Positions 1 to 64,000 of a stretch of DNA of 64,000 nucleotides are shown one piece after another. The notes under the pieces are model-generated. The model made no database searches, had not been told where the DNA came from, and was given only the letters and a program-made list of their open reading frames with translations. The stretch lies in the NCBI GenBank assembly GCA_015499995.1, contig JADNRV010000053.1, positions 62,001 through 126,000 on the forward strand, written 5' to 3'. How positions within the stretch are numbered: position 1 is the stretch's first letter; every line of letters begins with the position of its first letter. The position numbers and the translations under genes were made by a program. The DNA comes from Flammula alnicola (lineage: Eukaryota > Basidiomycota > Agaricomycetes > Agaricales > Strophariaceae).

Positions 1-1763
1 ACTTTTTTATACGATGTCAATGAATGCTTTGTAAACTCGCGTATGACAATTTCCCAACCACGTTTCGCTTGTTGGCATCTTCTCATGAGATATGATCCGT
101 TCACTCTTTGTCTTGGTTCGGAGAAAGCCTGGCTATTCCATCTATTGCGTCAGCAGTCATACCTTCGAGAAGACTCCACTACGCTCCATGGGAAGACGAG
201 CAGATAGTGTTTGGGACCACGATGAGATAGCGTTTGGTCAGGCAGATAAGCACATGGCCATCATCGGGCGATAGAAGCCACTCATGATGCATGCGCAGTG
301 TCGAAACGTCATGACGGACCACGGTCGCACTACACCCGAGGCTGCGAAGTTGTCGATATTTATTGTGGTATGCCCGTCCCCGTCTGTTGGATTGTCTATG
401 TGCACTTTGCTGTTCTTGACGGAAAGTTCCAACGGAGTCTTCCTTGCATTCCGTGACGGTGTTCCCATTTTCCACGTCCTTGTACTTTCTCGTAGCGGTG
501 AGAAGCTTCGCGCGTTCATTGCAGCGCAAGGAAGCTTCTTGACTGATGTTGACCACTCTGGTCGACTTACCCAGAAAATATGTCGTCCGCCCCGGAAGTG
601 ATGTCTTCGCCTGTCTTCTTATGTCAAATTTCTTGTCTCTGTCGCTGATTGCCAGTCATGGTCACGAACGCAGATCCGTCCGTCCGAGAACGCCAACGTC
701 GAAGAAAAAGAAGAACACTTTGAGATCGAGGGGTCAAGCTCAAGCGTGACGTCGAGGTTCACAATCTTGAATCTCTTGCTTTCTCGTTCACTCGCCACCG
801 CCACTACCGAGGAATATTCGCCAAACGATTGTTGCTGTGCGATCTACGTTCTGAGGTCGAAGGTACTCCTCATCTTGTTTCTTTATTACAAGATCTCGGA
901 TTGACATTTAATTATAGAGCCTCTCTTTCATCTTGTCCTCGTCTCATGGAAGTCTCCGCTTATAGGGATCGGAGGTAGTTATCTTGTACTTTCGTTACAA
1001 GATCTCGGATTGACATTCAACAGATACCCTCGTTTTTCGTCTGCTCCTCGTCCTCGTGGAAATCATGTATCTTTGTCCCACAGTGTCATCGGCCAACTCA
1101 GAATTTTATAGTTCATGATATCAGAAAATAAACTCCTCGCTTCCTTGTTTCCCAGCTCAATATAACCGATCTGGGATGACCAGGAGGATGGCTATGAGGT
1201 CAATTTTAGAGAGAACCATTCATCGTATGTTCTGTTCCTTGTCTAATAATAACATCTGTGACGAGTTTCGACGATAAGACGGCTTTTTCATGTTCCAAAC
1301 TTTAACCCTCCGTCCGTTCAGTCAGTTCTCCGTTGTTCTCATGTCAGGATGCATCCGTCAGGCGTCGATGCTCGAATCGCATTGGCTATGGCATCGTTCA
1401 CTCACAGCCGAATTGTTCCGGTCTATTTCTCTCGTTGACGTAGGTACATGAGCGCGAAACATCGTGTCAACGCTAGACGCGTACACTCGCGGGAAACGTA
1501 CCGCACCGGCCATGGGTCGGGCGTCAATGTCGTAAGTCCTTCAACTCCAAAATTAATATCGCTAAAACTATCTGGTAGCTGAAGGACGTGCACTTCATTG
1601 ATTAATCCATACAGAGTACATAATTCGAATACTACTGATACAAAATTACACTTACAAAATCGATTCCAGTAAGATATCTAAGTATCTTTAAATAACACAA
1701 TACAGCACGTTCAGCGCGTAACTTTTAGTAATTTTGGATAGAACATGTCTATAGGAGTGGGTA
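1..1763. other. No confident gene; possible exon remnant and a 23-bp direct repeat
   Basis: I see no gene that can be supported here. Two weak coding hints exist. On the minus strand, about 238-519 is open and protein-like in composition but matches no family I know. On the plus strand, an open stretch after an acceptor-like CCAG at about 656 and before a GTACTC at about 861 reads as an acidic, serine-rich segment that could be a stranded exon. A 23-bp identical direct repeat occurs at 886-908 and 995-1017. Nothing links these to each other. Confidence 0.4.
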
Positions 1764-4311
1764 TCATGGTGGAGCATGAGAAAAGCTGGTCAGAACTGCA
1801 GCGCCTGTGGGATGGGGTAAGATTTGAGACCCGCTTCGGAGAGTCGCGTTGATTTGGTTCAGCCAGCCTTTCACGGTGCGATATCGATCTTCCACGTCAG
1901 ATCTCGAGAGCTGAGCTCCTCGAGGGCTAGTGGGAAATACCCCATTTTGTTTTGCTCCCTCGGCGTACCTTGCCAGCCAGTAGAACGGAATAGCATTGTA
2001 GGCGAATGGAGAAGCTTGACCTTGTTGTTCGAAATGGACAGCTTCAGGGCTGCTGCTCCACATCCGCTGCCAGTTATGCAGAGCGCACTGGATTGTCAGG
2101 ATGTTCGCACCGACAGCCATGCGGGAATTTCCGATGCACGCGTGATGAATCCCTGGACCTTGAGGCAGTGAGAAGACGTCACGGAGGATACTGTGAACAA
2201 GGACGAAAGCGGAGAATGGGTTTACAATAAAGGGTATCACCGAAGAGGTCGGTTCTTTTAGGGCTGCAAGAGCCATCTGCATACTCGTTCCGAGCATCCT
2301 GGCCGAACGAGTCCCATAGGTGGAAGGCATGCTCTGCATTTGGTACCATTCTCGAGCTGTTTGAGCCCTCCAGAGGGCGTCGTCGCACGGGAGATTGATC
2401 TCGAATTCCGAGGGAAGGAAGGCCGGGTGTGCGGAATAATACATGCAATTCGAGCAGTCCTGCACGAATGCAAGAACAAGCGCGCTAAAAATAGAATATT
2501 TACACTTAGGAGGTGTATTGATGGAATGTAAAGCAGGTCAACATACCGTTTGCAGGTCTCGTACCAGGCCCAATCTTTCCAGGCACTGTCCAGTACATGA
2601 GGGTTGGAGAGGTCTGGAAGTGGCCATGAGGCGATGAGCTTGATCAGCCCGGTCTTCCGAATCATCTATGTACACGGAAGGTAAGAAGTGTGGGTGCGTG
2701 GTGAGCAATGTTATGTCATGTATGGCATCGTGCACCGCAATAAACAAAAAACTTACCATAACGAGGACTTCGTGATACAGCTTCGACAACATCCGTTGGT
2801 CCGGTCGTGGCTGGAAGGTGACGATAGACTGAAGCAAAACAACAGCAAGCATCAAGCCCATATGATCTTTCAGGGTGCAGCTTGGCTTCGACTGTGAGCA
2901 GATAGGAGTGAGAAGAAGAGGAGTGAGAAGAAGGAGAAGCGAGACTGATGAGGGATCAAGAGACGTACAAATTCTACAATCAATGTGTCTCGAGACGATG
3001 TCAGAGTTTTGATGATAAATTCCATTGCAGTTGGCGTTTTCACGAGCAAGGCACCACAGGCTTGCATGGCAGATACGAGGATTGGATGGGTGCTCTCCAT
3101 TTTCCAGGTAGGACGGTGGAAGAGCGGAATTTGGATACTGAATTCGGTGAAAAATAGGTACACTAGAGGAGGCCGTTAGTTATCGAGTGAAGCTCCTATT
3201 TGGAAGATAACATACAATAATGATTCAACTCCTCGGTCGTCGGATTTCTCGATGCCGAGGATGGAGTCAAGGGTGCCGTACTCTGACCCATAGGCAAAAA
3301 CGTGGAGAAATGTTGTCTCGAAAAGGATGTTTTACCGGAAGAGGATGGTATTCTATTCAGGTTCGTCAGGCCACTGAAAAAATCCTGGTCACTTGTCTGG
3401 CAGTGAGGTTGGGAATAAAGGTTCGGTTCGTTACTACCGTATCCGGCACAGGATCGATTCGTTTCGAACCACGCTGCTTCACTCTGTGCTCGTGGAAGAC
3501 ACGGGGAGAAGGGGTCCTCTGGGAACGGGTCAATGGCATTTGAGAAGTAATCGCTGAGCTCGGAATCAAGTCCTAACGTGTTGAAGTTCACGCTGAGTGA
3601 ATTCGATAGCTGGTGGGGGTCGAAGAAATCTAACTGTGGAGATGACCGCGAGGAACACACGGAAGACGAACAATCGGATGGGCTGGATACGCCTGATAGA
3701 CCAAATGACGGGGCTGCAAGAAGCTGATTGTGTGGATGGGAAGAGGAGGCAAGATTGGAATGGTTACCTCGACCACGCGAAGTTACGGAAAAGGTGGAAG
3801 TCGGACTGGATGAACCGAGGGAGCTTAAACCAGTTGGAGATTCTGAGAATTCGGTCTCACTGGGCGACAATGATAACGAGGAATGTGTGACCTTCTTTGC
3901 GATTTTCCGGTTTCGCGATGCTTCGGGGTCATTGATGAAGATACATTCCCTTCCCCGAGCTTCGCATTTTGAACAAGGCTGTTGCAGGTTACATTTGACC
4001 TTGGATTCAGCGCATGCCTGTTGGTGACGCGTCATCACCATGTCCAAGATATATTGAAGAGGAATTAAGCTTACTTGACACGATTTTCGCCTTGATCGAT
4101 TGGCATTGCTACTTAATCAAGAAGAATGTTAATTCAACTGCTTGTGATGGATCAAGCCAATGACCACGTACGAGTCGCCACAAGTACGCTTATGTCGTGT
4201 CAGCAAGTCACTTCGAGTGAACTCAGCATTGCAAACCTAGGACTAAAGGTCAGCCAGGTAAACGCAATGAGATCTGAAAATCTCGTACGTTGCAGCGGTG
4301 GGCGCGCTCAT
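1764..4311 (-). CDS. Zn(II)2Cys6 fungal transcription factor
   Basis: Predicted nuclear DNA-binding regulator of about 675 residues. Seven exons join in frame: 4311-4289, 4108-4075, 4017-3216, 3162-2969, 2891-2757, 2665-2547 and 2484-1764 (2,028 nt). The zinc cluster near residues 18-50 has exact C-x2-C-x6-C-x5-C-x2-C-x6-C spacing and appears only when exons 2 and 3 are joined. A long Ser/Pro-rich linker follows. Then comes a fungal middle-homology-region type domain, with PLFHRPTW in exon 4 and helical segments through exons 5-7. The 23-nt first exon was chosen because its ATG, donor and phase restore the cluster; an in-frame stop just upstream of exon 2 excludes a simple start there. The gene is divergent from the polyketide synthase starting at 6772, so it is a natural candidate for that gene's pathway regulator (inference). 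Confidence 0.88.
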
Positions 4312-6771
4312 TCGTGTCTTGAGTAGATTATTAGAATCGTGGCGTTCTCAGAAGAGGTGCAATTCCATCGACGTACGTGAACGGAGGTGCCGATTGAGAT
4401 GAGTTGTTCGAGTAAACTTGGCAGGGCACAACGCGCAATATTTCGTTTGCGGGAGAGAAGGCATGTTACCTAATTACCGGTCTATTCAGCGGAGTCGAGC
4501 ACAAGAGTCATCAAGCTACACACACCTTTGTGGCTCCGCATCCTACTAACTTCTCCATTTGCCTTCAAGTCGATTGCGTTTTTGACGGAAGCTTCAGCTA
4601 AGGGCAAGTGAGGCATGATGAGTGAGAGAGATTCTGTAGGCCAGCGTTCCAGGTTATATAAGCTCACAAAGTAAATGTTTCGGTGTTAGCCTTTCAAGGC
4701 GCGTCCTCCCTTCAGGTGCAACCATCATTGTGTCGAGCTTAGCCGAGTCTGCGGCACCCATCCCGTGTATGTTACAACATCTCAGATATTCAAGGTCACT
4801 CCAGGCCATATCCCCGGTCCAAAATTCCCATATCGCTAGATTTGGGATCAAGCAGAAAGTTGTCCTTGGAAAATTAGAATAGCAGGCAAATTTGGCCAAT
4901 TTCCGTAAAATTCGTGCGTCCCTGACGTCTGTTGATTACATTTTAGAACTCACATGTTCTCGAGTTCACATGTCAGATTTCAAGTTGCCTTGATTCAGCT
5001 GAGATTAGCGAGTTCTTTCGGGCAGAGCCTCTGATCCTCTGATCGGGGTCAAAACGTGACACGTATGCTCTCAGATTGATTGGCAGTGTGGATTTACATA
5101 GGTACCACTCACCGTTAATAAATGTTTTGGTCCGTTATGTTCTGCCTGAACGTTCCTGGAATAAGGCATCCGATTTTTGGGAAAACGCTCCCACGGATAG
5201 AACTCTGAGTCTCTGAGCATTGAGAAAAACAAGGCAGACTTTTGCCGCGGCCTGAATCATAAGATTCATAATCGTAGATTCGTTACATCATGCCATGGGA
5301 ATAGATCTTTTCATTAAGTCAAACGCATACTATCCAGATTCACGTCAGTGTAGCTGAAGGAAGTAGGAATCAAGATAGCTACCCTCGAAATCCACATTGA
5401 TCAAGACAAATCTACTTCAAGACCAGCACCAGGCGATATTGGTGAGAGCGTAGGCGCTAAAATAGTTCATTCGGTGAAGAACATCAATTATTATCTGAAG
5501 ATATTTATCAATGCATCAACGCGTAACAGCTCACGGACGCTAAGTATGCGATGGCCTTACCTGAGAAATTCCCATGTTTGAGGCACTGGACTGACGCCTT
5601 GTACTCCTATTAGTGTTAGCCCGTGAGTCAGTGTGAGATCAGAAGTACGAGTGTCGAACCAACGGAACAAGTGGCGTTTGAGAGGTAATGCACTGCGAAC
5701 TCCTTGCAGGCGAGGATGCGGATCACTTAAACGAGTTGGCATATTCTCATGAGGTCAACGTCGTGACATGCACATCCTCAAAAATTCGTATGAACTTCGC
5801 AATTTTTTGCACCGCGTATAAGTATTTGCAAGGCTGTACCTATTCATCAGTATCGTTATCAGTATCTGACAGAAGACTCGGGTTTGTTCGGGCCAAGTAC
5901 TGTACCTTTTCCGCATTGCGATTAATGTATAAAAACGGCTGACGGCGTATATGCGTACAATTTAGACGTCAGGGGCAGTGAAGCAGGCAGGAAAGCAGAA
6001 AAGACACTTCAGTTTTCCGAGGACATAGGAAGCTTTAGATTGGAGTTTGTTATCGTGGTCAAGAGAAAGCTGAGACAAACGTTAACAAGTTGGAGGGGCC
6101 GTGGATCAGCGTGGAATTTGCTGGGAACCAGGCCGAAGCACGGCAATGTCACGTGAAAATCATGACGGCACAGCATTTGTCGTCTTTTCCCTGCATGCCT
6201 CTTCTTTTAGAACCATGAAACCCCTATCGGTTGTGGAAAAGGATCTTTCTTTCTATTGACTCCAGAATTTAGAAAGCGCAAGAACAGTGGAATAAGGAAG
6301 TCGACTCGCAATTTTTATCCGGGTTCCTCGGCGGATGTGGTCAGAACTTCAACAACGGACATTGTACCTCCTTAAAGTGAGCGGCAAAGTCAAGGTTAAT
6401 CACAGCTGTTCACTCACAATTTTCTGCCTTAGTCGATTATCTGTGCTGAGCTCAGAAAAATCACAGTTCTGTTCCATTTTTCGTGGCTTCTGCGACCGGC
6501 GGTCAGACTTGGATCGGTTTCTTAGGTATGATAACTCCCTCGGAAAGTTGTCTGATTTCTAGAGAACTGTCCAATCTTCGAACATTGCGTGTTCTTTGCA
6601 CTGATTCTGGCCACGAATCTTATTTTTTCTCTGGGCTCTGGAGCGTTTCAAAGCCATGCTCAAACTTCGAGAACTCCCTCTTTAACTCTGACTTGCTCTG
6701 GCTCGGAGACATCTCTCAGGAGCGTACGATCAGCTTTTTTATAACCACACCATTCTTAACTCCAGGTCAAC
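4312..6771. promoter_or_regulatory. Divergent intergenic region between regulator and polyketide synthase
   Basis: This 2.46-kb interval separates the regulator start (4311) from the synthase start (6772). No convincing gene is visible, only short open frames without family features. A TATA-like TTTTATAACC lies about 36 bp before the synthase ATG. A second TATA-like block (TGTATAAAAACGG, about 5927-5939) is too distant to assign. The region probably holds the promoters of both genes. Confidence 0.5.
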
Positions 6772-9700
6772 ATGGCACCCACTCAACTACTTTTACCCGT
6801 TTTCGGTGGGCAAGGAATGTCGTCTTTCGATCCAGGAAACCGCTGCAATGAATTATCCCATTTCGCAGCATCACCTTCCAGAACGGTCCTGTTAGATGCT
6901 TGCCATGCAGCCTTCCACGCCGAGCTTGCGTCGCTATCCCCCGAAGGTCTCAGAAATGTGGATATATGCGCTTCCGACTTTAAGGACAAGGACTCCATAT
7001 TGTATCCCACCAACCAGCAATATCTCGACAATCCCGCATTTTCTGGACCGATTCTGTTACTCATACAAAGTCTACGTTACCTGGCGTACGTAGAAGAAAC
7101 CTTCGACAGCGTGCAATCGCAAGGTCCCTGTATGAACGTCCTACGATCCAACATAGATCACGGTGTAGGAATCCTGGGGTTTTCCTCAGGAATTCTATCG
7201 GCATGCATCGTCGCTACGTCCTCCTCCGTTCCGTCTTTTATCCTCCATTCTGTCGAGGCATACAGACTTGCACTATGGATAGGCATACGATCTCAAATTT
7301 ATCGGGGTCGTCTCCTGAATTTGCCTTATCGAGGCCACGATCCTCGTCCGTGGGGCTTAATGGTGCTAGGAATAAGCAAGGACGACGCGCAGAAAGCCGT
7401 CGGCTGTTTCAACGAGGTAAACCTCAAATTTTACTGTCCTGCGTTTCAACTTTGTACTAACCCAACTCGAAGGCGCTTGGCATGAATCTTATTAACGTCA
7501 CTGCCGTGACGAGCGACGATTGCGTTACGACTTCGGGCCATCCCGACTACCTGGCTGCATTCGCGGCGACATTGCCAGATGGAGTCATAACCTGCGAGAC
7601 AAAGATCAACGCGCTGTACCACTGCGCCCAGCAGCTTGATGTTGTACGCAATGAAGTCCTCGCCGACGTTGTATCCAGGGACATTCGCTTTCCGACGTTT
7701 GCGGATCTCAATGTGCCTATTCGCTCCACCTTTACTGGCGACATTATTTCAAATGTCAGTCAGTCTGGATCGCTCGTGGAGCTGGTTGTCGACATGGTGC
7801 TTACGCAGCCAGTCAACTGGGATGTAGTCATTCAAAAAACAGTGGCAAGTCTTCCTCGCGACCTTAGCGTAAATATCCTAAACATAGGACTTGGAGCTGG
7901 CTTGATCAAACGATTGGAAGATGCCTGTTCTCGCAAGAACAGAAATTGTCAGACCATCGATTTCGCCGACAAGACACCCGCGTCGCCGTCCAAAATCAAA
8001 CAAGAACCTATCGCTATCATTGGAATGGCGGTGAACATGCCAGGTGCTCCGACTGTCAGCAAGCTTTGGGATATACTTAAAAGCGGCAAGAACACAGTGT
8101 CAAAGGTACATCGCTTTTCTTGTCTTACTGTCATTTTTAGCGTACTTATTCTTGGATGCATAGATCCCCGAGGATAGGTTTAATTCTGACGATTACACCG
8201 ATGGTAGTGTTCCTGGCCGTTCTATGAAAACACGTACCGGAAACTTTATTGACGGCGTTGGCCAATTCGATCACAAGTATGTCTTAGTCAACGTCTAGAT
8301 TTTTTGTCGTTACTTTCGTAATCTGGAACTGATTGTATTCTTTCAATTAAGGTTCTTCAACATTAGTCCACGCGAAGCAAGAAGTATGGACCCTCAACAA
8401 AGAGTTCTGCTTCAAGTTGGACATGAAGCTTTGGAGGACGCTGGTTACATCCCACAAGCCAGTCCAACCTTCGATCCTGACATGTTTGGATGTTTTATCG
8501 GCACTGCAACCCACGATTACGTCCAAAACTTGAGAAATGATATTGGCGTCTACTACAGCACAGGTAAGTTTTTTCCCTATACGAAGTAGACCCAGTCTCA
8601 TGGTTTCAAAGGAACTTTGAAGGCATTCCTCAGTGGGCGTTTATCCTATTGCCTTGGATTCGGCGGTCCATCCGTTGTGGTTGATACGGCTTGTTCATCC
8701 TCAATGGTAGCAATATATCAAGCCGCTCGTGCCTTGATGAATAAGGACTGTCATGCCGCACTCGCTGGCGGGGTTAATGTCATTTCCAGCCCTGATGTAG
8801 GTTCACGATTATTTTTGTTATCTGGCTAGGCCCTTATAATTCCTTTTCTAGATGTTCATAGGCCTGGATAAGGGCCACTTTCTGAGCTCGTCAGGTCAAT
8901 GCAAATCTTTCGATGCCTCAGCCGATGGCTACTCTCGTGGTGAAGGTTGCGGCATTTTCGTACTCAAGCGACTTTCAGACGCCGTGGCTGAGAATGATCG
9001 AGTCCTCGGAGTCATACGAGGAGTCGAGGTCAACCAAAGCGGCAGAGCACAGTCAATCACACACCCTCACGTACCAACGCAAGAAGCTCTTTTCAAACAA
9101 CTTCTCATTCGCTCGGGTATCGATCCTAATTCCGTCAACGTAGTTGAGGCTCATGGGACCGGCACGCAGGCTGGAGATACCAACGAGATGGAAAGCATCC
9201 GACGTGTTTTGACTGTTGATCGGATGCCTGACAACCCGCTCTATGTCACTTCCATCAAGCCTAACATTGGTCATCTTGAAGCTGCCTCTGGATGTGCTAG
9301 TCTTGCCAAAGTTCTGTTAATGTTCCAACACGAGACCATACCCCAACAAATAGCGCTGCGAAGTTTGAACCCTCGGATCGCGCGATTAGATTCCGATAAG
9401 ATGGCCATCAGCACGAAGAACATTTTCTGGTCGCCTGTCGGCGAGAGGAAAACACGAATCGCTATCGTCAATAATTTTGGAGCCGCTGGATCGAACGCGG
9501 CCCTTCTCGTTGAAGAATATGTCCCAAAAAGTTCAAGACCGCCATCTGCTGGCGGAGCGGCGTATGTCTTTGGACTGTCGGCAAAGGATAGATCTGCGCT
9601 GGATGCACTGCGGTCCAATTTTATAGTATGGCTACAGAGTCCTGCGAATCAGAAAATCTCGCTTTTGGACGTCGCTTACACCACAACAGCCCGAAGGCAG

Positions 9701-12700
9701 CTGTATCCCTGTCGCCTGGCTGTCTCTGCTGCGAATAGAGAAGATTTGATCAAGAAATTGGATACTGCCCCCATCTTTGATGAAACACAGCCAACTCCAG
9801 TAGTCTTCGTATTTTCTGGTCAGGGGAGTCAGTATCCTGGAATGGGGCGCTCACTTTATCATTCATCCCTACTCTTTAAACGCCACATTGATGAATGCGA
9901 TAGAATTCTCACCTCATTCGGATTTGTTGGCATCCTTTCTGTCATTACAGCAGAGGACGAGGATCCGTGTTTGGGAAATAGAATCGACACAGAAGAGCAA
10001 CAATCTGCAATCTTTTCGTTGGAATATGCTCTCGCAAAGGTTTGGATGTCGTGGGGAATCCAGCCGATTGCTGTTGTGGGGCACAGGTCCGTGGGCCGCA
10101 CTTCATTTATATGCCTGCACTAAAGCGGTTAAATTCACAGCCTTGGAGAGTATGCCGCTCTCGTAACAGCCGGAGTACTGTGTCTGAAAGATGCTCTTTT
10201 TATTGTTGCAACACGAGCGCGTCTCATGCTTACAAAATGTACGGCAATGACGACTGGGATGGTAGCGGTATCGTTGGAACCAGTCGAAGTCCAGGCCATT
10301 TTAGATTCAAAGCAAAGTTTCTCCGAGTTATCGATTGCATGCTTCAATTCGCCTAGAGATTGCGTCGTCTCTGGCCCTTCATCGCCTCTCGAGGAATTCA
10401 AGAATCACGTCGACAAAGGGGTCGTCGGCCGGACCACGCAACTGCGTGTTCCCTACGGATATCATAGTCCTTCAATGTCTCATCTGGTCGAGGATCTCGT
10501 GACCATTTCAGGGCGGACTAGGACCCGCTCAGCACGCATACCGTTTATTTCCACCGTCCTGGGGCGCGTCATCATGCCAGGAGATCAGAGCTTCCCTCCT
10601 AGAGACTATTTGGCCCGACACTGCACTGAGCCTGTCAGATTCAGCCAAGGCATCGAATCATACTTGATTAACCCCATATTCCCAAAGATCACGACTTGGC
10701 TTGAGCTCGGCCCTCATCCTACCATTCTGCCCATCCTCAAATCCTTCCCGGAACTATCCCATTCATCCTTTCTGGGTTCTCTTCGTAAACGTCAAGATTC
10801 ATGGTCGTCATTATCCAGCACCCTTGCTTCCTGTTATGTTGCGAATTATCCCATCAATTGGCGTGGTATATTCAAGGAAATTGGGCCAGCGGCTTGTGTT
10901 AGCCTGCCATCTTATCCGTTCGCCACGCAGAATTTCTGGGTTCCATTTGTCGAGGAGAATACACTGGAGTTTGGATCTCATCGAGGAACCAAATTCTCGT
11001 TCATACGAAATTGGGCTCAATTCCCAAACAACAGCGATAATAGGGTTGCTATTTTCGAAACGCCAATCAGTCAACTAAAACGGTATATCAAAGGCCACCA
11101 GGTCGGAGGGGTACCCCTTTGTCCGGCATCTGTCTACCTAGAATTGACATATGCCGCCATTAGCCTTGCCATCGAGTATCTCCTTCAATGTGGAGATGGT
11201 CATAACATTGTTCCTCGCCAAATCAGTTTCCCAACGCCTTTGACGTGGAACTACGCGGACGAACGAGAAGATGCTATTGTGTCAGTCATAGTCGACCTCT
11301 CGACTGGATCCTTCTCCGTGAAATCTCGTGTGTCTCATGATGCCGAAGCCCTTCACGCAAAAGGAGAATATGGCCTTAGCTCTAGGTCGAAACTCGAGAA
11401 AGAATTCGCATCCTCCCTGCCCTTGATCGCGCGTTGCATCGACAACATCCTGAAACCAGAAAACACTAAAAATCCCGAGACATTTTCTACCCGTACGATG
11501 TATCAGGTTATCTTCCCGCGCGTTGTTGAATACTCGAAGGATTTCCATACTCTTCAATATCTTGCCATGCGACCTGATGGGATGGAGGCAACAGGAACAA
11601 TGAACTTCGGTTCTGACTGCGATGCTGGGCAATTCGCCGTCCATCCACTCTTCCTTGACACGCTTCTTCACGTCGCAGGTTTTGTCTCCAATCTTCACGG
11701 AGACTTGAACGATGCATATATTTGCAACGAAATTGGTTCAGTCCGTGTTATACCTCCGTATTTAATCGACAAAGAGGCCTCTTTTTCTGTTTACTGCAAG
11801 ATGTCAAGACTTTCAGACCAGAGTGGCATGCTTGGAGAATCTTATGCAATCCTCGAAGGCCATGAGCGAATCTTAGTTGCTCACATTGGCGGCATTCGCT
11901 TCCAACGCGTCCGTCTCAACAGCCTCAAGACAGGTCTTGCAAGTATCTCAGGAATCTTGCAAACTTCACCCGGTCGGCCGTATAAAGATGATCGACCCAA
12001 CAATCACTATTTTCCACCGAAAGTAAAGGGTCTCGTTCGTGAGATTGTCGCTAATGCTTGCGAAATTGACCCGGAAGAGATATCCATGGATGAAGACCTT
12101 GGTCGTCTCGGAGTCGACTCCTTAATGCGTCTTGAAATTTCTTACGAGCTTTCCAAGACGTTTCCTGCTTTTGGCTCTAGACCTCAAGAAATTTTACCGT
12201 GCAAGAACATCGAGGCTCTGGTTCACACAATTTTAGCAAACACAACACCGGCCTCTCCGATTCCTGAACGCCATGTTTATCAAAACTTTTCTCAAACCCC
12301 AGCTTCTTCAAGTATATTTTCTTCTCCGCAGACTTTGGTCCATTACACAGATGCAAGTCCGCCCGTGAAGCGAATTTTTGCACACATTCTAGAAATCGAC
12401 GAAGAGGCCATCAGAGATGATGTTGAACTCGGTTCTCTTGGCCTCGACTCATTGGCTTCCATCGAGGCTGTCCATACCTTGCGACAGGAATACAACCTCG
12501 ATATTCCTGGAAACTTATTCAATGCCTCTCAGACAATCCGAGACGTTGAACGTCAAGTCTTCAAACTTGAACCATCATATTTTCCATTCTCTTTGCCTGA
12601 CGAGACATTCTCAAATCTCACGTCGCAGCGTCCGTTCCCGAAATCGTGCAAGGCGCTTTGCTTTAACAAGTCTTTATCACTCATGCAGAACTCAAATTCC

Positions 12701-13451
12701 AGCCTGGCTCCACTAGTTCTTATCCATGACGGAGGTGGCCTCGCCGTTTCGTACGAGCGTATATCGAAATTAAATCGGAGTGTTTGGACAATCAGTAACC
12801 CTCGCTTTGCTACGTCGGAACCGTGGGCCGGGGTGGTACAAATGGCCCAAGCGTACGCGAACCTCATCTTTAACGAAATTGAGGGACCGGTGATATTAGG
12901 AGGTCAGCCATCCTTTCTCCACTTTTCTCCATCAATGCCGCTCATTTTGTGACCAAAAACACATAGGATGGTCGTTCGGCGGAATCGTAGCCTTCGAGGT
13001 TGCCACACAACTTCTTGCGAGGTCCACGATAGTCAAGGGCGTGGTTCTCATCGATTCGCCTAACCCACTTGCTCATGTGCCACTGGAGCCTTCTCTCATC
13101 GACCAAGTTCTTGACGGGGTAGAAAACTTAGATTCAGAAGTCCGTAAACTTTGCAAGGCACAGTTTATTATGAACGGACAACTACTGTCCGATTATCTGC
13201 CACAAAAGGCTCAGAATCAGTATCCTCGCCTCGTTTTCTTGAGATGCATGGAGCCTTATAACCCTCCCAACCAGAACGACATTCCTTCCTGGTTATCCAA
13301 TCGCACGGACCCGGAATATATTATTCACGGCTGGAAGACTATTTCTGAAGGATATATGCTCGAAACTTTGGATATACCTGGACATCATTTCGAGCCTTTC
13401 AACGAACAAAATGTGAGGAAATTTCTCTTCCACTCCACATGCAGACTCTGA
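6772..13451 (+). CDS. Non-reducing polyketide synthase, SAT-KS-AT-PT-ACP-ACP-TE (orsellinic-acid-synthase type)
   Basis: Iterative type I synthase that would build an aromatic polyketide from malonyl-CoA. Eight exons (6772-7416, 7473-8105, 8164-8276, 8352-8563, 8612-8796, 8852-10086, 10141-12902, 12967-13451) join in frame to 2,089 residues, the usual length for the family. Domains in order: starter-unit acyltransferase with GFSSG in the nucleophile position; ketosynthase with DTACSSS, EAHGTGT and [10 protein letters not shown] supplying Cys-His-His; malonyl transferase with [10 protein letters not shown], restored only by splicing 10086 to 10141; product template with GHQVGG...P and FLDTLLH; two acyl carrier domains with GVDSL and GLDSL serines; thioesterase with GWSFGG, restored by splicing 12902 to 12967, and a late His in GHHFEPF. 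No reducing domains are visible. Basidiomycete enzymes of this layout often make orsellinic acid; that product is inference. A Ser rather than Cys in the SAT motif is unusual. Confidence 0.95.
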
Positions 13452-13659
13452 CATCATATAATAGGTTGCGGTTGTTTCCAGCCGCATCATTGAAGCCTGC
13501 GAGATGCTCGATGAAATATCATGAAACTACTCAACCGGAATCACAATTATAGGTACTAGAGAACGTACAATTACTACGAACATAGGAAGGAACAAGAGTA
13601 AAAAGTCATGGCAGTAGATGCAGAGTTCGTAATCTCGTAATGCGTAGAAAATAGAAGTA

Positions 13660-15911
13660 TCAGTCAATCCAGGTGGGCTCAACCTTGAAGCGAGGCTTCG
13701 GCGCATATCTCTTATTCTTACCCCGCGCTTTTTCGTCCTCGAACTCTGCTTCCATCCTCATCTTAACAGACCTATGCACCTTGAATCCATTAGACCTTTG
13801 CTTTGGGATGAAGCGTGGTTGAGCCATATTAGACCTGGATGCTTATTTAGAAACATAAAGTTCATGGAAAAGAAACTGGCAACAAACGCACCCAAAGTAT
13901 GTAACCCATTGGTTATCCCCTCTTTGGTATCGCAGCTGCATCGGCAAGATTTCGAGCACCCACCACGACTTCTGCACCTTCAGCTGGTCGTATTTGGGTG
14001 ACATGGCATCTCTCAGCTCCTCCTCTTCTTCCGAGCCCAAGAAAGGTACGCGAGATGCCTCCAAGAGAGTCTGGACATCCGGATGCGACTTTTTCTTGGT
14101 CAAATGAGCGTGAGGCCTGATGGGTATTGGCGTTGCAGGGGGCCGCTTGATGCAGTTAGAGCCGACTGGGAGAGCCGGAGGCCTAGGAACCACGAATGGA
14201 TACAATGTAGAGGGGTCCAGGCCGATTTCCAAGAGGGCATCCGAGTTGAACATGATGCCGGTGTTGGCCTTGAAGCATTCGCGGACCATCCAGCGGAGGG
14301 TGATGCGGGCGAGAGAGTGGCGTGTCTTGTTGCTGACGGATCCTCCTCCGATGTCTGTGTAATATCAGAAAGATTTTAGGGTCTTTCGTATAACAATTAA
14401 GAGGCAGGACATACCGCAATGACAGCCCTGAGGGATATTATTAGAGCGTGAACTAAGATGACAAGATGAAGGAAAAACGTACTGCGAACCAAACTTCCTC
14501 GATGTCCGTCGTTCTCTCGCTCTTCTCTGAATACATCCGCTCCAAAGTGTTCAACACACGATCATTTTCATCTTCTTTATGTATTGTCGTCGTCCGTATC
14601 TTGAAATTACTGGACTTTCCGTTCTTTCCCTTGCTTTGTGATTCCGGTAAGTCGTCAAAACTTGCTTGCCGTGTGACAGTCGCTGGATTCGTCGGCGAGG
14701 TTCCGAGCTTGAGTTCTTCAGGGTTGGGCCTGTTCCAGAGGTTGGCCTTGAACTTGGCGCGGCGCTCGTCCAATGAAACTGCGTGTCGGAAGGTACGGAC
14801 GATAGTGTTTGAAGTTGTGAATGGTAGCCTCTTTGGAATAATTCCAACAGAGTCGACCGTATCCCTAATAAAGTACGAAAAGAGTCAGAGATTAGATAGA
14901 GTATGGCTTAAAAATACTTTAATTAACGAAGCAGTCACGTACCACACACCGACGAACTCGATAGGAACATCGACAGAGAACGCCTTCTTGAACTCGTTCG
15001 ATTGCTCCCATCCGATATTGTCTGCACGCTTGTACATCTTGTAAGCGAAAGGCACCTGTTGGAAGTTGCCCGCTGGAAGCAGGCCGACTTTGTGCAACAT
15101 GCCTGCGAGACTGAAGAAAAGTTATTTTCAGCTTTGGAGTAAAATATATGCGCATATATTCAACTTACCTTCGTGCGGTATAAGCACCACGAGAAAACCC
15201 GAACAAGCAGATTTTATCTCCTGTGATGTCTGGATTATTGGCGATGAGATTAAAATCGCTCTGGAGAAAGGTAAAGCGAGGCGTACAGTTTTGCATCAAG
15301 AATTCGTATCCACCTATGATGGGATTCAATATTTAAATGCATATAATTTAACGTTTGGGCGGATCGACGTACTCATGACATGGGCGTGCAGATTCCAGGC
15401 AAACATCTCATCGAGTTTCTTTAAAAAAGAATGTCAGATAAGTAAGAAGTAAGCATGCAACATCCATACCTTTCTGACTTGCGACATGAAGGGCGTGGCG
15501 ATTTGGGGTGATGTGTATGTGCCAATTCCAGCCTGGTAAATCATTAATTCAGGATCAGCAGAGCTCATCCTCATATACTGCATTACGAACCTGGTAATAA
15601 ACCATCTGCTTCGTCCTATCATCCTTCTTCAGCAGCGAAACCAGCTGGACGATGTTGGAATTGTCAGCGTCGAACTGATCTCCCGTTCCATCGAAGCAAA
15701 CAATCAAAGTGCGGTTCGGGTGGTCTGGAGGAATTGCAGGGGAAACATTTCGAGGATCCACTGTGTTCTCCCGTCGTACAGGTGCTGGCTTTTCGTTCAA
15801 CTGCCCAGGGCTGACCGGTGTCTGGGGTTCAGAGCCAGAGTTGATGACCGTCTCCGTTAGAGAAACCATGGTGGGCTCCTGCCCATGGCCATTTCTGCCG
15901 GCGCTTGACAT
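13660..15911 (-). CDS. DUF2235 alpha/beta hydrolase (Tle1-like phospholipase fold), copy 1
   Basis: Predicted serine hydrolase of the DUF2235 family, whose bacterial members include type VI phospholipase effectors; the substrate of fungal members is unknown. Multi-exon gene starting at the ATG at 15911-15909 and stopping at 13662-13660. A disordered Ser/Pro-rich N-terminus leads into CFDGTGDQFDADNSN. Nucleophile motif GFSRGAYTAR is near 15,200, the acidic motif FVGVWDTVDSVG spans the splice near 14,940-14,865, and the His motif CHCDIGGGS is split by the intron before 14,350. The last intron is 13891-13835. It is convergent with the synthase, with only 208 bp between stops, and has a tandem paralogue at 16.7-19.2 kb. 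The catalytic Ser, Asp and His all appear retained. Confidence 0.85.
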
Positions 15912-16735
15912 GGTGGTGCTTTGACAGGGGTTTGCAGGGTAAAATCTCGTTCGAGGTTTTATTATGGCTCTGGTCAGCCTCCAAGCCTTTTTAGCAACCC
16001 AAATAGCCGACTTTCGTGGAACAAGCGATATGGAAGCCTCGCATGCGTGGTTCGCTGCCTCGTCAATCCGAGAAGATCGAGTCTTGAACCGAAGAACACG
16101 AAGGTGTAGGACAGGGATATGTCAGACCCTTTTGTGAAGCCCTTTACACATGCCATGATGCACGTCAGGTTCGAGTTGATGGAAAGCGAAAGATCCCGAA
16201 GGTACTGATTAGATCCAGAGGTCGTCGTGCATTGAACGTCGAATGCTCTAAAGTCGTATCCAACCTGGCCGCTCGCCGTCGAGATAGACGATATCGACGG
16301 TGGCCACAATACTCACCAGAGGACAGAGAAGAATTACTCCCTTAATTCTATGTCAATCTCGATTCTCCCACGACTATTTTTATTCCGTCATAAGTACTTA
16401 ATGTGTAGCAAATTAACCCTTCTAGCATCCAAACTGACAAGCATCAATGAATGAAAGAGCAAAGATAGAGTGGGAGCAAAGAGGAGCAAAGATGGAGCAA
16501 GTAGAAACTGATTTCATGACGTAGAAGGAACGGGAAGGCGAATAATGAAAGAGTCCAAGCTGCATAGGGCGAAACGCAAACCAGGCATACAGAACAAGAA
16601 AAAGAAAGATCCCACACGAAGGAACCTGCTGTCCGAGGAGAGGACTTATAGGTAGCTTGAGCATAGGCTGAGAGTAAAAAGTTAGAAGGCGAAGAATATT
16701 TGCGAGGAACAGGGCGCTAACCAAAGTTCGTCTCA
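15912..16735. other. Intergenic region between the two DUF2235 genes
   Basis: Contains the upstream region of copy 1 and the 3' region of copy 2. An open minus-strand stretch at 16309-15974 lacks an ATG start and family motifs, so I do not call it as a gene. Confidence 0.4.
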
Positions 16736-19179
16736 TCAATCCACCCAAGTCACACAATCCAACGCAAGGTTCTTCACTGCGGGCTTGTACTTCGACCCGT
16801 CCGCATACGCAGCCTCCATCCTCGTCTTCACACTGCGGTGAATCTTGACGCCCGCCTTGTGCTGTCTCGGGATATGCCTGCCCTCGCCCATGTTCATATG
16901 GAGCTTCGTCGCCCACTCCCACTCCTTGCTATCATCGTCGTCCTTCGCCTGCTGGAACCGCAACTTGGTCGGCAACACTTCGAGAAGCCACCAGTGCCAT
17001 TTCAGGCTCAGCTGGTCGTATACCGGCGCTAGCGCGTCCTTAAGGTCCGCTTCTTCTTCCGTCTCTTTCAGCTCCTCGCCGAAAAGCAAGTCTTCTCCAT
17101 CGTCGTCGTGGTCGTCGCAGCACGCGGGTTCGTTTTTGGGAATCGGCTGGATCAACGACGTTTCGGCGGAGTATGTGTTCAGCGGAAGCGCAGGCGGACG
17201 AGGAAGAACGACCGGGTAGAGGGCGGCAGGATCAAGGCCAACGTGTTTGAGGCCGTCAATGTGGAAGAGAATTCCAGTCTCGGTCTTGAAACATTCCCGT
17301 AACATCCAACGAAGAGGAATCCTAGCAAGACAGGGGCTGGCTCCATTGCCGACTGTCATCAATGAATCGTCAGCTTCGATGTCGACGAGCATATGAACGG
17401 AGAAATAAAGTACCCGATCCTCCACCGATATCTGATAGCAGAAAAAGCGAAGAGTTCTTCAGACCATCGTTACGTCTAGCTTGATTAAGAGAGCTTACCA
17501 CAATGACATCCCGCGAACCAAACCTGCAAAGAACGCAGAATTAGGGACCATCGAGTTTGAGGCAAGAGCAAAAACCTTACCTCTTCGATATCAGTCTCAC
17601 GCGCTCTCTCCTTCGCATATTTGACTTCCAACTCCTTGAGCGAAGACTTTCTCGCAGGTTCGCCTTTCCCAGGCTTGTGTGCATGCTCATGCGCATGGAC
17701 CTTCTTCACCTTGGCTTTGATTTCGCGGTCGGTGACACTGAGGCTTTGTTCAGCCGCCGTCGGCCGGTTCCAGTGGTTGGCCTTGAACTTGGCGCGTCGC
17801 TCGTCTAAAGCGATAGCATGCCTGAAGGTTTTGACGGCCGTGTTTGACGTAGTAAACGGCAGGCGGCGAGGAATTAGGCCAACAGAATTGACAGTATCCC
17901 TAAGAGAGAGAAAACGAAAATGATGTGAGCAAGATCACCAGTTATCTTCACCCATCCGGGTGAGAAAGATGGATAGACTTACCATACGCCAAGGAACTCG
18001 ATGTCAACGTCGATAGAGAATGCTTTTTTGAACGCATTCGACATCTTCCAGCCATCATCGTCCGCTTGTGTGTACATTTTATACGCAAAAGGAACCTGCT
18101 GATGGTTGCAAGTTGGAAGGAGGCCGACCTTGTGGATCATTCCAGCCAAGCTATTGGTATGTAGATAAGTAAGTGATTTCAACCTTTCATGCGAAAAATA
18201 CTGACCATCGAGCGGTATAAGCGCCTCGAGAAAATCCTGACAACAAAGTCTCAAAACACTGCATGACGGGTTTAATCGTCAACCTTACCGAAGATGCAAA
18301 TTTTATCGTTGGTACGATCTGAGCGATGTTTTCAATTCAGGGTGTACATCAACAAGATAAAACACTTACAGTTCTGCATAAGAAATTCATAGCCGCCTTT
18401 TCGGAGGAGTTCAATATTCAAATACTACCAGCAGAAGAAAAACCATACCCATGATGTGCGCGTCGATATTCCATGCGACGGCCATGTCCAAAGACTAAAA
18501 TCAATAGTTGAGTGGCTGCATTCTCACAGCACTTGGAGAGATATTTCACCTTGCTGATGCTGGAGGCCAAGGGAGTTGCGATTTGAGGAGAGGTGTACGT
18601 TCCAATTCCAGCCTATAATTTTCGTTTTAAAAAAATGATCTAAATGTGTTGAATTTCGTTGGATACAACAAACCTGATAGTAAACTAATTGTTTGTCCGG
18701 GTTGTCTTTCTTCAACATACTGAATAATTCAACGATGTTGGAGTTCTAAAATAAATAAAAAACAGAGTGAGAAAGTGTTGGAATTGGGTTTACGTTCATG
18801 CACACACATCAGCATCAAATCTAAAGTAGAAGGTTATATTAATAATCACTCGGTGTGTAATCGGGATGAGAACCTACTGGTCACCAGTTCCATCGAAGCA
18901 CAAGACGAGAGTACGGTTGACGTTGTTTGGAGGTATGGTATCCCATACGATTTCATCGCCTAGGATGGCATTGCCATTACCAAGTACTGGGGGGGAGATT
19001 AGTGGTGGCGAGGGTAGGCTCTGGTCAATCAGAGGTTTCCCAAAAATCGATAATCCGGGTCTCGTTGGCGAACCAGTAGACGTCCAGGTCGCAGTTTCAG
19101 AGGTGCTCATTTGAGAGCTACTGAAAGAGCTGGTGCTTTCCTCGTGCGAATGTTGAACGAACTCGTTGAAGGCAGCCAT
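16736..19179 (-). CDS. DUF2235 alpha/beta hydrolase (Tle1-like phospholipase fold), copy 2
   Basis: Tandem paralogue of the hydrolase at 13.66-15.91 kb, with the same exon order. The start is the ATG at 19179-19177 and the stop is at 16738-16736. The N-terminus is Ser/Thr-rich, followed by RTLVLCFDGTGDQ. The rest of that motif lies in the next exon near 18,745-18,715. GFSRGAYTAR is near 18,230, FLGVWDTV spans the splice near 17,985, and the His motif sits by the exon boundaries at 17,525-17,380. The central linker is His/Lys-rich and differs from copy 1. The C-terminal block with VHRSVK/IHRSVK is shared by both copies. Function is unknown beyond the predicted hydrolase fold; proximity to the polyketide synthase may be coincidental. 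Confidence 0.85.
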
Positions 19180-20516
19180 CACAGCAAGAGAATCCTATGG
19201 AGGTGAAGAGCAGACTGGGGTGGGAGATACGCAGGCGAAAGAGCTTCACTCCTGCTTTTATTCGGTTCGAGCCTGCGCATTCTGCAGTTTGGCAGCTGGA
19301 ATGGTTGATTGTATAGTCACTTGGACAAGAAGTCTGAACGTAATTAACAAGCTCACCAAAAATAGGTAAGAGAAGCGAAAAGCCGCCTTAGCATCGTGGG
19401 TGTCCTGTCATCGTCGGCGAATGATTTGCTGATATGAGCGACATCCTCCCTGAAAGGATAGCTTGCAGAAGCTGCCGGCGATTGGAGAATCACAAAACGA
19501 GGCACATTGACCTTGGAGTGTTATTAATTTATTTCTGGAAGAGGACCGGAAAAGAAAAGTCCCGAATGTCCTTTTCCCGACACGAAAGTTGGCCAATCCT
19601 AAGGTTCCTATCCTCTGGGAGGACGGCTACATATCGATATGTGTTCCCTTCCCTTATTGATTGCTCACTGCAGATGTAGTAGAGGCATCGGATCCTGGCT
19701 CGCAACGACACCCGGTGCTGCAAATTGCTCTTCGGTTTGAACCCGAGCAACCCAGTATCGAATAGACTCTAGAGCTTTTGATGGAAATGATTGGGAAGGT
19801 TTTGTTGTTGAAGTCTGCAATTGACGGCATGTTTGAAGAGGAGTCAGACCATGACCGCCATACTAGAACTTCACCGAGTTTGAGGTGTGGACCCTTGGGA
19901 AAATTCGCGGCGGCACCGCATTGAGGAGACTTATGGTGCGCCTATTACTTCGAAGAACCGAGGTAGGTTGCCCTTCGGTTCAAATGTCTGGCGGCAGTGG
20001 TGAACTCGAACAACTAGCATCGAACTCTGAAATCAAGATCAAGCGGCAAAGTGACCTTCGGTCAAAGGTATCCGAGGACCCCGAAAGACCCCGAATCCTG
20101 CCCGATCGACTTGGCGCCAACTTGATCCTGTGGCTGTCCAACGACACTTATGATCTTGACCTGCGTTTGCCAGTGGTTCCAGCTTCTAGCTTGGAAAGAA
20201 AAAGAATGTGAAAACCTCTGGAAAGCCCTTGCAAATTGGAAGGCCAAAAGCTAACTCCTTGTGAATAAAAACCTGTCGAAATAGATTTTACATTTGTTTT
20301 ACATAAAAACGTTACTAGTGAAGCCGGGATGAAAACTTGGAAACCGAAATAATAACTGGCCGGTATGATGTAGTAGGCAATGGGAAGGTATATAGTTGAA
20401 GACAGGGGGTTGAAAAACCTCAACGATTCAAAAGGGAATGAATAATTAACACCTGTCTGCAACGTCGGGTGTTGCCAATTTTGCGCATCATACACGGCAT
20501 GACAAGAACTGCCTTG
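19180..20516. other. Gene-poor interval
   Basis: Holds the upstream region of DUF2235 copy 2 and the downstream region of the first MARVEL-like gene. Open frames here are short, without domains or consistent splice structure. I see nothing else that can be supported. Confidence 0.45.
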
Positions 20517-21525
20517 TCAGGCTTGAGGCATTGGGGAAGAGGGAGTGTACGCTGCGACCTGTTGCGCTGGCGAAGGGTACATCATCTGCTGGTTAGAAAG
20601 GGTCGATGGGCTGGGCTGCGGGTAGGTGTTCATCGGGATGGACTGAGATATAGAGTCCTTGCCCGTGCCCAGGTCGCTCTTCGCCTCTAAATCGCCAGGA
20701 TTATGTGTCAAGGCTGGCATGTTAACTTTCAGTTCACTGACGGTTCGGAACCACACCTGGCTATCGCCCCGGAAGTGGACGACAGTGGAATAGATCAGCA
20801 GCACCAGCATGTATTTCATCACTGACAGCCCAAATTGAGTCCGAATACAAGGCGGATGTTTGAAAGCACTACGTACGCAGTACAAAGACGACGACCGTCA
20901 TTCCCTCGATTGCGATCAATTGATTGCACTTTTGTACAGAGACCTCGCCATCTGAGACTATATCATTTTATTGGGAAAGTTGTCGACGGCACAATATGGA
21001 TCGGTGCTCACCGAACTGGAAGGCCAACTTGAACAATTGGCAGTTACCAAAAGGATCAAAGAGTTCTTTCATCTGGATTGCAAGGGCTGCCGAGACCACC
21101 CAGAATATCCACATCGTGCCTTCTTGCGATGTGAGAAAATTGGAATATAGCGAGAATAAGCAAGGAAATTCTTACAGATGATAGAGAGTTCAGAAACGAT
21201 ATAGAGAACGAATGCGTTTTTTCTAAGCAGAGGGAGTACCAACCTAAAAAGAAGGGGTGCATCAGAATCAACTTACTTCCCTAAAGCTGAGCGATTCCCT
21301 TACATAGCGGGAAAGACTAGCAAAGAAAAGGATGAAGCGAAAAGGCCCATTCCCTCAAAGCTCTCGCCTCCACTGAATTGCGTCCAAACAGCAAGCAGAC
21401 CGAGTATAGGTACACTCAGGATAATGCAGAGCGCTTATTAGTACAGATCCTTCAGCTACATTCTATTGTAAACCACTGAACAACGTACTGAGGATCACCG
21501 TTCGATATATGTAGAAAGAATTCAT
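20517..21525 (-). CDS. MARVEL-like multi-pass membrane protein, copy A
   Basis: First of three tandem paralogues. The start is the ATG at 21525-21523 (MNSFYIYR) and the stop is at 20519-20517. Five short introns interrupt the hydrophobic part, as in copy B. The product has about four membrane segments, a conserved WVVSAALAIQ-like segment and a WCTELF-like region, followed by FGLSVMKYMLVLL. A cytosolic tail contains LTHNPGDLEAK and a Pro/Gln/Tyr-rich end. The membrane topology and W/C positions resemble the fungal MARVEL domain; this is by recognition, not by search. The role is unknown; MARVEL proteins usually act in membrane apposition or eisosome-like domains. Confidence 0.7.
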
Positions 21526-22496
21526 CTTGCCACTGCACAGGGCCGATGGAGGGTAAACCGGTAAGATTGGACGAGGGACGAGGGACGGGAATTTTCAGCT
21601 GTTGAGGAAGGCATCGTTTTGTAGTTGTTCGCCAGCTATCTTTAGAATGGCAGAGCGACCTGATCGACACGACAAGGTTTGCTACATTGCCTTCCCGCCA
21701 CTTTATTTAAGGCGACGTGAGTACTAAGAACCACCAACACGAGCTAAAGATCTCAAGGAAACGATTTTAAAGAGGACGACGCAGCTGCAAACACTGACAC
21801 GAACCTATTCAAAAGCCATAATATAGTCGAGCGCCATTTCTTGAATGGCGTAGTCCCCGGAAGCTAAGGAAGAGATTTGGCGCAAATAATGGTGGAGCGA
21901 GCCTGATAGATTGATTGTTGATTATGGATCACAATCAATCAAGCGATGCCCAAGAAGTATATATGTGATAGATGTATTGTCTGGCAGGAATGTTTTGAGG
22001 AATCGATAGCTAAACTTGGGGCGGCGCGAAGAAGGATCAGATATCATAGACACCGATGTGACAAATTAGTGGGGCGCCGCCAGGGTAGATGAGAGTACGA
22101 GTCGGTAGTACCACTCGGTGTTGTGGTTGAAAGAGCTGCGTTGATAGGTCCATGGTAGACTCGGAAGTGGCAATCCGGATTCACTTTTTCTTTTTTTTGA
22201 AATGGGCGCGAAGAAAACAGGGAAATGATTGTGCTGCGCACCAAAGATATATTCCCGGCGATCCGAGTTAGAACACGAAGCGGTGAAAAATCGGTAGGAA
22301 ACGGTGGACGAATTGGTGACAATGGTGTGCTGTTTCCTACACAATTCTCACGCGCCAAAATTTCCAGCTTCCGTATCGTCCTTCAACTACCTGCTATCTT
22401 ACCCTAAACCCACCAATTCTGACGCACGTTATCCTCATTCAGATCAACGACTAGCCAACGGAGAATATTGTACACGCCACGGTTTGAGAATTCTGC
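21526..22496. other. Interval between membrane protein copies A and B
   Basis: No gene supported. The A-proximal part (about 21,620-21,670) carries a block (ATCTTTAGAATGGCAGAGCG) that recurs upstream of copy B and, more weakly, of copy C, consistent with a promoter copied with the gene. Confidence 0.4.
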
Positions 22497-23564
22497 TCAA
22501 ACCTGAGGCATTGATGCAGAGGGAGTATAAGCCGCAGAGACACCCTGTTGAGAGTACGCTATATGCGGCGTCGGTCGAGCAGCCGCAGCCGGAATGACTT
22601 GCATCTTTGCTTGAGTGGGCGCTCCAAACCCTGAAGTCTGCATCGGCGGAGAGTACGTCGTTGGTTGAGTAAATTGAGTTGGTTGATTGGGCGGCGGGTA
22701 CGTATTCATAGCGATGGATGAAGATGAAACGTGCTTTCCGATCTTCGCCTCTAAATCGCCAGGGTTGTGGGTCAAAGACGGCATTTGGATTTGCAACTCT
22801 TTGACGCTTCGGAACAAGACTTGCTTCCCACTGCGGAAGCTGACGATAGTCGAATAGATCAACAGCACTAGCATGTATTTCATAACTAACAGAGCGGATT
22901 CAGTTTGAACGCGAAGCCCGAGTTTGAAGATAACACGTACGCAATACAAAGATAACGACTGTCAGTCCCACAATCCCAAATAATTCGGTACACCAATGAA
23001 CCTGATTTGCTATAATATTTCGTAATTTTAGGGGAAAGTTTTGAGCGATATGAGTCAGTACTCACTAGCCAGGAATTGGCAGTTGCCGAGAGGATAAAAA
23101 GTTTCTCTCCCCTGAATCGTAAGTGCTGCCGTAGTCACCCAGAAAATCCACATTGTACCTTTTCGCATCGTGATAAACGGAAATGATGATTAAAGCAAAC
23201 ATATGATGGATAGTTCGGAATAAATGTAAAGAGCGTATGCGTTTTTTCTGATCTCAGGGAGAGCCAGCCTGATAAGAGGATGGGTAAGAACAATGTCTAC
23301 GCAAATCGCCCTGTTCACTTACATCGTCGGAAAAACAAGGAACGACAGGCAAGATGTATAGAGCCCCAATGACTCGAAGCTGTAAGTAATGTGGTTCAAA
23401 TTGCTCCCTTGTGTCCAATGAGCCAGCAGGCCGAGAACCGGTATGTTCAGAATCGTAATGAGGCCTGAAAATCGCAGATACGGTGCTTTAGTTACATTCG
23501 TGTATAGATATTCAAACGAAAACATACCAAGACAAAACATTCGATATATGTAAAGGAAATTCAT
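22497..23564 (-). CDS. MARVEL-like multi-pass membrane protein, copy B
   Basis: Best-resolved member of the trio. Six exons (23564-23528, 23464-23323, 23268-23201, 23158-23066, 23009-22941, 22885-22497) join in frame to 265 residues. Hydrophobic segments lie at about residues 8-28, 38-58, 72-95 and 115-150. A soluble tail follows with LTHNPGDLEAK, MNTYPPPNQP and repeated Pro/Gln/Ala-rich sequence. WIFWVTTAALTI and WCTELFGIVGL are the positions most like fungal MARVEL domains. The tail is longer than in copies A and C by an insertion rich in Pro, Gln and Ala. The function is not known; likely an integral plasma-membrane or endomembrane protein. Confidence 0.75.
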
Positions 23565-24750
23565 CTTGCACAGCAGGACGAGGTCGGGCGGAGGTCAAAA
23601 ATCGAAATGGGGGGTTTTCAGCAGAGTCCAGAAATCGAGTTTTTGTACCGATGCTCGCCAGGTATTTTTAGAATGGCAGAGCGACAAGATCGACAGGTAC
23701 CCAACTACGCGCGGCCGCTGGCGCTCACGGTCATTCTACATCTAAGCGAGGAGATATAAGCAGGACTTACTGGCATCATGAGTTAACGATCCCCAATTCT
23801 CCTCGGGTATGTCATTTCTCTTGAATAAAGGAAACAAATCCCGGACGCCATCATAGTAGCAAGAAATCTCATGGACCTCGATGGGAGCAAGCCTGCCATA
23901 TTTCTGGTGACAGACAGCAATCAATCATGCGCCCAGTAGAACTTGACAGTTCAAGGCGTCACAAACCATGGAAAATGCGATGTCTTTTGATAGCCAAGCT
24001 TGACATCGTCGCAAAAGTAAAATGGACGGCAAGGTGGAAAACGGGCAGGTGGTTAGATGAAAGCGCCATGCGAATTGAGGCTGTTCATCCAGCGCGTTGA
24101 AGAGTGCATGAGTGATCCAGCGTATTGACAACGATGTTAAGTCGTCGGCAATTGGTCTGCCATGTAAGAACCAAATGGACTGCACAAAATGAAGACGTAC
24201 ATATATGCTGGTTATACGGAGTCGGCTCGATGATAAGGAGAGTTGAGTTTGTGGATGGAGAATGAGTTCTGAATGACCCGACCAAGTTCGTGTTGAATTG
24301 AAGCATTAAATATATTTTACGTAATTGTGACGGTTAAACATATTGCAATTGAACAATCCTCATGATACTTAACGCTTGCTCAGCGCTCTTCCTCCTCAAC
24401 ATTCCCTCGGCATCGAAATGAATCCCGAACTTGTCTACCTTCAAAAAGGTGCGTATAAGCTTAGTTGTATAGTGCAACTTTGCAAATTTCGGCCCTCTTA
24501 GATGTCGAACTTCTGATACTTATAGCAGCTGTAGATACTAGGTTTGGGATGAAAAAACCCAGATAAAAACTTCGAAACTGGAATAATAACCGCATGGCAG
24601 AATGGGCAAGGTATATAGTTGAAGAAAGGGGAGGTGGTAAAATCTCAATGACTCGAAAATGAAGAAATAATTAACACGTGTCTAGCACATCAGGTGTTAC
24701 CATTATACCAATTTTGAGCATTCTTACACGCCACGACAAGAAATACCTCC
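23565..24750. other. Interval with duplicated upstream region of the F-box gene
   Basis: Between copies B and C. About 24,095-24,435 is clearly related to 26,560-26,937, which lies directly upstream of the intact F-box gene. It includes the 5' leader and the first seven codons (ATG at 24418, MNPELV) before the similarity stops. No complete gene is visible in the rest. Confidence 0.6.
24418..24438 (+). pseudogene. Truncated 5' end of an F-box gene
   Basis: The ATG and about six codons match the start of the F-box gene at 26920 (MNPELV), as does the upstream leader with CCTCAACAT and ATCGAAATGAATCCCGAAC. Downstream sequence is unrelated and the frame soon ends. This is a duplication breakpoint inside codon 7 or so, not a gene. 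Confidence 0.65.
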
Positions 24751-25723
24751 TTAGACTTGAGGCATTGTGGCGGAGGGAGTATACACTGCCGTATGTTGCA
24801 CCGGCGATGAGTATGTCATCTGCTGAGTGGGAGGAATTGAAGGATTGGACGGTGGGTAGGTGTTCATCGCGATCGACGGGGAAGCATAGCCTTTAGCCTC
24901 GAAATCGCCGGATTTGTGGGTCAAAGCTGGCATTTTGACCTGGAGTTCATTGACGCTTCGGAACCATACTTGGTCGTCACCGCGGAAGTAGACGGTAGTG
25001 GAGTAGGTCAGCAGCAGTAGCATGTATTTCATCACTGACAGCCAAATTTGAGTCTGAATATAGAGCGGAATTTTGAAAGCACCGCGCACGCAGTACAAAG
25101 ACGACGATCGTCAGTCCCTCGATTGCGAGCAATTGATTACACTTTTGTACGCCGACCTCTGTGAGATTTTATAATTTTATTGGAGAAGCTGTCGGCTATA
25201 CAAATCTGTGCTCACCGAAGACGAAGAATTGGCAGCCACCAAAAAGGACAAAATTTTGTTTCTTCTGGATTGCAAGGGCTGCCGAGACCACCCAGAATAT
25301 CCACATCGTGCCTTCTTGCGATGTGAGAAGATTGAAATATACCCAGAACAAAGAAAAGAAATTCGCACCGATGATGGAGAGTTCAGAAACGATGTAGAGA
25401 ATGAACGCATTTTTTCTAAGGAAAGGGAGTACCAACCTAAGAAGAAGGCCGGTCAGTACTACGTCTCTCAAATCGGACAATTCACTGACATAGTAGGAAA
25501 GACTAGCAAAGACAAGGAGGAAGCAAAAAGACCCATCCCTTCAAAGCTCTCGGTCACCTGCTCCGACATGCTGAATTGCGTCCAAACAGCAAGGAGACCA
25601 AGTACCGGTAGACTCAGGATAGTGCAGAGGCCTTGTAAACACAGATATTTCAGCTACATTCAAGTTGCAACGAATGAACAATGTACCGAGAATAACCATT
25701 CGATATACGTAGAAGTAGTTCAT
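24751..25723 (-). CDS. MARVEL-like multi-pass membrane protein, copy C
   Basis: Third tandem paralogue, starting at the ATG at 25723-25721 (MNYFYVYRMVIL) and stopping at 24753-24751. Introns sit at the same places as in copy B. The first is GTACAT...ACAAG, joining to LCTILSLPVLGLLAVW. The tail keeps LTHKSGDFEAK and MNTYPPSNPS and ends in TPSATMPQV, close to copies A and B. DNA similarity to copy A is high through the exons and parts of the introns, so the A/C split looks recent. No function beyond a membrane protein can be assigned. Confidence 0.72.
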
Positions 25724-26289
25724 CTTGCACTGGAGGATGGAGGGTAATATCGAATGGGGGAAAAGGAGTACTTTCAGCTGTTGAAAAAGGCATCATTTTG
25801 TACTGTTCCTCACCAGCTATCTTAGCGACCAGATCGACGGGTGCCCAAGAACAAGGCCACGGAGCTCACTGCCCCCCCTGTCACTCTATTTAAGGAGGAT
25901 GTGAACAAGATCGATATCATGCTATAAAAAATCACCGACATTCAAGAGACGCGATAATAGGGGGCTCTTCTTGAGTAAAGGAATCCCCGAAGCCTGTGAG
26001 GATGGGGAGATATTTGGTAAGTACATAGTAGCCGGAGTGAATGTGGAACATCGATTACCGGTTAGAGATGACCACTCGACATCAAGCCCAGCAGTATCCG
26101 ACAGACACGGTACATCATGCATCATGGCCTGACAGTGACACTGTTGAAGCTTGAAGGTTGAATATTGAATGTTGACGTCGGACGGCTAAACTTGCCGTTG
26201 CCATGGCTCGGAAAATTATTGGAGAGCAGGAACATCGAGGTGGAAAATTGGTAGCTGAATTGACCAAACGCATGATGAGGTTGTCCGAT

Positions 26290-26545
26290 TCAGGATGCCA
26301 AAAGAGCTATGTATGTCGATGGGTCACCGGTCACCTGAGATCTAAAATGGTTCGTTAGAGCGCCAATCAATCCCCCCCTTTTCCCCCCAAGGGAATGATT
26401 TGATACGCGCCAAAGATAAGTAAGTATGTTGGGCCGACAACTCGGACCATTTGGCGGCACAGTCGAGTGTAAGGCTCCAAGTTTGAAGGTAATACGCACG
26501 CTGTACAATGATAATGGCTGTCGGTTCTCAAGTACTCAGTACTAG
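26290..26545 (-). pseudogene. Degenerate fourth copy of the MARVEL-like gene (fragment)
   Basis: Minus-strand sequence at about 26,478-26,545 aligns by eye with the copy B exon 5/donor region at about 22,915-22,980 (shared AAGTTTGAAG and CGCACGC/CGTACGC boundaries). Surrounding sequence has lost the frame and the membrane segments. It lies between intact copy C and the F-box gene and marks another round of local duplication. Confidence 0.45.
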
Positions 26546-26919
26546 CCACGTCCGGTGTGTTGAAGAGCACATGAGTGATCCAGTTTGTTGACAAGGACAT
26601 GGCGAGGCGTCAGCAGTCGGTTTCAAGTTGGCACAAGTTTGGATGTCAGCTATTCCAATTGGCATCATGATAACTTCGGAGATTTGTTGTGGCGATATGA
26701 TCCAACGAAGACATATATCCTGATTATACGAGTCACTGATAAGGAAAGTTATCGATGGAGAATGAGTTTGAAAGTTTTTGAAAGAGTTCTCAGTTCGCAA
26801 TGAGCTGAAAGTGAGTTGAAAGTTGGGGACGAGCATATTGTTACGTAATTATGAGCTTTTTTCTGCAATTGGACATCCTCACCTCTTCCGACTTTTCAAG
26901 TTCTTGCCTCAACATCGAA

Positions 26920-28320
26920 ATGAATCCCGAACTCGTCCTTCCAGTCGAAATACTGGACCATATATTCACTTTCATGAGAAACGACCTTCCTTCACTTCGA
27001 GCTTGTGCAAACGTCAACCAAATGTTCCACGATATCGTCGACAAACATTTCTATCATCAAGTCACATTGCATAATATCCAAGCTTCGGACGGTCAGATAT
27101 CCCCCCCTCAATTGTCTAAACTCCTCGTAGATTCACCACATATTGCAAAATACGTCAGATCGCTTGAAATTATTATCGCTTCCCCGGGAATCCTGAAGTG
27201 GTTCATGACACGTTCATTGAACGATGAAGAGATAGCGCCGATTCTTCCTCTGCTTGCGCATCTTGAACGGATATCGGTTACTGGTCGGAGGAGTGGTAGA
27301 ATAGCTTGGGAAAAGCTTCATCCGACCTTCCAGTCATCTCTCATACGCAGTCTTTGCTCGCGTTCCGTGGAGCAAATCGTTGTCAATGGGGTCGACAATT
27401 TCCCTCTATCCTCCCTGAACCATTCCACGGCCCTCAAACGTCTGTCGTTGGTGGGAAACTTCGACCTGAAGCTGGATTTCGGTATCGATGTTGCAAATCT
27501 AGGGCTTTTGCCTGAGAATCTATTCACACGACCACGGCTTGAAGGTCTCGCCATTCGACATTGTTCACCCTCTCTACCAGATATCCTGGAATGGCTTCAG
27601 CAAATTCACGGATCGCCCGATATCAGCGGCCTTGTCGTCCTCGACATTGCAGCACAGCGGTCTGTTGATTTAGACCACTTTACGAGCCTTCTGAAGTTGT
27701 GTTCAAGCACCCTGCGAATCTTAGAATTGGATCCAGGACACGAAGGTTAGAACTGATTCTTTTCTTCCTCCCGATTCTTATTCATTGAATTTATTCTGAC
27801 AGTTAACACGGTGTACAATATGAATGAATTACCTGTCCTGATAAACACCATCTTACCTCCTCCTCCGTTGGACTTGTCAAAAATCTCCCACTTACAAAGC
27901 CTGACCATCGCCGCGAATATTTGGTCTGCAGACGATTTTTGGGTCAGCAGCAATGGAGAAGAAACTTTACAACAGAATATCTATTCGACCCCTTTTTCCT
28001 GGATCATCCAACTCCTCGACACCCTACCTTCTCATCCTCTCTGTCTGGAACGCATTACTCTCGAATTTTCCTTTAGGATCGACAAACACACCCTCGGGAG
28101 GATTAATTGGGGCAATTTGGCGAACACGCTATCGTCAAAGCGGCTTTCATCGCTGCAGCGGGTGGAGTTGTGGGTCTGGTTTGAGAGGACGCCGGGTTTG
28201 GATTGTGATACTCTGGTATCGATGCTGAAAAGCAACGAACATCTTTCTGAATTGATTCAAAGAGGGCTCCTGGTAGTTTTCAAATTGAATTCTAAATACG
28301 ACGTTAACGCCCGCCTATGA
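26920..28320 (+). CDS. F-box protein
   Basis: Predicted substrate receptor of an SCF ubiquitin ligase, 447 residues. Exons 26920-27745 and 27803-28320 join in frame. The N-terminal F-box spans about residues 6-45 (LPVEILDHIFTF...LRACANVNQMFHDI). The remainder is a leucine-rich, repeat-like region without a recognised substrate domain. An in-frame upstream ATG at 26851 exists, but 26920 is preferred because the same start and leader are preserved in the duplicated fragment at 24418 and because the F-box normally begins within ten residues. Such F-box genes are hugely expanded in agaricomycetes; the target is unknown. Confidence 0.82.
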
Positions 28321-28679
28321 GGCTCGTCTAGAGGTGCGAGCAATTCTTTCGATATACAGTTACACGTATTCTAAACTCTTTCACAGTGATTCGCCAACGT
28401 TAATTATTTTAGTCGGTCTCTGGCTCGTTATCAAACACCCATATTTGTACAATATACAAGAGCGATCTTCCGAGCGCCCATCTCGCCGGCGAAAGTGTTG
28501 TCTTGCCACGTGCTAGTCGGATTCGTAGAGGTATCGAGTATTTCATTTGTAGCCTTCAAAGCCCTTCATTATAATTTTCTGACCAGGATCGTTTTGCGAC
28601 ACCTCTAATTGCAAATATTATCTGATAAGATTATACGCTCCTCTTAACAAACGGCTTCACTCCGTCGTCAGCCAAGTTG

Positions 28680-29409
28680 GCTTCAGTGCAGTCCTAGCAA
28701 GACGCTATAGTGATGAGCTGCCGGACAGTGTCAATATCGATATCTTGAGCGTCGCGCTGTTGTCAACATCACTGCGTTTAGACGCATACTATGCGGGTCC
28801 GGGTGAAATTTCACTGCCTTCGAGGCAGTTGATCCACTTCAAGGAGATATCCGAAATCGTGGTTCAACACATCGCTGTTGGCTCTAAACTTGTTTCCGTC
28901 GCTTCAAAGCCTCGAGATAGAGGGTTTCCCTGGAGGCGATATCTTCCTGACGACGCTTCAAGATCTCGTCGTCTTGAAAATGACACGCACCAGATCCGAA
29001 GAATCTACCACTTTTATCGATAGTTTGACGCTTCTTTCGATCAAGGAGATCATCGTTGACGATCCCAATAATATATGTATTCCCTCTGAATGCCATGGTC
29101 CAACGGTTGACATCATCATGTTTATCGCTAGAGGTTTGGATTGGACGCTGTCTTTTGCCACAATCTCATTTGGTAAACCTCCTTCGCCTCGTTCCTCAGC
29201 TAACCTCTTTAGATATCGACCACACGGCGTTCGTTGACCTTCGATGCCTCATTACCATTCAAGGACGTTATCTAGTTCCTGGGTTAAAGACCTTCCATCT
29301 ACGCTGCGCAATCCCAGCACTACGGTATGGAGAAGGCTTTTTCGCCGAAATGAACGATATCGCAGCCTCACGATGCGATGGTTTGGATGACCTCAGAGGG
29401 AACGCCTAA
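28680..29409 (+). pseudogene. F-box/LRR-like gene remains
   Basis: Several plus-strand segments in different frames read as leucine-rich, F-box-partner-like sequence: about 28,745-28,880, 28,866-29,130 (LFPSLQSLEIEGF, TFIDSLTLLSIKEIIVD) and 29,150-29,400 (LLRLVPQLTSLDIDHTAF, GLKTFHLRCAIPAL). I could not find a start with an F-box or splice sites joining all pieces, so decay is more likely than an intact multi-exon gene. It probably derives from the same expanded family as the gene just upstream. Confidence 0.45.
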
Positions 29410-30051
29410 GAACGAATTTCGCATACGCACTGTGAACGGCTACAGACGTTCTGGGTCTCATTCTCAACCATCGAGACTTGTTACCACGCACAGGATATCT
29501 CACTCGCTGGGTAGCAACATCAGCAAAATGTCCCGGGTCCCACGGCACGGACATGCCGGCCTGCGATCAAATCATGATCATGATCATCGCTCATAATCTG
29601 TAAGATTCCTCATAACTTTCTACGGATAGCTCTTAGTTCTCATAGACACATTACATCTCATCTAAAATAAAGGAAATCAAACTGTGAGATATAAGATAGT
29701 TATAGATAATGCAAGTGATTTCAGTGTTCATGAGCTGACTCTGAGCAAGACCAAGTCAAGACCGAGTTCAATCATTGCTGAGATGTAGTCAAACCAGCAG
29801 CCAGTTACAAAGCTATCCCAGCTTCAATATGTGCACATTGTATGGTAGCCATGTTCAAACCAGCATCCAGTTACAAGGCTATCCCAGCTTCAATATGTGC
29901 ATGTTGTATGGTAGCCATGTTTTGATTTTATCCGTGCTATGTCAACTCTAAAATCATCCAATGAATAGAATAAATCAAAATATATTGTTGCAGAATAGTA
30001 TAGATTAGATGATTAAGTAAGATGAATATGTACAATAATTTTCAACGTCGC
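29410..30051. other. AT-rich interval with a 66-bp tandem duplication
   Basis: No gene visible. A two-copy tandem repeat with a 66-bp period covers about 29,789-29,920 (units start at 29,789 and 29,855, both beginning TCAAACCAGCA). The interval probably contains the 3' boundary of the neighbouring DNA transposon, but I could not find its terminal repeat. Confidence 0.5.
29789..29920. repeat. Tandem duplication, 2 x 66 bp
   Basis: Two adjacent copies differ at only a few positions (CAGCAG/CAGCAT, AAAG/AAGG, CACATT/CATGTT). No coding potential. Confidence 0.85.
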
Positions 30052-31655
30052 TCAAGGCTGGGGGTTGGCTGCAGCAGCCTCGGCCGCTTTCCGTGCTCGC
30101 TTATCTGCTGCCTGAGCACGCATCCGCGCGGCCACACTGGTGGTGCCGGCATCATCATCTTCAGATTCTGCTTCTAGACCGCCAAATACAGTGCTAACAG
30201 AATACTGATCAGACATGTTTATTAAGCAAAAGAAAGGATTGCGTACTCTTGCCACCAAGCCAATAGGTCCGCGAGGTCATCTTCCTCCATATCCTTCATT
30301 GCGCCAACGAGTGCGTCATAGAAATCCTTGTATGGCCAACGGCCCTTGGTTGATCCACCCTGACTGAGAACACTCTGGTCCGAGATCACGAAGCGAAACT
30401 TTGAAAGATATTTTTAGTTCTCGATGCACCAGCTGATACGAAAATATAAAGCTTACAATGGTTGCAGCATATGCAATTGAATATATGCTGACTGACCGAA
30501 TGCTGTGAAGTGCAGCATTACCTTTTCTGGTGGAGCGACCACTCGCAGATGAATGCGCAGCACTTGGGCCAATGAAAATATGCAAAAAGGCCTGGAAGAA
30601 ATCAATAACAGATGAAAGAGAACAAAGAAATATTACCTTTAAGACCATGTCTCCTTGCATGAAACCATCAAAGAAATCTGTGGCGGACACTCTTTCATTC
30701 TTCCATAAAAAGAGTGGGAAGTCTTTTGGCTGGACTTTACGGGTGCCGTGTTGAAGGTCTTGCTGGATACTAGGGAAGTAATGTCAGACGAGAAAATAAC
30801 ATTAAAAATAAAAGATACCTCAGATCATCCCAATTGAGATCACAGGGACAGAGCAGCCAGCCAGTAGTCGCATTGTGAAATCCCAATAGATGTCGCGCAT
30901 CGACCGCATCAATTGGCGGCACAAATTTGCGCCAACGGTGCACATTTTGCTTCATGGTGCCAACATCTGACGCACGAGCCTTTGAGCGAGCTTGATCAAG
31001 CTATATCATGGATTCATTCAGACGGACACTCATCCTTCAAGATATAATCAAACTTACCTCACCTGTTACGTGCTGAAGCCCACCCTCGCCGAAGTCAAGC
31101 ACGAGATCTGGAACAAGAGATGCAAGGGAAACTAGGTCCTTGTATTCAGAAACCCAGCGGCAACGTCTATGCAAATTTATAATATTTATTGCAAAAAGAA
31201 AGTTTGTAAGTACCTGAGGTGCTTGCCGGCGTCAAGCAGCATGCCTTCTTCGACAATAGGGCGAAGATCTTCCCACATCAGCCTAAATCGGCCAAAGAAC
31301 CGGCCTTTGAAGGAAAGATAGTCATCGGATACACTGTAGAGAGAGTTTAGCAATTTATAAGGATGCAGTTGATGGAAAAAACTTACTTATTAATTGAGGT
31401 GTCCTGTTCTCCATCAGAAGGAACACCTTCATTGTGTTCGTCGTGTGGTGAATCACGTCTTGATGACTGGCCACTTCCTGCATGGGGAGGACTGGACGAG
31501 CCGGCACTTCCGAGTCCGGGGCTTGATGACCGCGTACCTGAGGAAGAAGACCGTACTGGAGATAGACTGCGACCATTTCTCCGACGATGATAGCCGACAC
31601 TGACGTGGGATGATCTCCTTCTGGGATGGGTTCCGGAGGATCTTCGACCAGGCAT
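30052..31655 (-). CDS. DUF6698-like accessory protein of a Plavaka-type transposon
   Basis: Multi-exon minus-strand gene starting at the ATG at 31655-31653 and ending at 30054-30052. A low-complexity Arg/Ser-rich N-terminus leads to a conserved block with RWVSEYKDLVS and, further on, HLLGFHNATTGWLLCPCDLNWDD. Then come KDFPLFLWKNE, the GPSAAHSSASGRSTRKGNAALH motif region, and an acidic/Ala-rich tail. The order 'large segment, GPSSA, TRxGNA, SxAY' is typical of the basidiomycete proteins now grouped as DUF6698, which often sit next to transposase genes. The biochemical role is unknown. It lies 251 bp downstream of the transposase on the same strand, suggesting one mobile unit. Confidence 0.65.
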
Positions 31656-31906
31656 AGATTACCAAGTTTGAGGAGTTGGAATGAGAGAGCGCGCCTCAAG
31701 TAGTGGCGAGAAAGCTGAGGAGTGGGATCAAGGAAGAGGACGTCCTCATAGTCATGGTGTGAGTTATAAACCAAGGTTTGTTGAACGTTTCCAAACAAAA
31801 GCAAGCATGATCACATGATGCAGACACGACGCGACGCGACACGATGAACTATGTCAGTAGTCGCGAGTTCGACTCTGGATGATAACTAAAAAGGTTTTTC
31901 TGTATG

Positions 31907-34900
31907 TTACATTTCAAAAATATCCTCTCCGAAGTTCTCATCCCCATCATCATCCCCATCAACATCCTCAAGCTCATAGTCATCATCATATTCTTCTTCG
32001 TCGCCACCCTCAACCAAATTAGCTTGTGCAGATTGAATACCCTCGGATTGTTCATCATTTGCGATTTCCACGTATGATTCGCCCGTCAAGGTTTCTTTGA
32101 GCTGACCGTCTTCTCGTGGAAAATCTGGTGGTTGACGATGTCCAACTCCGGTACCAACATAGCGCATCATCATGTCGCGGTCCACAAAACTAGAAAATAA
32201 ATAATCAGCATTCAAATCCAGCAATTGAGCAACAATAGAATTTATTACCGATTGATATAATAGTTTTCCCAGTCTCCAATCAGGGAGTCTCACGCAGAAG
32301 ATCACCCAAGAAGCCGGATGGTTTTTCCCAAAGCAAATGCTGAGATTAGATGACAGGCGCGAATAACGAGTTTTGGATCCAAGAAGCCAAATGCGTCGCG
32401 GTCCTCACTCGGAACAAACCCAAGGCGGTCCAGGCGGAGATTGGAAGGACCGGAATTCCATTCCATGTCACGTCCAAACCACCGCACAAAGAGGAAATCC
32501 ACGCGTTCTGCTTTAGGTGCTTGACCATAGAAAACGTTGGCATGATAGATGCCTAGAACACGAGCATACCAATACGGATGAGTGTGATGGTCGTCCTCGA
32601 AAGAGGGTAGCATGATGTCTCGGCGGCCTGAATTGACATTGACTGTGTCTTGGTCACGTCGTATGTCGTAGGTCGTGAAGTTGAAGGCCACCGTCGCATG
32701 TGAAAAAATAAAGTTATCCTTGATAATCACTTGTGAAAGCTCGCTATCACTGAATTTAGGATCTTCACCGGGTATCGCATTACCATATTTCATCGACAGA
32801 AAATAGGTCTTGAGGCGAGGGAGGAATTTCTACAGAATTTTATCAGAAAAATTGAATAGAATGAGAGAAAACTCATACACGATAAGCCGGGTCTGTTTCA
32901 TTTTGCTCGAGTAGATCTGGTAGGTAAATTTTGTTCTTTTCGTCGCGGGCCATGTGATAGGTCTTGTCCAATTCGGTAGGCTCAATAACATTGATTTCAG
33001 GCGCAATAGTTTGTGAATTTTCGGAGTTCAGCATTTCAAGCTCGTGGGTCATTCGGTCGTGAACAGCCTCCCTGACATCCATCCCAATGATCTGAGGTGT
33101 TGCATTGTTGAAGTTTGTTCGGTTATTGTAGCCTTTGATACGCGTATGTCGGCTTTCTCCCTTGTAACGAGTAAACATTTCAATCAGTGTCACTAATGAA
33201 CATCTATCTGATCACTTACCAGTTTTGTTGAGAGATTGTCCGTTGTACCAGCGAGTTCAATTTGTTCCGCATAGTCAGGGAAAAAGTGCATCTTTGGCGT
33301 CGCCACATTGAAGAATTTTTGTCGTTTACCGGAGCGAGGTTGTGGTACAGTAGCTGCTTTCTCCGGTGTGACTTGGGATACAACAGCTGCATTCTCCGGC
33401 GCGACTTGAACTGGAGGGACTTCGGCAGATGAAGAAGCAGCTGGTTGAGCAGTTTCAGCAACAGGAGCAGATGCCTTTGCGAGTCGACGGGTTGTAGCAC
33501 GGTTGCGGGCTTGGTATTCCTTGTCGGTCTCGAAAGTCTGGAAGTGCTTGCATGTCTCATTGGCAAAATAACGCAATGCTTCTCCCATTAACGTCGTTGT
33601 TTGCCGAAAAATCTGAAGAGTCGTGTCTGTATGCATTCGCAGTTTTGCGAGTGAATGCCAGTAGTTGAGTATGTACAATAGGTCGAGGATAGTTTCGTTG
33701 TGAGGCGAGGGCAACAGGCCCTCAAAGCACGGGATACAGCATTGAAGGATATCTTCATAGTCGCGTGCCGCAAGCTTTGACAAATCCGCAACATTGTAAG
33801 GGAATTTTCGAATTGTTGATCGACCGAATGCAGATACTTGACGGAAACTAGGTAGGTTCAAAGTTAGGTTAGAAAGAGGAACCATCTTCACAAGGACAAT
33901 CATCTTACCGGGCGTTAAATTCATGAACAGCATTCTGTCCATGGGCGTAAAGAATTCGAATAAGATGTAGTAATAAGGCCTTCCAGATGCCGAGTTCAAG
34001 CTCATGCATTAGGTCGACAACGATCAAATCAAAGAAGTTGAGACCGAATTTGTATAGCCGTTCAGAAAATGCGTTCTAAAGATATTGCCTCAGTCATTGG
34101 AATATTGAATCAAGAAATTGAAAACTGAGAAACTTACCACCGTCGGTACCAGAGAATCTGTCTTGAGTAATTCTTCGACATGTGTGCTATTCACGACATA
34201 TCCCTTGCGATAAATCAATTTTCGGGCATCACGAACCCGTGTCTGGCGGTCGTCGTCATCTTTCCGTGCCGTTGACTGCCTGATTTCCATATCTGACGGT
34301 GTTCCAACATTGCCAATCTCGTCTTTCTTGACTTTGCACCGCGGACAAGGACATTGGCCCTTGTCTCGGATTGTAGCCACGAGTACTCTAGTGCAAATGG
34401 TGAATTAGCGTGCTATCCAAAAGAAATCAGAGAACGGATATACTTCTCAGGATAATCCGCAGAGTAGATAAATATTCGAGGGTAAAGTCGACGGCGTACA
34501 CCATCACCGCAATCAACGACAATGCCGTGCTCATAAGCCTCAATAAATTCGTCATCGAGAATAATTCGCCAGCAGCCGTGGAACAATTCACGTCGACAGT
34601 GGGCCAATAACGGTGCTGAAACCTTTCCCGAAGGATCATTCAGAATGAAATCGGTGATGGAATCAGGAAGCTGGGCTGAAATTCAACAAGATGCTTATAA
34701 GGTCACAGGTAAACAAAACATACCGAAGGCAGGAAAGCGACGTTATATCCGGCATTTGCAGATGGTCGACCTCTAATATACTTCGATCCATTGCCAATAT
34801 AGGTATATATTGGCCACAATTTTGCCTGCCCAAATTGTGCGACATGAGTCGCATCTGAATAAAGCATGAGCGGCACAACTGAACGTGGAAGGTCGCATCC

Positions 34901-36313
34901 AGGCTCCGGTGGCGAGGCTTGAAGCAGGCGGTCAGCCTCTAGGAATGCTTTAGATGAGTAAAGCTCGCAAAAAACGCGCTCCTTCTTCTGCGGGTTCCAG
35001 GGCGGGATCCAGTGTTCCTCAAAGGGGTGCCAGTGAAATTCCTTCGAGTGAGGTCCAGAACAAGCCTCCTTCAAGATATTGACAAGGCTGCGGTGATGAA
35101 GGTTCGGCACATAGTACTTTCGCCCCGCCGAATATTCGTCCTCGGAATCCGAGTCATCCTCAGAGTCATTGCCCTGAACCGTTGCCGCTGCTGGATTCCG
35201 CCTTCGTCGTGATGCAGCCTCGCGCTTGGAAGCTTTGGTCTCCTTCTTGCCAGTTGGGATATAGATGGGAACGGCCGAGACTTTCCAGCCGCTGGTCTCT
35301 GTAACTCCACCGGGATTTTTCGCCAATTCGCGATCTAGGCGGTCGAAATCCACACCTTTAAGGTCGTCAATGTTGAAATCTTCGTGCAAAAGAACATCTT
35401 GAAGGAGTTCTTTGCGGCCTTTTTTCGTCTTCTTGCCACCTTTCCAATGAAATCGGTTGAATAGAAATGCTGACATGTTCGGGTATGGATGGATGATGCT
35501 CTCGACGGTCTTTCCCTCGCTTGCCGATGCTTGAGCCGGTGTGGTTTTGGAGCCATCTGGGAGCTGAATGTCGTCTGCCAGAAAATCAGAAAGGTGCGAA
35601 TCTGGGACACCGCTTGGACGCCCGTGGTATGTTCGCACCAAACGGAACTTGTTGATGGCAGTCCTGAGAATACGGCGTATACGAATGCGAAGGGGAGACG
35701 GCGCCCGCAATTCTAACTCTGGGCTTGCCGCGCGTGAGTCCTCGTCATCCGATTGCAGGAAGCCAGGCCCCTCTGGCAGGCTATCCTCTAGCATTGCTCG
35801 CGCACGCTCTGTTAGCCTTATAACTCGTCGAGAAGGAAGTGAGTCCGCCTCCATCTCGACATCAGGCTGTGCAGATGAAGCGCCAGGGTTGGCTGGTTCG
35901 TCTACATTTGCCATTGGTACGTCGTTGGTGTCCGAGAAAGAGGCAGCATCCTAAATGAAATATGAATGTGAGTATCAACTACTAAATGGTTAAATAATTG
36001 TGCGCACCATGCCATGGCTTGATCCCATCTCAGCCTGAGTCAAGGCATTATCGTTTGAAGGCCCCACTCCGAGTCCGGCATCTGGTTTCTGCGACTGCTT
36101 TCTCCTTCGTTTCGCACCGCCCATGAAACGACTGGAGTCGTCTAGGTCGTGATCTGAAAGTTCATGGTGTCGCTTGCTTGAAGTCGAAGGCGACTGCCTT
36201 GAAATGGTTGCAAACAGCCGTCTATCGTGGTCTTTGACGACCTGGCATGTTTTTTCGTGTTGTCGTAGGTTTTTGGCCTCGCGAAATGTTCGCCCACAGA
36301 CACAACGGTGCAT
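31907..36313 (-). CDS. Plavaka-type transposase with N-terminal C2H2 zinc finger
   Basis: Transposase of a basidiomycete DNA transposon, about 1,100 residues over some eleven exons. The start ATG at 36313 opens with a C2H2 finger (CVCGRTFREAKNLRQHEKTC), presumably for end recognition. After an exon boundary at about 35,953 an acidic stretch follows, then the family signature LMLYSDATHVAQFGQAKLWPIY and IGNGSKYIRGRPSAN near 34,850-34,740. Further blocks are CPCPRCKVKKDE, DLMHELELGIWKALLLHLIR across the 34.0-kb intron, WYARVLGIYHANV and VDFLFVRWFGRD. The C-terminus is strongly acidic and stops at 31907. I saw no stop or frameshift within the exons, so this copy may be young. Catalytic residues of the family are not certain enough to list. 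Confidence 0.78.
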
Positions 36314-36579
36314 CGTAGAGCGCCGGCGGTCTCGTCCGGATTCAAGAAGGCAGTAGATATGATAATTCTATCAAAGACAAGAGGAAAAATACTGCATTAC
36401 GATTAGAAAGATGTATGGTGAAGATATCTAAACGAATACTCACCTGTAAGAGGGAACAAAGCGCGAGGAAAGAAAAAATTGCCCGCCCCACCACCCTACC
36501 CATAGTCTATCCGTGGTCGGCCTGTAGTACACCCATGATCGACTCATAATTGGCTCAAGATAGAGCCGTGGTCGAGGAA

Positions 36580-36702
36580 AGCGATCGCGGTAGTTGTGAT
36601 GTAGACGGAAGCAAAATGTTGGACCACGCTTATCGTGGTGGTGCTACAAACCGCTACAAGCCGGCCATGACTATTTCCCACATCACAAACTCCGCGATCG
36701 CT
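36580..36702. repeat. Imperfect inverted repeat with 23-bp arms
   Basis: Arms 36,580-36,602 and 36,680-36,702 are reverse complements except for two positions. Each contains the palindrome GCGATCGC. A smaller hairpin (CCACG...CGTGG) lies in the loop. Its position just outside the transposase start suggests part of the element's end. Confidence 0.7.
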
Positions 36703-37208
36703 CATGCACTATTCTAATTTGCTGGCCTTTTTGCTGATGAACGTCACCTGAACCATGCGAGACGGTATCATTGGATCGGAGTCTTTGGGGAGAATATTCT
36801 GACTTCTTCTTGAACGGTGGTCCTCATCGCAAAGACGCGCGAGACCTTACGCGACCTTACTGACTCCTTGGCTTCTTGAAAGCTATGACCGACTATAAAG
36901 TGGAAAATCCTGTCGATATATATATGTGCGTTTTCAAGCGACCGTTTTCTCCCTTGATCCACGCTGATTCCTTAATCTACAGAAATCGAGGTTGCACCCC
37001 ATACTGTTCTTTCGGAAACCCACTCACTAGTCTCTTGAGCAATAGGAGCCATTGGTCTGCACTAATTCCGACACTGCTCAACGTGGCTAGGGCCTTGCTG
37101 GGCAGACTTATTGTCTGAAAGTAATGTCGAACGGACGAGAGTGAGTCATAGATAACGTGTCGTATTAAATGAGAGTTTATATTTAGTCGCGTCACCTTTG
37201 CCAAGACG

Positions 37209-37547
37209 ACGCGTTTGGACGCGATTATCGGATGAATGGTGAAAGATATCGTGGAAGTTTATTCTGGAACCGTCTCAGCTGCCTCAGTTCTCAGATCCAT
37301 GAGAATTGCGTGGAGAAACCATACTCCAATTAGTGCTGGTTGGCTGGATTACGAAGAATACGTTGCGGACGGGTGATGGATGTTGAAAAGAAGGGATGGA
37401 TTACAAGCCATGCGGCGTGCCCGAGTCATTCTGTGTCATTCCATGCGATGAAAATAGCAATGACTGATCGTTTGAAATCAACGAGACGCGTCTATAGTAG
37501 CAAATAACGCGTCCTGTTGATTGGCGCGTCTCTAATTTAGGCGCGTC
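37209..37547 (+). promoter_or_regulatory. MluI cell-cycle boxes upstream of the ribonucleotide reductase gene
   Basis: ACGCGT occurs at 37,209-37,214, 37,486-37,491 and 37,507-37,512. Two related GGCGCGTC sites lie at about 37,523 and 37,541. In yeasts such boxes bind MBF and drive G1/S transcription of DNA-synthesis genes, including ribonucleotide reductase, so the match to the downstream gene is biologically sensible. Binding here is inference. Confidence 0.65.
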
Positions 37548-37911
37548 AAACCCTAACCCGAGAAACAATCTACAACCATTCCTTGGTCTTTCCTGGGCTG
37601 TGAAAAATCGAATAAAAACATGAAATGGTGTTGAATAATTCAGAGAAATATAAAATATGGTTTACAAGGACGAAGGTGTGCTGTGGATTTGCAGGGAATA
37701 AAAGTCTGCTCTCAATCATCGAAAGCGGGTGATAAGCAACACCAAACATCAAAGCTTAGTCAGTGGTCACGATAAAATTGAGCGCGTTCGTGTTTCGGTT
37801 CTTCGTCTTCTTCCCCCACCAACTCCTCTTCCACACTCTTGCCTTGGATTCCATCTCGTCTCCCATATCTTCCTAAAACCCACGCCAAAGATCCGCCCAA
37901 GCCACAACGCA

Positions 37912-40900
37912 ATGGCGTACGTCTTCAAACGAGGTCAGTGGCCAATGTCTTTATGTCTATCGCGGAAGCTAACCAACAACCATCTCATGTAGATGGGTAT
38001 GTCTTTTGGGCCTGGCACGCGTTTAAACGCGTCAATAATGCTCAGGAATACTAACTCCTCTCTTGCAGTCGTAAAGAACGCGTCCAGTTTGACAAAGTAT
38101 GTTCTAGACCGTGTCGCCGGACAGATCGCATATTGACATGCCTCTCAATAGATCACAGCGCGAATCCACAAGCTTTCCTACGGTCTCGATGTGAATTATA
38201 TAGACCCTGTTGAGTATGTATTCAAATGCGCTCTCTCGTGTCTATCGCTCATAGACGGAAACGTATAGGGTTACGCAGAAGGTTGTGGCAGGAGTGTACC
38301 AAGGAGTGACGACAGTAGAGCTCGATGTAACTCATTTCGTCAAACCTCTTTCAGACACGTCAATCTCATCTGTACCCTCGTAGAATTTGGCTGCCGAGAC
38401 AGCTGCATATCTGACAACAAAGCATCCCGATTATGCCGTCCTCGCTGCTCGTATTGCTATCTCAAATCTTCACAAAGAGACAAAAAAGAACTTCTCTCAA
38501 GTAATCAAGGATCTTTACGAATATGGTGATGACTTTTACTTCCTGTCGTCCCATCTTTGTCTAATCAAAGCACAGTCAACCCTAAGAATGGCAGGCCGGC
38601 TGGTTTGATCTCTAAGGAGACATACGAGGTCGTACGTGATAACGCTGAGATTCTCGACTCGGCGATCATCTACGACCGCGATTTTCACTACAATTAGTAG
38701 GTCTTTATTCATTTTATCCACATAACAGCAGGCTCATTCTCGTTCTAGCTTTGGATTCAAAACTCTTGAACGTTCCTACTTGCTCCGCCTCGATGGTCGT
38801 GTCGCTGAACGTCCCCAGCACATGATCATGCGTGTCGCTGTGGGTATTCACGGCTCTGACATCGACAGGGTTCTCGAGACCTACAACCTCATGTCGGAAC
38901 GTTACTTCACACACGCCTCTCCAACCCTCTTCAATGCCGGTACCCCTAACCCTCAAATGAGTTCATGCTTTCTTGTTTGCATGAAAGACGATTCCATCGA
39001 GGGCATTTACGACACTCTCAAGAGCTGCGCCATGATTAGCAAGACGGCTGGAGGTATTGGCCTGAACATCCATTGTATCCGTGCCACTGGGTTAGTTGAT
39101 GACCTTGCCTCTTTGTTATGCATGCTCATCGCTATCTTAGATCTTACATCGCTGGTACTAACGGTTACTCCAACGGCATCGTGCCCATGCTTCGAGCATA
39201 TGATGCTACTGCTCGTTACGTCGACCAAGGAGGGAACAAGCGTCCCGGAGCCTTCGCTATCTACATTGAGCCATGGCACGCCGATATCTTCGAGTTCCTT
39301 GACCTCCGCAAAAATCACGGAAAGGAAGAAGCGCGTGCTCGCGATCTTTTCTATGCCCTCTGGATTCCTGATCTCTTGTGAGCATTAATAGCTTTATATT
39401 GCACATAGGGCATGGATCTGATAAACCTTTTAGCATGAAGCGTGTTGAGCAAAACGGCGACTGGTCATTGTTTTGCCCTAACGAGGCTCCGAACATGCAC
39501 GAGGTTCACGGAGCCGAGTTCGAGGAGCTGTATCTGAAGTACGAACAGGAAGGACGTGCACGCAAGACTATTCCTGCCCAAAAGCTGTGGTATGCTATTC
39601 TCGAGGCTCAGATCGAAACCGGAGGACCTTTCATGTGCTACAAGGACTCCGCCAATTGTGAGTTAATTACAGTCTACAAAATCTCTCGGAGTCTAACCTT
39701 GAGCCTTTAAGATAAATCTAATCAGAAGAACCTTGGCACCATCAAGTCTTCCAACCTTTGCACAGAGATCATCGAGTATTCTTCGCCTGATGAGACCGCT
39801 GTCTGCAATCTCGCGTCCCTTGCTCTTCCCACCTTTATCCGCAACGGTCAATACGACTTCCAGAAGCTCCACGATGTGACCAAAGTCGTCGCATACAACT
39901 TGAACAAGGTCATCGATGTCAACTACTACCCCGTCCCCGAAGCTCGCCGCTCCAACATGCGCCATCGCCCTATCGGCGTTGGTGTGCAAGGTCTTGCCGA
40001 CGCCTTCATGGCTCTGCGCATGCCATTCGACTCGCCGGAGGCTAAGGAGCTCAACATCCAGATCTTTGAGACCATCTATCACGCTGCGCTCGAGGCCAGC
40101 GCCGAGCTCGCTGAGCGTGATGGCCCTTACGAGACTTGGATGGGAAGCCCTGCTCAACTCGGTCAGCTTCAGTTCGACTTGTGGGGTGTTACGCCTACCG
40201 ACCTGTGGGATTGGGCTTCGTTGAAGGAGAAGATTGCTCGCACTGGTCTCAGGAACTCGCTGTTGTGCGCTCCTATGCCCACGGCCTCAACGAGTCAGAT
40301 TCTTGGTAACAATGAGTGCTTCGAGCCTTACACAAGGTAAGTCTCCGTTATGCTTATCTTTCAAAACAATGCTAATTCCTACAATAGTAACATCTACACT
40401 CGCCGCGTTCTTGCTGGTGAATTCCAAGTCGTCTGCCCATGGCTTCTCCGCGAGCTCGTCGATCTCGGTCTCTGGGACGACAACATGAAGAACATGATCA
40501 TCGCCCACAACGGGTCCATCCAGAACATCCCTACCATCCCTGACGACGTCAAGGCCATCTACAAGACCGTCTGGGAGATCAGCCAGAAAAAGGTTCTCGA
40601 CCTCGCTGCCGACCGTGGTGCCTTCATCTGCCAGAGCCAGAGCTTGAATGTCCATCTGCAGGCACCCACCCTCGGCCAGCTCACGAGTATGCACTTCTAT
40701 GGCTGGAAGAAGGGTCTCAAGACCGGCATGTACTACCTCCGCACGAGGCCCGCTGCACAGGCTATCCAGTTCACCGTCGACCAGAGCGTAATCAAGGACG
40801 CCAAGAAGCAGAACGCCGCCGCTGCGAGCCGTGTCTCCGCATCGCGACCAATCGTCCGTGCTAATGGTATCCCTACTCTATCTTCTACGCCGTCTCCCTC

Positions 40901-41201
40901 GCGTTCTATCAGCACTCCATCTCCAGCGCCTGTGGTGATCAAGCAGGAGCCTATCTCGCCATCGCCACTAAAATTCGACCCCGCGCCCATGACACCCTCG
41001 TCATCGAGCGGATCCACGTCCGTCGACACGACCGCTATCTCACTGGCCGCTCTGTCGCTCGACGAGAAGACGCTCAAAGCCGCCGAAGCCGATCCAGAGT
41101 TCGCCGCCGCTCTTCTACGAAAGCACGAGCGCGACCTGGAAGAGGCCAAGCTGATGTGCTCTCTGGAGAACAAGGAAGCGTGCGTGATGTGCTCTGGCTA
41201 G
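37912..41201 (+). CDS. RNR1: Ribonucleoside-diphosphate reductase large subunit
   Basis: Makes deoxyribonucleotides from ribonucleoside diphosphates in the cytosol, with a small-subunit partner. Exons 37912-37933, 37993-37996, 38069-38096, 38152-38213, 38269-38326, 38384-38525, 38576-38696, 38749-39090, 39141-39377, 39434-39657, 39712-40336 and 40388-41201 join in frame to 892 residues. An ATP-cone starts at the N-terminus ([16 protein letters not shown]). Class I core motifs include [16 protein letters not shown], the catalytic pair region [25 protein letters not shown] and the radical-transfer tyrosines in GMYYLRTR. The C-terminal redox cysteines are CVMCSG. Between core and tail is a Ser/Pro-rich linker. 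Exon 2 is only 4 nt, yet it is required to give the invariant DGR of the N-terminus. Confidence 0.97.
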
Positions 41202-41857
41202 ACCTTCTTTCTGCCAGCTGTCGTCGTGATAATATTGCTTTCGCTGTATCTTTGTTCTCTCCGTCTTGCGTTGTTAGAATGGACTCTGTTGTAATATGCC
41301 CCCTCCTTCCTTTTTTCCATTGCATGGTTCGGTTGACTTTCTCATTATTGGAACCTCTTGCATTTTTTTGCGTACATATAATCATCACTAAACATTTTTT
41401 TCATGTCTTATGTTCATTTTCTGCTTATGATCTCTGTATGATACCAGATTCAATCCATAAATGTTTCCTCTCATCTCCGCGAATGGACTAGTACTGGTGT
41501 TGACGTGCTGGAGGCCAAGAAAATTGGCTCAATCAGATCTAATAAATGCGAGGTCTATTGCTATGAGTATAATATGGTTACAAACGATGACTTTTTAATG
41601 TTCAACGTTCAACTACGGAGTGGGGATATTATTGCCTACTCACTACTTTGCAAGGTCTGCCATCAGCAATGATCAAGCAATAATTAGGTGTGTACCATCT
41701 GCCTTGCCCACTGTATAAGAGGGAGGGACAAGATGGGATACATAATACATAACTTACATGTGTTCGTGTATAACGATCCGCCTAGCGTGAAGAGCCGAGG
41801 GGATTTGATTAGTATCCGGTCAAAGTCGACATGCACTTGTGTCATACGACAGACAGG
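41202..41857. other. Convergent 3' region
   Basis: Lies between the stop codons of the reductase (plus) and the mitochondrial protein (minus). T-rich stretches after 41,290 suit a reductase 3' UTR. No gene seen. Confidence 0.5.
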
Positions 41858-43151
41858 CTATAGCTCCGGGCGACCGGTAGATACTCTAACGCGGGCTTGC
41901 TCCACAGCGCGATACAGGTCCGCAGCCGCCGTCGACTCTGGCTTGAACCCGTATATCGAGAGGATGGAGGGCACGGCGTCGCGCGTAAGAAGCAAGATAT
42001 GGCTTGGCTCTTTGGGGTTGGGAGCTGATGATGACGACGCGTCACTGGCCGGGTCAATTTCAGGTGCTGATGATGATGATGATGAGTCTGTCGACTCGGA
42101 CGGTGTGGGTGGTGCAGCCAATTGGCGCAGTCTATACACTTCGTCTAGAGGTTCGCTAGGTTCTGGGACAATTATGTTGTGTTCTAAGAGGGATTGCAGG
42201 TATTGGGATGATTTATATGCTGCGGGCGTCCGTGTCAGTGTCCGTACAGATGTCATGGATATGTGACGCCAGTTAGAAGTGCATACCTCTATAATGTGAC
42301 CACGACCGCCAAACGCAGAAGAAAAATGGAAGATTGGGTATGATAGCTGTGCATCACGACCTCAGCGTCGAATATACGGGAAAGCAACGAAGAGACTCAC
42401 GAACGATTATGAAAGGAGCGGTGAGAGGGGAGAGGAGCATCCAGAAGTAGAAGCCCTTTCGATGCCGTGGTATCCGGTGCCCTGTGTATGCACGCAGCTC
42501 TGACAGAGCGGTTGACGGCGACAGCTGAGATGGAGGAAATATCAGTGGGATCTAGTAGTATGAAGAAATTATCGTTGTTAACAAGTGACTAGCATGCTCA
42601 GACGAAGGAAAGTAACACCTTCGGAGGCTCATTCTTCTCGTCCAGCACAAGACTCCGTTTCAGTTGTATGATGGACGGGCCAAGCGACGGGTCGATGCTC
42701 TTGAGAGCCAGCTCTTCAAACTCCATCCGATCCATTAACTTCTCTCCAGCCTGATACACTTTCAACTGAGGGTGCGAAATTCCAGATCAGATTCTCGTGC
42801 TTTATCCTTGGTCAATAGAACGAAACATACCTTCCACCCACCCTTGGTCTTCCCAAACCCGGCCCAAATATCCGCTGCCTTCTGCGTTGTCCAGTCAACG
42901 ACACCCTCTTCCCGGATTTCCGCCAACCAGCCTTTCTTCTCGGCCTGAGATGGTCCAGCTTCCTCTACTTTACCCTCACTTGACGCGGTCGAAGTTGACG
43001 GAGGAGGTGGTTTCTTCGTCTTTGCCGATATTTGGAACTGGTAGTACGTCAAGCGATTCAATTTCGCTCCAGCAGGCGTAACAACTCGTATATTAGGCCG
43101 TGTAAGTGGGACAGCGATAATCCGCATCTTCCGCACAGCTTGCAGCGCCAT
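41858..43151 (-). CDS. Mitochondrial K+/H+ exchange-related protein (Mit_KHE1 family)
   Basis: Inner-membrane mitochondrial protein related to the yeast family that includes Ydl183c/MRX19, linked to K+/H+ exchange. The start ATG at 43151 gives MALQAVRKMRIIAVPLTR, followed by LTYYQFQ; this 'MRII.LP.TR...TYY.FQ' opening is diagnostic. The middle holds KAADIWAGFGKTKGGWK and YQAGEKLMDRMEFEELALKSIDPS, split by an intron after 42,829. A hydrophobic hairpin follows (FYFWMLLSPLTAPFIIVPIIPNLPFFF), with introns between. The C-terminal exon, to the stop at 41858, has a Ser/Asp-rich insert and ends in a helical region. The exon order is clear, though I did not fix every boundary. Confidence 0.85.
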
Positions 43152-44310
43152 TTATCGTCGAGCTCCGGGGTGGTTTAGTGTTGGGAACTTGGAAGGCTCT
43201 CGGAGTCGCTCTGCTACTCCGCTCTGAGAAAAAAGCCTTCCTCCTCAACAAATATTGTATAGCCTCGAAGCGGAAGTCGGTCGACCTTTTCGTCGCGAAG
43301 AAAGAAAGGAAAGCAAAAGATTGTTGTAGGAGATCAACAAAAGGCCAGGAAGACAAGATGAAGGAGTCGGCTCTTGTCGGCACGTCACATGATATTTTTG
43401 AAAAAGTTGAAAAACGACTGGACGGAGCTCGGAAATTTTATGTGTAGCATTTCTTGTATCATAATGTATGGAATAAGTAGGGCTGTCAAATTATAGAAGA
43501 TAACAACATCCGCAGAAGCCAGAATGTTATATGCCGCGGCGCATTGTCCACCATGCGTATACCCGGGCCGTAGATTCCGCACATGTTTGCCAGTCTGAGT
43601 TATGTAATGTGTTCGCGCCTCTGCTCTCGAGTCTCAACTGCTCTCATCGACGAGTCCTAGGCCTAAAACCTTCTCTCCTCGGAGCATCACCTGGCTTCTC
43701 CTCTTTTCAGCTTCTTCTCTGCAGCAAAGACTCCGCCTCTTTCTTCAAGAAAGGGTGCACTCATTTCCGATAAGATCAAACACGCTCGGCCTTTGGGGTT
43801 TGATGAAAGCCGCAGGGAATGTCTTCCGAGTCGTTCGACAGTTCGTTGCTCGAGGACAAATTTTCTTTGAGACTTGATATCGTTTTCCAAGTCCTTGATG
43901 TCCTTTGACGAAGATGATAAAAAGAGCGGAGTATCGGCGAGGAGGAGTTAGACGGATAAGAACAGGATCGGAGAAAGAGACGGGAGAAAACGCACAGGAG
44001 CCGCCAGGGACCAGATTTCCTTTTCGCCAATTTATTTCTCCTGGCCCAACATATCGGTGATGCATGGTTCACGCAAATTGATCCTCCCCAGTGCAATATC
44101 TGCAATTCATGGCCAGCGCAAACTTACTTGAATTCAAGCTCGAAACCTCGCGCGACTCTCTAGGGCACGATGTGCTCATCATCAGGTTCTCGGCACAGCG
44201 CTGGTACTTACTTAGCTGACATAAACTGGAGAAAATAACGCCCCATCGAAATTTCCATTTAGTTCTCTGCGCTTGTTGTCTGCTGGTCACTAAACACCTT
44301 TCGAAGTCTA
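43152..44310. other. Intergenic region with duplicated promoter segment
   Basis: No gene is supported in 43,152-44,230. From about 44,230 a segment similar to 48,500-48,655 begins (see the duplication entry). Open frames on both strands here lack recognisable domains. Confidence 0.4.
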
Positions 44311-44395
44311 TCACTCGAATCTCGTCCAAATAATCACTATGAGTATCTTCTCCGTCCACTGCCCTTTGGGAAGCGCTTCTGCGCTTGCCGGGGAA
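44235..44395 (+). repeat. Duplicated copy of the secreted-protein promoter and signal-peptide start
   Basis: Sequence with GCTGGTCACTAAACA, TTTCGAA, TCTATCACTC and ATG..TATCTTCTCCGTCC closely parallels 48,526-48,655, the leader and signal-peptide codons of the small secreted protein gene. After the ATG at 44,339 the coding frame diverges and no secreted protein follows. Read on the minus strand, this copy provides the last codons and the stop of the microexon gene. Confidence 0.75.
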
Positions 44396-47300
44396 GGATG
44401 CAGTGCCACACGGATAGCGTTGCACTCGTCCTCATCAATAGGGAGGCTCAAAGTGGGCCGCCGTTCGCGGAAGACCTGGAGCATAGTTAGATGGACAGTC
44501 GATATATTCGGAGTATCACTCGCTTGCGCCTTGCATAGTTCTGGCATCCGCATGAGGAACTCTGAAATGTACTATTGACCTCATTGACAATCAATGTGCT
44601 GGGGAATACTACATACCGTGAAACTGGGAGGAATAGAAGTATCTAGAGAGTAGAGTGTGTAAGTCTACAGCGGCATCTAGGTCAGTAGCATGAAAGCTCT
44701 CGCCTTAGGGGAGAATTTCCTCAACTACATAAACATCGTCAGAACGAAACGAGCATGGATTCCCAGAACACTCACATCGACTAGCTTCATCAGCTTTTGC
44801 CGCATTCTGCGCGAGTTCAATTGCGAGTTCAATCTGGAAGAGGTTATGAAAGCATGTAAGGAAATGGAAGTCACATTCCGCTTGAGAACATACCCAGAGG
44901 AGGAAGGAGATAGGCAGTACACATGAGAATTCTCAGCTAGCCTAAAACGAAATACTTACCCACTGCAACGTGCGAGACCATGGTCAGTGAGCATAGAATA
45001 TGACTGGCAATGTTGCGGAGGCACATACTTGCTGGAGGTGTGCAAAAGTAGAGTGATTGCGAGTGTCAGAAGTGGTCAGTGCTCAATCAATAGGTTCACT
45101 TACTTCCTGGAAATGCGCAAGCGAGACGGAATCGTCAGAGGGTCGGCTGGTGCTCAATCAACAAGTTCACGTACAAGCTGTAAATGCGCAAGCAAGGCAG
45201 AATCGTCAGAGGGCTGGTCGGTACTCAATTGACAAGTTCACATACTCGCTGGAAATGTGTAAGCGAGATGGAATCATCAGAGGGCCGGTCGGTGCTCAAT
45301 CAACAAGTTTACATACAACCTGGAAATGGCAAACAAGACAGAACCGTCAGAGGGACGGCCGGTGCTCAATTAACAAGTTCACATACAAGCTGGAAATGTG
45401 CAAGCGAGACAGAATCGTCAGAGAGCGAGTTGGCACTCAATCAACAAATTCACGTACTTGCTGGAAATGCACAAGCGAGACGGAATCGTCAGAGGGGCGG
45501 TAAGTGCACGATCAACAAGTTCACGTACACCCTGGAAATGCAGGAGTGAGACGGAATCATCAGAGCCTGCCAGTTAGTGCACAATCAACAAGTTGACTTA
45601 CTGCCTGGAAATGTACAAGCAAGATGGAATCATCAGAGGGCCGGTTGGTGCTCAATCAACAAGTTCACGCACAAGCTGGAAATGCATAAGCGAGACAGAA
45701 TCGTCAGAGGGTCAGTTGGTGCTCAGTCAACAATTTCACATACCGGCTGGAAATGTGCAAGCAAGGCAGGTCAGAGGACTGGTCGATGCTCAATCAACAA
45801 GTTCACGTACATGCTGGAAATGTGTAGAGAAGACGGAACCGTCAGAGGGCCCGTCGGCGCTCAAATAACAAGTTCACGTACACCCTGGAAATGCGCGAGC
45901 AAGACGGAATCATCAGGGGGTGGGTCAGTGCTCAGACAACCAGTTCACGTACTCGCTGGAAATGTGCGAGCGAGAGGGAATCGTCAGAGGGGCAGTCAAT
46001 GCTCGATCAACAAGTTCACGTACACCCTGGAAATGCGCAAGCAAGGCAGAATAATCAGAGGCGTGGTCGGTGGTCAATCAACAAGTTCACTTACATACTG
46101 GAAATGTGCAGACGAGACGGAATCGTCAGAGGGCCCGTCAGTACTCAGTCGACAAGTTCACGTACTCGCTGGAAATGCACAAGCGAGACGGAATCATCAG
46201 AGGGCCGGTCAGTGCTCGATTAAAAAATTCACGCACAATCTGGAAATGCGCAAGCAAGACGGAATTGTCAGAGGGGGGGTCGGTGCTCGATCAACAAGTT
46301 CACGTACATTCTACAAATGCTCGCAGGCGAGGAAATTGTGAGAATACTGCAAATGCATTTCTACCAAATGCTTGTATTTACCTTTTCGACTGGCACAAGC
46401 TGAATATTGCGGAAGTCCACAATGCTCAGGTCCTTCAAAGGTGGCCTATTCGCACGTATCGATGTATCTGCCCAACGGAAGCGTCGTTCGCAACGCCGAC
46501 TAGAATGCAGCGGTCATTAAATGCAAGGAAAATTGGCAAATCATGCTTACCACTCTAACCATCCGTCGTCCTGCATCACACCAACATATGTTCTGTAACA
46601 TCGTGGACACGTCGTCCTCTGAAGCGCAGCAGACTCCGACGTCAGCTTTACCCTCCTTACCTTCATGCTCATGACAACAACCGCCCCTTTCTTCACCACT
46701 GAATCCCATTCAAATGGATACTTTACGACTGCCTTACCATCCGCACTGGAAATGCTGTATTCGTGCTGCTCAACATAGTCATGACCGATCTTTCCCTTGA
46801 AGTGCTGCATCATAATATCGTGAAGTTTCTGTACCTGAAGCATGAGTGCATAGAAGGGAATGCACAAAAAAGGCGCACATCTGGTGAGTAGCAAAAGTCC
46901 ATTGGCAACGTCATCGGCTTCCCGAATGCATCTACCAGGATCACGGCGTTTTCACGACCATACCCAAGGGATGGAGGTAGTTGCCTCTGTATTGTGAGTA
47001 TCTCTTGCGTTGTTGTCGTAATTGACGCCAAGGCCTCTCTAATGACGTCCGCGTGGTAGGAAGTCGAGGAACTGAGGTAGCATGGCATTAGTGAGGATGA
47101 AGACGTTTAGTGCGAGATCCAACTAACATTGCCAGTCCAGTCAAAAACACTGTAAGATTTTGTTTATGTTGAGAAAGCTTCTGTCTAAACTCCGCAACGT
47201 CGGTGGCTTTAAAAAGACCCCACCCGATTTTGCGCCAAGAGGAGTTCCGTCCGCCACCACTGAGAGCCTTCTGGTACGACTTGATACGATCCCAGAACTT

Positions 47301-47546
47301 CTCCAGCAACTTGAGACACATTGTGGCTTCTTCCTTGATATCCTGCGCCACAGATGCATTGGGGAGAGTTGCACGAATTACGTCGTTCACAAATAGCAAG
47401 GCGTGATGGAAAGAACGCAGTTCGCTGATCAAGCATTGATACTCGTATGAGGCTCCCGTGCTGTCGTTGAGAGCTTTGTAAATTGAGAGAGCAAGGGTGG
47501 CGGCGGCGACGATGTCGCCAAAGGAGCTTGGAACGAAGGGAAGCAT
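44311..47546 (-). CDS. Ubiquitin-like-domain/zinc-ribbon protein with an array of 3-nt microexons
   Basis: Model of 27 exons, 489 residues: 47546-47128, 47071-46879, 46834-46551, 46499-46382, twenty 3-nt exons between 46310 and 44960, 44833-44776, 44703-44617 and 44561-44311. The first part matches a common fungal family: MLPFVPSSFGDIVAAATL helical N-terminus like that of STAND-associated proteins, then TIQRQLPPSLGYGRENAVILVD and a ubiquitin-like segment (VQKLHDIMMQHFKGKIGHDYVEQHEYSI). A zinc ribbon follows, CPRC...CRRC, whose second half needs the 46551-46499 splice. Usual relatives end soon after the ribbon. Here the gene continues into the repeat array and a helical segment (IELAIELAQNAAKADEASR, then LHTLLSRYFYSSQFHEFLMRM). 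Total length is divisible by three. The last about 14 codons lie in antisense duplicated promoter DNA, so the natural C-terminus may be lost. Function unknown. The first four exons are secure; the array and tail need RNA evidence. Confidence 0.7.
44960..46310 (-). repeat. 71-bp tandem repeat array = intron plus 3-nt microexon units
   Basis: Eighteen plus-strand units of mostly 71 bp start at 45079, 45150, 45221, 45292, 45362, 45433, 45504, 45577, 45648, 45719, 45786, 45857, 45928, 45999, 46070, 46141, 46212 and 46283, with degenerate units on either side. On the minus strand each unit has a donor (GTACGTG, GTATGTG, GTAAGTG or GTGCGTG), a CTGAC/CTGAT branch site about 28 nt before the end, and a TTTCCAG-type acceptor. 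Exactly three bases lie between acceptor and next donor. Going down the minus strand they are AAT 46308, ATT 46237, CGA 46166, TAT 46095, GGT 46024, CGA 45953, GGT 45882, CAT 45811, CCG 45744, CTT 45673, GCA 45602, GGT 45529, CAA 45458, CTT 45387, GTT 45317, CGA 45246, CTT 45175, GAA 45104, CAA 45029 and TGG 44960 (lowest coordinate of each). None is a stop. Confidence 0.9.
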
Positions 47547-48582
47547 TTCAGGTAAGGTGGTGGGCGCATTCACATTGACTGAGGGCTTGAGTATCAGATT
47601 CCATTTCGCTTTTCGCTTTTGATGGGTTACATAACATTCAAATTTCAATTGACGGCGAACGGCGGCCAACTTTTGAACTTCCCTATTGTTCTCTCACATC
47701 CCTTGATCAGCATCCAACGAACTCCTGGCTATTTGACGGCAACACTCGACGAAGACATTATGGGCTAGACCAAAAAGACGGCGACTCTGGTATGTGTCTT
47801 CGAGTGTGATCCACTCACTTTCTCGGCCATCCCGACGGCTAGACGCGTTCCCAGCGTCGTCAAGACACGAAAAGTCGGGATAGAGAGACGTATGTACATA
47901 TAACTTAAGTAATACACGATCTCTGACCCCTAATCTCGTCCCCAGTTACTACTAGTACTTGGGACGAGGCGGATTTCAGCCTCCAAGTCTCTCCAAGTTT
48001 GACCTAGCGCCTGCCTTCTCAGTGGGGCTGAATCGCGCTAGGGTTGCGTAAATAACTGAAACGTTGCGATTGTTGTGAGTCTTTGGCGAGTCTACATACG
48101 TAGTCAAAATCTAGCGATATCGATAGGGTTTGATGCCAAGTTTCTTGAGCAACCTTGAATATGGCGCCAATAGCATCCAGAGAGAAGGATTTCATTCGAT
48201 TTTTTTGTGGTAGGGCCCTCGACGTCCGCACGGTCTACTTTTGCAAGTCAAGCCTCCTATTTACCAATATGTATCTGCAGTCGGTTCAAATTCCTCGAGG
48301 CTCGCTAGCTCAAAGCTTCGAACTCGCTAGTTCAAGCCCCGAAACTTGACACAACTCCTCCTCCCTGTGCTCAGCATCAGATTCTAGGCACTGGGGTGAC
48401 AGCGGCGCTGGTTGGCGAGACCAATCAAAAGCCCCGTGGCTGCGCCAAGGAATGTCATAGTTCACCTATAAAAGCAGAGCAAGTTCCATGAAAATCTGCA
48501 GCTGCGCTTCCTCCCTCGCTTGTTTTGTGCTGGTCACTAAACAACTTTCGAAATCTACCACTCAAATCTCCTCCAATCCACT
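47547..48582. promoter_or_regulatory. Divergent intergenic region
   Basis: Separates the microexon gene (minus) from the secreted protein gene (plus). A CCAAT box at 48,421-48,425 and a TATA box (TATAAAA, 48,477-48,483) precede the plus-strand ATG at 48583 by about 160 and 105 bp. No gene is seen in 47,700-48,400. Confidence 0.6.
48477..48483 (+). promoter_or_regulatory. TATA box of the small secreted protein gene
   Basis: TATAAAA, about 105 bp before the ATG, with a CCAAT element 56 bp further upstream. Spacing suits a strong regulated fungal promoter with a roughly 60-80 nt leader. Confidence 0.6.
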
Positions 48583-49203
48583 ATGCGTGTCTTCTCCGTC
48601 CTTACCTTGGCCACTGCCCTTCTGGGATCAGTTTCAGCCCTTACCGTGCCCGTCAAACGCTGGGATATTGATTCCTTAGAGTAAGTGATAATGTTCTTTT
48701 GGCGGCTTATGCCCATTTACTAAATTATTTTGCTTCTTGAAGCTTGCTTGAGGCTCGGGAGCCCGCTAATCCCATCAAATTCAGCAAGGGCGCTAAAGAG
48801 CACCTGACCAATCTTGGCCTTGCCAAAGGAAGCGCCGAGCGCAAGGAGGTCAAAGAATACCACAGGAATATTGTTGCTGCAAAAATGGCGGAGCATGGCG
48901 CGCACTCGGCACAAGTTGTGTATGTTTCCAGCTTCAACTTCTTGTTTGGAACGGCCCATTTATAGCTGGCGATATTCTAGACACTTGGCCCACACAGTGG
49001 GATCTGCTGACCCGAGGCTCCACGTCACAACTGGGCTGTGGGACAAAGATAACAAGAGGATCAAGAGCACTTTTGGCGACCCGCCTAAGTCCGGCCACCT
49101 CCACCACGCATACGGTGATCCTGCTGCCGTCAACCCAACCTATGCTGCCCACGTTCACGCAGCCGGAAAGACCCTCCGACGAAGATCCTATCACTGGGAG
49201 TAG
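48583..49203 (+). CDS. Small secreted protein with signal peptide and possible Kex2 site
   Basis: Three exons (48583-48680, 48743-48919, 48981-49203) join in frame to 165 residues. The first 19 residues (MRVFSVLTLATALLGSVSA) form a clear signal peptide. KR follows at about residues 25-26, a likely Kex2 cleavage site. The mature part is charged, without cysteines in the visible sequence except none obvious, and its C-terminal third is rich in His and Tyr (GHLHHAYGDPAAVNPTYAAHVHAAG). A basic RRR precedes the end. I do not recognise a family. It could be an effector-like or cell-surface protein. Its promoter and signal-peptide start are duplicated at about 44.24-44.39 kb. The start is set by the TATA box and signal peptide. 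Confidence 0.75.
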
Positions 49204-49592
49204 TTTCTTACGAGTGCCGTCGTTATGTAGTTTATGGTTGTCCAAATTAATCGTTTTAGACTTCAGTATTGGAGAAGCCGCGTGCTTACGTCTAAGAGGA
49301 AACCTACCGATGTCCATCGTATCAGCGTCTGGGAATTATGCGGTTCTTTGCCAAAAAAAACAGGTCTCTCATTGTACCGTGCCAGATATCCTCATTCCGT
49401 CTTGCATTGTCGGCCAATTCACACAGTTGACGAACGTTCAGTTAGGGACAAGGATTAGAGTAGATGAGCCACATCCAGCATGATTTGGTATCCAGCGTAA
49501 TTGGTGCTGCAGTAGGTTGGCAGTAGGCAATCTGGTCGCAAAATTTGGTCAATATTACTGCACATAAAAAAAGATGGTATTCAAGGCATCGT
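49204..49592. other. Convergent 3' region
   Basis: Between the stops of the secreted protein gene (plus) and the acetyltransferase (minus). No further gene or element seen. Confidence 0.5.
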
Positions 49593-50293
49593 TCAATTTA
49601 CTTCGTTCTTTCCCTTGCTCCAATCGTCTACCAATATTCCCATGTAAATCACATCCCTCCACCCACCATTCTGCCAGTTGGCCTTGCGTTGCTTTCCCTC
49701 AAAAATAAAGCCACTGCAATTTTAAAAAAAATAAGCACACCATCCAACGAAACAGAGAGCATCGTGGTATAGGTAAATCCACTCGGAACTCACCACTTTT
49801 TATAAACAGCAAGCGCCCCGTCGTTTCCCTCTTTAACCGACAAGGATATACGATGCATGTTCAGATCGTTGAAAGCATAGTCGACCATAAACTGCGTGAT
49901 CCTTGTCCCATAGCCCTTGTTCCAAAACTTTTTAGCGAGCGAGATGGAATAGCTCGAGTGTCGGTGGCCGCGCTCTCCTCCTGCCACCCATAACACTGCG
50001 AACCCAACAAACTCAGGCTCCGGGGATGAAGACTTTTCGCCAGGAGCTTTAGTTGACTTGACTGTTTGGGAGGCGGCCGCCAGAAGAAGCGTCTCGACGA
50101 TACAACACATCTCTGTGTGCTTCTCGAGATTCTGCTTATATTCCTCCATTTTTTTCTCTCCCTGTGGAACAGGGAAGGCCACGGAGGCCCCAGCTGCGAC
50201 ATCTACGTCGTTTTCCAGTGCGAGTATGTTTTCCAGATCCACGGAAGGTTTAAAGGCACGCAGGCGGAGACCGATGTCTGGTAAGTCGAACAT
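49593..50293 (-). CDS. GNAT-family N-acetyltransferase
   Basis: Acetyl-CoA-dependent transferase of 206 residues; exons 50293-49794 and 49713-49593 join in frame. The start is the ATG giving MFDLPDIGLRLRAFKPSVD; the open frame extends further upstream but without an ATG. Core motifs are FVGFAVLW, then the acetyl-CoA loop in SISLAKKFWNKGYGTRITQF (R/Q-x-x-G-x-G/A type, here with Asn-Lys-Gly-Tyr-Gly), and the closing strand MHRISLSVKEGNDGALAVYKKCGF, restored across the intron. The C-terminal exon ends in WQNGGWRDVIYMGILVDDW, typical of RimJ/RimL-like GNAT enzymes. The substrate is unknown. Confidence 0.85.
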
Positions 50294-51111
50294 GAGGGAA
50301 GTTAATCGATGTTGGATCGCTTTCAAGATACAGTCGTTATTTCTCGACGAGAGAAAAATGGGGTGACGCCGGGAGAATTGCAATTGAAGCCCACTAGCTG
50401 AAAGTTATATAGCTTCGGTGTTTAAAGACGAAATCTGCTGCGGCATCTTGTCTTCGTTGAACGAAAGGTTCACTGCGCGTATGCCGAAGCAAAAATAAAC
50501 CACCGGGAGGCGAAGCCGCAGTCGAGTGTTATCTCTTCCAATGCACGCGTCCCCCGAGCGACATTCACGGAAACTATTTTTACCAGTTGTTTACCTTGAG
50601 AAGTTCTCTTGTTGATGGCTGGAGTTCAAAGCAAAGTCAAGAGCAAAGTAGAGATCTTGGTCATTTGATCATCCATGGCTTCCAAGCATTTGGTATGCGC
50701 TGCGCACTGCCATGTCATTTGACAAAACAACCATAATGGTCATGGAAAACCGTAGGGTTAACTAAGGAAAAAAATTGGTGAGAGCAATACGGTACAGGAA
50801 AGGCTCGGAGATGATTGTCGAAAGTATACAAGTTTTCTTGGCTTTTCTACACCATGGTACCCACTTCTCATTTCCGTCACGTGAGACACTCAGCATACGT
50901 AGCCGAAGAAGACAGTCTACATAGTCACAGACAGTGGACACAAAGCTGGTGGAAACTAGCGAATAATTATAAAGATTCTATACGTAGGTATACAAAGACT
51001 CTAGAATAATCAACTAGGGCCTCTAGGCATATAGTAGGTAAGTTTGTAGAGGAAAAATTAGGTACCATTAATACCGAAGGAAAAAGGCGATCTTGGCTCT
51101 CGGGTGGGACA
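50294..51111. other. Intergenic region
   Basis: Upstream of the acetyltransferase and downstream of SMC6, both on the minus strand. Only short unsupported open frames. Confidence 0.45.
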
Positions 51112-54100
51112 TTAAGACGAAGCGAAAGGAAGAGTTCCGTTACCGCGCTCAGGATCCGTCATCCTCAAAACGCGTACGCTCGGTCCTAGAGTAACATTGG
51201 TCATATCCTGGGGCGTGATCAAGATGTATTGTTTCCTGTCAGATGTGTTGGCGGTCTCAATCATCATCTTCATGCTGATACGACGATTGACAGCGTCCAT
51301 GAACACATCGAATTCATCTACGAGCGTGTTAGCGGCCATAGAAAGAGCTAAATAAGAGGAGATTAACATACCGAGACAACGCAAGGGACATCCGATGCAC
51401 TCCCAAAGGGAGAGTAGCAAACAAATGGTCGAGAAGGATTTCTCGCCACCACTGAGTGAACGTGGGTCCTTGTCACGAGTGCCCTGTGTCTGATGCTGGT
51501 CATCCGTTTGCACCTGCGGATATTATATTAGCCAGTCTGGACGATGAAGGCCAAGTAAAATAGTAAACAAACCCGAAGCTGCAAGGTGGCCTGGTCGTGG
51601 TTGAAGAGAATTTTCCCATAATATCCACGGTTCGAAAGATGATATTGGAAGACGTGCTTGCAGCGGAGAGCGATATGGCGTCTGAACTCCTGCCAGCGAG
51701 CTAGACGGACGATGAGGGACGTTTTCAATGCCTGAGCCAGCAAGAACAAATATAAGCTACGACGAGGTAATAAATATGGAGGTCGACGGACCTTATTCAA
51801 GGCAGACATCTGCTTTAATTCTTTCTGCGCCTTCTCGAGGTTTTCACTAGCCTTGTTGACCTCCTTCGCCATCTCTTCAACAGAGGCACCGTGCCTATAG
51901 CCATCAACATAAATTGTCTCTCTAACGAAAAGCCTTATATTGCAAACGTACCTCTTCTCTCGCTCTTTCAGCGCCTTCTGCACTGACTCAAGGTGCCTCT
52001 GCACTTCTTCAGGCTTTCGCGGGTTGGGCACCTGTTCGCAGTACTCGGCAGCCTTTGCGGTCCAATTCTGTAAAATAAACCACGTCTCAACAAGAATTAA
52101 AAGGGGCATGATTGTGTATGTACTGACATTGAACTCCAGTTCCACGACCTTGGCTGCCTCCTCGGCATCCTCGACTTTCTTTTTCTCGTCTTCTAATTTC
52201 TTGTCATAGTGCTTCTTGGCGTTTTGCGCGTTCATCCTCGAGTCGACAGCGTCAGTGATCTTGGTCTGTTGGCAGAGATCCGATTTAAGCCAGATTTCTA
52301 AACAAAGCGAACTAGAACTTACCGTGATCGTGGTTCTCTGGTCTTCGTATTCGTTGAGCAATTTCTTGACATCATTCAACTGGGTCTGGAGGCCACGCTG
52401 TTCCTCGTCTAGTCCCGCCTTTTGAGTCTGAACATCCCTGAACTGAGAAATAAGATTGTCCTTCTCTTCCAGACATTCCTAAAGGCATGCCGACAAATCA
52501 GTCTGGACAAGGACGGCAAATGATGAAATTAGACAAACCTGCTTGGCTGCTTCGAGTCCTTGAACGCCAACAGGAAGCTCTTCATTCGCTTCGAGCTGCA
52601 GAGTGCTTAAGTTGACTTTGGCAGCGCGCAACACGGCCTGGAGCTGTTTCTCCTCGTTCTACAGCCATGATTTATGAGATACTGACAAACGATACCCAGA
52701 AACCACATGGCGTACGTTATATCGGTCAATGGTCTTCTTTAATGATACCCATTGGGCTTTGGTGACATTAAGTTCTTGGAGCAAGCCGTTATACTGACCC
52801 TCAAGTTGAGCCTTCTTTTCGGAGAAATGCCTAAGGAAAACTGTCATCATCTGTGAATCACGAAGGCAAAATTTATAACATGCCTTATTTCCATGACACT
52901 GTCCCTTCCAGTCAGCAGAAGATTCATGGCGCCATTCAGCTGCCTGATGTTCAGAGGAGAACTTGCAATACCTCCCTCACTGGTCGGAAACACAAGATTA
53001 GCATCGTTATGTCAAGAGACGAAACAACAACTCACGGGAAGACGCGAACGTTGAACCTGTCAAGAGTCCAAGCGCCTCCTCCACCCCGGAGACCGAAGAG
53101 GGTATCTTGAGCTTCTTTACGAGTGCGTGCAAGTATCTGACTCTCAATGTGGGCCTGATTGATCAAGATGCGGAGGACATAAGGATCGGAAATCTGCGCG
53201 CAAGAAATCAGTATTCGATAAAGAACTGAATAGAAAGCAGCTGACATCCAATGCGCGTAAAACAGTGAGCAAATGCTCCGGAGGCTCTCCATGCTTATAA
53301 TCGAAAAGATCCTTCTCGTAAATCACGATTATTATGTGTGAACTAGAAAACAATGCAGTTTAGCTTCCATCCGGATGATAGAATCCTAAACACTTACTTT
53401 CCCGTTTCCATCAAGAGCTTCTTCAACTGAGGCCTATCTCGCGCATCCGTGAGCGCGAAAGCGCTCAGGTACTGACCAAGCATATTGCGAAGAATTTCAC
53501 CCCAGGTTTTCGGATCTTTGGCTTTTACGTGCAATCCGAGAGGTCCAATGGGAGGATCACCAGCCCAACGCATCGATCTAATCCTTTCCAACACCTGCTT
53601 TATGTCCCTCCCATATGGAATGAGCGCATCCTTCTCTGCCCTCCTCGCAGAGTTGATGGTGTTGTCGCACTCCTCGATCTGTTTCTGAAGGTCGATTCTT
53701 TGGCGGTCCATCTCTTCGCCTCGGGTTCTACTTTGATCAGCCTCAACAGCCACCTTTTTCTTCTCTAGAGACAGATCATGAATCTGATGTTCTGGGACAG
53801 CGATTGCTTCTTTGGCTTCTTCGAGTTTGCGTTGGGTCTCTTCACGCCTGGCTTGGGTATGAATGGCCATACGACGAGCCTCCTCTTCGATTCGTTTCTC
53901 AAACCCATCGATCTGGGCTTTCACGGCTTTCAAACCGGTATCTATCTGTCTGAGGTCATTCTAGTAGGCGAAGACAGGAATTAGTGACTTGAATTGAGAA
54001 TCGACTGAAGTCATACATTGAACTCCGCGATCTTGTTCTTATTAGCGCGCATTGTATTTTGAAGGTCAGTCTTCCTGTCGCTCAAGTGTTGGACACCCTC

Positions 54101-55693
54101 AAGGTTTCGGATTTCAGCCTCCAACTCTGTGACCAGAGCAGTAGCCGCAAGGAAATCAACCTGCCGAAAGAAACCAATATATCAGTCAACTTCTCGTAGG
54201 AATTAGGATGAGGCACACCTGCGCCTTCTCGACACCCTCCACAATCTTGGGCAACCTACGGGCCAGCTTGGCGGCATCCTGGATCATCTTCTCCATTTCT
54301 GCCTCCTTAGCCGCGACGTGAGACCAAGCAAGCTCTTTCTTCAAGTCGTCTGCTTTCTGCTTTTGCTCGCGAGCTTTCGCGGCTTCGTCATATCGTGCGG
54401 TTACTTCACGCAATCGGGCCATAAGGTCGGGAAGGGCTTCTTTCTTGACCGAGAGTAACTTCGCTGTCTGAGTGATATTCTCGAGACAGAGATCGTATTC
54501 ATCCGAAAGTTGGGATAGCTGGGTTCCGCGAAGGAAGAACTGTAATAAAAGCCGCATATAAGTATTATTACCAAGGTGTAGGAAGATGACGCACTTTATA
54601 TTTGTCTTGAGGAACTGATGCACTTAAAAATTGCCTAGCCGCATCTGGGCGCAATTTACGTTTATGAGGAACCTCTGATATATGCGAAGAACCTACCTTG
54701 AGTCAAGACATTCATCGGGTTGTCGACCTGGATGTTCATGTGGTCGCAAATAGCGGATAATTCATCTTTCTTCGTGCTGACAACCTTCCCGTCTTTGTTC
54801 TTGATTTTCCAATTGGAAGAACCATCCTTGGTGAATCGACGGGTGATAATGATTGTCTTGCCATATTCCTTGGGTTTGAATGCTTCTTCACCTTGATTTT
54901 TGATGTGGATGGTGACTTCTGCAACGCTGGAGACATACGTTCGAGTCAGCAAGAGCATGAAGAGAACAGTATAATGATATACCTCTGTCCTTCGCGAATA
55001 AAGGATTTCAGGCCATTTCCACGGCCAGTTGAGGTGGCCTTTCCACCCAAGGCGACAGTGATGGCAGATAAAACTGCACTCTTTCCACCTATAAGAACAT
55101 GTCAACTGCGTTCAATCAACCCGGATTCGAAGCATCGCGTACTTCCGTTGTGGCCTGCAAGTGATGTTAGTCTCTAAAGCATGGAAAAAGAGAAACTGCG
55201 CGCCGATGATGAAGTTGATTTGGGGGCCAAAGGTGAACCTGAGGTACTTGTGGCACATGAATTGGTGCATTTCGATGTATTCGATAATACCATGCTCGGC
55301 TACACCCTAAGTAAAGAGTCAGTTATCAAGGCGTCGTACAGCGGAGAAGCAAACTCGACTTACACCCAGCGCCTTGCGCCTATGCTCCAAATATGCACGT
55401 AACTTATCCCCGTGGACTTTTTCGAACTCTTCATCATCCATTTCCATGTCGCGATGGTCATTTCCTTTCACCTCTTCTTCTTCGGATTCATCTTCGTCTG
55501 AGGCATTGGCCTTCGCCTTCGCCTTTCCTTTGTTCCTTCCATTGGTTGTGTCGCGCTCGCGTTTGGGACGCGTCTGTGTCTGAGGAACTTCTTCGTCCTC
55601 TTCGCTGCTGCCTGCCGTTCTCGCACGCTTCGAGGAAGCCTGAGAGAATGGCTCCTCTTCGTCGTCTTCTGCGTAGTGTCGGCGTTTAGACAT
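51112..55693 (-). CDS. SMC6: SMC6, structural maintenance of chromosomes protein 6
   Basis: ATPase of the SMC5/6 complex, acting in recombinational repair and replication-fork stability in the nucleus. Minus-strand gene with many exons from the ATG at 55693 to the stop at 51112. An acidic, Lys-rich N-tail (MSKRRHYAEDDEEE) is followed by the head with Walker A (IIGHNGSGKSAVLSA, near 55,110-55,060) and the SMC6-type insert NPMNVLTQ. Long coiled coils flank a hinge at about 53,500-53,100 (LGLHVKAKDPKTWGEILRNMLGQYLSAFALTD). The C-terminal head shows the signature DPRSLSGGEKSFSTICLLLSLWE near 51,480-51,410, then DEFDVFMDAVNRRISMKMM, the D-loop region. The tail ends GNGTLPFASS. All landmarks occur in the expected order; I saw no break. 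Confidence 0.93.
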
Positions 55694-55761
55694 CGCGAAT
55701 AAGTAGGTGGTAGTACAGTTGAAAGAGCAAGGTACACAGTGGTCAGGTTCAAGTCACGAAA

Positions 55762-55780
55762 ACGCGTAATGTTGACGCGT
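55762..55780 (-). promoter_or_regulatory. Two MluI cell-cycle boxes upstream of SMC6
   Basis: ACGCGT at 55,762-55,767 and 55,775-55,780, about 70-85 bp above the SMC6 ATG. The motif is palindromic and so fits either strand. The same boxes precede the reductase gene in this window. Confidence 0.6.
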
Positions 55781-55821
55781 CAACAAACGTAGACAAACAG
55801 TCTGGTCGCGATAAAATGTGT

Positions 55822-56018
55822 CCGCGATGAGCCCATAGGGCTCATCTTAGGATAAGATAAAGACAAGCGTCGGAACCAACCGTGATCTAATCAGCATATT
55901 ACCTAAGCAGATTATTTCACCGACGAAGAAGAATAACTCTTCTTCGTCTTCTGAGATTTGTTCCGACGCGAAAAAAATCTCATCCCAAGTAATTTGACAT
56001 CCATAGCATTTCTTTTGA
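55822..56018 (+). repeat. Left inverted terminal repeat of DIRS-like element
   Basis: Reverse complement of 63,333-63,529 with only a few differences. It contains two hairpins: GATGAGCCC/GGGCTCATC separated by ATA, and GACGAAGAAG/CTTCTTCGTC around a short loop. Such structure is plausible for end recognition or for the circular intermediate of DIRS elements. Confidence 0.9.
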
Positions 56019-56081
56019 TTCCTTTTTCTGATATTTCTCATCTCCCTTAACTTATATTCCCAAAATCTCATCTTTTCATCC

Positions 56082-57525
56082 ATGACTGAAGTGACTGCTC
56101 CCCTTGATGCCACTCAGGCCAACAACAACCAAGCTGGCAACGAGCAAGCTGCCCAAGCGGATCTGCCGGCTGCTAGAGTATCTCGTACTCATATCAGCCC
56201 AGAGGTAGCTATTATCCTCAAGGGATTATCTCTGTATAACAAGCTCGAGACAAACAAAAAAATCGAACTTGCTAACATCTCCAGGATGTCAAAAACTGCG
56301 AACAACGCCCTCGATCCAGCCAATTACCCTAACAAGGGCTCAGATATAGCCTCCTTGATCACGATCGATGAAGACGATCTATCCGATCTACTGGATGACA
56401 ACATCCGAGAGCATTACAAAGATGTCATGACTATCTCCGTGACGAAATGGCTCGCGGGAATTCAGAAGACCAAAGGTGAGAGCCAATCATTGAAGAGACC
56501 GCTCGCTTCTTCAGACGTTGTCGAAAAATCGCTCGAGGCGAGATTGGCAAAGAGACGTTGCATGAACGGGGCAGATATTGTACCCCGAGTCGTAGGTGTA
56601 CCGGCTACAATTATCTTCCCTCAAATTATGTTCGATACTGAGGATTGCGTCGCAATACCTCTTCCTTTTTTTTCTAAACAAGAACCTGCGTTACATAATT
56701 GACAGCGCGGCAATGCTGGATACAGTTAAAGCAAACCCGTTGGACGGCATGTCCAAAGGGTTAAAAATCCTGGACATCGCGAAGCTGTCTAACAAGCTCG
56801 GCGCTGAGCTATCTTTAACATGCAGCCAGTGGTCAGAGGCCGGCTGGCAAATGTACAGATTTCAGCAAGAGCGAGACAAGGAGGGACCATCCGGCAGCTT
56901 TGCTGGGTGGTTCTCTGATCATTTTAATTTCTTTAATTCACAGATTGACAAAGATGACACATACGAGGCCTGGAAGTCTCTAGAGCTTGAACTCCGTCAA
57001 GAATTCCGGAGTGAGAAAAAAGAATACAACGCCGTGCACTATGCCGACCTCTATGCCCTCGCAAAATCCGAGGCCAAGACATGGGCTCGCACCCTCGAGG
57101 TTTTGCAGGGTCTGGGAAAATCGCAGAATTTCCCACCTCGTAGCGGTGGTAGCAACGGACGGTTCTCACGTCCTGGCAACTCTTACTCTTCATCTACCAA
57201 CTCCTCTCCCTTTCCATCTGGCAGCTCGAAGTCTCCCCTCCCCGCTTGCTGCATCTTATGCGCCCGGAGGGGCCACACTATCCTATCCCACTCTAACGAC
57301 ACAACGCCCGCAAAATCCAGTGACGGAAAACCTACCTGGGCGAAATACTCCAACCGAATTCTCCGAGCGCCCGACAACAAAGAAATTTGCATCCGTTTCA
57401 ACCTCAAGGGCGATCGATCAGAATGCTCCCATCCCAAAGACGAGCGCGCCCACATCTGCTCTTACTGCGGAAAAGGCCACCATGCATTCTCCTGGACCTG
57501 CCGCGTGCGCCCTTCCGACATTTGA
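56082..57525 (+). pseudogene. Gag-like ORF of the DIRS-like element, frameshifted
   Basis: Starts at the ATG at 56082 (MTEVTAPLDATQ). The frame breaks at a run of eight T at 56,666-56,673; the downstream frame (to the stop at 57525) continues as LKILDIAKLSNKLGAELSLT, a conserved gag-like block in these elements. The C-terminal part is Ser/Pro-rich and holds Cys/His clusters (CCILCARRGH and CSYCGKGHHAFSWTC). One T too many explains the break; a programmed shift is possible but less likely. Likely nucleic-acid-binding structural protein when intact. Confidence 0.7.
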
Positions 57526-57907
57526 AGAATTCCTAGCTACCTCGCGCCCACCTTGCCTCACTTACACCGACTTTTCTTCTTCTATTTTCCATAGACCAAA
57601 GTTTGACCCTTCAATTCACCTTCACGAAGACATATTTTCTAGAGTAATCCATCCGTATAATGCAGCTGCTTTCGAATCCCTTTTAGACAAACATAACCTT
57701 ACTTCTTCTTACCCTCTCCTCATAGATAATCTATTGCACGGTTTTCCTTTAGGGCGCATGCCCGACATTCGAGAGACAGTCATTCTCCCACACAATCCTT
57801 CATTTTTCGAACACATCGATATTATTCAGGACTATCTTCGCAAAGAGGTCTCATCCGGCCGCATGTCAGGTCCATACACCCGCGAAGAAGTCGAACATAC
57901 TCTCCGC

Positions 57908-59673
57908 TAAAGATGCTTAGTGCGGGGTGTGTGTGAACTACTAGATAATCAAGTAGTCGCGTTTAATAGACTCGGTAATGTCTATTAAAGGATCACTATC
58001 AAATCTAATCTGCTTCACTTTTAATACTACTAGTCTACACTTCAAACACCCAAATCAATGTTTAGTTGACTTAGTTCGTCCAAGGGGAGGATAATAGTTT
58101 TATAGTATCGATACCTGATGAAAGGTTTGCGATAAAAGAAGGTTTCTAACTAAGTAACGGCTGGGGCAAGGCCTTAGACGCGTTAATAGTCAATAGGTCG
58201 TTTTAAGTCCAATAGACTTGTGTGATTTCGTAACTGGTGGCCTGAAACTAGTGCTCTATGCACAAACTGCTAGCTGATCTCGTTCTAACTTGTTCTCCAA
58301 TTGAGAAGATGGCTCTATGCCCTTTACTTGTCTTTACTTGTCTCAAAAACTCTACTAGTGGAAAGAGGCGCGCAGACTCCTTATCTGCCGACACTACAGT
58401 TCCTAAACAATGGCCAGAGGCGCGTAGACGCTTCGTCTACCGACACTACAGTCCAGGTCCCCAGATGTCCTTTGACAAAGGGTAGGTTTTGAACAAGTCA
58501 CTTAGACAGGTTCCTTGGCTTATAACTCTCTTTCTTTGGCTTGGAAGCGCACTTAGACACTTGTTCTCTCTCTTAACAGTTCGTTTATATCGTTACTTGG
58601 TTTCTTTTATATTATGGGACTCTCGCTTTGAAGCTACCTAGTACTTAGAGGCGAAACACTTAAGATATAACTCTTAAGCGCTTGTATCTCGTGGGTGGTA
58701 AATTGCTTGTATTCTACGGTGTTACAGGGCTGCTTATATACTACTGAGACGATATATTATTACATAGACGCAATGACGAGAATATAGAGATTTCATGGGC
58801 ATTTGTGCGCGAGCGGCGGCCTTGTGGAGTACAGTTTCCGTGCGCGTCCGCTCAATCATGCCTTTTTGGTTGGATCGGGAGCTCAGATCGTCGTCAGCTC
58901 GGCTAACTTAAGCACCTAAGACTTACTCCTCCTCGACCGCATGGTATACAGGCTCGTGACCTTTCGTTTTCATTGGTATCTTGTCTTGTCATTGGCTATC
59001 GACTGACCGGAGCATAGACGCGCTTACATCTCGTCGGAGACGCTCGGGCAATCCTCACCCGTTCTGTCCGTGATAATCCTCGTGATTAGGGTTGTAACCC
59101 TTTGTCCTCCGTACCCGATACTCTGGTACTCTCGGCGTGCATCTGGGATCTCGCTGTGTCGAGTTATGCACCCCGGAAATCTTCCTGTACCAAGTTATTA
59201 CCCGATATGGTATGTGTTCCCAATTTGGTATCCCTTTGATCCGAGCTTTGATCGGCGTTGCTACAGGCACGTCTATGGGCGTCTGCTTTACCCCGCTGCT
59301 CCACTGTCCTCGGTGCCTTCGGCAATGTCACGCGACCTGTCCTGTAGTGTGCCTAGATGTCCGTTCTTTAATCTAGAGATCCGCGCCCTCGCTGTATAGG
59401 CCGGATGGTTAAGATATTACTGAAAGGTGCCTATTCCGTACACTTCATTAGATGTATTGACTGTTATCTCAATAGTTACTAATGATAATGTCTTTATTAA
59501 ACCACGCATTCCTCGTTATCTTGCATAGTTTCCTCTAGTCCTTAGTAGTCTTGTCATTGTAATGTCCGGACTTGTAACATTTAGACTACATTGTAAGCTT
59601 TACTAAGTGCTAAAAATAGCTCAGGTAAGGAGAATAGTATTCCGTTCAGAGCTAGCCGCTCGCGGTCTCTTCA
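57908..59673. mobile_element. Nested 1.77-kb insertion of unknown class inside the reverse transcriptase gene
   Basis: Interrupts the transcriptase codon series exactly between CTCCGC and GGCCCA. CCGC is repeated on both sides (57,904-57,907 and 59,674-59,677), which looks like a 4-bp target duplication. The insertion has no long open frame. Its ends (TAAAGATGC...GTCTCTTCA) form only a weak inverted match. Inside, a direct repeat of about 35 bp starts at 58,365 and 58,417. It may be a solo LTR or a non-autonomous element. Confidence 0.7.
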
Positions 59674-60078
59674 CCGCGGCCCATTCCATGCATCTCCCAT
59701 CATAGCAGTTGTTCAACCCCAACCAGGCGGCGCTCCAGACAAAGTACGAATCTGCCGACACCTCTCGAAGAGCACCAAAGAACACAATTCCGTCAATTCA
59801 CATATCACCAAAGAAGACTTCCCTATGAGATTTGACACTGCGTCAAAGGTCGCTGACATTGTAAGCATTACTTAACGTCTTGAATTTCACCCTTCTATCC
59901 ACCCTATTACACCGACTCTCTGCGTTTAGTGCGAGAGTCTGGTTTTCTATCCATCACATACATATCTTTGGGTATTTGCCACATCTGTGCGTTACCCTTC
60001 AGAACTTGATCATGTCGAGTCCTGTCCATCCGGCTCAGGCCACATTTCGCGACTCATCCGCGACATACCTATTGTCAC

Positions 60079-60165
60079 GATTTACGATTTACGATCCACG
60101 ATCCACGATTTACAATCCTTGATTTACGATTTACGATTACGATTTACGATTTACGACCCATCTTC
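60079..60165 (+). repeat. TTACGAT/CCACGAT-type short tandem repeat inside a retrotransposon intron
   Basis: About ten variants of a 7-nt word (GATTTAC/GATCCAC) run between 60,079 and 60,165, within the 348-bp intron of the transcriptase gene. The repeat may explain the unusual intron length. Confidence 0.75.
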
Positions 60166-61403
60166 ATGCCTCTCACATCGAGTAGACAGCTCATGATTCA
60201 TTCACCAGATTGCGCACGCTCCTCCTGGTACACAAGTCTGTACCCTCGACATCGCGAAATTCCATCGCACATGCCCAGTTCATCCATCGCACAAGCCCTG
60301 GTTGGTTGTCCAAGGGCTTCCAGGCCAATTCTTCATTGATCACGCACACCCATTCGGCACTGCCTGCGCGAGCAGCAATTCAAGCATGGCGTCGAACGCG
60401 TCTGTCGACATTTGGGATGGCGAAGGCGTTGCACCCGTACCAAAGTACGAAGACGATTTAAATGTCTTCCGATTCCCTTCACCCACCGGAATTTACGTTG
60501 ACGGCGACTTCTCATACGATTATGACAAGGCCGAGATGCTTCGCCGCATCGCACCCCTGGGTATTCCGTGGCACAAAGAAAAAGGCGACGACGCTTTCAA
60601 ATTCGTCACCACATTTATTGGATTTCTTTGGGACATTCCGAACAAGCTAGTCAGCCTACCCGAAGAGAAGCGCCTCAAGTTTTTCGGCCGGGTTCGACAA
60701 TTCCTCGATAGGTTTTCCGGGCATCCTTGCCAACTTCTGGATGTCCAGAAAATCCATGGGTCCCTATGTCACATCTCCTTCGTTTACAGGGAGGGCCGCT
60801 CACATCTCGCCTCCCTCTCGAATTTCGCGTCAAAATTCCCAGCAGATAGGGATTATGCCATCCTGTTCCCACCGAAATCGGTCATCTCCGATCTCAAGTG
60901 GTGGCTCAACACTCTTTCCGTCATCGGCGTCTCGAGGATGTTGCGTCCTCGCGGCCTTACCAGGGACTTACATCTGTTCGTCGATGCTTCGACATCCTGG
61001 GGCATCGGCATTGTGATGGGTGATGAGTGGGCGGCCTTCCGTCTTCAGCCATCCTGGAAGATTTTCGGCAGAGACATATGTTGGCTGGAAACAGTCGCAA
61101 TTGAGCTGCTGGTCTACTTCCTACAGGCCAGCGGATTTCACGACACCCGCCTTCTCATCCACTCCGACAACAACGGCACCATTGGCGCGCTCGACAAAGG
61201 CCGTAGCCGCAACCACCATATCAATCTATCAGTCAGGCGTACTTACGCCGTCCTCCTTCCATTATTCATCACTCCAGAGCTCGTATACGTCGCTTCAGCT
61301 GCAAATCCTGCAGACCCTATCTTGCGCGGAGAACCAGGGTTACAGGGTAAGCAAATTTTCCCATCTTTCACGCTCCCAGATGAGCTTCGCAATTGTTTCC
61401 ATA

Positions 61404-63103
61404 ATGTCTAGTTTAAACCCTTTCATTTTTTCGGTGGCGCGTGCTGTCGAGAGAGACGTGGGTGAAGACGCCAAGCCTTTACCACGCCCCACGTTTTCTC
61501 GTAGTTTCAATTCCAATCCTTTTGCACATAATTTCTCACATTCCGTAGCACATAGTTTTCGTTCTATTTCTGATCAGAATTCTGTATCATCATGCCTTTC
61601 ATCCCATTCATTGCACAATACCACATTCTCGTCGCCCGTATCATCAGCATCTTCTCAATTCCACTCACATGTACCATCACCACAAAAATTTCCCTCTCCG
61701 CATGTACCATTTTCTTCGAATTCGCACCCATTTCCTTGCCATACCAGCCACTTACAGACAAATTCACCATCGAACCATACCGATTTCTTATTGTCACGTC
61801 CACCAATCCTTTTCACAAATTATCCCTCCCACGAGACATCACGCATCATCAAACCACGCAAGCCCAAGGCTGGTTGCAACATCGCGGACAGTGCTCTCTG
61901 CCCTCACGTTGCGGCGACGGATCGCTTATTTGTGTGGGACACTCCATTTGCCAAACGACACCGCTCTCAACTCACCAGTCTCATCCCTGACGAACTCGTC
62001 GAGCCGGTCATGATGACTATCCATGGCGCGCTCGCACCAGCAACAAAATCCTCCTACGCAGCAGGTCCTTTACGCTGGACTCAATTCTGTGACAAATACT
62101 CCATCTCCGAGGAAGACAGAATGCCAGCATCATACGCACTCATCTGCGCCTTCATCGCGGAACACAAAGGCCTGCACCCTGGCGGCACGATCAAAGGATG
62201 GCTCTCGGGCATTCGAAGCTGGCACCTCGTCAACTACGCACCCTGGCATGGCGAAGACGACATCTGGGTCGACTTTGCACGCAAAGCGGCGAACAAAGAA
62301 GGCGCCAAACACAAATGCCCTTTGCGCGCACCAGTCTCCGTCGAACACCTCTCGTGCCTGCATCGCGCCCTCACATTATCCATTCCTTTCCATGCAGCAG
62401 TGTGGGCGGTCGCGCTCTGCACATTCTGGGGTTGCCGGCGCTTGGGCGAAACAACCGTCTCCGTTGACGCCGCATTTGACCCTTTCTATCATGTCACCCG
62501 ATCATCTCAGTATGTATTCATTATTCCTTCTATAATTTCAGTTTGCTCATTCACCCCAGTGTGACTTTCCGCACGCTGCGAGATGGTACGCGATCAGCAC
62601 ACTTCCGCATCCCTTGGACGAAAACTACCAAAGAGGAGGGCGCCACCATCATTCTAACCACTCGCGACAACTCGTTATGCCCTTGCAAAGCTCTCCAGAA
62701 TCATCTCGACGTCAACGCCGACATCCCAGCTTCCGCAAGCCTCTTCGCCTATCGATTACCATCTGGAGGCGTTAAGAACATGATCAAGCATACCTTCCTC
62801 GACTTTGTGTCATCCATCTGGACATCGGCGTTACTGGCTCATGTTCTAGGTCACAGCTTCCGTATCGGAGGCACCGTCGAGCTACTGCTGGCAGGTGTAC
62901 CCCCGGAAATCGTAGCCGCTACTGGCGGATGGACTTCACTTGCTTTCTTGCTGTACTGGCGGCGCATGGAGGAGATCTTACCCATGAGCACATCGAAGGC
63001 TTACAAGAGGAGTCACGTCGACGAGCTGGCTACCATTTTCGAACAATTCCGCATCAGTCATAATATTTCTCAACCATCCCTCAACGCTTTAACAGACACT
63101 TGA
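61404..63103 (+). CDS. Tyrosine recombinase of the DIRS-like element
   Basis: DNA strand-exchange enzyme that integrates the circular cDNA. Exons 61404-62509 and 62560-63103 join in frame to 549 residues. The ATG overlaps the transcriptase stop (ATGTCTAG). The first 170 residues are a low-complexity Ser/His/Pro region. The core-binding domain follows (ALAPATKSSYAAGPLRWTQFC...). Catalytic residues are visible: Arg in CRRLGE, His and Arg in HSFRIGG, and the nucleophilic Tyr in LLYWRRMEE. The order R..H-x-x-R..Y and spacing are normal for this family. No stop or shift is seen, so this protein may still be made even though the other two genes are broken. Confidence 0.88.
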
Positions 63104-63332
63104 TATTTCGCTTCAACTTAACTTTATTATCTCAGTTAGCTTACCTTCTTCTGCTTGCACATGTATCTCACTGCTTGAATCACGAATTCGCAACAACTGC
63201 TTATAAAATTTAGACGTCCAATCAATTATACACCAGAGTTCCACTCGAGTTGGGGTGCCAGTCTGGATTTGTGCCTATGTCTGCCTATCCAACCTGCCAG
63301 CTGTGAGTTTCACAAGGGAGAAGGTGGGTGGG

Positions 63333-63529
63333 TCAAAAGAAATGCTATGGATGTCAAATTACTTGGGATGAGATTTTTTTCGCGTCGGAACAAATCTCAG
63401 AAGACGAAGAAGAGTTATTCTTCTTCGTCGGTGAAACAATCTGCTTAGGTAATATGCTGATTAGATCACGGTTGGTTCCGACACTTGTCTTTATCTTATC
63501 CTAAGATGAGCCCTATGGGCTCATCGCGG
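63333..63529 (-). repeat. Right inverted terminal repeat of DIRS-like element
   Basis: Mirror of the left repeat, ending in TGGGCTCATCGCGG at 63,529. Few differences from the left copy (for example AAACAATCTG versus the complement of CAGATTATTT), so the element is fairly young. Confidence 0.9.
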
Positions 63530-63606
63530 AATAAGATAACTTGGCGTGAGTTCCACCAAATACAATGAGTGTGATGAGGATGTGATGAGAATATATTTGG
63601 ATGTGC

Positions 63607-64000
63607 AAGATAACCTAACACCGGTTTTCTTGTTTGTGCCTGGGCTTTCGCGGGCTTTGCGAATATTCGAAATTTCGGAGCTTTGAACCGTCCATCCACC
63701 GATCACCTGGACCGTGGGCGCGGCATACATATGCCACAAATCGACTTGTCCAGACGCTCAGGACTTTCTCGGGCTTCTCAGCATTCATTTTCGAAATCCG
63801 GATTTGAAATGCTGAATATCTTTGGATCTCATGCGTGCTTGGTCATCGACCCGGCCCGATCCAAAGCGGACGCCTTTTGAACATTACGCCCACGGTCCAG
63901 GTGATCGGTGGATGGACGGTTCAAAGCTCCGAAATTTCGAATATTCGCAAAGCCCGCGAAAGCCCAGGCACAAACAAGAAAACCGGTGTTAGGTTATCTT
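63607..64000. mobile_element. Foldback/TIR element with 114-bp perfect inverted arms (may run past the window)
   Basis: Arms 63,607-63,720 and 63,887-64,000 are exact reverse complements around a 166-bp core without coding potential. The outer end begins AAGATAACCTAACACCGG. The right arm reaches the last base of the window, so the real end and any target duplication cannot be seen. Size and structure suit a MITE or foldback element. It lies 77 bp beyond the DIRS-like element. Confidence 0.85.

Follow-up and report, generated by a model that had tools for sequence, protein, structure and literature searches.

A 71-bp tandem repeat that reads as twenty one-codon exons between constrained introns in a gene family of the mushroom Flammula alnicola

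On the minus strand of the window (the whole stretch of 64,000 nt analyzed here, from contig JADNRV010000053.1 of F. alnicola), a tandem repeat reads as a run of twenty one-codon exons parted by tandemly duplicated introns, each of them kept in working order; the predicted mRNA would gain around 20 in-frame codons, and we consider this reading likely. The array, its 3-nt spacing and the constraint on its splice sites occur in six paralogous lineages, and we infer that the triplets are included in F. alnicola mRNA. With less assurance, though still on the side of the probable, the repeat would be a minisatellite coding for one codon per 71-bp unit, with 96 % of the repeat spliced off, shared by several paralogs and by more than one mushroom genus.

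A search with the regular expression AG-NNN-GT, together with direct reading, located 20 triplets between an intact acceptor AG and a donor GT (minus strand, 46310–44960), exactly where an earlier note on this DNA had placed them. Their order is AAT ATT CGA TAT GGT CGA GGT CAT CCG CTT, followed by GCA GGT CAA CTT GTT CGA CTT GAA CAA TGG; these are 13 different codons with no stop, as the note had counted, and the residues predicted from them are NIRYGRGHPLAGQLVRLEQW. The expression matched 27 times in all, the remaining seven matches overlapping the 20 with an offset of 4 nt. TRF reported a period of 71 and 17.4 copies, and parsing with a cyclic profile resolved the repeat part into 18 units, every one a GT..AG intron of 64–72 nt and most of them, as had been described, of 68 nt (14 of 18). 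The claim of a CTGAY branch site holds by pattern (CTGAY-N10..30-YAG-NNN-GTRNGT) for 19 of the 20 microexons and fails for microexon 1 (AAT), which is preceded by an intron lacking CTGAY in range. This pattern has 20 matches in the window, 19 inside the array and one elsewhere, and by chance 0.29 matches are expected per window (maximum of two in 100 shuffles). By size the exons are microexons (3 nt, 20/20 in the window), with a function deduced from the constraint on splice columns described below; as in micro-exon genes, the 20 predicted exons of 3 nt are consecutive and in frame, all in phase 0. The last one, TGG, had been singled out for a non-repeat flank with the same splice signals, and the intron between CAA and TGG is indeed non-repeat, carries CTGAC and is conserved in paralogs.

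The array sits between four exons upstream and two downstream, giving 26 coding exons (4 + 20 + 2) and not the 27 proposed earlier; the accompanying claim that the length is divisible by three stands, with 1152 nt including the stop (1014 + 60 + 78), or 1146 nt with a later acceptor of exon 3. Exon 3 probably starts at 46828 instead of the 46834 first given, because the proteins of relatives and deposited models read SPD-KLHD, a shift that leaves the frame unaffected. Exon 4 ends and exon 5 begins in phase 0, as expected from the note. The introns flanking the array have 71 and 126 nt, and the four gene introns away from it have 44–56 nt. In the following list, exons 2, 4 and 5 come from the joined gene model, and microexons 1 to 18 from the junction expression.

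47128..47546, minus: exon 1 (ATG; helical N-terminal domain), open frame with donor, conserved in paralogs
46879..47071, minus: exon 2
46551..46834, minus: exon 3 (part of ULD_2, CPRC); relatives point to a possible acceptor 6 nt further on (46828)
46382..46499, minus: exon 4 (CRRC ... FRNIQLVPVEK), ends in phase 0
46311..46381, minus: non-repeat intron before microexon 1, 71 nt, at an equal position in paralogs
45032..46310, minus: tandem array of 18 [triplet + intron] units, from TRF, profile parse and constrained splice columns
46308..46310, minus: microexon 1, AAT (Asn)
46237..46239, minus: microexon 2, ATT (Ile)
46166..46168, minus: microexon 3, CGA (Arg)
46095..46097, minus: microexon 4, TAT (Tyr)
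46024..46026, minus: microexon 5, GGT (Gly)
45953..45955, minus: microexon 6, CGA (Arg)
45882..45884, minus: microexon 7, GGT (Gly)
45811..45813, minus: microexon 8, CAT (His)
45744..45746, minus: microexon 9, CCG (Pro)
45673..45675, minus: microexon 10, CTT (Leu)
45602..45604, minus: microexon 11, GCA (Ala)
45529..45531, minus: microexon 12, GGT (Gly)
45458..45460, minus: microexon 13, CAA (Gln)
45387..45389, minus: microexon 14, CTT (Leu)
45317..45319, minus: microexon 15, GTT (Val)
45246..45248, minus: microexon 16, CGA (Arg)
45175..45177, minus: microexon 17, CTT (Leu)
45104..45106, minus: microexon 18, GAA (Glu); followed by a hybrid intron that resembles the repeat only in its 5′ half
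45029..45031, minus: microexon 19, CAA (Gln), conserved across the matched loci
44963..45028, minus: non-repeat intron between microexons 19 and 20, 66 nt, CTGAC branch site, conserved in paralogs
44960..44962, minus: microexon 20, TGG (Trp), conserved across the matched loci; Trp in the proteins of relatives
44834..44959, minus: intron after microexon 20, 126 nt, from direct reading and the joined gene model
44776..44833, minus: exon 5 (IELAIELAQNAAKADEASR), begins in phase 0
44705..44724, minus: exon 6 (FEEILP, stop), C-terminus identical in deposited model P0005

The deduced product matched the ULD_2 profile (PF22893) with 59.7 bits, against a curated cut-off of 24.5, and PF17111 scored just under its cut-off at the helical N-terminus. 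A second-look alignment likened the N-terminal fold to plant NLR CC, MLKL and HET-s domains, with scores of a kind that is common for helical bundles. The likely domain order is a helical N-terminus, ULD_2, a zinc-ribbon-like CxxC/CxxC segment, a spacer coded by the array and a C-terminal helix. A PDB sequence search with A4 gave one match (E 1e-4), with no stretch passing alone, and nothing in the Foldseek list reached E ≤ 0.001. The AF2 model of P0010, a protein from a relative, is weak (mean pLDDT 59.5); it folds residues 258–288, which take in most of the array-like segment, into one helix.

Conservation was examined by aligning the units to a cyclic 71-state profile in which the splice positions were given no extra weight. 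This parsed 117 units from six lineages (window, L010, L009, L012, L015 and L013), and 110 entered the column test, after removal of the hybrid unit that closes each array and of the one in L009 with a 33-nt exon. Being near copies, the loci L014, L016, L017 and L018 were omitted after parsing, and the parse did not extend to L011, with its large insertions, to L019, at a contig end, or to the fragment L020. Seven of the 68 intron columns are invariant in the 110 units (G1, T2, G5, C37, T38, A40 and A67), and they are donor, branch-site and acceptor positions only, as in the donor, CTRAY branch-site and acceptor consensus. The acceptor G68 is kept in 109/110 units and, by the letters read, branch column 39 is a purine in 108/109 and column 41 a pyrimidine in 106/109. 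Variants amount to 1 of 880 letters in the eight splice columns, compared to 765 of 6050 (ca. 13 %) in 55 background columns, i.e. those left after setting aside the eight splice columns and columns 3, 4, 6, 39 and 41. The chance that all seven invariant columns fall among the eight splice columns is 8e-9, the latter having been named after the profile was seen; at the background rate of 0.127, some 46 of the 110 units would lack GT or AG, and one does.

Since the units are kin by descent, the column test overstates their independence; the pairwise test between the window and L010 suffers less from this, and there GT/AG changed at 0/72 positions versus 150/1132 in the rest of the introns (p = 5e-5), an intron change rate close to the synonymous divergence of the exons (dS 0.137). 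The direction is alike, without significance on their own, for L012 vs L016 (0/76 vs 43/1141, p = 0.059) and for L013 vs L014 (0/128 vs 13/2047, p = 0.45). The exon spacing of 3 nt is free of gaps in all 110 units, and intron length differs from 68 nt in 36 of 117. There are a few exceptions: one acceptor is AA in L013 and L014, one intron has 35 nt in L012 and 42 nt in L016, and one spacing has 2 nt in the fragmentary copy L019. Because only columns of splice signals are invariant, the constraint bears on every unit as an intron, and each unit thus appears to be maintained as one. Column-wise constraint in six array lineages supports the original interpretation of the unit as an intron plus a one-codon exon, which is also backed by a 68 + 3 spacing in Galerina (see below) and by the conserved non-repeat CAA–TGG intron. 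A hairpin fold, as in mirtrons, was not found for the consensus and four introns of the window (z-scores of +0.14 to +0.78).

These same data bear on two explanations without minus-strand introns. A young neutral minisatellite inside an intron, its splice-like sites passively copied, would fit a tandem array of period 71 whose unit number differs among paralogs; it is very improbable given 13 % variants in the background versus 1/880 in splice columns, a CAA–TGG intron that is not repeat and yet has the same layout, and the identical spacing in Galerina. On the plus strand, frames of up to 263 aa are open across the array, but that it encodes a repetitive protein there is a practically negligible prospect: the period of 71 rotates the frame with each unit, intron lengths vary by non-multiples of three, and the invariant columns coincide with splice positions of the minus strand.

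The triplet letters are the most variable of the unit. Coding selection on them was not found between the window and L010, where they changed at the intron rate (7/54 vs 150/1132 in introns); between L012 and L016, 0/57 changed (p = 0.12). Nor was stop avoidance significant, with no stop in 117 triplets and about two expected from position-wise base counts. At the third letter, 108/110 units have T or A. Intron columns with a T consensus vary to C 139 times vs 11 to A, and the third triplet letter is A in 32 cases vs C in one; since a change from NNT to NNC is silent, coding cannot explain this excess of A, and we take the bias as a putative demand on the base at donor −1. An A at the third triplet letter tends to accompany an A at donor +4. 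Position +4 is A in 5/5 donors with a non-purine at +3 vs 14/111 of the others (p = 7e-5), a weak association, all five being in the array of L013.

Triplets evolving at the intron rate also suit a different reading, namely that 46381–44834 is removed, entirely or nearly so, as one intron of 1548 nt, with the internal sites as decoys or recursive stepping stones and their triplets lost from the mRNA. Phase 0 at either end would keep a full skip in frame as well, and a fission yeast intron that spans four tandem duplicates offers a precedent (PMC4974935). We nevertheless regard removal as one intron as unlikely, because it leaves the invariance of donor G1, T2 and G5, of the branch-site C, T and A and of the acceptor A unexplained, the four introns elsewhere in the gene have 44–56 nt, and the proteins P0010, P0022 and P0025 of relatives carry extra residues at the junction.

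These three are JGI proteins from contigs of 901–1486 nt, whose frames cross the covered upstream intron positions unbroken; ORFs such as P0039 read into those introns. Since the frames are intron-free, we infer that the contigs are cDNA. Between FRNI..., which in F. alnicola spans 11 residues to the end of exon 4, and the C-terminal segment, P0010 has the extra residues SLLWVELVELLALARRREKW (20) and P0022 has ELTWPWREDGGWLAAVLTNKEW (22). P0025 aligns least clearly, being unclear past FRNI, and has about 10 residues ending in W at the junction. The final Trp in P0010, P0022 and, less clearly, P0025 matches the TGG microexon; by eye, the three segments are otherwise unlike one another, as would be expected of free-running triplets. 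The extra 20, 22 and 10 residues fit the prediction of the microexon model and are putative microexon products, and the first two segments, ending in Trp at the junction of cDNA-like proteins, back the one-codon exons proposed in the earlier note. In P0009, about 10 such residues are followed by VCEL, which is what a unit donor yields when read through, as though splicing were incomplete, a weak indication given the weak fit of its tail to the unit (76/135, p = 0.0085 by shuffling). P0008 from Galerina marginata reads through a 68-nt unit, a triplet and about half of the next unit, i.e. with 68 + 3 spacing, and matches unit-NNN-unit at 86/105 bases (at most 67 in 2000 shuffles).

The microexon run is missing from all five F. 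alnicola models deposited for this family (P0001–P0005): P0001 ends reading into a unit, P0002–P0004 stop before the array and P0005 skips it. Additionally, P0006 from Galerina terminates in a unit-like reading. Such varied ends, together with the partly spliced appearance of P0009 (ca. 10 residues and then a unit-like donor, with a weak fit) and the fact that every skip is in frame, would agree with isoforms that keep differing numbers of microexons and have a spacer of mixed length. This variable inclusion, which overlaps with the run of one-codon exons that we prefer, is a tentative but real possibility. The 20 and 22 residues of P0010 and P0022 match full-length arrays and suggest near-complete inclusion instead, and the deposited models may simply miss 3-nt exons, since many gene models are made automatically and exons of this size are seldom included.

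The consensus unit has 202 matches in the 74.4-Mb genome; the matches listed are on seven contigs, all in loci of the array gene family or its fragment L020. All close paralogs recovered by protein search have an array at the equivalent point of the gene. They form six diverged lineages (window; L010; L009; L012 and L016; L015 and L011; L013 and L014), and contigs C560 and C643 carry almost identical copies of the window gene. The window, L010, L009, L012, L015 and L013 have 18, 18, 20, 19, 10 and 32 repeat units and, with the last two microexons, 20, 20, 32, 21, 12 and 34 predicted codons, respectively, the 32 codons of L009 counting its 11-codon exon. Of 12 matched loci, several of them near copies, 10 have CAA as microexon 19 (AAA in L009, TAT in L020) and all 12 have TGG as microexon 20. 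The eight copies joined, L011 not among them, all have open exons upstream of the array, and the flanking exons have dN/dS of 0.18–0.50 (ten pairs). At the projected borders, which may be off by a few bases, L016 lacks a clean exon 1 donor, and L013 and L014 a clean exon 3 acceptor. A distant paralog on C13 (28 % identity) showed no array by the junction expression on either strand, a search of viral contigs with P0022 gave no match, and a search of genome contigs with A2 gave five pattern matches, none of them confirmed.

Several loci have peculiarities of their own. In L009 (C53), an array unit ends in a 33-nt in-frame exon (4701–4733, TVNIQLVPVKK), a copy of the end of exon 4, which is followed by a copy of the following intron and a restart of the array; this internal duplication keeps the frame, and the deposited model P0001 includes the exon. 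L011 (C53:70800–80799) is an allele-like copy of L015 with two insertions of more than 1 kb within array introns; its gene is also split upstream and looks dead. The longest arrays, with 32 repeat units, are those of L013 and L014 (C157); in L013, the intron after TGG enters unrelated DNA and exon 5 was not found in the stretch covered. L019 is a fragment at a contig end whose exons have indels, and L020 (4862–5060, C323) is an isolated fragment, outside the recognized gene copies, that comprises some two units together with TAT and TGG triplets. C108 contains two further ULD_2 places.

If the array is a run of one-codon exons, each intron of ca. 68 nt would be removed by the spliceosome via intron definition. 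A 3-nt exon cannot hold U1 and the branch and acceptor factors simultaneously; since it is too short for the factors on both sides together, the introns would probably be spliced one after another from the 5′ end, and adjoining short introns would most simply be removed singly. Each skipped microexon would shorten the protein by one residue and leave the frame intact, and some 20 residues would be added between the zinc-ribbon-like part and the C-terminal helix. Unequal crossing-over would gain or drop whole codons without risk to the frame, because the unit is one codon plus one intron, and the protein segment would change by one residue per unit. Such an array would amount to a peptide assembler run by the spliceosome, its segment evolving one residue per duplication, and one-codon exons would, to our knowledge, nowhere be packed more densely. 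Splicing models already struggle with a single 3-nt exon, and about twenty in series would test both how intron definition operates on exons too short for any factor and whether splicing order is forced. Frame-neutral units would also offer tandem duplication a route to lengthen a protein safely. Since gene prediction missed the array in P0001–P0005, similar arrays may go unseen in other genomes.

The earlier note knew of no described array of this kind, and no tandem array of one-codon exons was found in the literature searched, most subscription papers lying outside its reach. In the sources cited, single 3-nt exons are described in Ncam, Drosophila TnT and RPS24 (PMC8042270, PMC12686416), 1-nt exons in plant APC11 and VPS55 (PMC8831610), three consecutive microexons of 3, 18 and 22 bp in RPS24 (PMC8042270, PMC12686416), two adjacent microexons in Zygnema (PMC11096116) and 3-bp exons in fungal mitochondrial genes (PMC12308204). 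Ncam, TnT, RPS24, APC11 and VPS55 resemble the array in having at most one codon between two functional introns; they differ in that their microexons, as far as these texts go, come singly or at most three in a row, whereas F. alnicola would have about twenty, by tandem duplication of codon plus intron.

Other systems share single traits with the array. Schistosome MEG genes also have many short exons (3–81 bp), but with varying exon sizes and introns of up to 5 kbp (PMC10526429), whereas the introns here are related and of ca. 68 nt (64–72 nt in the repeat part) and the exons all have 3 nt. Tandem DNA duplication multiplies splice signals in potato RdRp, TOUCH3 and fission yeast too, although it yields one or few introns there, the fission yeast case being one intron across four duplicates (PMC4974935). 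Stwintrons (PMC9024468) and recursive splicing (PMC8605326) likewise involve consecutive splicing within one stretch and leave no exon letters between steps, whereas the array would leave three: there is neither a nested intron with nothing in between nor a ratchet point with AG directly before GT, the junctions being AG-NNN-GT with gapless triplet columns in 110/110 units. Introner-like elements are near-identical introns within one fungal genome as well (PMC4457414), but they are spread over unrelated genes; among the matches listed, the array units show no such dispersal and lie within one gene family.

Two other repeats were seen in the window, a short tandem repeat with periods of 7 and 21 (ACGATTT-like) at 60076–60160 and a 66-bp direct repeat in two copies, with 94 % matches, at 29789–29921.
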